The position numbers were made by a program, and so were the translations under genes. A stretch of 40,540 bases of DNA, taken from the NCBI GenBank assembly GCA_030147705.1, contig JASBUV010000099.1, positions 1 to 40,540 on the forward strand, given 5' to 3'. Of this stretch, positions 1 through 40,540 are shown one piece after another. Below the pieces are notes generated by a model. It saw only the letters and a list, made by a program, of their open reading frames with translations. It made no database searches and was not told where the DNA came from. Each line of letters begins with the position of its first letter. The stretch's first letter is position 1. Source of the DNA: Gammaproteobacteria bacterium (GTDB lineage Bacteria > Pseudomonadota > Gammaproteobacteria > Pseudomonadales > Pseudohongiellaceae).

Positions 1-1127
1 GAAAAATCAGCACGCTGCATAAATGTCAGCCGATAAGCCAGCATGGACAGATAGGCGAGAATAATCAGTATCCAGCTGGAGAAAAGATAAAGTGCTGAGC
101 GTGATCCCTGAGCCGCAGTAATACCGGAAATGATGCAGACGCTCATGGCCATGGCAAATCCGAGAATCATTATTGCCAGTACCGTGTCGCTGGTAATGCT
201 CGAAAGTGGAGCGAGCAGGAAATACAGAGCGACGGGAATCATCAGGTAAGCCACATAGCGCAGTACAAAGTTCACCTGATGCTTGTACGGAATTTTCAGA
301 CTCATTGCCTGGCCCAGCAATGCCATGCTCACAATCAAGCCCGTGGCCGAGAGATACGCGACCCTGTTGTTCAGCCCAACGGATTCACCCCAGAACCACA
401 CTCGGCCCATTCCTGACTGGGTGAGAAAGAACGGAATGGCGGAAGCGAAGAACAGGGCATAACCCAGGAATTCCCTGTCTTTCATGTTGAAATAATAAGC
501 GGCGCAGATGCAGAAGCTGATGAAGAGCATCGAAAAGAAGGCGCCGAAGAAGGTAAGTTGGTTCTGCTGTGCGAGTGCGATGGAGCCCATTGTTCCCAGT
601 CGCAGCGGAAACTCGATGCCGGAAGTTGACTCCGCTCTTATATAAACTCGGGTAGTTTCGCCAACGGGAGCAAGGGCGAAAGGGACGACAGGAACGCGGT
701 ATGGCTGTTCGATCTGACTGAAAGGGATGGTATCTCCCGCGACAGAGTGGCTGACCACGCTGTTGCCGCGTACAAAGTAAAAATCCAGGCGATCAATGAT
801 CGAAGAATCCACGCTCAGCATGAGATTCTCTTCTATGGCTTCGCGCGAAGTGATCTCCAGATACATCCAGAACGCAGAATTGGAGATGCCCAGCGTCGGG
901 ATAGCCTCGGTCGATCGCCGCCAGGGGATATCACCATTGAGAATCTCTTCAATGCCCATATCTCGCGTTGTATCTTCGAAGATATCGATATATTGGCCGA
1001 GCACAATAGGAAGCTGATTACGGGTGATGTTCACTTCTGCCGCGTGGCTGGTGGACATCAGAATCAGGCCGATGAGCACAATGCGTGCGAGAGCAATTAG
1101 AGTGTTTGTTAGGAGCGGGGACTGCAT
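1..1127 (-). CDS. 7TMR-DISM family membrane protein, N-terminal part (truncated by left window edge)
   Basis: Open frame on the minus strand from ATG at 1127 to the window edge without a stop, so absent from the ORF track. Translation starts MQSPLLTNTLIALARIVLIGLILMSTSHAAEVNITRNQLPIVLGQYIDIFED..., with a signal peptide, a DISMED2-like domain (SNSAFWMYLEI) and then several TM helices. Confidence 0.75.
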   Translation of the reverse strand, partial: MQSPLLTNTLIALARIVLIGLILMSTSHAAEVNITRNQLPIVLGQYIDIFEDTTRDMGIEEILNGDIPWRRSTEAIPTLGISNSAFWMYLEITSREAIEENLMLSVDSSIIDRLDFYFVRGNSVVSHSVAGDTIPFSQIEQPYRVPVVPFALAPVGETTRVYIRAESTSGIEFPLRLGTMGSIALAQQNQLTFFGAFFSMLFISFCICAAYYFNMKDREFLGYALFFASAIPFFLTQSGMGRVWFWGESVGLNNRVAYLSATGLIVSMALLGQAMSLKIPYKHQVNFVLRYVAYLMIPVALYFLLAPLSSITSDTVLAIMILGFAMAMSVCIISGITAAQGSRSALYLFSSWILIILAYLSMLAYRLTFMQRADF

Positions 1128-1358
1128 GTGCGTCGAACTTGTATCCTGACAGTATCTGATTGGTCGTGTAGTGGTGCGCTATTATAAGGTAAGCACCCCG
1201 GGTGGTCGCCAAATTGCTGGTAAGTACGTGAAAAAACAAGGGTGCAGCCCGAAAAACCATGAAATCGGCGGGTCGATTGGCTTGATTGACTCGCCTGATG
1301 ATCCGTGTGAGATTGCACTCAACCCTGCAGGGGAACAGGAACAAGGTGGACTAGAGCT

Positions 1359-3560
1359 ATGAAGAAAAGACTTTTTGGTCAAATTGGCATGACGATTGTG
1401 GTGTTGGGCACCCTCGTGGCATGTTCAGACAGCAACGAACAGGGGGCGCAGCAACAAGTGGAGCAGAACTCGAATCAGGTCGCAGCGACGGCCAATTCCG
1501 CGCAATCTGGATCTGGCATCAGCGGCAACCCTTTTGATGCACCAAGCGACTTGTTCCTGAACTATCCCCCATTCGACCAGATTGAGAATAGTCACTATGG
1601 CCCCGCATTCGAACGCGGCATGGCCGAACACTTGGCAGAAGTCGAAGCAATCGCAAACAATTCTGCTGCGGCTAGCTTCACCAATACCGTAGTTGCTCTG
1701 GAGCTCTCCGGGCAGTTACTGGACAGGGTCAGCAGGGTGTTCTTTGCCCTTGCCAGCGCCCATACCAACGATGACATTCGTGCGCTGCAACAGCAATTGG
1801 CTCCCCAGTTGTCAGCCCACCAGGATGCGATCCTGTTGAACCGTGAATTGTTTGCTCGCATTGATCAGTTATACAACTCGCGCACAGAACTGGAGTTGTC
1901 CGCGGAAGAGGATCGACTGCTGGAGCGCTATTACATCGATTTCATCCGTGCAGGAGCGGCCTTGACGGAAGAGCAGCAGGAGAGAATGCGCGAAATCAAT
2001 TCTGAGCTCGCTGTGCTTGAAACTGAATTCAGTCAGAATGTGCTCAGTGAAGTAAACGACCTGGCTATCGTGGTTGCGACGCGGGAAGAGCTGACCGGAC
2101 TTGATGAGGCGTTGATTCAGGCTGCGGCTGATGAGGCTGAATCGAGGGGGCTGAGCGGACAGTATGTCTTGCCGCTACTCAATACGAGTGGTCAGCCTGC
2201 ACTCGCCAGTCTGCAAAACAGGGATCTGCGTGAGCGCATTCACCTGACGTCACTCTCACGTGGCAATCGCGGGGGGGAATATGACAATCGCCAAATCCTG
2301 TCATCTGTTCTCGCGTTGCGTGCCGAGCGCGCAGCTTTACTGGGATACACCAATCACGCAGAATTCATTCTCGAGAATCAGACCGCACAGACTGTAGAGG
2401 CAGTTAATCAACGTCTGGCAGAGCTGACCGTACCAGCCATGGCCAATGCCAACCGGGAAGCTGCTGACCTGCAACAAATGATCTATGACACTGAGGCGGA
2501 CTTCGAGCTGCAGTCCTGGGATTGGTCCTTCTATACCGAGAGGCTGCGTGCGGCGCGTTTCAATTTTGACGCCAGCCAGCTGCGGCCATACTTCGAGTTG
2601 GACAATGTTCTGCAGCGCGGCGTGTTCTATGCTGCGGAGCGACTCTACGGGCTGACTTTTGCTGAACGGTTCGATTTGCCGGTATATCAGGAAGATGTGC
2701 GAGTTTTTGAAGTATTCGACTCCGTCGGAACTACTCTGGGCATTTTTATTGCCGATTTCTATGCTCGCCCGAGCAAGCGCGGTGGGGCATGGATGAATGC
2801 CTATATTCCTCAATCGGATTTGCTGAATACGCAACCCGTGGTGGCAAACCATCTCAATATCACCAAGCCACCAGCAGGTGAGGCAACATTGCTGACCTTT
2901 GATGAAGTGACGACGATGTTCCATGAATTCGGCCACGCGCTGCACGGTTTGTTTTCGAATGTCGAGTATCCGCGTTTCTCAGGCACAAGCGTGCCGCGTG
3001 ATTTTGTTGAGTACCCGAGTCAGGTGAACGAAATGTGGGCTACCTGGCCTGAGGTGTTGGCGAACTACGCAGTGCATTACCAGACAGGCGAGGCTATGCC
3101 CCAGGACCTGCTGGATAAAGTGCTCTCTACACAAACCTTTAATCAGGGGTTTGAAACTACCGAGTATCTGGCAGCTTCCATTCTCGATCAGGCCCTGCAC
3201 CAGCTGACCGTGGACGAGATTCCTGATGCAGAGAATATTATGGAATTCGAAGCATCAGCCCTCGCTGCAGCCGGCATTGCGCACGAGGACATTCCTCCCC
3301 GATATCGCAGCACCTATTTCTCACACATCATGGGCGGCTATTCTGCTGGTTACTATTCCTACATCTGGAGTGAAGTGCTCGATGCGGATACCGTCGAGTG
3401 GTTTAAAGAGAATGGCGGACTTCTGCGTGAGAATGGCGATCATTTCCGTCAGACGCTGCTCTCGCGCGGTGGCAGTATTGATGCAATGACGCTGTTTCGA
3501 AATTTCCGTGGGCGCGACGCTGAAATTGCCCCCTTGCTGGAACGACGCGGACTAAACTAG
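1359..3560 (+). CDS. M3 family metallopeptidase (Dcp/oligopeptidase A-like), predicted lipoprotein
   Basis: 733 aa ORF with zinc motif MFHEFGHALHGLFS and C-terminal FSHIMGGYSAGYYSYIWSEVLDAD typical of M3 peptidases; N-terminal lipobox LVAC|SD. Confidence 0.92.
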   Translation: MKKRLFGQIGMTIVVLGTLVACSDSNEQGAQQQVEQNSNQVAATANSAQSGSGISGNPFDAPSDLFLNYPPFDQIENSHYGPAFERGMAEHLAEVEAIANNSAAASFTNTVVALELSGQLLDRVSRVFFALASAHTNDDIRALQQQLAPQLSAHQDAILLNRELFARIDQLYNSRTELELSAEEDRLLERYYIDFIRAGAALTEEQQERMREINSELAVLETEFSQNVLSEVNDLAIVVATREELTGLDEALIQAAADEAESRGLSGQYVLPLLNTSGQPALASLQNRDLRERIHLTSLSRGNRGGEYDNRQILSSVLALRAERAALLGYTNHAEFILENQTAQTVEAVNQRLAELTVPAMANANREAADLQQMIYDTEADFELQSWDWSFYTERLRAARFNFDASQLRPYFELDNVLQRGVFYAAERLYGLTFAERFDLPVYQEDVRVFEVFDSVGTTLGIFIADFYARPSKRGGAWMNAYIPQSDLLNTQPVVANHLNITKPPAGEATLLTFDEVTTMFHEFGHALHGLFSNVEYPRFSGTSVPRDFVEYPSQVNEMWATWPEVLANYAVHYQTGEAMPQDLLDKVLSTQTFNQGFETTEYLAASILDQALHQLTVDEIPDAENIMEFEASALAAAGIAHEDIPPRYRSTYFSHIMGGYSAGYYSYIWSEVLDADTVEWFKENGGLLRENGDHFRQTLLSRGGSIDAMTLFRNFRGRDAEIAPLLERRGLN

Positions 3561-3570
3561 TTCCCGGAGT

Positions 3571-4623
3571 TCAGGCTCGATTCGGCATAGTCGCCGTGTT
3601 GGCGCCCGCAAGCGCCAACACCACTATGCCCAATTCGTCCCAGGCATTGGCGTTGAGCATTCCTTTGCCGGCTTGATCGGCACGGCGTGCCAATTCCAGA
3701 CAATGCCAAATATCATCACTGCTGAGCCGGCGTAGTGCGCTGCCCACCGCTTGCTTGCGATTAAACCACACCCGCCCGGCCTGAATGATCGCATTGATGC
3801 CCTGACCCTGTTCCTTTTTTCTGATCATGGGCAGCAGGGAGCGCAGTTCCCTGATCACCGCGGCAAGAATTGGTTGTGGCATGATGCCTTCTGCTTTCAG
3901 CCCGGTCAGTATTTTCTGAGCGCGTGTTATGTCACCGAGCAGGGCAGCGTCGACAGCAGCAAATGCGGTATAGCGCGAGTTATTCGCAACGAGCTGGAGA
4001 GCTGTATTGGCATCGAGGCGAAGCTTGCCATCTGCCTCTGGTTTGGCCAGTAGCTTGAGCTTCTCGATCTCTTGCATGGCCGCGAGCAAGTTCCCCTCGA
4101 CCCTGTCTACGAGTATTTGCAAGGCATCGTTATCGGCGCTGATCTGTTCGCGCAATAATCTTTGTTGCAGCCACTCTGCAAGATTGTCCCGGTTAACAGG
4201 CCAGATCTGCACAAAGACGGACTCGCTCTCGATAGCCTTGAACCATTTGGTATTCAGCGTAGCCTTTTCGATATGTGGGCCGCTGACGAGTACCATCAAG
4301 TCCGGGTTGTGTTGATCCAGATGTGCCTGTAGAGCCTTCTTTCCCGCATCATCAAGCTTTACAGAGCTGAGTCGTAACTCGATCAGCTTGCGCTCGCCAA
4401 ACAGGGAAAGATTGCCAGAGGACTGCAGAAAGGAGTCCCAGTTGAAGCTGCGGTCTACATTGAAAATCTCCCGCTCTGTCATCTCTGCCTTTCTGCAGTA
4501 GCTGCGCACAAGATCTGCAGCTTCTTGCATCAAGAGCGGTTCGTCGCCCGCGAGCCAGATAAGTGGGGGAGGAGTTTTTGAATTCGCGAGAGTACGTCCA
4601 AGTTGTTCGGACTTGAGCTTCAT
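3571..4623 (-). CDS. holA: DNA polymerase III subunit delta
   Basis: 350 aa ORF; N-term MKLKSEQLGRTLA..PPLIWLAGDEPLLMQEAADLVR; adjacent to lptE and leuS as in other Gammaproteobacteria. Confidence 0.93.
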   Translation of the reverse strand: MKLKSEQLGRTLANSKTPPPLIWLAGDEPLLMQEAADLVRSYCRKAEMTEREIFNVDRSFNWDSFLQSSGNLSLFGERKLIELRLSSVKLDDAGKKALQAHLDQHNPDLMVLVSGPHIEKATLNTKWFKAIESESVFVQIWPVNRDNLAEWLQQRLLREQISADNDALQILVDRVEGNLLAAMQEIEKLKLLAKPEADGKLRLDANTALQLVANNSRYTAFAAVDAALLGDITRAQKILTGLKAEGIMPQPILAAVIRELRSLLPMIRKKEQGQGINAIIQAGRVWFNRKQAVGSALRRLSSDDIWHCLELARRADQAGKGMLNANAWDELGIVVLALAGANTATMPNRA

Positions 4624-5135
4624 ACTGAATCCGCAGGGGCTTGTAATCTTCGCAGAAGCAGATTGATCAATTCGCGACGCATTTCGTCAGTAATAATTTC
4701 CACTTCTTCCTGGTTACCTGCAATGTTCTCTATGTCTTCGAAATAGCTGCGTTCTACACTCAGGGTTTGCTGAGGGATCAGTTCAATATTGCTGCGAGTT
4801 GCCATGATGTCAACCGACAGTGTTAGCTCATACTGTGCTGCACGGGCAGCAGGGTTGACAGACACAGCGCGATTCTCGACTCGGATGTCACTCACCGCAA
4901 GCCGCGTGTGTGTGCTGGCTGATTCACCTTCCAGCAGATTCGCTCCAGCACCTTGCAGAGAGCGTCTCAAGAGTCTTGCGAATTCGCTGTTCGGGTTTTG
5001 CAATTCGAGTTGCAGGTTTTGCAGCGAGTCCTGCAGCACTGAACCGTTTTGCAGGTCGGTTCCGCGCAGCGAATAGCCACAGGCCGCCAGCACGAAGCTG
5101 ATGGCAATGAGCAGGCTGAATCGAAGTGCATCCAT
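4620..5135 (-). CDS. lptE: LPS-assembly lipoprotein LptE
   Basis: 171 aa, lipobox LAACGYSLRG, overlaps holA start, located downstream of leuS. Confidence 0.92.
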   Translation of the reverse strand: MDALRFSLLIAISFVLAACGYSLRGTDLQNGSVLQDSLQNLQLELQNPNSEFARLLRRSLQGAGANLLEGESASTHTRLAVSDIRVENRAVSVNPAARAAQYELTLSVDIMATRSNIELIPQQTLSVERSYFEDIENIAGNQEEVEIITDEMRRELINLLLRRLQAPADSV

Positions 5136-5156
5136 GGCGAATCTGGCTAACTCAAT

Positions 5157-7739
<2,583 letters not shown>

Positions 7740-7899
7740 CTATTCCCGGAAAACCCGCAAGGATAACCCAGACGCGTGTAGACAGGTAGTGGCAGAGCCA
7801 TTGAGTTCCCCCGCAAACACGCTATCAATCGAGCTGGGTCGGGGTGCAAGCGGGAGGCAAATCTGAGGAATCGGTTCAGTTCTATTCGCCGGGATCCGA

Positions 7900-8766
7900 C
7901 TAGCCGTGCTTTTTGCGGGTATCGATCAGTGTCGAGGTCACCTTTAACAGCTTGATCATCCGACTATCCGCATTCAGTACAGTGACCAGAAACGGGCCGA
8001 TATTGATGGTCTCACCGCGCTCCGGGATGTGTCCGAATTTCTGCAGCACCAGACCGCCAACCGTGGTGAATTCCTGATCGCTGAATTCGGTGTGAAAGTA
8101 GTCGTTGAACTCATCAACCGGGGTAAGCGCTTTGACGATGAAATTCTCATCGTCGAATTTCTTGATGAAGCTGTCATCATCCACGTCGAATTCGTCTTCG
8201 ATTTCTCCGACGATTTGCTCCAGAACATCCTCGATAGTGACCGCGCCGCATACGCTGCCATACTCGTCGATGACGATTGCCATGTGTTGGCGGGTTTCCC
8301 GGAATTCCTTCAACAATACGTTGAGCCGTTTACTTTCCGGCACAAACGTGGCGGGTCGCACAATATCCTTGATATCGAATTTTTCGTTATTCCCGTTGAG
8401 GATCAGTGGCAGTAAATCCTTGGCCAGAAGTATGCCCATAACGTTGTCAACGTTTTCGCCAACCACAGGGAAACGCGAATGCGACGCGCGCGTCACCTGA
8501 TCGACGATTTCGGGGAGTGAAAGTTTGGCGGCGACGGTCACAACCTGCGACCGAGGGATCATGATGTCCCTGACCTGCATACTGGAAACCTGCAGAGCGC
8601 CCTCGATTATGCCGAGTGCGTCGGTATCCAGAACCTGATCCTGTTCTGCATTGCGAAGCACCTCGAGCAGGCTCTTGGTGTCGGTGGGTTCGTCTGAAAA
8701 GACGCCTGTGATTTTATCGATCCAGGACTTCGGTCTTGGATCGATGCTAGATGGGTCGTCAGACAT
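7900..8766 (-). CDS. corC: CorC/YbeX family transporter-associated CBS domain protein
   Basis: 288 aa; paired CBS domains (VRDIMIPRSQVV..., FVPESKRLNVLLKEFR), CorC_HlyC C-terminal domain (FTTVGGLVLQKFGHIPERGE). Confidence 0.93.
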   Translation of the reverse strand: MSDDPSSIDPRPKSWIDKITGVFSDEPTDTKSLLEVLRNAEQDQVLDTDALGIIEGALQVSSMQVRDIMIPRSQVVTVAAKLSLPEIVDQVTRASHSRFPVVGENVDNVMGILLAKDLLPLILNGNNEKFDIKDIVRPATFVPESKRLNVLLKEFRETRQHMAIVIDEYGSVCGAVTIEDVLEQIVGEIEDEFDVDDDSFIKKFDDENFIVKALTPVDEFNDYFHTEFSDQEFTTVGGLVLQKFGHIPERGETINIGPFLVTVLNADSRMIKLLKVTSTLIDTRKKHG

Positions 8767-8805
8767 GACCGGGCTTCTTGCGGTTCTCCATTTGGGCTAT
8801 TTCGG

Positions 8806-9273
8806 CTACCCTATCAAATAAGGGTTGGGTAATCCAAGCATTTGTAAGGCCTTGATTTCCAAGGCTTCCATCACTTCTGCGCTCGCCTCATCCTCGTGCT
8901 CGAACCCCAATAGATGCAGGATGCCGTGGATATGCAGGTGCGCCCAGTGCTGGTGCAGCTGTTTGCTTTGCTCGCGCGCTTCAGCGTCAACAACGGCAGG
9001 GCAGATCACAATGTCGCCCAGCAGCTGTGCTTGATCGGAGGCTACGCCTTTCAGCTGTACCGGGAAAGAGAGTACATTGGTGGCATAATCCTTTCCCCGG
9101 TAATCCAGATTCAGCTGTCTGCCTTCTTCTTCGTCTACCAGGCGCAGGCTCACTTCAGCGTCACCGTCGAAGCGGGCGCACTCTAGCGCAGTTTGGCTCC
9201 AGAGCACCAGTTCTTTTTGATCAGGAATCCAGGCTGCGCTGCTGGCGTTGCTCAGATCAACGGTCACGTTCAT
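8806..9273 (-). CDS. ybeY: Endoribonuclease YbeY, rRNA maturation factor
   Basis: Metal-binding motif HIHGILHLLGFEHE; LNLDYRGKDYATNVLSFP. Start chosen at MNVTVDL rather than the longer ORF start at 9381. Confidence 0.93.
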   Translation of the reverse strand: MNVTVDLSNASSAAWIPDQKELVLWSQTALECARFDGDAEVSLRLVDEEEGRQLNLDYRGKDYATNVLSFPVQLKGVASDQAQLLGDIVICPAVVDAEAREQSKQLHQHWAHLHIHGILHLLGFEHEDEASAEVMEALEIKALQMLGLPNPYLIG

Positions 9274-10282
9274 GGCTGTGTGAACTGTCGTTACCCAGAG
9301 TTGAGACAGACTGCCTGTCAAATTCATCATAGGCCTCGACGATCCGCTGTACCAATCGATGCCGAACAACATCCTTGGCATTGAAGTACGTGAAACCGAT
9401 CTCGTCGATGTCTTTCAACACTTTGCTCACATGAACCAATCCGGAACGTGTCCCTTTAGGCAGATCGATCTGGGTAACATCACCGGTAATTACGGCGGTT
9501 GATCCAAAGCCTATGCGGGTGAGGAACATTTTCATCTGGGCCGTGGTGGTATTCTGGCTTTCGTCGAGGATGATAAAGGAATGATTCAATGTACGTCCGC
9601 GCATGTACGCCAACGGTGCTACCTCAATGACGTTTTTCTCGATCAGCCTCCCGACTTTTTCAAATCCGAGCATCTCGTAGAGTGCGTCGTAGAGGGGGCG
9701 AAGATAGGGGTCGATTTTCTGTGTGAGGTCGCCCGGCAGAAAGCCGAGTTTCTCTCCGGCTTCGACAGCAGGCCGCACCAGCAGGATCCGGTTTACCCGT
9801 TCGGTTACCAGCGCTTCGACCGCGCAGGCTACCGCCAGATAAGTCTTGCCCGTTCCCGCTGGGCCGATGCCAAAATTGATATCGTGTCGTTGAATGCTGC
9901 GTACATAATCGCGTTGATGGCGGCTGCGCGGTTTTACCGACCCCTTGGGGGTCTTGATCAGCAGAGGTTTGTCGAGTTCTGAAGCATCCAGGCTGGTATT
10001 TTCAGCACTCAAATCAGGCACTTCCTGCAACGCGAGATGGACATGACCGGGGTTGAGAACCTGACCTTGCGCTGTGGCGCTGTACAGGGCCTCAAGCAAC
10101 TGGCGCGCACCAGTCACAGCGGCTTCACTGCCAGACAATCTGAAGACGTTGCCGCGGTGCTGAATCTTCAGCGCAAGATGGGACTCGATCTGGTGGATAT
10201 GCTCGTTCAGGCGGCCGCAGAGATTCGCCAGTCGCTGCGCGTTGTCAGGAAGCAGAGTAAGGCTTTGTGATTCGATTGCCAT
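9257..10282 (-). CDS. ybeZ: PhoH-like ATPase YbeZ/PhoL
   Basis: 341 aa; Walker A GPAGTGKTYLA, SFIILDESQNTT, between miaB and ybeY. Confidence 0.94.
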   Translation of the reverse strand: MAIESQSLTLLPDNAQRLANLCGRLNEHIHQIESHLALKIQHRGNVFRLSGSEAAVTGARQLLEALYSATAQGQVLNPGHVHLALQEVPDLSAENTSLDASELDKPLLIKTPKGSVKPRSRHQRDYVRSIQRHDINFGIGPAGTGKTYLAVACAVEALVTERVNRILLVRPAVEAGEKLGFLPGDLTQKIDPYLRPLYDALYEMLGFEKVGRLIEKNVIEVAPLAYMRGRTLNHSFIILDESQNTTTAQMKMFLTRIGFGSTAVITGDVTQIDLPKGTRSGLVHVSKVLKDIDEIGFTYFNAKDVVRHRLVQRIVEAYDEFDRQSVSTLGNDSSHSHERDR

Positions 10283-10405
10283 GCCGTATCAGACCTTTCG
10301 GTAGCAAAATAAGTGGTGCGTGTGTGAGTAAAGTGCTTGCTTGATATGACGAGTATAGCAGGATGAAGTCAAAACGCGTTTCAATGCCAGTGACTCAACT
10401 TTGAA

Positions 10406-11806
10406 CTACAGTGTACCCAAGAGTGAGTTCGGCAGGGCATCGGTGATACGAACATCCACGAAATTGCCGATCAGGCTTAGATCATCACTGCGGAAATTGA
10501 CCACGCGGTTGTTCTCCGTGCGGCCTTGCAAATCTTCCAGGCTTTTCCGTGATTGTCCGGTAACCAGAATGCGTTCGGTCTTGCCAACCATGCTTTCGCT
10601 GATGGCAGTAGCTTGTTGGACTATCTGTGATTGCAGGGTGGCAAGACGGTGTTTCTTTTCCTGCTCTGGCGTCTCATCTTTCAGGTCTGCAGCCGGAGTC
10701 CCGGGTCGCGCACTGTAAATAAAGCTGAATGATGTATCAAAGCCAATCTCCATGATCAGCTTCATGGTGTCTTCAAAGTCGGCATTGGTTTCACCAGGAA
10801 AGCCGATAATAAAATCCGAAGACAGGCTGATACCGGGCCGTTGCGCCTGAATCTTGCGGATCAGACTCTTGTATTCGAGCGCTGTGTGACCACGTTTCAT
10901 GGCGGCCAGAATGCGATCGGAGCCGCTCTGAACGGGCAGGTGCAAATGAGAGACCAGTTCGGGTACGGTGCCGTAAACCGACACCAGGTTGGCATTGAAT
11001 TCCACCGGGTGTGAGGTAGTGAATCGGATGCGATCGATACCATCGATACTGGCGATGTATTGAATCAGCAATGCCAGGTCGACGATATCGCCTGTGTGGC
11101 TCAGGCCGCGGTACGCATTGACATTCTGACCAAGCAGATTGATTTCCCGCACGCCCTGATCGGCCAGATGCACGGCTTCAGCGAGCACATCATCCAGCGG
11201 CCGACTGACTTCTTCTCCACGGGTATAGGGCACTACACAGAAACTGCAGTATTTGCTGCAACCTTCCATGATGGTAAGAAACGCCTGGCACGATGAGGCC
11301 TCTGGCTGCGGCAGTCGATCGAATTTCTCGATTTCGGGGAAGCTGATATCCACTTGCGGGCCCTGACTGCCAGCTGCTTCGAGCATATCGGGCAATTTGT
11401 GCAGGGTTTGAGGGCCGAAAACCACATCCACGTACGGTGCGCGCTTGCCTATCGCTTCGCCTTCTTGCGAGGCTACACAGCCACCAACGGCGATTTTGAG
11501 GTTTGGATTGGCTTCCTTGAGAGGGCGCCAACGGCCCAGCTGATGGAAGACTTTCTCCTGCGCTTTCTCACGGATTGAACAGGTATTGAGCAGCAGAATA
11601 TCGGCTTGCTCAGGGCTGTCGACCAGTGTGGCACCCTGTGACTCCCGCAAGAGGTCCATCATGCGGGCAGAATCATACTCATTCATCTGACATCCGTGAG
11701 TCTTGATGAAGACTTTGCGGGCAGGGCTTCGGCTCTGCGTAGTGGTCTCGTCAGATTGTGGGGTAATCGTGCTCTCAGTAGTCACAGCAATCTCGGCTGA
11801 TGGCAA
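10406..11806 (-). CDS. miaB: tRNA-2-methylthio-N6-dimethylallyladenosine synthase
   Basis: 466 aa; [14 protein letters not shown], radical [22 protein letters not shown] domain at C-terminus. Confidence 0.97.
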
Positions 11807-11978
11807 AAGGGGCGGAATTATAACAGCAAATCCCGAGGCTGCTGCATCTCCTTGTACAGATTTACTTCGAGAGCAGCTTGAAATTCTTCCCCTGAGCCAA
11901 ATATTAGGGGTACTCTGGGGTTTTCGCCCTGTCTACTCCGGAAATAAACTATCCTCGCAGTATAAGGTATTGATTTTA

Positions 11979-12317
11979 ATGGCAAATCCTTCCGAAATTT
12001 ACAAGATCACCTTTCTCAACAAAGGTGAGGTCTACGAACTTTTCGTCAAACAGGTCTATCAGAGCGAACTCTACGGATTTATCGAGGTTGAAGAGTACGT
12101 ATTCAACGAACGTACTCAGGTCGTAGTTGACCCCAGTGAGGAGAAACTGAAAGCTGAATTCAAGGATGTACGGCGCAGCTTTATTCCGTTGCAGGCGATT
12201 ATTCGTATTGATGAAGTCGATAAAACCGGAGTCAGCAAAATCAGCAAGGGTGACAATATTTCCCCGTTCCCCGTGTCGCTGGTAGCCAGCAGCAAAGACA
12301 AGGGTGAGCCGAAGTAG
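11979..12317 (+). CDS. DUF1820 family protein
   Basis: In-frame ATG at 11979 within the longer ORF 11703..12317; MANPSEIYKITFLNKGEVYELFVKQVYQSELYGFIEVEEYVF matches the DUF1820 pattern as I recognise it. Confidence 0.8.
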   Translation: MANPSEIYKITFLNKGEVYELFVKQVYQSELYGFIEVEEYVFNERTQVVVDPSEEKLKAEFKDVRRSFIPLQAIIRIDEVDKTGVSKISKGDNISPFPVSLVASSKDKGEPK

Positions 12318-12372
12318 GCACGCAACACCTCATTAACCCCTTACTTCGAGAGCCGACAACTGCGGGCAGCCC

Positions 12373-13359
12373 TTGACCGAATCTACCCATCCCTATACAT
12401 CGCTAAGCCCTGATCGCGTCCTGGCCGCAGTCGAATCCCTCGGGTTTCAACCTGACGCCCGTGTGTTCGCTCTGAACAGCTATGAGAACCGGGTCTATCA
12501 GGTCGGCCTGGAGAGTGCGGACCCGATTATTGTCAAATTCTATCGACCTGGGCGATGGACCCGTGCCCAGATTCTGGAAGAGCACGCCTTCGCCAGTGAA
12601 CTGGCTTCCCATGAAATACCGGTGATTGCCCCGTTGGAACTCGGTGGCAGCAGCCTGAATGAGTTTGATGGTTTCGAGCTGGCCGTGTTTCCTCGCTGCA
12701 GCGGACGAGCTCCTGAGCTGGACAATCCCGACAACCTGCTAGTGATGGGGCGCTTCGTCGCACGGATACATGCTATCGGAGCGCTTAAGAACTTCGAGCA
12801 CCGCAGGCAAATGGATCTGAACAGCTTCGCGATTCAGAGTCGCGAGTATTTGTTGCAACACGACTTCTTGCCGGCAGATGTCCGTCCTGCGTATGAGTCT
12901 TTGAGTGCCGATCTGATCGCAGCGATGCAGCAGCGCCTGCAAGACTTCGGCCAGATGAAGCAGCTCCGGATTCACGGCGATTGCCATCCGGGTAATGTGC
13001 TGTGGAATGAAGAGACACCGCAGTTTGTCGACTTCGACGATACGCTCACCGGTCCGGCTATTCAGGACCTGTGGATGATGTTGTCAGGCGACAGGAATCA
13101 ACGGCAGGCCCAGCTTCTGGAAATTGTCGATGGCTACAACGAATTCCATGACTTCCCGACCCGCGAGCTGGTGTTGATTGAGACTCTGCGTACTTTTCGA
13201 CTCATGCATTACAGCGCCTGGTTGGCCCGCCGCTGGGAGGACCCGGCCTTTCCGCTCAGCTTTCCGTGGTTTAACACGCCGCGCTATTGGTCAGAACATA
13301 TTCTCGAACTTCGCGAGCAGCTCAGTGCCTTGGATGAGCCTCCGCTCCAGTTGTTCTAG
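12373..13359 (+). CDS. srkA: Stress response kinase A-like protein (SrkA/YihE), TTG start
   Basis: 328 aa; aminoglycoside-phosphotransferase-like fold; RIHGDCHPGNVLW and QFVDFDDTLTGPAIQDLWM. Confidence 0.9.
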   Translation: MTESTHPYTSLSPDRVLAAVESLGFQPDARVFALNSYENRVYQVGLESADPIIVKFYRPGRWTRAQILEEHAFASELASHEIPVIAPLELGGSSLNEFDGFELAVFPRCSGRAPELDNPDNLLVMGRFVARIHAIGALKNFEHRRQMDLNSFAIQSREYLLQHDFLPADVRPAYESLSADLIAAMQQRLQDFGQMKQLRIHGDCHPGNVLWNEETPQFVDFDDTLTGPAIQDLWMMLSGDRNQRQAQLLEIVDGYNEFHDFPTRELVLIETLRTFRLMHYSAWLARRWEDPAFPLSFPWFNTPRYWSEHILELREQLSALDEPPLQLF

Positions 13360-13400
13360 CAGCGCGAGAGTTTCCAGAGCGGTAATCGATAGCAGGTGGA

Positions 13401-14351
13401 TCAGAGCGATTCCGCCGCAGGCTCTGCGGCAGGAGTAGCGCTTTCCTGTTTGAGTGCTGGACCGGCGATCTGCTCAGCGTTGGTCATATACACGTGTGGC
13501 AAACCGGATTCCTCTAACCAGGCGATGGCCTCATTTTCCGGTTTCAGCATGGCAATGGTGGCAAAAGAACCTGCCACAGTGCACAGATTCGCAGCCACGC
13601 TCACAGCACGCAGCCCCTTGCTTGGCCAACCCGTTTTGGGGTTCAGGATGTGGCTGTAGCGTTCACCATTCAGCTCAAAATAGCGTTCGTAGTCGCCGCT
13701 GGAAGCGAGGCCGCCGGCACTGAGATCGATCTTGGCCATCATTGAGCGGCGCTCGCCCGGATTTGCAATCCCGACTGTCCACGGCCGTTCTCCTGGTTGC
13801 TCGCCGATTACCGCGAAGTCCCCACCAAGATTGATCAGGCCATGCTGAATGCCCATGCGTCTGGCCATCTTCGCTGCCGCATCAGCGGCGTATTCCTTGA
13901 CGATACCACCGAGATCCAGCTCCATTCCGGCCGGAAGATGCAAACGTTGCCCCTGCCAGCTTAGTTTGTGGAAACCAACGCTGCGCAGCACTTTGTCAAT
14001 GGAATCCTGAGCCGGGATTCGCGCCTGACGAAAATCCCAGAGCCTGTAAAGAGCTCCGGCAGTGACGTCGAACAGGCCTTCACTTTCCTCGAAGCATTTG
14101 AGCGCGTGGTTCAGAATGCCGCGCGTCTCGGTATCAATCTTGATGCCGAGTTTGCTGCCAGCAGACAGGTTGATCTCAGTAATAAAACTGTCGCGTCTAT
14201 AGCGGGAATACTTCTTGTCGAGACGACTGACTTCGCGTGCAAGCTCCTGAATGCGTTGGCGAGCATTGATGCGTGAAGAGTCGTAAATCTGAATTTCGCA
14301 GGGTACGCCCATGGCCTGAAAGCCATAGCGTTTAAGAGTGGCAGTGGTCAT
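13401..14351 (-). CDS. apbE: ApbE-family FAD:protein FMN transferase
   Basis: 316 aa; FQAMGVPCEI, DVTAGALYRLW, DLGGIVKEYAAD, GLINLGGDFAVIG, YSHILNPKTGWPS. Confidence 0.92.
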   Translation of the reverse strand: MTTATLKRYGFQAMGVPCEIQIYDSSRINARQRIQELAREVSRLDKKYSRYRRDSFITEINLSAGSKLGIKIDTETRGILNHALKCFEESEGLFDVTAGALYRLWDFRQARIPAQDSIDKVLRSVGFHKLSWQGQRLHLPAGMELDLGGIVKEYAADAAAKMARRMGIQHGLINLGGDFAVIGEQPGERPWTVGIANPGERRSMMAKIDLSAGGLASSGDYERYFELNGERYSHILNPKTGWPSKGLRAVSVAANLCTVAGSFATIAMLKPENEAIAWLEESGLPHVYMTNAEQIAGPALKQESATPAAEPAAESL

Positions 14352-14365
14352 AAAGCAGAAATTGC

Positions 14366-15529
14366 CTAAAACGTAAAATCGAATCCCAGAGATACCCGGG
14401 TGTAACTGACCAGAGCTGCGCCTGGTTGGGTGACAGCATAGGCAGAGTGCTTGTGATCTGCAACATATCTTTCCGCTGTCAGTGTGGCTGTCCAGTCATT
14501 AATCGACGCGACGATACTCGCACCGCCACTGAATGCACCATAGGCTGAGAGTCGATAATCGCTCGATTGGAATTCAGTGAGCGGTTTGAGGAAGTCGTCA
14601 ATATTCGTGTAGAAATCTGCAGCGGACTGGCTGTAGTAGCGCAGATTGGGAACAAGCTGCCAGCGATTACCAAGGTTTTGATGCCAGGCCACACTCAAAG
14701 TGTGTGAGCTGACTCCAAAATCATCGTGATAGTAACGATAATCCGTGTGCAGCGCAGCGTCTGCATTTACGACGAAATAGCGGTAGGCGCCGCTAAGAGC
14801 AATCTGGGTCTTATTGTCTGGTCGTACATCCCGAAATTTATACGGATCACTGAGAAACCCGGATTGCTCAGTCAGACTGCCTGCCAACTGAAACGTGGAG
14901 CGCTGGTTAATGATCTGGCTAATGCTGATAACGGCAGATGAACTCTGTTTGTCTGCATTGCGAACCCGATTGAAAATAGCGGCATCAGTGGGAAAGATAT
15001 CATCAGCGGAATGGCTGATACCGACAGACACGGTAGTCATTCCTTCGTTGATTGTCTTCTGCCCGGAAAAACTGAAATAGGTAGCGCGATAGTCGTTCTC
15101 TTCAGAATAACCAACAGCGCCCCCGATGCTTCCGTCGCTCAAATAGTAACGCACACCCACAGCTAACTCACTGCGCTCATCGGTAATGCCGCTGGCGCCG
15201 CTCATGTTGATGATTGGGCTGCCGTTCGTGCCTGCGGTCGTAAACCAGGGAGATGCCCCGCTCATGTTTTCATGATTGGCATCGATCTGGAGCGAGTAAT
15301 CGCGACCTACTGGAGTGAGCAGGCGGAATTGATGGACGTCGATGTCATAGCGCTCAAGACTCCCGAACGGAACCTGGGAGCGGCTCATGTCATCTTCGTT
15401 GTAGTTGGAGAATTTGTAGGAGAGCGTGGTTTGTGGCGGTGGTGCATCTCCTGATGCAATGCCCGGTATGGCCAGAGCGGTGCTGGACAGTGCCAGAAGG
15501 GATTTGGAGCGCTGCCGAAAGGGTTTCAT
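14366..15529 (-). CDS. DUF3570 domain-containing protein, predicted outer-membrane beta-barrel
   Basis: 387 aa; signal-like N-terminus, alternating beta-strand pattern, terminal aromatic (VSLGFDFTF), MSGASPW motif; located between ApbE and DUF4266 genes. Confidence 0.8.
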   Translation of the reverse strand: MKPFRQRSKSLLALSSTALAIPGIASGDAPPPQTTLSYKFSNYNEDDMSRSQVPFGSLERYDIDVHQFRLLTPVGRDYSLQIDANHENMSGASPWFTTAGTNGSPIINMSGASGITDERSELAVGVRYYLSDGSIGGAVGYSEENDYRATYFSFSGQKTINEGMTTVSVGISHSADDIFPTDAAIFNRVRNADKQSSSAVISISQIINQRSTFQLAGSLTEQSGFLSDPYKFRDVRPDNKTQIALSGAYRYFVVNADAALHTDYRYYHDDFGVSSHTLSVAWHQNLGNRWQLVPNLRYYSQSAADFYTNIDDFLKPLTEFQSSDYRLSAYGAFSGGASIVASINDWTATLTAERYVADHKHSAYAVTQPGAALVSYTRVSLGFDFTF

Positions 15530-15550
15530 GGCTTTGCAGAGATTCCTGTC

Positions 15551-15769
15551 TCAGTTACAACCGCAGCCACCACCCGCTGCGCTATTACCTCCGGAAGAGG
15601 CTTCCTTGCTGAAAAAAATATGATCGTTCAATGCGGCTTCGAGCGGGTCGGCGTCCCAGGCCATTTCTTTCTTGGCGAGATAACCCATTTCCCACGGTCG
15701 GACCTGAGTACAACTCGCGAGCAGCACAGCAAGCGCAAGCAAGACGACTGATTTGAGCGACAGTTTCAT
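15551..15769 (-). CDS. DUF4266 domain-containing small lipoprotein
   Basis: 72 aa; lipobox LLASC|TQVRPWEMGYLAKKEMAWD, C-terminal GGGCGCN. Confidence 0.82.
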   Translation of the reverse strand: MKLSLKSVVLLALAVLLASCTQVRPWEMGYLAKKEMAWDADPLEAALNDHIFFSKEASSGGNSAAGGGCGCN

Positions 15770-15772
15770 TGC

Positions 15773-16324
15773 TCAGTTACCGGCCAGGAGTTTCTGAATC
15801 TCAGCTTCGATAATTTCGATGTCACCATTGCGAAAGCCCATGTGGACAAGTTTGACTTCGCCGTCCGGTGAAATCAGGTAAGACGAAGGCATGCCAATTA
15901 CGCCAAACAGTTCGGCCGAATCACCGTCGGGATCAGCTGGAATCAGGAAATCGAGTGGTGTATCCAGCAAAAAGTCGAGGCCATCTTCTATGGGGTTGTC
16001 GAGATTGATAGCGACAATTTCGAAGCCCTGATCGCGGTACTTGTGATAGAGGTCGTTATACAGTGGCAGCGAAGTCAGGCACGGGGCGCACCAGGAGGCC
16101 CAGAAGTCAACATAGACGGTTTTGCCCGCAAGGTCGGCCAGGGCAATCTCAGGCTGGTTCTCGTAGATTGATGGCAGCGTAAAATCCGGTGCAGGTTCTC
16201 CTTCTTCAACCGCGTTGACAGTGCCGGCCAGCAACAGCGTTGCTGCAGGGATCAAGATGCTGATGGCCCGGGACTTCAGAATCTGGGCTCTCTCAACCGC
16301 CCACTGTAGGATTTCGTTGCTCAT
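15773..16324 (-). CDS. TlpA-like thioredoxin-fold protein, exported
   Basis: 183 aa; hydrophobic N-terminal segment, GEPAPDFTLPS, active site FWASWCAPC. Confidence 0.9.
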   Translation of the reverse strand: MSNEILQWAVERAQILKSRAISILIPAATLLLAGTVNAVEEGEPAPDFTLPSIYENQPEIALADLAGKTVYVDFWASWCAPCLTSLPLYNDLYHKYRDQGFEIVAINLDNPIEDGLDFLLDTPLDFLIPADPDGDSAELFGVIGMPSSYLISPDGEVKLVHMGFRNGDIEIIEAEIQKLLAGN

Positions 16325-16552
16325 AGAATTCCCCTCAGGAATCTTGCGTAGATTGTGAACGTATCAATTCAGGTGTTGCCTGAAATCTCGGTTTGCGACT
16401 GAGTCCATGTTTCAACACAAGACCCAGCATAATTAAGAAATCGTTCGACTTCCGCTAGCTCAATCGCAAAACTTGGCAATCGGTCGCGTGTGCCAGTCAT
16501 CCCGCCTCTTTAGAACGCACAGTTCGTGACTGAGTTGACCTGCCCGCGCTGT

Positions 16553-17698
16553 CTAGCCCATGGCAACAGCTGGTTGCCCCAGGAGCCGGATCATTTCCTG
16601 CCAGCGCTTCTTCTGTACTTTCAGCTTGTAGTGGAGCTCTCGATAAGTGTCTCTCAATTGCAGATGTTCCAGCTTCGCCAGGGTTTCCTGGATGCTTTTG
16701 CCTTTGGCCTCATACCAGGCTTGTCGATGCTCGCTCCATTGTTGAATCAGATGCAGTAATTGTTCGTACTCAGCCTCCAGTTTGACACGCCAATCTTCGG
16801 GCAGCCCGAGAGACTGGCATTTTTTCGTTGCGTGCTGAAATTGCATCTCCAGCTTGGCCTGCTCAATCTGTTGTGGGCTGCAGCGCTTGAGATCGCGCGT
16901 CAATCCGACCCACGACAGCACCCTGATCATCCATTTGGTTGGGTCGTAGTGCCACCATTTGATGCCATTACGATAATCCCACTGAAAGGTATGGTGGTAG
17001 TTGTGGTAACCCTCACCATAGGTAATCAATGCCAGAACGGGGTTGTCTCTGGCTGAACTCTGGTCGCTGTATGTCTGCCAGCCCCACATGTGTGCGAGAG
17101 AATTGATCAAATAGGTGACGTGCTGGCTTAGCACCAAACGCAGTAATCCAGCCAACAGGAGTGAAGCGAGAACATCTCCATGCAGCCAGCCAATCAAAGC
17201 GGGTACGCCGATATTCATGATCAGCACCAGCGTCAGGTAGTTGCGATGCTGCCATGCGGCGATCGGATCACGTTGAATATCCTTGATGTTGGAGAAGTCA
17301 TTGCTCGCACTCGGATAATTGCGCAATATCCAGCCGATGTGTGAAAACCAGAATCCGCGGCCAGCGGAGTAGGGGTCTCTGTCGTTATCGTCTACATGTT
17401 GGTGGTGGCGGCGATGGTCAGAAGCCCAGTGGTAAATGTCGTTTTGCAAGGCACAGGCTCCGCCCAGGGCGAAGATAAAACGGATAACAGGATGTGCCTT
17501 GTAGGTTTTGTGTGACCACAGGCGATGATAGCCTGCAGTAATCGACATGCCGCAAAACCCCATCATCAGGACAAAGACCAGCCACTCGAACAAATCATAG
17601 CCATACATGAATCCGTACAGTGGGACCAGGGTGAGCGCGCATGCTGGTGTGATGGTGAACAACAGCATATTGGTCCAGTTGATTGGTGCTTTTTCCAT
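16553..17698 (-). CDS. Acyl-CoA/fatty acid desaturase
   Basis: 381 aa; histidine boxes HRLWSH, HRRHHQH and YHNYHH; several TM segments. Confidence 0.93.
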   Translation of the reverse strand: MEKAPINWTNMLLFTITPACALTLVPLYGFMYGYDLFEWLVFVLMMGFCGMSITAGYHRLWSHKTYKAHPVIRFIFALGGACALQNDIYHWASDHRRHHQHVDDNDRDPYSAGRGFWFSHIGWILRNYPSASNDFSNIKDIQRDPIAAWQHRNYLTLVLIMNIGVPALIGWLHGDVLASLLLAGLLRLVLSQHVTYLINSLAHMWGWQTYSDQSSARDNPVLALITYGEGYHNYHHTFQWDYRNGIKWWHYDPTKWMIRVLSWVGLTRDLKRCSPQQIEQAKLEMQFQHATKKCQSLGLPEDWRVKLEAEYEQLLHLIQQWSEHRQAWYEAKGKSIQETLAKLEHLQLRDTYRELHYKLKVQKKRWQEMIRLLGQPAVAMG

Positions 17699-17916
17699 AG
17701 GTAAACCTGCTTCTGATCTCTCTTTCTACCCGTTGCCCGTCGCATTGCCCTGATTTGGCCCGCGATCAGACACCGATAACATTCTCAAAGTCTCAATATA
17801 ACTGAAATTATTGCTACTGCGCCAAATCATGCCAATAATTTGTCTCAATCCTATTATCAGAGCCACTGAGTGCCCGGACTCTCGTGGCTTGCGCTACAAC
17901 AAGAGTGAGAAGTGCC

Positions 17917-18129
17917 ATGAATGACAGGCTAGTCGAGCTGGAAACCAAATTCAGCTTTCAGGAAGATACGATCCAGGAGCTGAATGAAGTCATCATCCGA
18001 CAGCAACGACAGATAGATGAGCTGACGCTCAGGCTCAATCGGCTGGGTGAGCAGATGCTAGACTTACAGGGTTCTGCTTCAGGCGGTCAGTCCTTCTCGC
18101 TTCAGGATGAAAAACCTCCCCACTACTGA
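17917..18129 (+). CDS. slyX: SlyX family protein
   Basis: MNDRLVELETKFSFQEDTIQELNEVIIRQQRQIDELTLRLNRL...; C-terminal EKPPHY. Start chosen at internal ATG 17917. Confidence 0.9.
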   Translation: MNDRLVELETKFSFQEDTIQELNEVIIRQQRQIDELTLRLNRLGEQMLDLQGSASGGQSFSLQDEKPPHY

Positions 18130-18165
18130 CTGAGTCGAGGCGACACTCGGTATCAGGCCCGACCG

Positions 18166-18561
18166 TTAACCCGCCACGGCGACATCCTCTGCTTGCAAGC
18201 CTTTATCACTCTCTGTGACGGCGAATTCAACGCGTTGTCCATCGCGTAACACTCGGCGACCTTTGCCACGTATTGAGCGAAAGTGAACGAAAATATCTTC
18301 ACCATTGTCTCTGGTGATAAATCCGAAACCCTTGTTGGCATTGAACCATTTGACCTGCCCTGATTCCCGGTCTCCGCTGTCGGTATTTCGGGTAGTACGT
18401 ATTGCTATTAACGCAGACACGGTTGCCACCATGAAGACGCCGAGCAGCGTGACAGGTAACTCTGATAACGTGATCTGAACTTGGTTGTTGGCGAGGAAAT
18501 AAAGCGGAATTGTAGCGATTAGGGTTGTCGCAAGTGCGACAGAAAAAATACGGACGTACAT
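18166..18561 (-). CDS. Membrane-anchored cold-shock domain protein
   Basis: Start chosen at MYVRIF (18561). Two N-terminal TM helices followed by CSD GQVKWFNANKGFGFITRDNGEDIFVHFRSI. Confidence 0.87.
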   Translation of the reverse strand: MYVRIFSVALATTLIATIPLYFLANNQVQITLSELPVTLLGVFMVATVSALIAIRTTRNTDSGDRESGQVKWFNANKGFGFITRDNGEDIFVHFRSIRGKGRRVLRDGQRVEFAVTESDKGLQAEDVAVAG

Positions 18562-18916
18562 AAAATACTCTTTGTTATTGGTTTTATTCAGCAGGGCGAT
18601 CTGATTATCGGTATTTTTGCGATTGCCGCTGCAGACTGCTGTTCGCCATGCATTGCTGAATGGCGTGCTGAATCCTGATGCTATTAAGGCGAAATTCAGC
18701 ACTTCCTAAAATACACTACCAGCATGCCAAATTAAACCTCCGTTGCTCCATAGGAGTGCACCGAAGCGCCCGGATTACGGGGGGTGTAGGAATTTTCAGG
18801 CTTTCAGCTGCGATTCAGCTTGCGATTGCTAGATTACATCCTGAGAGTCGTGCAAAGGTCCCGGTCAGACTCCAGACCGCCATGGCTCAACTGTTGAATC
18901 GAAGAGGATGTAGAGC

Positions 18917-19438
18917 ATGAGCAGCAAAACGATGACTGCATTGGCATTAGTACTACTGGCAGGCACCGCCCAGGCAGAAACCAGCTTTGAGTATGCCGAG
19001 GTTGTGGAGTCGCGCCCGATTTATCGTGTTGTCGAAGTATCCACTCCGAGCGAGCAATGCTGGGAAGAAGAAATTGCTGTGGATTACCGCCGTAGCGGCA
19101 GTGATTCGAGCACGCCGGTGATCGTCAGCACGATTCTGGGTGGCGCTATTGGGAATGCGGTTGGTCACAACAAGTCGAACAAGCGCGTGGGTACAGTGCT
19201 CGGCGCGGTATTGGGCCACTCCATTGGACGTGATATAGTCCGGAGCAGCAACCAGTCAGGCCACCGTCAGTATGAAGTCGTAGAGCGCTGTCAGACGGTA
19301 TATCAGCAGCACGAAGAAGAACGGCTTGTCGGTTATCAAGTGACCTATCTCTACAACGGAGAAGAGCGTTCAGTGCGCACTGATACGGATCCAGGTGATC
19401 AGATTCGATTGCGCGTGAACGTGGAACCGATTCTGTAA
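18917..19438 (+). CDS. Glycine zipper 2TM domain-containing exported protein
   Basis: 173 aa; signal peptide; VSTILGGAIGNAVGHNKSNKRVGTVLGAVLGHSIGRD glycine zipper pair. Confidence 0.87.
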   Translation: MSSKTMTALALVLLAGTAQAETSFEYAEVVESRPIYRVVEVSTPSEQCWEEEIAVDYRRSGSDSSTPVIVSTILGGAIGNAVGHNKSNKRVGTVLGAVLGHSIGRDIVRSSNQSGHRQYEVVERCQTVYQQHEEERLVGYQVTYLYNGEERSVRTDTDPGDQIRLRVNVEPIL

Positions 19439-19513
19439 GCGCGAGGCGTTTGCGGAATCCTTGTTAAATTGCAGATTCGGGGCGATTCATCGCCCCTTCG
19501 CACGAGGTGTAAA

Positions 19514-19846
19514 TTGAAAGTATCTGGCGTGACCATCGTGGCAGCACTGTTGCTGGCGACGCTGTTCGCTCCAGCGTATGGGCAAGTTGCACCTCAGGTC
19601 GAGCAAAACCAGCTAGATCGGGCGAACCAGTCTCAGCGTGTTCCGCCGCAATCTCCAACCGGACTCCGAATATCCGACCAGCAGGCCGTCAATCTTGCCC
19701 GTGAACGTTTTCAGGGCAATATATTGCGCATCAGCCTGGTCGGCGAAGGAGCCAATCGACGTTATCAGATTCGCATGGAAAATGAAGGCAAGGTTTTCAC
19801 AGTCTTCGTCCATGCAACCAGTGGGAGAGTGAGCGGCGGTAACTAG
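19514..19846 (+). CDS. Small exported PepSY-domain protein, TTG start
   Basis: KVSGVTIVAALLLATLFAPAYGQ signal peptide; ISDQQAVNLARERFQGNILRISLVGEGANRRYQIRMENEGKVFTVFVHATSGRV. Confidence 0.85.
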   Translation: MKVSGVTIVAALLLATLFAPAYGQVAPQVEQNQLDRANQSQRVPPQSPTGLRISDQQAVNLARERFQGNILRISLVGEGANRRYQIRMENEGKVFTVFVHATSGRVSGGN

Positions 19847-19879
19847 CGCTCATGCTGTGGAGCTTCAGGGAGTTTAGCG

Positions 19880-20557
19880 ATGCGTCTTTTGGTCGTCGAA
19901 GATGAAAGCCTGCTAAGGCAACAGTTGGAGCAGGGGCTTACCAAGCAGGGCTATGTGGTTGATGGGGCAGAAGGCGGTAAATCCGGTCTCTACTACGCTT
20001 CCGAATACGAGTACGATGCCGCTATTATCGATCTGGGTCTGCCGGAAATCGATGGCATTTCACTGATTCAGCAAATTCGCAGTGCTGGCAAGGAATTTCC
20101 CATACTGATTCTCACCGCGCGTGGTGACTGGCAGGACAAAGTAGCCGGTCTGGATGCTGGTGCGGACGATTACGTCGTCAAGCCATTCCAGATGGAAGAG
20201 ATTATCGCGCGTCTCAATGCCTTGCTGAGGCGGGCCGCCGGGTTCTCAAAACCCATGCTGGAGTTTGGTCCACTCAATCTGGATATCGCCGCAAAACGCC
20301 TCACAGTGAATGGCGCAAGCGTCGATTTGACTGCTTACGAATACAAGATGCTCGAATACCTGATGCTGCATCCCGGTCAGGTTATCTCGAAAACTGAACT
20401 TACCGAGCACCTCTATGCCCAGGATTACGACAGGGACAGCAATGTGTTGGAAGTCTTTGTCAGGCGTCTGCGCCAGAAACTCGATCCGGAGCAAACGCTT
20501 AAACCGATCGAGACCATTCGTGGACAGGGCTATCGTTTCAATCTTTCAGAAGCCTAG
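19880..20557 (+). CDS. OmpR-family response regulator, PhoP-like
   Basis: 225 aa; REC domain with IIDLGLPEIDG and KPF; winged helix C-terminal domain VRRLRQKLDP...IRGQGYRF. Confidence 0.94.
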   Translation: MRLLVVEDESLLRQQLEQGLTKQGYVVDGAEGGKSGLYYASEYEYDAAIIDLGLPEIDGISLIQQIRSAGKEFPILILTARGDWQDKVAGLDAGADDYVVKPFQMEEIIARLNALLRRAAGFSKPMLEFGPLNLDIAAKRLTVNGASVDLTAYEYKMLEYLMLHPGQVISKTELTEHLYAQDYDRDSNVLEVFVRRLRQKLDPEQTLKPIETIRGQGYRFNLSEA

Positions 20558-20586
20558 CGCCACTCTGCAGCGGTCGGTACGCTGAT

Positions 20587-21996
20587 ATGGTGCAAACTTC
20601 CTCTCGATCCACCTACTCGTTACAGTCGCGACTGTTGGTCGCGTTTAGCATCCTCCTGTTTGGCTTTCTGGGTTTGACCGGCCTGGTTCTGGATAGCGCA
20701 TTCCGCGCGAGCATCGAAGGCGGCGCACAGGAGCGTTTGCAAGTTCAAATTTATCTGCTGCTCGCCAATGCCGAAGAAGACAATGGTGAATTCTATTTCC
20801 TGCAAGACCTTCAGGAGCCGCGCTTCGGCCAATTGAACTCTGGTCTTTATGGCTTTATCAGCAGCACTGCTTATGGAATCCTCTGGCGCAGCAATTCAGC
20901 TCGTGCTTTCACTCCGCCAGAAAACGAATATTTCCAGCGCCGGCTCGAAGTCGGAGAAAGCCGATTCGAGCGCCTGGTGGATAGCGAGCAGGAAGTCTAT
21001 TTTGCATTGAGCTATGGCATTCTCTGGGAGAACGGCATCGATGAGTTCGCATTCAGCGTGATCGAAAACGCTGCGCCGTATTATTCAGAGATCAGTAATT
21101 TTCGTACCAGTTTGTGGTATTGGCTGGGTGGCGCTGCGGTAATTCTATTGGTAATGCAATTCTTGTTGCTGCGTTGGGGGTTATTGCCGTTGCGCCTGAT
21201 CGCCAACGATTTGAAGCAAATAGAATCCGGCAAGGAAGATAAGTTGGAAGGCGTTTATCCGCGCGAAATACAAGGTGTCACTGATAATCTGAATTTGCTT
21301 ATCGAGAGTGAGCGTCGGCAACAGAGCCGGTACCGAACCACGCTCGGAGATCTTGCACATAGTCTAAAAACTCCGCTGGCAGTTATCTCAGGGATTTTGC
21401 CGAACCTGTCGAGCGAAGTTGACAAGGGTGACGTCGAAGCCGTACGCAAGCAAATTCACAATGTGGATGAACAACTTGAACGGATGACGCAGATTGTTAC
21501 TTATCAATTGCAGCGCGCAGTGCAATCCAACGACAAGGGAACTCTCGCCAAACACGTCAATCTGAGCAGTACCTTGAACAAAGTACTGGACGCGCTTAAG
21601 AAAGTGTATGTCGACAAGCAGGTACAGGTGACTGCAAGTCTGGACAATCAGGTTATATTTCATGGTGATGAACGCGACTTGTTGGAGCTACTCGGTAATG
21701 TGCTGGATAACGCGTTCAAATATGGTCATGGCATTGTCCGGGTCACTACCCGAAGAACGGATACTGCATCCCGCGGTGTAAGTATCGAAATCGAAGATAA
21801 TGGCAAAGGTATCCCTGAAGAGAAACAGGAATTCGTTCTGCAGCGCGGTGCGCGTGCAGATACGCTTGTACAGGGCCACGGTATTGGCTTGGCCGTCGTG
21901 ACTGATATCGTGAAAAGCTACGGCGGTCAAATCGAAGTGGGTCGAAGTGAGCTGGGAGGGGCCAAGCTCTCCATCCTGCTGCACTCTATCGTTTGA
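20587..21996 (+). CDS. Sensor histidine kinase, PhoQ-like
   Basis: 469 aa; two TM segments, HAMP, DLAHSLKTPLAVISG H-box, NVLDNAFKYG N-box, GHGIGLAVV G-box. Confidence 0.93.
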   Translation: MVQTSSRSTYSLQSRLLVAFSILLFGFLGLTGLVLDSAFRASIEGGAQERLQVQIYLLLANAEEDNGEFYFLQDLQEPRFGQLNSGLYGFISSTAYGILWRSNSARAFTPPENEYFQRRLEVGESRFERLVDSEQEVYFALSYGILWENGIDEFAFSVIENAAPYYSEISNFRTSLWYWLGGAAVILLVMQFLLLRWGLLPLRLIANDLKQIESGKEDKLEGVYPREIQGVTDNLNLLIESERRQQSRYRTTLGDLAHSLKTPLAVISGILPNLSSEVDKGDVEAVRKQIHNVDEQLERMTQIVTYQLQRAVQSNDKGTLAKHVNLSSTLNKVLDALKKVYVDKQVQVTASLDNQVIFHGDERDLLELLGNVLDNAFKYGHGIVRVTTRRTDTASRGVSIEIEDNGKGIPEEKQEFVLQRGARADTLVQGHGIGLAVVTDIVKSYGGQIEVGRSELGGAKLSILLHSIV

Positions 21997-22755
21997 TCAG
22001 AGCAGGAATCCACCCGCAACAGCACAAAGTGTCATCACGAACAGAAACCACTTGATGGCGTTCTGGGATGCGCGTACAGCCAGTTTGACTGCCAGATGAG
22101 CGCCAAGCATGGAGCCACAAGCGACGATCAAGCCAGGAATCCATTGAATCTGGCCAAAAAATGCGAAGATCACAAACGCAACTGCAGTGAATGCCAGCGC
22201 GCAGGCTGTTTTCAACGCGTTGGCACGCAACAAGTCGTAGCGCAACCCACCTGCGAGTGCGCCCAACAGGATAAAACCGACCCCAGCCTGCACAAACCCG
22301 CCATAGACGCCAGCGCCAAACAGACTCCACCACGCCAAACGATTGTCCTGCGGGGACAGTGTCGGCGTGCCGGGTGGTGGCGCGATCACCTGCGGCCTCA
22401 CCAGAATGATGAGAGACATGGCGAGTATGGTGATGAGTAGAACAGGTTTTAGGTAGAGGTTCGGCATCAGCGCCGCGCCAAACGCTCCGAGCACGCCTCC
22501 CAGAATTGTTGGAATCAGTATGGGAACCACAGCCGGTCGATCAAGTGTTTCGTGCTTGTCGTAACCACGCAAGCCCACGACACATTGCAAAAGCACAGAA
22601 ATGCGGTTGGTACCATTCGCGACGTCAGCCGGTAAGCCGAGCATCATTAATGCAGGCAGGGTCAGATTGGAGCCGCCACCTGCGACTGTATTGATGCCGC
22701 CAGCCAGAAATCCGGTAACGGAAAGCAATGCGATAAAGGGGAGAGAGATGTCCAA
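21997..22755 (-). CDS. TauE/SafE family sulfite exporter/permease
   Basis: 252 aa multi-TM; FLAGGINTVAGGGSNLTLPALMMLGLPADVANGTNR. Confidence 0.92.
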   Translation of the reverse strand: MDISLPFIALLSVTGFLAGGINTVAGGGSNLTLPALMMLGLPADVANGTNRISVLLQCVVGLRGYDKHETLDRPAVVPILIPTILGGVLGAFGAALMPNLYLKPVLLITILAMSLIILVRPQVIAPPPGTPTLSPQDNRLAWWSLFGAGVYGGFVQAGVGFILLGALAGGLRYDLLRANALKTACALAFTAVAFVIFAFFGQIQWIPGLIVACGSMLGAHLAVKLAVRASQNAIKWFLFVMTLCAVAGGFLL

Positions 22756-22932
22756 AATCTATCCTGTTCTGGCGGGTCCGAAGAAAGGGCAGGGCAAGCT
22801 TACCAGAAATTCTCGAACAGGGTCGGTTCACTTTCTTTATAAAGCGGCTAAGAACAGTTACATTGTCGCGCTTTGCTGTCTGCTTCCTTCCCTCGGGATT
22901 GCAGGCACGACTGCCGGAAATACCTACCAAGC

Positions 22933-24051
22933 ATGAAATACGCAAGCACTGACTTCCAGATAATTGGCGGCGGCATTAACGGGTTGCTGCTGACACTGGA
23001 GCTCGCGAAAAGTGGAGCCAGTGTGACGCTCATCGAGCGAGATCGCCCGGGGCGCGAGGCATCATGGGCTGGTGGCGGAATAGTATCGCCACTTTATCCC
23101 TGGCGCTACGCGCCTTCGATCACAGCCCTCGCCAGTTGGGCGCAAGACTACTACCCAGAACTCGTTGCGGAATTAACCGCGAACACCGGCATCGATTCTG
23201 AACTAAGCGAGTCAGGCTTGCTCATGCTTGATGCTGACGATCAGGACGAGGCTCTGCTATGGGCCGCATCCCATCAGCGGGAAATGCACTGTCTTGCTGG
23301 CCAGCAAATCTACAACAGGGAAAGTGGACTGGCTCCTGGGTTTCAGAATGGGTTGTGGATGCCCAAGGTTGCCAACGTGCGTAATCCGAGGTTGCTGCAG
23401 GCCTTGCTGGCGCAAGTGCAACACTTTCCGGATGTCACGCTCCTGGAGAATAGCGAAGTGCTTGGCCTGGAGTCCGAAGGAGCAATGGTCAGGCAAATCC
23501 GCATGCACGGCGGTTGCGACAAAAAGCCTTTCACGATCCCGGCACGTCAGGTCGTAGTGTGTGCAGGCGCCTGGTCGGGACGCATACTGTCGGAATCAGG
23601 CAAGATTCTGGATGTTCACCCGGTAAAAGGGCAGATGTTGCTTTATAAATTCTCGAAGCCGCCTTTGTCGTCAATAATACTTACGGCTGGTCGCTACCTG
23701 ATTCCACGATGCGATGGCCATGTTCTGATTGGCAGCACGCTTGAGTACGAAGGCTTCGACAAGACACCCAGTGCTGAAGCGCGCCTGAGTCTGCAACGGT
23801 CAGCTGAGTCGATGTTCCCGGAGTTACAGGCAATGGAGCCGGTCGGTCACTGGGCAGGCTTACGACCGGGGACCCGGGACGGCGTTCCGTACATCGGGAA
23901 GTTACCTGACTGGCAGAATCTGTTTGTTAATGCCGGCCAGTTCCGCAATGGGTTGGTGCTGGCGCCGGCATCGGCGAGATTGATGGCGGATCTGCTACTT
24001 GGCCGCGAGCCAATTGTTGATCCGCTGCCTTATGATCCGGCACGACAGTAA
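22933..24051 (+). CDS. thiO: Glycine oxidase ThiO / FAD-dependent oxidoreductase
   Basis: 373 codons from ATG 22933; FQIIGGGINGLLLTLELAKSGASVTLIERDRPGREASWAGGGIVSPLYPWRY; convergent with pilR as I recall for P. aeruginosa. Confidence 0.9.
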   Translation: MKYASTDFQIIGGGINGLLLTLELAKSGASVTLIERDRPGREASWAGGGIVSPLYPWRYAPSITALASWAQDYYPELVAELTANTGIDSELSESGLLMLDADDQDEALLWAASHQREMHCLAGQQIYNRESGLAPGFQNGLWMPKVANVRNPRLLQALLAQVQHFPDVTLLENSEVLGLESEGAMVRQIRMHGGCDKKPFTIPARQVVVCAGAWSGRILSESGKILDVHPVKGQMLLYKFSKPPLSSIILTAGRYLIPRCDGHVLIGSTLEYEGFDKTPSAEARLSLQRSAESMFPELQAMEPVGHWAGLRPGTRDGVPYIGKLPDWQNLFVNAGQFRNGLVLAPASARLMADLLLGREPIVDPLPYDPARQ

Positions 24052-24108
24052 TTTCTGATTGCGCGAGTTAAGGGGAGCGGCGAGCGATGCTTTTGAACCC
24101 GGCGCGGA

Positions 24109-25539
24109 TCAATCCAGGCCGAGCTTTTTGAGTCTGTATCTCAGGGAGCGAAACGACATTCCCAGCTTCTTGGCCGCTGCTGTTTTGTTCCAGCGGGTCT
24201 CCTGCAGGGCTTTTTCGATGACCTCGATTTCTACAGCCTCCAGATGTTTTTCCAGCGAGTAGTCGCCTTCCAGTTCCATCGATTCGGCAACTCCGGTAGT
24301 TGCTGTGTCGGCTTTTTCTGATTCTGCAGTTGCTGTGCTGGCATCTGCGTGACTCTCTGATTCGGGGCTTGCCGGTGTCGAGATGAATTCAAGATTATCC
24401 AATTCAATGCGATTGTCTTCGCTAAGGGTTGCCCCTCGTTGCAGGATGTTTTCCAGCTCTCGCACATTACCTGGAAAATGGTAGTTCTTGAGTGTGCTTA
24501 GCGCGGCGTCGCTCAAACTGCAAAGCGGTGCGGCATTCTCATCTGCGATTTTTTTCAGTATGACAGTCGCCAGTTCTTCGATGTCTTCTTTGCGCTGGCG
24601 CAAGGGGGGGACGGGCAGTTCGATAACGTTGATTCTGAAGTACAGGTCTTGCCGTAAATTGCCTGCTTCAACCTCTTTGGCCAGGATCTTGTGCGTTGCG
24701 CTAAGCAATCGAACGTCTACCGGTACCTCTTGCTGGGAGCCGATCGGGCGAACAGATTTTTCCTGAATCACACGCAGTAGTTTGACCTGGGTCTGCAATG
24801 GCAAGTCAGCAATCTCGTCCAGAAACAAGGTGCCGCCATTGGCTGCTTGAAACAGCCCGTCTTTATCCCTGTCAGCCCCTGTGAAACTGCCCTTGATGTG
24901 ACCGAACAATTCGCTTTCAACCAGATGCTCCGGAATTGCTCCGCAATTAACGGCTACGAAAGGGCCGTTCTTGCGCGCACTTTGTTCGTGAATCGCACGC
25001 GCTGCGAGTTCCTTGCCGGCACCTGATTCGCCACTGATGTGAATAGGCGCCTGGCTTCTTGCCAGCTTGCTAATTTGCTCGCGCAAGCGTTGCACCTGAG
25101 GTGAATTGCCGGTGATGTTGCTGTTGTCGCGGATTCGCTCCACAGCAACTTTGCTTTCATTGAGTGAGTCGGGATGGGTCAGTCGCAACGCTGCATTCAC
25201 AAGGTCGCGTAGTTTATGCAAGTCTACTGGCTTGGATACGAAGTCGAATGCGCCTGCCTTGAGCGCTTTGATCGCAGTCTCTGTGCTACCGTGCGCAGTG
25301 ATTACCGCTACTGGCAATTCACTATGGTGTTCCTGAATGTATTCAACGAGTTCAATGCCGTCGCCGTCGGGTAAGCGCATGTCAGTGAGACAGAGATTAA
25401 AGCTACGCTCTTCAAGGAGTTTTCGAGCTGAGTCAAGATCAGCGGCAGCGTATGTGTTGAGAGACATACGTCCGAGAGTGATCTCCAGAAGCTCCCGAAT
25501 ATCGGGCTCATCATCGACGATTAGGACAGTATCGTTCAT
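24109..25539 (-). CDS. pilR: Sigma54-dependent response regulator PilR
   Basis: 476 aa; REC domain, AAA+ GESGAGKELAARAIH and GSFTGADRDKDGLF, Fis HTH RWNKTAAAKKLGMSFRSLRYRLKKLGLD. Confidence 0.92.
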   Translation of the reverse strand: MNDTVLIVDDEPDIRELLEITLGRMSLNTYAAADLDSARKLLEERSFNLCLTDMRLPDGDGIELVEYIQEHHSELPVAVITAHGSTETAIKALKAGAFDFVSKPVDLHKLRDLVNAALRLTHPDSLNESKVAVERIRDNSNITGNSPQVQRLREQISKLARSQAPIHISGESGAGKELAARAIHEQSARKNGPFVAVNCGAIPEHLVESELFGHIKGSFTGADRDKDGLFQAANGGTLFLDEIADLPLQTQVKLLRVIQEKSVRPIGSQQEVPVDVRLLSATHKILAKEVEAGNLRQDLYFRINVIELPVPPLRQRKEDIEELATVILKKIADENAAPLCSLSDAALSTLKNYHFPGNVRELENILQRGATLSEDNRIELDNLEFISTPASPESESHADASTATAESEKADTATTGVAESMELEGDYSLEKHLEAVEIEVIEKALQETRWNKTAAAKKLGMSFRSLRYRLKKLGLD

Positions 25540-25586
25540 GAGTTGATGTTGGTCCGCGCAGCGAAAAACAGGCGTGATAGTTCTTC

Positions 25587-27203
25587 TTATTCCATGATGT
25601 GGTCGGGGTCGCTGAAGTAGATACTAAAACAACTTTTCCCTTCCGATGTGCGATTAAAAACCAGCTGCGATTGATTAGCTTCGCACAGTTCTCTGGATAT
25701 ATAAAGCCCGAGACCAGTGCCTGTTTGCTCTGTAGTGTGGAATGGTTCAAATAAATGTGCTTCAGCGTCTTCGCTTACACCGGGCCCGTCGTCGATAACA
25801 TGGAGAAATGGTTGCAGCCGGCCATCCCGGACCTCTCTGCCGCCCGTAACTGTGAGGGTTCCTTTCCCGGTTCTGCGTTGGCTGTATCGCAGTCCATTAT
25901 CAAAAAGATTATTGAGGACTTGCTCCAGTTGACCGGTGATCACATTCACTTCGGTATCCGCCGGTTCAATATGCAAGATGATCTCTTCGCAGATTTCATG
26001 GGTGGCTTCGTAACTCGCGACAAAGTCCTGCAACCAGTTTTTAAGATTTACGCGGGTTGGGGCGGAATCGTTCTGGCGCGAAGCGTCCAGTACATCCTCG
26101 ATAATCATATTGATGCGTTTGCAGTGATTCAGAATGATGGTAAGCATTCTGCGATCTTCATCTGAAGCGGTAGCGGATTCGCTCAACAACTGGCTTGCGT
26201 GACTGATCGCGCCCAGAGGATTGCGAACTTCATGAGCAATACTTGCTGTGAGCCGACCCAGCGAAGCCAGTTTCATCTGCCGAACGCGTTGCACTATCTG
26301 GCGGTTGTCTTCCATGAACATCAGGACGTCTGAATCGGATTCAGGGTTCAGAAAAGCGAAGCTTATTTGCAGTTGTTTATTACTTTGCGGAATTGCAATT
26401 GGTTGCGGCTGGCGCCTCGGATTGACCTTCCATGTATTCAACTGAGTTGCGAGCAATTCTGGTAATTCGGGGTGAGAGCCTGACGACTGACCTTCCAGAA
26501 GCGGTGCCAGTGTAATCTGGGCTGAGCTGTTCATGCTCACCAGTTGATTGGCATTATTGATCACAGCGACCCCGGTTCTCATCCGCTGAATGATTTCGTT
26601 GTTGAGTTTCTCGAGATCAACAATATTGCTCGCCTGCTCATCAGCAAGTTGAGCTGCCTTGTAAATTCGTTCGGTCAGGGTCTGGATATAGAGCGATGTA
26701 GCAAACAGGAAAATGCCAAGAAATCCGGTCTGGATGAATTGATTGGGCGGATTCTGCAGCGAAAGCGACAGGTAAAGTTCGCAGTAGATGGTAGCCAATG
26801 CTGCCACCGCTGCGAGGAAGGTGCTGATGCGCCCACGGATCATGATGCTGCTTGAGGCAATGGTTACGATCATCAACAAGCCGAGGCCGGATGAAGATCC
26901 GCCACTGGAGAAGACCAGCAGACTGATCGCCAGAATATCTGCGAGTAAGGTGCTCGTCAGAATCTTCTGGTTCTCCATAAAGCGCATGCCGTCGGGAGAA
27001 AGAAATGCGATGACCACTGCAAATATCGCGTACCCGGTGCAGGTCTGAATGAAGAGGGTCGGATCAATTTCTCCAAACTGGGTATTGTCCCTGCCGCTGA
27101 TATAGGTAACCAATAACACCAGCGGCAGCACGATGCGGTAGATGTTATAGACAACCGCTACATTGGATATCTGGCCAGAATAGTGTTTTGAGCTCGTTAC
27201 CAT
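25587..27203 (-). CDS. pilS: Two-component sensor kinase PilS
   Basis: 538 aa; N-terminal multi-TM region, PAS-like domain, ASIAHEVRNPLGAISHASQLL; immediately upstream of pilR. Confidence 0.92.
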   Translation of the reverse strand: MVTSSKHYSGQISNVAVVYNIYRIVLPLVLLVTYISGRDNTQFGEIDPTLFIQTCTGYAIFAVVIAFLSPDGMRFMENQKILTSTLLADILAISLLVFSSGGSSSGLGLLMIVTIASSSIMIRGRISTFLAAVAALATIYCELYLSLSLQNPPNQFIQTGFLGIFLFATSLYIQTLTERIYKAAQLADEQASNIVDLEKLNNEIIQRMRTGVAVINNANQLVSMNSSAQITLAPLLEGQSSGSHPELPELLATQLNTWKVNPRRQPQPIAIPQSNKQLQISFAFLNPESDSDVLMFMEDNRQIVQRVRQMKLASLGRLTASIAHEVRNPLGAISHASQLLSESATASDEDRRMLTIILNHCKRINMIIEDVLDASRQNDSAPTRVNLKNWLQDFVASYEATHEICEEIILHIEPADTEVNVITGQLEQVLNNLFDNGLRYSQRRTGKGTLTVTGGREVRDGRLQPFLHVIDDGPGVSEDAEAHLFEPFHTTEQTGTGLGLYISRELCEANQSQLVFNRTSEGKSCFSIYFSDPDHIME

Positions 27204-27326
27204 GTCATTTTGGGGTGAGGCTGAATGCTTGTTTGGGAACAGTTACAGTGAATTTATCGTACAATAGCGCCCCTAATATAGACCCAGTGCAGGGAAACAG
27301 GGAAAGCAGCAATCGCTGAGGACACT

Positions 27327-28976
27327 ATGGCGCGTAATTTCAAATTGGTAATGGCCCAGCTCAATCTGATTGTGGGCGATATAGATGCGAATGCTAATCG
27401 CGTGATCGCCTGCGCCAGACGAGCGATCGATGAGCAGTCTGCCGATATGATTGTCTTCCCGGAGCTGACTCTTACGGGTTACCCGCCAGAAGATCTGCTC
27501 TTCAGGCCGAGTCTGAAGCTGCGCGTTGATAAAGCCTTGCAAAAAATCCTCGCTGCCAATCTGGATATCTACATGGTTCTGGGTTATCCGCGCAAAGTAG
27601 AAGACAAGCTCTATAACGCGCTGAGTGTCATCCGTGGTAGTGATCAGCTCGGTGTCTATCACAAGCAATTGCTGCCCAGTTACGAGGTGTTCGATGAGCA
27701 TCGCTACTTTGCCCCTGGTGACGGGCCTTTGTTACTCGATATCGCGGGAAGTCGCATGGCATTCACGGTGTGTGAGGATATGTGGGGTCCTGGTCCGGCG
27801 GTTCAGGCGCGAGAGGGTGGGGCTCAGTTGTTGATCAATATCAATGCGTCTCCGTATCACATCAACAAGCTCACTGAGCGGCAGGCACTGTTGCAGAAAC
27901 GTAGTCAGGAGAGCGGCTGCCCCATTGTGTATGTCAATCTGGTTGGCGGTCAGGATGAGTTGGTATTTGATGGTGGTTCGATGGCTGTGGATGCGTCCGG
28001 GACGTGTCAGGCGCTGGTGCCGAGCTATGTGGAAGGACAGTATCCACTTGATATCCAAATTGGCAGTCGTGGAGAGTGTGCAATTCCCAGGCAGGAAATC
28101 GCAGCGGCACAACAGGTCGAAGCGCAAATTTACAATGCACTGGTTCTGGGTGTACGGGACTATGTTAACAAGAATGGATTTTCAGGCGTCGTGCTGGGTT
28201 TGTCAGGAGGGATCGATTCCGCATTGACCCTGGCTGTGGCTGTCGATGCACTGGGCAAAGATCGCGTGCAGGCGGTGATGATGCCTTTTGAGTACACATC
28301 CAAGCTGAGTCTGGATGTGGCCGCGCAGCAGGCAGCTACCCTGGGTGTGAACTATCAGGTCATTGCCATCAACGAGATTTATGCTGCGTTTATGGCAGCT
28401 CTGCAGTCCGAGTTTGCGGGTACTGCAACCGGCATCAGTGAGCAAAATCTTCAGGCGCGAGCCCGTGGGGTCCTGCTGATGGGGATTTCCAACAAGAAAG
28501 GACTGCTCGTGCTCACGACGGGTAACAAGAGTGAGATCGCGGTTGGCTATTCGACGCTGTATGGTGATATGGCCGGTGGTTTCGACGTGCTCAAAGATGT
28601 CTCAAAAACCATGGTGTATCGACTGGCCCGCTACCTCAACATGAGTCCTGGCAATAGTGCAGGTGAAGTGATTCCACAATCCGTGATCGATCGCCCACCT
28701 TCGGCTGAATTGGCTCCAGATCAAGTCGATCAGGACAGTTTGCCACCTTACGATGTGCTTGATCAGATTCTCGAGCTGTATGTTGAGCAGGATTACAGTG
28801 CAGCAGCGATCATTGCGCAGGGTTTCGAGGAGAGTCAGGTAAAACGCGTGTTGAGGCTGGTCGATTTGAATGAGTACAAGCGCCGCCAGAGTCCGATCGG
28901 TGTGCGCCTGACCCGGAAAGGATTTGGTCGAGACAGGCGTTATCCGATTACCAACGCCTGGCCAATCGGTGACTGA
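27327..28976 (+). CDS. nadE: Glutamine-dependent NAD+ synthase
   Basis: 549 aa; N-terminal CN_hydrolase domain (FPELTLTGYPPEDLL, VCEDMW), C-terminal synthase LGLSGGIDSALT, TTGNKSEIAVGYSTLYGDMAGGF. Confidence 0.96.
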   Translation: MARNFKLVMAQLNLIVGDIDANANRVIACARRAIDEQSADMIVFPELTLTGYPPEDLLFRPSLKLRVDKALQKILAANLDIYMVLGYPRKVEDKLYNALSVIRGSDQLGVYHKQLLPSYEVFDEHRYFAPGDGPLLLDIAGSRMAFTVCEDMWGPGPAVQAREGGAQLLININASPYHINKLTERQALLQKRSQESGCPIVYVNLVGGQDELVFDGGSMAVDASGTCQALVPSYVEGQYPLDIQIGSRGECAIPRQEIAAAQQVEAQIYNALVLGVRDYVNKNGFSGVVLGLSGGIDSALTLAVAVDALGKDRVQAVMMPFEYTSKLSLDVAAQQAATLGVNYQVIAINEIYAAFMAALQSEFAGTATGISEQNLQARARGVLLMGISNKKGLLVLTTGNKSEIAVGYSTLYGDMAGGFDVLKDVSKTMVYRLARYLNMSPGNSAGEVIPQSVIDRPPSAELAPDQVDQDSLPPYDVLDQILELYVEQDYSAAAIIAQGFEESQVKRVLRLVDLNEYKRRQSPIGVRLTRKGFGRDRRYPITNAWPIGD

Positions 28977-29534
28977 TTAGTTATTGCGGTCTGGGGCGGG
29001 TGCTGCGCGTCTCTGATTGGCATTTTCCTGCATGATTTCCCTCATGCGCCTCTGTGAATCCCGTATCTGTTGCTGCGCTTCACGCTGAATTCTGCGTTCT
29101 TCTTCCAGTCGTTCACTTTGCTGCTCGAATCTCTGGCGAAGTGCCCTGCGTTCCGCCTCGGGCAAATTCTGAAAGCGGCGTTGAATATTACGTAGCTGTC
29201 TTTGTTGCTGTCCGCTCAGGCTATTGAATTGCTGGAAACGCTGCATAATCAGATTTTGCTGTCGGGGAGGCAGATTCTGAAAGCGGTTCTGTTGGGATTG
29301 AGCAAGGCGACGTTGTTCCGGAGGCATCTGCTCCCATTGCCGAGCACCACGAATCAGTCGTTGCTGTCGCTCGACTGACAGTTCATCCCATTGCGACTCT
29401 AATTCCTGCAGTATCTGACGATGCTCGTAGGACAGCTCTTCCCAGGCGACTTTCTCGTCACTCTGTTGTGCGAATGCCGATCCATTCAGCATACAGATCA
29501 AGGCCAGGCTGAAGATGACACGATGCTTAATCAT
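28977..29534 (-). CDS. DUF3106 domain-containing exported protein
   Basis: Start chosen at MIKHRVIFSLALICMLNGSAFAQQ (29534); repeated W/F-x-x-LP/S-x-x-QR-x units. Confidence 0.82.
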   Translation of the reverse strand: MIKHRVIFSLALICMLNGSAFAQQSDEKVAWEELSYEHRQILQELESQWDELSVERQQRLIRGARQWEQMPPEQRRLAQSQQNRFQNLPPRQQNLIMQRFQQFNSLSGQQQRQLRNIQRRFQNLPEAERRALRQRFEQQSERLEEERRIQREAQQQIRDSQRRMREIMQENANQRRAAPAPDRNN

Positions 29535-29832
29535 TGGCGGAATCCTGATTGTCTGGATTGTTAGGTTGCGGTCGAGTGCTGGCAGCTTGCGCAGCAATAC
29601 TGTCAATCAAACTGGAGAATTCTTCTTCCAGCAAACTGTTCGGATCAATCCACTCTCCCTCATCGGTTGCGAAGGAACCGAGAAATTCGAGTAATTCGAG
29701 ATTGGGCTGTTGCTGTTGATTCACTTGCGAATTCTCTGCGGCATTTGCCTGATTGCTACTCAGGGCCAATAAGATCAACAAATAGTGGCTGTAGTGTTTG
29801 TCGCTTCGTTTGCTCACGCGCGTCGATACCAT
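29527..29832 (-). CDS. Small exported protein of unknown function (sigma/DUF3106 operon)
   Basis: 101 aa; hydrophobic N-terminal segment then LELLEFLGSFATDEGEWIDPNSLLEEEF; stop overlaps the ATG of the DUF3106 gene. Confidence 0.72.
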   Translation of the reverse strand: MVSTRVSKRSDKHYSHYLLILLALSSNQANAAENSQVNQQQQPNLELLEFLGSFATDEGEWIDPNSLLEEEFSSLIDSIAAQAASTRPQPNNPDNQDSAND

Positions 29833-29877
29833 GTCATGGAGTGAAACGACTGATAGCTCATTGCTGCGCCCCTGTGC

Positions 29878-30414
29878 TCACTGGCTCACCAGTTCGTTCT
29901 CGGAGAGCCAAAGATAGAATTCCAGATTTTCGTACAACTCCAGGTCTTCGGCTGAGGTCAACATGGCTAATTCGATCTCGCCCTGCAGTCCTGCATCGCG
30001 ATTGTAAATATTCAGCAGCGCAACCGTTCCGACGATCGCGAATGCGCTGGCGAAAACACTAGCTGGCATGCGCCACGGTAAGTGGAGCAGCCAGTCGGAG
30101 AATGGAGACGACTTCTCTCTACCTCCCTGTTTGGCGAGGTGCGCCATCGCTTGCGCTCGAATCTGATCGAGTTGAGATTCGATGTCTTCATTCAGCGGCT
30201 TCGCATCCGTCAATGATTCTCTGGCAATCTGTACGAGTAACTCTTCATCTTGTGATCGGGACACACACTCTTGCTGCAAGGCATTGTTGCGCGTGCTATC
30301 GAGTCGTTTGATCAGCTTCGCGTCCAGATTGTGCAGATCTTCGTCGAGCTCTGCGCAGATTAGTGCGACGAATTCATCGTCATTGAGATGCTTGCTTGTG
30401 TGTTTCATGACCAA
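29878..30414 (-). CDS. Anti-sigma-like single-TM protein
   Basis: 178 aa; soluble N-terminal region then TM helix MPASVFASAFAIVGTVALLNIY; overlaps the sigma factor stop; C-terminal SAEDLELYENLEFYLWLSENE. Confidence 0.7.
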   Translation of the reverse strand: MVMKHTSKHLNDDEFVALICAELDEDLHNLDAKLIKRLDSTRNNALQQECVSRSQDEELLVQIARESLTDAKPLNEDIESQLDQIRAQAMAHLAKQGGREKSSPFSDWLLHLPWRMPASVFASAFAIVGTVALLNIYNRDAGLQGEIELAMLTSAEDLELYENLEFYLWLSENELVSQ

Positions 30415-30923
30415 TGCCCTGCGAGACGTTCGCGCAAGAAGTGGATAGCTCGTGAATAATGGGTTTTGACGCTGCCTTCTGCGCAGGACATGGCGATCGC
30501 GGTTTGTTTCACATCGAGCCCTTCCCAGGCGCGTAGCAGGAACGCCTGTTTCTGACGCATGGGCAGTGCTTCCAGTGCCGATTCCAGTCGTCGCATACTC
30601 TCGCTCATGGCTGCTTCACGCTCGGGTTGCTGACCAAATTCATCCGCGGCGGTCTGTATCGGGTCCTCGTTGCTCTCCGGGTCATCGAATAGCCAGCGAC
30701 GGAAGCGATTTCGGACTTTGTTGCGTCTGTGCAAATCATTGATTTTGCTAGTTAAAATTCGATAGAAAAGCGGGGCAAGCTCAGCTTCCGGGCGGTCGGA
30801 GTATTTCTCGACCAACTTGAACATCGCATCCTGAACCAGATCCAATGCATCCTGTTGGTTGCCAGTGGCGATATGTGCGATGCGATAAGCGCGCGATTGC
30901 ACACTGCGCAGGAACTCATCCAT
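30405..30923 (-). CDS. ECF-type RNA polymerase sigma factor
   Basis: 172 aa; region 2 (DALDLVQDAMFKLVEKY) and region 4 (LPMRQKQAFLLRAWEGLDVKQTAIAMSCAEGSVKTHYSRAIHFLRERL). Confidence 0.92.
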   Translation of the reverse strand: MDEFLRSVQSRAYRIAHIATGNQQDALDLVQDAMFKLVEKYSDRPEAELAPLFYRILTSKINDLHRRNKVRNRFRRWLFDDPESNEDPIQTAADEFGQQPEREAAMSESMRRLESALEALPMRQKQAFLLRAWEGLDVKQTAIAMSCAEGSVKTHYSRAIHFLRERLAGHWS

Positions 30924-31063
30924 CGTGTTGAGAGTGTTCAGAAGGCCGCCCTCCGGTAAAGCCTTGAGATGACTATATCAGGGCTTAACGCAGAGGAGGA
31001 AAATCGGTTGACCGACTCGTGCAGAATTTGGGTAATCAGTCTGTAAGAGGCTGATTTATCTGC

Positions 31064-32053
31064 TTATTTAAGTATTCCGAAGGTGATTATGCTGAGGAAA
31101 GAACGACCTTCCTCTTCCTCGGTCTCGCCCTGGGCATCGATAATTTGCTGACTGCCCGAAGTAAACGGGCGCCGGGTCGGGGCGAGGGGCGGGTCGACCC
31201 GATTATCGCCGAGCAGACCGAAAGTCACTGTGTAGAGCAGAGAAGGATTGGTGATTTCGGTGCGAATGATGAATTCACCGTTGTTATCCAGCGAAGCGTG
31301 GGTCGGATAGTTTTCCCTCAACAGCGACAGGCTGGTGTCCGCCAATTCATTGAGCCCGAGTCTCAGGTAGGACTCGACCATGATGGCAACACCGTCTGCA
31401 ACAGCCGGTGTGCCCTGAAAATTTTCCACAACGTACTGTCCGCGGCGCAGCGCAGCGATGTAGGCACGACGGGCCAGATAGTAGTTCGCCACATGAATCT
31501 CATAGGCCGCGAGATTGTTGCGCAGGTAGATCATCCGCGCCCGGGCATCCGCTGCATAAGGGCTGTCGGGATACAGCGCCAGCAACTGCGAGAAGTCATT
31601 AAAAGATTCCTGTGCCCGGCCTGGGTCGCGCTTGGTCTGGTCGACCGGCATAAGCCGCCCCATGAAACCACTGGAATCGCGAAATGACGACAGGCCGCGC
31701 ATGTAGTAGGCGTAGTCGATGTTCTCATTATCCGGATGCAGCCGGATGAAGCGGTCTGCAGCGGCTCTTGCCGCTTCCATATCGCCGTTTCGGTAGTAGG
31801 CGTACACAATCTCAATCTGGGCTTGGGCGGCGAAACGTCCGAATGGAAATCTGGATTCCAGCGCCTGATAGGTCGCGATCGCCCCATTGAAATTGTTGCT
31901 GTTCAGTTGGTCCAGCGCGCGTCGATAAAATTGTTCTTCAGTCGACAGGCCTGCGAATTCATCCCTGTCTCCGCCACCGAACAGGCCACATCCAGCCATA
32001 CTGAATGACAGTAAAAGAAGAAGCAGGATTCGAGTGCTGCTGGTGAATGTCAT
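31064..32053 (-). CDS. bamD: Outer membrane protein assembly factor BamD
   Basis: 329 aa; lipobox [12 protein letters not shown]-like [43 protein letters not shown]. Confidence 0.94.
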
Positions 32054-32203
32054 ATTACGTGCCAGGATTCCAAATTTCGAAAGGCGCTATTTAACCACAG
32101 GGCTCTGGGCAAACCCAGACCCGAAGGTCAATCCAATGCAGAGGATATGTGGTCTGAGTAGCAATAAAGGCCAGAGTGAGTCGATTTCAAGTATCATGTA
32201 GCG

Positions 32204-33196
32204 ATGAATGATATTTCAGACAAACCGGGAGCTTCAGGGCCCGCTACCCAGATTTCCCTGAGCGCTAACGTGCCGGAAGAACTTTCCGGTAAACGATTAG
32301 ACCAGATCGCAGCCAATTTGTTTCCGGATTATTCCCGTGCCCGCCTGCAGGCCTGGATCAAGCAGGGGCAACTGCTCGTGAATGGCGAGCAATTGCGACC
32401 CCGGGACAAGCTTGCTGCGGGAGACAGTCTGGTCATTGCAGCCGAGCTTGAGCCGGCAGCGGACTGGGATGCTGAAGTCTTGCCTCTCAACATTGTCTTT
32501 GAGGATGCACATCTCCTGATAATCAACAAAGCTGCTGGCACTGTGGTGCACCCGGCAGCGGGTAATCACAGTGGGACATTGCTCAATGGACTGCTCCACC
32601 ATTGTCCTGTCCTGCAAGAGCTACCCCGCGCCGGTATCGTGCATCGTTTGGATAAGGATACGACCGGATTGATGGTCGTCGCCAAATCCCTAAAGAGCCA
32701 CACGCATCTGGTGAATCTGCTACAAGCACGAGACATCAGCCGGGAGTATGAGGCGATCGTGCAAGGCAAGCTCACAGGTGGTGGCACGGTAGACGAGCCA
32801 ATTGGCAGACATCCAGTGAATCGCAAAAAACAGGCTGTCAGTGACTCTGGCAAACCTGCAGTTACTCATTATCGCATCGCCAAACGTTTTCGGGCGCATA
32901 CCCATGTTCAGGTCAAACTGGAAACTGGCAGGACTCATCAGATACGGGTGCACATGGCGCATATCAATCATCCTCTGGTGGGTGACCCTGTTTATGGTGG
33001 ACGTTTTCAGATCCCGGCAGCCTGTCCGCCAAGTTTGGCTGCTGCCTTGCGGGGATTTCGTCGTCAGGCGCTGCATGCCGCCAGATTGTCATTTACCCAT
33101 CCGGCGAGCGGTGAGTTGATGACCTGGGAAGCAGAGCTCCCATCCGATATGCAAATGCTTCTTGCTGAAATCGCGGCAGCTGGAGAGGCGGCCTGA
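32204..33196 (+). CDS. rluD: 23S rRNA pseudouridine synthase RluD
   Basis: 330 aa; S4 domain, catalytic HRLDKDTTGLMVVAK; divergent from bamD. Confidence 0.95.
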   Translation: MNDISDKPGASGPATQISLSANVPEELSGKRLDQIAANLFPDYSRARLQAWIKQGQLLVNGEQLRPRDKLAAGDSLVIAAELEPAADWDAEVLPLNIVFEDAHLLIINKAAGTVVHPAAGNHSGTLLNGLLHHCPVLQELPRAGIVHRLDKDTTGLMVVAKSLKSHTHLVNLLQARDISREYEAIVQGKLTGGGTVDEPIGRHPVNRKKQAVSDSGKPAVTHYRIAKRFRAHTHVQVKLETGRTHQIRVHMAHINHPLVGDPVYGGRFQIPAACPPSLAAALRGFRRQALHAARLSFTHPASGELMTWEAELPSDMQMLLAEIAAAGEAA

Positions 33197-33942
33197 TGGT
33201 TTCTTCTTTTGTCCGGCCGGACTGGCAAGACCTAACCCAGGTTGAAGTATTTTGCAGCACACGTGCTGACGGATGCAGTGTCGCCCCGTTCGAACATTTT
33301 AATTTGGCGTTGCATGTAGGTGACGATGATCAGACTGTACAGGCAAATCGCGACCAGCTACGCAAAGGTTTGCCCGGGGTTCCTGAGCTCCAGTGGTTGG
33401 ACCAGGTTCACGGCACTGATGTTATCCGGCTCCATGAATTGCTCCCGCCTCCACAAGCCGACAGTCTCGTTACTTCTATCCCTGGTTTTGCCTGCTGCGT
33501 AATGACGGCAGATTGTCTACCAGTCATTCTGGTCAGCGAAGATGAAGATGAGGTTGCTGCGCTGCATGCAGGATGGCGTGGCTTGGCGGCCGGTGTGATA
33601 GAGAACACCTTGCGCAGTATGGCGACGTCTCCTGAAAAGCTGCGCGCATGGCTCGGACCGGCAATTGGTCCCTGTCATTTTGAGGTCGGGAGTGAGGTGC
33701 GCGAGGCGTTTCTTGCGTCAATGTCTGCTGCTGCGGTCGATGCCGCTTTTTCGCCAGCGAATTCGCAGAATAAATTCATGGCGGATTTGCGACTCCTTGC
33801 ACGGACCAAGCTGGTCGATGCCGGTGTGGCGCGCGTCGATGCTTGCGAGATTTGCAGCTATTGTGATGGAGATCGATTCTATTCCTATCGCAGGGATCAG
33901 CAGACGGGGCGAAATGTGACCGGGGTATACCTCCGCAAGTAG
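33196..33942 (+). CDS. pgeF: YfiH-family (DUF152) protein, polyphenol oxidase/peptidoglycan editing factor PgeF-like
   Basis: 248 aa; VMTADCLPVIL, ALHAGWRGLAAGV, LGPAIGPCHFEVG; start overlaps rluD stop (TGATG). Confidence 0.93.
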   Translation: MVSSFVRPDWQDLTQVEVFCSTRADGCSVAPFEHFNLALHVGDDDQTVQANRDQLRKGLPGVPELQWLDQVHGTDVIRLHELLPPPQADSLVTSIPGFACCVMTADCLPVILVSEDEDEVAALHAGWRGLAAGVIENTLRSMATSPEKLRAWLGPAIGPCHFEVGSEVREAFLASMSAAAVDAAFSPANSQNKFMADLRLLARTKLVDAGVARVDACEICSYCDGDRFYSYRRDQQTGRNVTGVYLRK

Positions 33943-33998
33943 CGGGTTGTAGTATGGGATCAAAGTAGTGCGGTGTAGTAATGGGTGAGGGTGCTGAG

Positions 33999-34028
33999 CT
34001 TGAAATCGGCGGCATATGACCCAATAAA
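33999..34028 (+). promoter_or_regulatory. Candidate sigma32 (heat-shock) promoter of clpB
   Basis: CTTGAAA at 33999-34005, 14 nt spacer, CCCAATAAA at 34020-34028; close to the sigma32 consensus CTTGAAA-N(11-16)-CCCCATnT and located upstream of clpB. Confidence 0.7.
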
Positions 34029-34166
34029 TGCCGGTATTGAAAGCATCAATTGCTTGTTGCAGGTATCCGCACTCTATGCTGCGCCGATCGAGCTAAGTGA
34101 GGGGTTCACGGTTTCTGCAGAGCAATTGCTGAGAAGCTCCAGGAAAGCTTTTGCTAAGGATTACCC

Positions 34167-36782
34167 ATGCGACTCGACAAACTAACCAGCAAATTGCAGT
34201 CAGCGCTTGCTGATGCGCAGTCCCTTGCGCTTGGTAAGGATCAAAATCTTATACAACCAGTGCATCTGATTCTGTGCCTGATCGATCAGAAAGGCGGTTC
34301 AGTGAAACCCCTGTTGTCGCAGACCGGGTTCAATGTCACTGATTTGCGCAGCAAGCTTCAACAGGCGGTAGATGATCTGCCGCACATGCCGAATCATGAA
34401 GGCGAAATTGCCGCATCCCCGGAGTTGGGCAAACTTTTTAATCAGGCTGACAAATTGGCTCAGCAAAAAGGTGATTCGTTTATCTCCAGCGAAACCATGT
34501 TGCTTGTCGCCATGAACGACAAGGGCACTCTGGGCAAGTTGTTGAACAGTTATGGAGTGTCAGCACAAGCACTGGAGAATGCGATCAACAATCTGCGCGG
34601 CGGTGAGGCAGTGAACGATGCCGGTGCCGAAGAAGCCTGGCAGGCCCTTTCCAAATACTGTGTGGATCTCACTGCGCGAGCAGAAGAGAGTGAGCTCGAT
34701 CCGGTTATCGGTCGCGATGCCGAGATACGCCGCACGATTCAGGTTTTACAGCGTCGCACTAAAAACAATCCCGTATTAATCGGTGAGCCCGGCGTAGGCA
34801 AGACGGCGATCGTTGAAGGGCTCGCACAACGCATCATCAATGGCGAAGTTCCTGAAGGCCTCAAAGACAAACGAATTCTTGCGCTTGATATGGGGGCGCT
34901 AATCGCGGGTGCCAAGTTCCGTGGAGAATTCGAGGAGCGTCTCAAAGCGGTGCTCAATGAATTGTCCAAGCAGGAAGGCTCAATCATTCTGTTCATAGAT
35001 GAGCTGCACACCATGGTCGGCGCAGGCAAAGCAGAGGGCGCGATGGATGCAGGCAACATGTTAAAGCCCGCTCTGGCGCGCGGCGAGCTACACTGCGTTG
35101 GCGCGACAACGCTTGATGAGTATCGGCAGTACATTGAAAAAGATGCTGCACTGGAACGCCGTTTCCAGAAAGTGCTCGTTGAGGAGCCGGGTGAAGAAGA
35201 TACCATTGCGATTCTGCGAGGCTTGAAAGAGAAATACGAAGTGCATCATGGTGTGCAAATCACTGATTCTGCCATCATCGCTTCAGCGCGACTGTCGCAG
35301 CGCTATATCCCGGATCGTCAGTTGCCAGACAAGGCGATTGATCTGGTTGATGAGGCAGCCAGTTTGATCCGCATGGAAATTGATTCCAAGCCAGAAGAAA
35401 TGGACAGGCTCGATCGCAGACTGATTCAGTTGAAGATCGAGCAGGAAGCACTGAAGAAGGATGATGACGCGGCGACCAACAAGCGCAAATTGAAGCTTGC
35501 TGAAGAAATCGCGGAGCTTGAAAAAGAGTACGCAGACCTGGAAGAAGTGTGGAAGGCCGAAAAAGCGTCATTGCAGGGATCGCAAACTATCAAGAGCAGT
35601 CTGGAGCAAGCGCGCAAGGACATGGATGAAGCGAAGCGCGCCGGTGATCTGGCACGCATGTCTGAAATTCAGTATGGCATTATCCCAAGTCTTGAGAAAA
35701 AACTTGAAGCAGCAGCTGAGGCACAGACGGCTGAGAAAAAGCTATTGCGGCATAAGGTCACCGAGGAAGAGATAGCCGATGTCGTGTCACGGTGGACGGG
35801 AATACCAATCAGCAAGATGTTGCAGAGTGACAAGCAGCGCTTGTTGGAAATGGAAGATTCTCTTCACAAGCGAGTGATAGGTCAGAATGAAGCAATCGCA
35901 GCGGTAGCCAATGCGGTACGGCGTTCTCGATCAGGTCTGTCTGATCCCAACAGGCCGAATGGTTCCTTTTTGTTTCTGGGCCCGACAGGGGTCGGTAAAA
36001 CAGAATTGTGCAAAGCGTTGGCGGAGTTCTTGTTCGATACAGAAGATGCGATGGTGCGCATCGATATGTCCGAGTTCATGGAGCAGCATTCCGTTGCGCG
36101 CCTGATTGGTGCGCCACCCGGTTACGTGGGCTATGAAGAAGGGGGATACCTGACCGAAGCAGTCCGCCGTCGCCCATACTCTGTATTGCTTCTGGACGAA
36201 GTGGAAAAAGCACACCCTGATGTGTTCAACGTGCTGTTACAAGTGATGGATGATGGCCGCCTGACGGACGGCCATGGCCGAACCGTCGACTTCAGAAACA
36301 CGGTAATTGTGATGACCTCGAATCTGGGCTCGGATCGCATCCAGGAAATGATGATGGAAGGTCAGCTCAGCGAAGAGGTCTATGAGCGGGTAAAGAAGAC
36401 TGTTCTGGACGTTGTCGTGAAGCATTTTTCTCCAGAGTTCGTGAACCGAATTGATGAGACGGTTGTCTTCCATCCCCTGCAATCTGACCAGATACGTGGG
36501 ATTGCCGAGATTCAGCTGGCGTTGCTTAACAAACGACTGGCGCAGAACGAATTGCGACTGGAAGTCAGCTCATCAGTGCTCGATCTGATTGCCGAAGTGG
36601 GCTATGACCCGGTTTATGGTGCTCGCCCTCTCAAGAGGGCCATTCAGAATGGCATTGAGAACGCTCTGGCTCAGCATCTGTTGCAAGGCGAATATGCGCC
36701 TGGCGACACCATTTCAGTGACGGTCAATGAGTCAGGCGCATTAGCCTTCAGCAAGCGTGGGCCATCTGCGGACGCTGCCTGA
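34167..36782 (+). CDS. clpB: ATP-dependent chaperone ClpB
   Basis: 871 aa; two AAA+ modules ([30 protein letters not shown]), Clp N domain and middle coiled coil. Confidence 0.97.
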
Positions 36783-37303
36783 GCAAACTTCACCCTGTAG
36801 TGGTCTGCTGGCATTGTGGAAAAATCGGTGATTTCTTTCTGATGCCAGCCCAAGCCCGCTAATCGCTTGACTTTATTGCTGTAAATGGGAAAATTCCGCC
36901 CCTTGAGAGGAGTGAATCGGCCGACCCCGTTTCACTCCCCAGCAGTCTGGTCCAGCCATAACCAGGCAATCCCACAGTCTGCTGCCTAGGTGTTACATAA
37001 CATCCACCTACAAGGCTTCTCACGTTACCACGGACGGAGCCGACAAGAAGCAACAGGTGCAAGAAGCGCGTTGCTGATTGTTACGTAGTAAGACGAATCC
37101 AAGAATTCACGTAGAGACGAGACCCGAAAGTAGAGGCAATTTGCCAGATTTATGGCATTGCTCGTACAGTTGGATAGCTGTTGTATGTCTGGTTTAGAGC
37201 CGGATAGATCCAGACAGAAGGCCAGACAGAAAACCAGGCCAAGTGCCAGGCATTGAGAGTGTGTCCTGACAACGGGCTCGAGAATGATCAGAGGCTAATC
37301 AAA

Positions 37304-39031
37304 GTGGAACAATTATCAGGTGGTGAAATGCTGATTCGTGCGCTGCACGATGAAGGCGTTGAGTTTGTATTCGGCTATCCCGGCGGCGCGGTGCTGCACA
37401 TTTATGATGCCATTTTTCGGCAGGATAAAGTCGAACACATTCTCGTCCGCCACGAGCAAGCGGCAACTCATGCTGCGGACGGCTACGCGCGGGCAACTGG
37501 CAAGCCGGGCGTGGTATTGGTGACTTCCGGGCCAGGTGCTACCAATGCAATTACTGGTATCGCGACCGCCTACATGGACTCAATACCCATGATCGTCATT
37601 TCCGGTCAGGTTGAAAGCCGAATGATTGGCTCTGATGCTTTTCAGGAGACCGATATGGTGGGCGTATCGAGACCAATCGTGAAGCACAGTTTTATGGTTC
37701 AGCATGCGAGCCAGATACCTCTTGTTGTGAAAAAAGCTTTCCATTTGGCAACAACTGGGCGACCTGGCCCTGTTGTGATTGATGTGCCCAAAGATGTAAC
37801 GGATCCGAATAGCAAGTTTCCGTATGAATATCCCAAAGAAGTGAAGATGCGATCTTATCAGGTGCCGGGCAAAGGGCACTCGGGGCAAATCAAAAAGGCT
37901 GTGGAAGCATTGATGTCTGCCAAGCGGCCAATGATTTACGCTGGTGGAGGTGTAGTGCAGGGCAATGGTTCCGAGCTACTCACAAAGCTGGCCAAGAAAC
38001 TGGGCTTTCCGGTAACCAATACACTGATGGGTTTGGGATGCTACCCCGCAACCGACAAACAGTTTCTGGGCATGCTGGGAATGCATGGTACCTATGAGGC
38101 CAATATGGCGATGCATTACTGCGACGTCTTGTTGGGTATCGGCGCGCGCTTCGACGACCGTGTGACTAATTCCGATACGTCCAAATTTTGTCCGGATGCG
38201 ACGATTCTCCACGTGGATATCGATCCGGCTTCGATCTCCAAAACAGTAGCGGCAGATGTTCCGATAGTAGGGTCAGTCACCGCCGTGCTCGAAGAAATGT
38301 TGGAGCAGGTCGGCAAATCAAAAACCAAAGTGGATAAGGAAGCGCTGGAAATCTGGTGGCAGCAAATTGACCAGTGGCGCGCACGTGATTGCCTGAAAAT
38401 TGTCTCTGACGAAAGCGGGCTGATTAAGCCTCAGCAAGCCGTACAGGCGGTTTACGAAATCACCAAGGGCGATGCATTCGTCTCCTCCGATGTAGGGCAG
38501 CACCAGATGTTCGCGGCGCAGCATTACAAGTTTGACAAGCCGCGGCGCTGGATCAACTCCGGTGGTCTGGGCACGATGGGTTTTGGCTTGCCCGCAGCAA
38601 TGGGTGTGCAGTTTGCGTTCCCTGATGCCGTCTCTGTGTGCATCACCGGCGAGGGTAGCTTTCAGATGAACCTGCAAGAGTACGCCACCTGCATGCAGTA
38701 TCAGCTGCCGATCAAAATTATCTGCCTGAATAACCAGGCGTTGGGCATGGTGAAACAGTGGCAGGATATGCAGTACGGCGGGCGACATTCGCACAGTACC
38801 TATTCAGAATCCTTGCCTGACTTCACCAAGCTGGCCGAAGCCTATGGGCATGTTGGAATCAAGATCGACAGACTCGAAGACCTGCACAGCAAGCTTGAAG
38901 AGGCCTTTGCTCTGAAAGACAAGCTGGTCTTTGTAGATATTGCCGTTGACCCTGAAGAGCACGTCTATCCAATGGCGATTAAAGGTGGTGCCATGAAGGA
39001 CATGGTTTTGAGTAAGACGGAGAGAACCTGA
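37304..39031 (+). CDS. ilvI: Acetolactate synthase large subunit
   Basis: GTG start at 37304 ([36 protein letters not shown]) preferred over the ORF start at 37253; TPP motif [29 protein letters not shown]. Confidence 0.95.
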
Positions 39032-39032
39032 T

Positions 39033-39524
39033 ATGCGACACATAATTTCAGTTTTAATGGAAAACGAACCTGGAGCATTGTCGCGGGTCGTAGGCCTGTT
39101 CTCTCAGCGCAACTACAATATCGATTCCCTGACTGTCGCGCCAACAGAAGACAGCACACTTTCGCGGCTCACGTTGACGACCTCGGGTGACGATGCGCAG
39201 ATTGAACAAATTACCAAACATCTCAATCGTATCGTCGATGTAGTAAAACTCGTCGATCTGACCGAAGGTGCGCACATTGAGCGCGAGCTGATGCTCATCA
39301 AGGTGAAAGCGGTAGGCGCGCAGCGTGCTGAACTTAAACGAACGGCTGATATTTTCCGCGGCCAAATTGTGGATATGACGCAAAGCGCATTCACTATTCA
39401 GCTCACTGGCACCGGTGAAAAACTGGATGCCTTTATCGCCGCGATGTCTGAAAACACGGTTCTTGAAGTTGCGCGCACCGGAGTTTCAGGAATCTCACGC
39501 GGAGACAAAGTGCTCGCGATCTAA
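39033..39524 (+). CDS. ilvH: Acetolactate synthase small subunit
   Basis: 163 aa; MRHIISVLMENEPGALSRVVGLFSQRNYNIDSLTVAPTED ACT domain. Confidence 0.96.
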   Translation: MRHIISVLMENEPGALSRVVGLFSQRNYNIDSLTVAPTEDSTLSRLTLTTSGDDAQIEQITKHLNRIVDVVKLVDLTEGAHIERELMLIKVKAVGAQRAELKRTADIFRGQIVDMTQSAFTIQLTGTGEKLDAFIAAMSENTVLEVARTGVSGISRGDKVLAI

Positions 39525-39630
39525 TTGGCGCAATATACGCCGATAATGATTTATCGCTGGTTTCTCATTGAAACCACTTGGGCAGTGTGACTTTTTAGTA
39601 GACGGGCATTTTTTATTTGTGGCTTCGTGC

Positions 39631-39828
39631 CTTCGAGCGCGGCTGCGCGGAGGCAGGGTTCCCGCCCCGCCGGCTCGGCGCCCATCCTTCAGTCCCGGGA
39701 GAAAGTGCCTTCACTCCGGAAAAACCCGAAGGGCGGTCTTTTTCTTCCGCTCGGCGCCGGCCTGATTGGCGGGTCGCAAACCCTGCCTCCCCACATCCGC
39801 TTGGTCAGTGATAGCCGGAGCGTCGAAG
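39631..39828 (+). repeat. Structured intergenic repeat, copy 1
   Basis: Arms ggaggcagggttcccgccccgcc (39649-39671) and ggcgggtcgcaaaccctgcctcc (39768-39790) are complementary at 20/23 positions; outer ends cttcga/tcgaag also complementary; high identity to copy 2. Confidence 0.8.
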
Positions 39829-39915
39829 TTTTCTTTGGAGTCATTCCTCAGTTCTATACCTATCCGCGTAGCTGTATTCAAATCACATGGTGTAATTAGC
39901 TATGTCGTTCAGTGT

Positions 39916-40102
39916 CTTCGAGCGCGACTGCGGGAAGGCAGAGTTTCCGTCCCGCCGGCTCGTCGCCCATCCTGGGTGCCTTCGCTCCAAAAAAAGCCCT
40001 GAAAAGCGGTGTTTTTCCTCCGCTCAGCGCCGGCCTTTATTGGCGGGCCGTAAACCCTGCCTCCCCACATCCGCTTGGTCGGCGATAGCCGGGACTTCGA
40101 AG
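39916..40102 (+). repeat. Structured intergenic repeat, copy 2
   Basis: Direct repeat of copy 1 at a 285 bp offset, e.g. aaaccctgcctccccacatccgcttggtc is shared. Arms gaaggcagagtttccgtcccgcc (39934-39956) and ggcgggccgtaaaccctgcctcc (40042-40064) complementary at 19/23. Confidence 0.8.
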
Positions 40103-40220
40103 GTTTCTTCGGTGCCTTTTCTCATTCCCGGTTAGAGCCACTTTGCACATCCGAGTCTGTGTCATCAATCGAAGGGGAACCAAGCCAACAAATAACGTAA
40201 CACTCAGCAGCGCTCGGAGT

Positions 40221-40357
40221 GTCGGGTAGGAGGGGGTTGTCGGCAACAATCAGCTCAGCGCCGAACGGAGAAAAAAGACCGCTTTTCAGGGCTTTTTTCA
40301 TAGTGAGGGGACCCGGGAGGGGCGCAGAGCGTTGGCGACAACCCCCTCCTGCCCGGC
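40221..40357 (-). repeat. Structured intergenic repeat, divergent inverted copy 3 (MITE-like, 137 bp)
   Basis: Terminal arms gtcgggtaggagggggttgtcggcaac (40221-40247) and gttggcgacaaccccctcctgcccggc (40331-40357) complementary at 24/27. The core agcgccgaacggagaaaaaagaccgcttttcagggctttttt is the reverse-complement relative of the copy 1 and 2 core. Confidence 0.78.
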
Positions 40358-40449
40358 GCGACCACACCCAACAGGTGGGCACCACCAACAGCACCACAGC
40401 AACAGCACAAAGCCCATAGCAATTCTGCAATATGCTTGCTGAACCCAAT

Positions 40450-40485
40450 AAAAAAGCCCGAGCACATGAGTGCCCGGGCTTTTTT
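40450..40485 (-). terminator. Rho-independent (bidirectional) terminator
   Basis: aaaaaagcccgagcac-atga-gtgcccgggctttttt; 10 bp stem with one mismatch flanked by A6/T6, 17 nt past the minus-strand stop at 40503. Confidence 0.88.
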
Positions 40486-40502
40486 GGTGCGCTGTGAAAG
40501 TC

Positions 40503-40540
40503 TTAGATAACTTTCTTCATCGCTGTCATGTACTTGCGCA
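40503..40540 (-). CDS. 3' end of a gene truncated by the right window edge (C-terminus ...RKYMTAMKKVI)
   Basis: Minus-strand frame cgc aag tac atg aca gcg atg aag aaa gtt atc taa, followed by a strong terminator. Too short to identify. Confidence 0.5.
   Translation of the reverse strand, partial: RKYMTAMKKVI

Follow-up and report, generated by a model that had tools for sequence, protein, structure and literature searches.

The closest described counterpart of the operon analyzed here is the flavinylation system reported by Méheust et al. (2021, eLife; PMC8238504), in which DUF3570, a protein with two [S/T]GA[S/T] motifs, is a substrate of ApbE. In that study, clusters combining ApbE, DUF3570, a thioredoxin-like protein and DUF4266 were found in 285 cases with DsbD and in 316 cases without it. 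DUF3570 from Chlorobium luteolum was flavinylated by its cognate ApbE, both sites being modified; when co-expressed in E. coli, it was recovered in the cell pellet and purified in denatured form, yet it was flavinylated (PMC8238504). Two further kinds of ApbE are relevant for comparison. Those of the NQR/RNF/NosR systems (Ftp) also are FAD:protein FMN transferases acting on an [S/T]GA[S/T] motif but, unlike the ApbE described below, they are periplasmic, with a lipoprotein signal and an Asp metal ligand. The cytosolic ApbE of Klebsiella pneumoniae resembles it in having no signal peptide, although it acts on a soluble fumarate reductase of the cytosol and not on an exported outer-membrane barrel (PMC12052999).

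The window, i.e. the whole stretch of 40,540 nucleotides that was analyzed, derives from a gammaproteobacterium of the family Pseudohongiellaceae (contig JASBUV010000099.1). It contains an operon that belongs to the published TlpA/DUF4266/DUF3570/ApbE flavinylation system, being one more and ordinary representative of a known, little-studied group. Its proposal as a new candidate system was therefore discarded, as the system had been published in 2021 (PMC8238504). As in the published clusters, the same four families, two [S/T]GA[S/T] motifs and a C-terminal CXC in DUF4266 are present; DsbD is optional, and many published clusters are without it, as is the window operon. Unlike in the published DsbD subtype, DsbD is encoded on another contig in this genome (the only DsbD_TM match being on contig C252), and the thioredoxin-like protein is of the AhpC-TSA/Redoxin type instead of PF13899. 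The features of the operon are the following:

15773..16324, minus strand: TlpA/ResA-like exported thioredoxin-fold protein with WCAPC, 183 aa, first gene of the operon (Pfam)
16079..16090, minus strand: CAPC redox motif of the TlpA-like protein (translation)
15551..15769, minus strand: DUF4266 lipoprotein, 72 aa (PF14086, 6.1e-22; lipobox LASC)
15710..15712, minus strand: lipobox cysteine Cys20 of DUF4266 (translation; alignment of homologues)
15551..15565, minus strand: C-terminal CGCN plus stop of DUF4266, dithiol tail (translation; homologue comparison)
14366..15529, minus strand: DUF3570, 387 aa, ApbE substrate, predicted 16-strand outer-membrane beta-barrel (PF12094, 1.6e-54; AlphaFold2; Foldseek)
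15251..15262, minus strand: first SGAS flavinylation motif of DUF3570, residues 90-93 (motif as in PMC8238504)
15191..15202, minus strand: second SGAS flavinylation motif of DUF3570, residues 110-113 (motif as in PMC8238504)
13401..14351, minus strand: ApbE FAD:protein FMN transferase, 316 aa, without signal peptide (PF02424, 2.4e-75; N-terminus analysis)
14310..14351, minus strand: ApbE N-terminus, MTTATLKRYGFQAM (translation)
13893..13895, minus strand: ApbE Glu153, a Gly in canonical ApbEs (mature Gly170 in E. coli; alignment, mapping to E. coli Ftp)
13569..13571, minus strand: ApbE Gly261, replacing metal-site-1 ligand Asp280 of E. coli Ftp (alignment; PMC4767422)

The four tightly spaced minus-strand genes of the original prediction were all recovered as open reading frames at these coordinates, with matches above the Pfam cut-offs; the gaps from TlpA through DUF4266 and DUF3570 to ApbE are 3, 21 and 14 nt. 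Its exported WCAPC thioredoxin-fold protein matched AhpC-TSA (1.1e-21) and Redoxin (2.2e-20), the best solved relative being 3gl3, a 'putative DsbE' (5.8e-38), and its 72-aa lipoprotein with a Cys-rich tail was likewise confirmed (lipobox LASC with Cys20, C-terminus CGCN). A fatty-acid desaturase gene lies upstream on the same strand and a gene for a SrkA-type kinase past ApbE on the opposite strand. Since both recur around the operon in a Pseudohongiella chromosome (L098), its position is stable. No consensus site was found in a promoter scan upstream of the operon, and no metal transporter, redox partner or acceptor is encoded beside it. The statement that no usual ApbE substrate is encoded nearby was wrong. 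Pfam gave no match within the window to FMN_bind, as an NQR/RNF flavinylation locus would have (the FMN_bind matches of the genome are on contigs C276 and C20), but DUF3570 with its two SGAS motifs is itself a known substrate, encoded in the operon. Elsewhere in the window, a DUF1820 protein (11703-12317) begins at a TTG that gives it a long N-terminal extension, overlapping a miaB-like gene on the opposite strand; its real start probably lies further downstream.

Conservation of the gene set was analyzed in two samples. Among 399 genomes of the phylum, 30 encoded DUF3570, with adjoining DUF4266 and TlpA-like genes in nearly all of them and ApbE in most. A scan of the collection yielded 80 additional loci, 55 of which had sufficient flank on both sides; the four-gene set was complete in 46 of these 55 and at least three of the genes were present in 54, so that the association is not a chance one. 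The co-occurrence of DUF3570 and DUF4266 with ApbE and TlpA that had been expected across genomes was thus found, and the view of the operon as a self-contained unit was borne out by the co-conservation of its genes. The closest DUF3570 relatives (56-74% identity) were from Pseudohongiella and unclassified marine Gammaproteobacteria. In Bacteroidota, the gene order was mostly ApbE, DUF4266, DUF3570. In relatives from Methylobacter, Duganella and Chlorobi, the gene immediately after ApbE was DsbD.

The operon had been proposed to encode its own flavinylated partner, either DUF3570 or DUF4266. DUF4266 was dismissed for this role, as it is devoid of an [S/T]GA[S/T] motif. Its Cys20 was invariant in 35 aligned homologues and its C-terminus was Cys-Gly-Cys-X in 161 of the 161 proteins examined, and it is better read as a putative thiol partner than as a flavinylated one. 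Modeled alone with AlphaFold2, it gave low confidence (pLDDT 66; tail below 50), the tail being predicted to be disordered. DUF3570, which contains the two SGAS motifs, is the likely flavinylated partner. Regarding the sites themselves, the V. cholerae-type motif requires an Asp three positions ahead of the initial Ser/Thr of SGA[S/T] (PMC10722498). In the window DUF3570 this position is occupied by Glu at the first site and by Ile at the second, and site 2 also lacks an acidic residue in most of the Pseudomonadota DUF3570s examined. Because of the Ile, use of the second site is uncertain, and it may not be used in the window protein.

In line with the outer-membrane barrel that had been predicted for DUF3570, AlphaFold2 (57 sequences) returned a 16-strand barrel (pLDDT 89.4, pTM 0.85). 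Foldseek with this model retrieved outer-membrane barrels such as FadL, PfeA, PelB and OmpG, none of them specific, and a sequence search against solved structures revealed no relative (best E 0.04). The orientation was assigned from loop lengths: loops on the long side averaged 14.5 residues and the opposite turns 2.9, with both termini on the short-turn side, and for these reasons the long loops were taken as extracellular. Loop 92-114, which in this model presumably faces outward, holds both SGAS motifs within it or at its edge. Mean conservation was 0.55 in the long loops vs. 0.36 in the turns; residues conserved in at least 90% of the sequences were mostly at the long-loop end, with both FMN motifs among the most conserved. 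Since the surface loops of porins are usually their variable part, this profile points to a functional site at that end of DUF3570.

Flavinylation of exported proteins is described as an extracytosolic reaction. The window ApbE, however, lacks the N-terminal lipoprotein or secretion signal of canonical secreted ApbE/Ftp proteins: only about 10 residues precede the catalytic domain, without any hydrophobic segment. An alternative start further upstream that might supply a signal peptide was excluded, as no in-frame ATG, GTG or TTG occurs before the preceding stop. By sequence, the ApbE of this candidate extracytoplasmic system is not itself extracytoplasmic, even if the absence of a signal peptide does not prove a cytosolic location. 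This feature was then compared across relatives by a simple hydropathy measure (11-residue Kyte-Doolittle mean of at least 1.8 ahead of the domain), which is cruder than a signal-peptide predictor. By this measure, a hydrophobic N-terminal stretch was present in one of 87 DUF3570-linked ApbEs (Pseudomonadota and one Chlorobi) vs. 26 of 28 unlinked ApbEs from the same genomes, these controls being 31 entries minus three that were themselves DUF3570-linked (L061-L063). The controls include the separate, canonical Nqr-linked ApbE of the window's own genome. Further, 70 of the 87 linked proteins have fewer than 20 residues of room ahead of the domain. The Chlorobi ApbEs recovered in a larger sample were all likewise signal-less; one of them (L195) read 1.85, but only from a far-upstream start, and has another start seven residues ahead of the domain. 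Overall, of about 115 linked ApbEs from two phyla, Pseudomonadota and Chlorobi, nearly all were signal-less.

The same ApbEs differ from canonical ones at two positions. In the alignment to E. coli Ftp, position 261 corresponds to Asp280 and position 153 to Gly170, which adjoins Glu169; in Ftp, Asp280 is a ligand of metal site 1 and Glu169 of metal 2 (PMC4767422). Of the canonical metal-site-1 pair, the window ApbE retains Thr284 (as Thr265) and has Gly261 in place of Asp280. Position 153 was Glu in 91/91 linked ApbEs and in 0/28 unlinked ones, and position 261 was Gly in 89 of the 91 linked proteins (the other two being gaps), whereas all 28 unlinked ApbEs had Gly at 153 and Asp or Glu at 261. 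In a tree computed without columns 153 and 261, linked Pseudomonadota and Chlorobi ApbEs were split from all others (SH-aLRT 96), and one change suffices for each swap, congruent with the clade. The loss of Asp at a metal ligand could mean an altered ApbE activity, and Glu153 may substitute for it as a ligand. DUF3570-linked ApbEs of Bacteroidota were canonical at both positions, and approximately half of them had a signal peptide; judging from these sequences, a cytosolic route would not be general for the DUF3570 family.

Taken as a whole, we propose with a probability of roughly 0.68 that the window operon, as a member of the published system, uses cytosolic flavinylation before export, surface FMNs and an electron supply through TlpA and DUF4266. 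The signal-less ApbE would move FMN from cytosolic FAD to Ser93, Ser113 or both, in the SGAS motifs of the DUF3570 precursor, before or during Sec export. After export, DUF3570 would assemble in the outer membrane into a barrel of 16 strands, with both FMNs on the outward loop between strands 3 and 4, at the conserved barrel end. A periplasmic DsbD-type protein would reduce the TlpA-like protein, which would in turn reduce the Cys-Gly-Cys tail of DUF4266, and this flexible tail would hand electrons to the FMN pair and from there to an acceptor at the cell surface. The chain from DsbD through TlpA and DUF4266 to FMN is offered as a proposal only, being the simplest one; it resembles the electron path suggested by Méheust et al. 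for the DsbD clusters (PMC8238504).

V. cholerae ApbE failed on a folded target in vitro (PMC10722498), which favors modification of DUF3570 before folding. Further, should the folded barrel carry its motifs on the outer side, they would be out of reach for a periplasmic ApbE once assembly is complete. Together with the flavinylated C. luteolum DUF3570 in the cell pellet and the missing signal peptide, these points favor flavinylation in the cytosol ahead of Sec, which is assumed to accept the FMN-bearing chain. On balance, it seems somewhat probable that FMN is here attached covalently to an outer-membrane protein while this is still in the cytosol, by ApbEs of a dedicated signal-less clade whose metal site has been rebuilt, and that the protein is exported and folded afterwards, its flavins ending up at the surface. 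Alternatively, ApbE might reach the periplasm without a recognizable signal, by means of a partner or non-classical export, and modify DUF3570 there while still unfolded. Most studied ApbEs are indeed periplasmic lipoproteins (PMC12052999), and the signal peptides of about half of the Bacteroidota enzymes are in keeping with periplasmic flavinylation; nevertheless, we regard this alternative as unlikely, given that the window ApbE has neither an upstream start codon nor a hydrophobic segment, that this state extends to nearly all linked ApbEs of two phyla and that a cytosolic ApbE is known from Klebsiella (PMC12052999).

Other readings concern the purpose of the flavins. The system could be mainly a thiol or metal relay, in which the Cys-Gly-Cys tail of DUF4266 would bind a metal (iron or copper) delivered via the barrel, and this metal would be reduced for uptake by the DUF3570 flavin. 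The invariant CGC-X tail could bind metal, and the iron transporter VIT1 was found in 25 of the published clusters (PMC8238504), but no metal transporter was found beside the window operon or in those relatives whose flanks were read, and DsbD and TlpA as partners are in keeping with thiol redox, making a metal relay improbable. In linked lineages, the DUF3570 FMNs might instead feed large outer-membrane haem lipoproteins or cytochromes, e.g. of the RoxC type. RoxC-type haem lipoprotein genes were located beside the operon in several gammaproteobacterial lineages:

L121, 627-3206: directly upstream, same strand
L124, 586-3147: directly upstream, same strand
L129, 6260-9145: nearby
L143, 1-2034: nearby
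L254, 7471-9939: nearby
L256, 3113-5146: nearby

L143 and L256 appear to be one and the same sequence. In a 369-genome sample, both genomes with strong Rox matches have DUF3570 within approximately 3.5 kb of a rox gene, and multihaem or DUF1501 proteins are encoded near other loci. Against this, the linkage is confined to few lineages, no RoxC match was found in the window's genome (an assembly that is 78% complete) and RoxC lacks an assigned function in the literature (PMC10837239). RoxC was therefore ruled out as a general partner, and haem lipoproteins as the destination of the electrons are rather doubtful, though those of the RoxC type may be one acceptor.

The available part of PMC8238504 does not discuss the missing ApbE signal peptide, the altered metal site or the position of the motifs on the barrel. 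The signal-less ApbE clade, the loop position of the motifs and the CGC-X tail shared by the DUF4266 proteins examined have apparently gone unnoticed in the literature. That ApbE is signal-less and altered throughout the clade seems to have been overlooked, and confirmation of cytosolic flavinylation would make this trait of interest. Were the cytosolic route true, Sec and the barrel-assembly machinery would accept a flavin-loaded precursor, FAD export would no longer be needed in the DUF3570 system, and Gram-negative cells would have a way to display flavin on their exterior. Concrete partners for the DUF3570 system are provided by the dithiol tail of DUF4266 and by the link to lipoproteins of the RoxC type.

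Variants of the cluster were also observed. A second Pseudomonadota type (L066, L067 and L068) consists of TlpA, DUF4266 and DUF3570 without an adjoining ApbE; a canonical-type ApbE lies 7-19 kb away (those of L066 and L068 have a signal peptide), and the L066 cluster also encodes an HZS_alpha-like lipoprotein and small barrels. The DUF3570 motif in these loci is SSAS, SNAS or SGAS. The SSAS and SNAS forms were at one point read as a loss of flavinylation, an interpretation that was withdrawn since ApbE-adjacent DUF3570s of Bacteroidota share such motifs. The Bacteroidota DUF3570s encoded beside a canonical ApbE (L203-L222) mostly have [S/T]SAS instead of [S/T]GA[S/T], possibly a variant flavinylation motif. 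Finally, DUF3570 also occurs as double-length proteins (832 and 912 aa) and as tandem genes (L156 and L160 in genome G400; L071, 3266-6004, in genome G102), suggesting versions that could carry more than two FMNs.

Follow-up and report, generated by a model that had tools for sequence, protein, structure and literature searches.

Meheust et al. (2021, PMC8238504) reported that the DUF3570 protein of Chlorobium luteolum is flavinylated by its cognate ApbE, that the DUF3570 proteins associated with ApbE have two conserved [S/T]GA[S/T] motifs, and that flavinylation of the C. luteolum protein was abolished only when the serines of both motifs were changed to Ala. The protein used there was expressed without its signal peptide and taken from the insoluble pellet, therefore the experiment is uninformative on the compartment in which the flavin is attached. 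The same work describes clusters in which ApbE and DUF3570 occur together with DUF4266 and a thioredoxin-like protein; DsbD is part of some of them, 316 are counted without a neighbouring DsbD gene, and the work suggests iron as the acceptor in those clusters that include VIT1. Regarding ApbE in general, it is the final Ser/Thr of the motif that becomes modified, flavinylation of Ser is reported to be poorer than that of Thr, and changing Asp to Ala in the motif of a Klebsiella pneumoniae substrate had only minor effects (PMC12052999). According to that source, the ApbEs characterised for secreted targets are mostly periplasmic lipoproteins, and a cytosolic ApbE of K. pneumoniae modifies a soluble fumarate reductase.

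In the window, that is, the whole stretch of 40,540 nucleotides that was analysed, we found a cluster of four genes of this kind, all of them on the minus strand. The first encodes a TlpA/ResA-like periplasmic thioredoxin (15773..16324; Pfam AhpC-TSA/Redoxin/Thioredoxin_8; WASWCAPC), whose match to the NCBIfam ResA model is below the cut-off. It is followed by a small DUF4266 lipoprotein (15551..15769; Pfam PF14086, E 6.1e-22; lipobox LLASC, tail GGGCGCN), by the DUF3570 protein of 387 aa (14366..15529; ATG start; Pfam PF12094, E 1.6e-54) and by an ApbE flavin transferase of 316 aa (13401..14351; Pfam PF02424, E 2.4e-75). The DUF3570 profile matched with a score of 185.8 bits, its cut-off being 25, which makes the protein a member of the family. 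The apbE gene starts 15 bp downstream of the DUF3570 gene on the same strand, which places both in the same cluster, and it also lies directly 3' of DUF3570 in relatives. No DsbD gene was found among the cluster genes examined, and a gene of the DsbD family is present on another contig of the window's genome, which is 78% complete.

Our main reading, to which we give a probability of roughly 70%, is that the cluster encodes an envelope redox system in which the DUF3570 protein would be flavinylated by a cytosolic ApbE, exported by Sec and folded into a two-flavin, 16-strand barrel of the outer membrane that takes part in an electron relay.

The two motifs of the DUF3570 protein

The sequence-only reading had pointed to two MSGAS motifs in the DUF3570 protein as resembling ApbE flavinylation sites, and its motifs, coordinates, residue numbers and spacing of 20 residues were all exact. 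Predicted site 1, ENMSGAS, is encoded at 15251..15271 on the minus strand (residues 87-93; DNA gaaaacatgagcggggcatct), and predicted site 2, INMSGAS, at 15191..15211 on the same strand (residues 107-113; DNA atcaacatgagcggcgccagc). The protein thus carries two [S/T]GA[S/T] cores, at residues 90-93 and 110-113. Both copies read S-G-A-S and the first one has a Glu, Glu87, at the position of the canonical Asp, three residues before the first S/T of Dxx[S/T]GA[S/T], as had been described; site 2 has Ile107 there, which is not acidic. Because the last Ser/Thr of the motif receives the FMN (PMC12052999), the predicted FMN-bearing residues should be Ser93 in site 1 and Ser113 in site 2 rather than Ser90 and Ser110.

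At least one [ST]GA[ST] was found in 9.2% of the shuffled DUF3570 proteins and at least two in 0.4% of them (100,000 shuffles), therefore the pair by itself is only mildly unlikely to arise by chance; it is significant because it is conserved across homologues. In an alignment of ten DUF3570 sequences, with identities to the window protein of 38-73%, M89-S90-G91-A92-S93-P94-W95 and M109-S110-G111-A112 were invariant. This rules out a chance origin of the pair, and the sequence-only reading, which had made the invariance of the xxMSGAS core a check of its proposal, was borne out in these close homologues. That one motif arose by recent duplication of the other within the gene could also be discarded, since the codons for SGAS differ between the two copies (agc ggg gca tct vs agc ggc gcc agc).

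Our search for DUF3570 was positive in 54 of 146 genomes from the same order and in 29 of 399 from the phylum, and 101 copies, all from Pseudomonadota, were compared after one repeated locus had been removed. The loop motif was found in 46 of the 52 copies with a close apbE on the same strand vs 27 of the 45 copies without it (Fisher p = 0.0018, a value not corrected for kinship). It is therefore commoner beside apbE in the sampled Pseudomonadota, in line with what had been anticipated from the window alone. A strict rule by which the absence of an adjacent apbE means the absence of the motif was ruled out by the same 27 copies, which keep the loop motif. Furthermore, at least one ApbE is encoded in each of the 38 genomes examined, which were picked largely for lacking an adjacent apbE. 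In a separate clade of DUF3570, SSAS replaces SGAS at site 1 and there is usually no close apbE.

Some loci of the survey were peculiar in other respects. The genomic setting of the mostly-SSAS clade differs from that of the window, as seen in L168:5858-18538 (also L084-L108 and others); the DUF3570 of L168 itself reads SGAS, its neighbours include a thioredoxin, small barrel proteins and a match to the middle domain of hydrazine synthase alpha, and an exported-type ApbE lies around 10 kb away from it. Some DUF3570 reading frames reach 912-955 aa, about double the usual length (L014, L123 and L145), and in L117:5976-9524 two DUF3570 genes that share the motif loop stand in tandem, with one ApbE downstream.

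The -3 position distinguishes the two sites. At site 1 it was D or E in all the 55 non-redundant homologues bearing the motif (37 D and 18 E), and at site 2 it was L, V, I or Q in all the 18 homologues with two motifs, never D or E. Together with the many DUF3570 relatives that retain site 1 alone, this is the pattern to be expected if site 1 alone were modified and site 2 were a structural element of the loop. We think that this is unlikely, because the MSGA of site 2 is invariant in the close homologues, both serines of the C. luteolum protein had to be mutated (PMC8238504), and the change of Asp to Ala was of minor effect in the K. pneumoniae substrate (PMC12052999). As the Asp was reported to matter little in that one tested substrate, site 2 may still be usable as a flavinylation site despite its missing acid. 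We nevertheless counted two points against flavinylation at two sites, namely the lack of an acid at site 2 and the presence of Ser, not Thr, at both.

ENMSGAS and INMSGAS are thereby supported as very probably the sites at which ApbE attaches flavin to the DUF3570 barrel. The idea of the sequence-only reading that these Ser residues could carry FMN, which would make the protein the local substrate of ApbE, agrees with both the C. luteolum experiment (PMC8238504) and the conservation, but it is not new: flavinylation of DUF3570 was already published for the family, and the window supplies one more member. The claim on the motifs being settled knowledge for the family, the interest lies in where and when the flavin is attached.

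The predicted barrel and the position of the motif loop

The DUF3570 protein had been called barrel-like from its sequence. AlphaFold, run with the window protein and eight homologues as input, gave a model that is a barrel of 16 strands (pLDDT 82.5, pTM 0.80). The Foldseek matches of the model were outer-membrane barrels, including the PgaA barrel 4y25 (TM 0.68 on the target), FadL, OmpG and the chain 6r2q_B of an Mtr complex, and a search by sequence found no solved structure of any DUF3570 relative. The window protein has a signal peptide at around residues 1-27, called by eye, and its C-terminal residue is Phe387. Outer-membrane barrel proteins often end in an aromatic residue, and F, Y or W is the last residue in 80 of the 100 DUF3570 proteins. 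The signal peptide, the even number of modelled strands, the terminal Phe and the fold matches together indicate an outer-membrane beta-barrel.

Both predicted sites are carried by loop L2 (residues 91-116; 15182..15259, minus strand), which lies between strands 3 (78-90) and 4 (117-130) and was modelled with a small hairpin (residues 94-99/105-109) at moderate confidence (block means 72-78). The connections between strands alternate in length: on the side of the termini they have 2-4 residues (75-77, 131-132, 161-164, 209-210, 254-257, 286-289 and 344-345), and the six longest connections are all on the opposite side (46-61, 91-116, 179-193, 224-238, 302-329 and 359-374). As a general rule both ends of an outer-membrane barrel are periplasmic. 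Since L2 is opposite the termini in the model, L2 and both flavin sites are probably on the extracellular side, which is the answer the model gives to the question, raised by the sequence-only reading, of whether the motifs would be surface-exposed or periplasmic. Regarding the other loops, conservation across the family is highest, among the long ones, in L5 (224-238, GFLSDPYKFRDVRPD). Such conservation is unusual for a surface loop and hints at a functional outer face or a plug.

The DUF4266 lipoprotein (15551-15769) accompanies DUF3570 more strictly than apbE does. We detected it at 99 of the 101 DUF3570 copies, normally just upstream, and has a C-terminal CxC in 98 of them; over these 98 copies the GGGCGCN tail is near-invariant, nearly all the tails reading GCGCN. 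The tail might extend into the barrel or else coordinate a metal.

The ApbE lineage linked to DUF3570

The window ApbE has the N-terminus MTTATLKRYGFQAMG and its start lies 13 residues before the first conserved MG. There is no further ATG, GTG or TTG upstream in the frame of the gene, and neither a signal peptide nor a lipobox was found in the protein, the best hydropathy over 12 residues being -0.45. According to the alignment to solved ApbEs, from which residue equivalences were read, and to the residue roles given in PMC12052999, the enzyme keeps the catalytic Ser218 and His234, and Gly261 replaces the Asp, so that the catalytic triad is incomplete. With this conserved catalytic residue changed to Gly261, the window ApbE might be impaired or might work differently.

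The same two features were found together in other DUF3570 loci. In the Pseudomonadota sample, 51 ApbEs near DUF3570 genes had the Gly and no hydrophobic N-terminus, and nine had the Asp and a signal, seven of them in loci of the SSAS clade and the other two next to divergent DUF3570s whose site 1 reads TAAS; one further ApbE near DUF3570 was incomplete at the Asp/Gly position. Among 18 further ApbE regions, twelve were canonical, each of them having the Asp as well as a hydrophobic N-terminus, and six were of the Gly type, one of which (L175) is the already counted L120, leaving five new ones. The Nqr-linked ApbE of the window's genome also has the Asp and a signal. Thus, the totals for the sampled Pseudomonadota are 56 distinct Gly-type ApbEs without a signal vs 22 Asp-type ApbEs with a signal, where export signals were detected by a hydropathy threshold and not by a trained predictor. 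The Gly-type ApbEs form one clade (support 99/96), therefore the correlation between the signal and the Gly represents one evolutionary event, not many. The partner enzyme encoded in the window thus looks like an unusual form of ApbE, located in the cytoplasm.

The Gly-type enzyme is not always adjacent to its presumptive target. In three genomes (L170, L171 and L172, in G092, G016 and G021) it is encoded on a different contig from a DUF3570 gene that has the motif and lacks an adjacent apbE, in L173 (G085) it lies around 4 kb downstream of its DUF3570, and in L174 (G046) it adjoins a DUF3570 fragment at the contig end.

These data bear on an alternative in which the flavin would be attached in the periplasm before insertion into the outer membrane, either because the window ApbE is exported by a non-classical route or because another, exported ApbE acts on the barrel. 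We give this only a small chance, although the ApbEs known to serve secreted targets are mostly periplasmic (PMC12052999) and the window's genome does encode an exported ApbE beside its Nqr genes. A periplasmic ApbE fits poorly, because the window enzyme has no export signal, no upstream start codon from which one could be read, and nothing else in its sequence that supports such a route. Furthermore, a hydrophobic N-terminus was found in none of the 56 DUF3570-type ApbEs vs all the 22 others, and the genomes without apbE beside a motif-bearing DUF3570 still encode, besides an exported ApbE, one of the Gly type that lacks a signal.

The nqr genes of this genome, named from our reading of their sequences, are in L154:3-5420, where nqrB-F are followed by the canonical exported apbE; NqrB has the motif DGFSGAT and NqrC has DGLSGAT, both canonical. 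Since the nqr genes are thus served by a separate apbE, no other task is evident for the one in the window. In L155:3366-4652 we also observed a NosR-like FMN_bind protein, truncated where the contig ends, in which the motif reads DGVSRAT. That the DUF3570 motifs are purely structural and that the ApbE next to them acts on a different substrate, e.g. NqrC, is very improbable: SGAS is short (one copy by chance in 9% of the shuffles) and the genome has two FMN_bind proteins, but a relative was flavinylated directly (PMC8238504), the motifs are conserved, the Nqr genes have an apbE of their own, and in the related clade that reads SSAS at site 1 the associated ApbE is of a different type.

Proposed pathway and comparison with known systems

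In our preferred reading, with flavinylation in the cytosol, the thioredoxin-like protein, the DUF4266 lipoprotein, the DUF3570 protein and ApbE would make up a small envelope redox system. ApbE would transfer FMN from FAD to Ser93 and Ser113 of the DUF3570 protein, most likely in the cytosol and on the unfolded precursor; this timing, before export, is suggested by an ApbE without an export signal whose DUF3570 target has a signal at its N-terminus. Sec would then export the FMN-bearing precursor, and the protein would insert into the outer membrane, where both flavins would be close together in L2, at the outer mouth of the barrel or in its lumen. The TlpA/ResA-like thioredoxin is the probable electron donor. 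Electrons would pass from a DsbD-type protein to this thioredoxin, to the CxC lipoprotein, to the flavins and finally to an acceptor located either at the outer membrane or beyond it, a route suggested by the gene order, the WCAPC of the thioredoxin, the CGCN end of the lipoprotein and the DsbD family gene elsewhere in the genome. We infer in this way that the window protein is modified, that this happens in the cytosol, that the sites face outward, and by which route electrons reach the acceptor.

A more general proposal is that DUF3570 proteins are surface-facing flavin barrels that deliver electrons to the exterior of the outer membrane with no need of haem, and that they are flavinylated in the cytosol by a dedicated, signal-less and Asp-less lineage of ApbE and cross the inner membrane by Sec already loaded with FMN. 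We put this forward tentatively, with somewhat less than an even chance of being right. If a cytosolic ApbE does load the FMN before passage through SecYEG, the picture of a periplasmic ApbE fails for the DUF3570 family, and if both flavins face outward, the widespread DUF3570 barrels become candidates for haem-free electron transfer across the outer membrane, e.g. to iron. The parts worth following are the topology of the barrel and the Gly-type signal-less ApbE lineage; in the main text of PMC8238504 we found no mention of a barrel and no statement that ApbEs linked to DUF3570 lack the signal or the Asp.

The window shares with the clusters described in the main text of PMC8238504 the Pfam families, the gene set, the two motifs and the adjacent apbE and, like the 316 clusters counted there, has no neighbouring DsbD gene. 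It differs in the thioredoxin, which matches AhpC-TSA/Redoxin in the window and is PF13899 in those clusters.

Compared with the ApbE of Vibrio cholerae and FmnB of Listeria, the window ApbE belongs to the same Pfam family and gives matches of 93 to 143 bits to solved structures. However, it has no signal peptide or lipobox, it has KEY, not KGY, in the GGIxKxY stretch, and the triad of the V. cholerae enzyme, Asp285, Ser241 and His257, corresponds to its Gly261, Ser218 and His234; in FmnB the position of Gly261 is occupied by Asp301. The cytosolic ApbE of Klebsiella pneumoniae resembles that of the window in having no signal peptide, but its target remains cytosolic, whereas the target in the window would be an exported outer-membrane barrel.

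Finally, DUF3570 would have in common with the MtrCAB porin-cytochrome conduits an outer-membrane barrel that possibly carries electrons across, and the Mtr chain 6r2q_B was among its fold matches, a general similarity between barrels for which we do not claim homology. In contrast with MtrCAB, there is no haem protein among the four genes of the window, and the barrel would carry its own redox groups, the two flavins.
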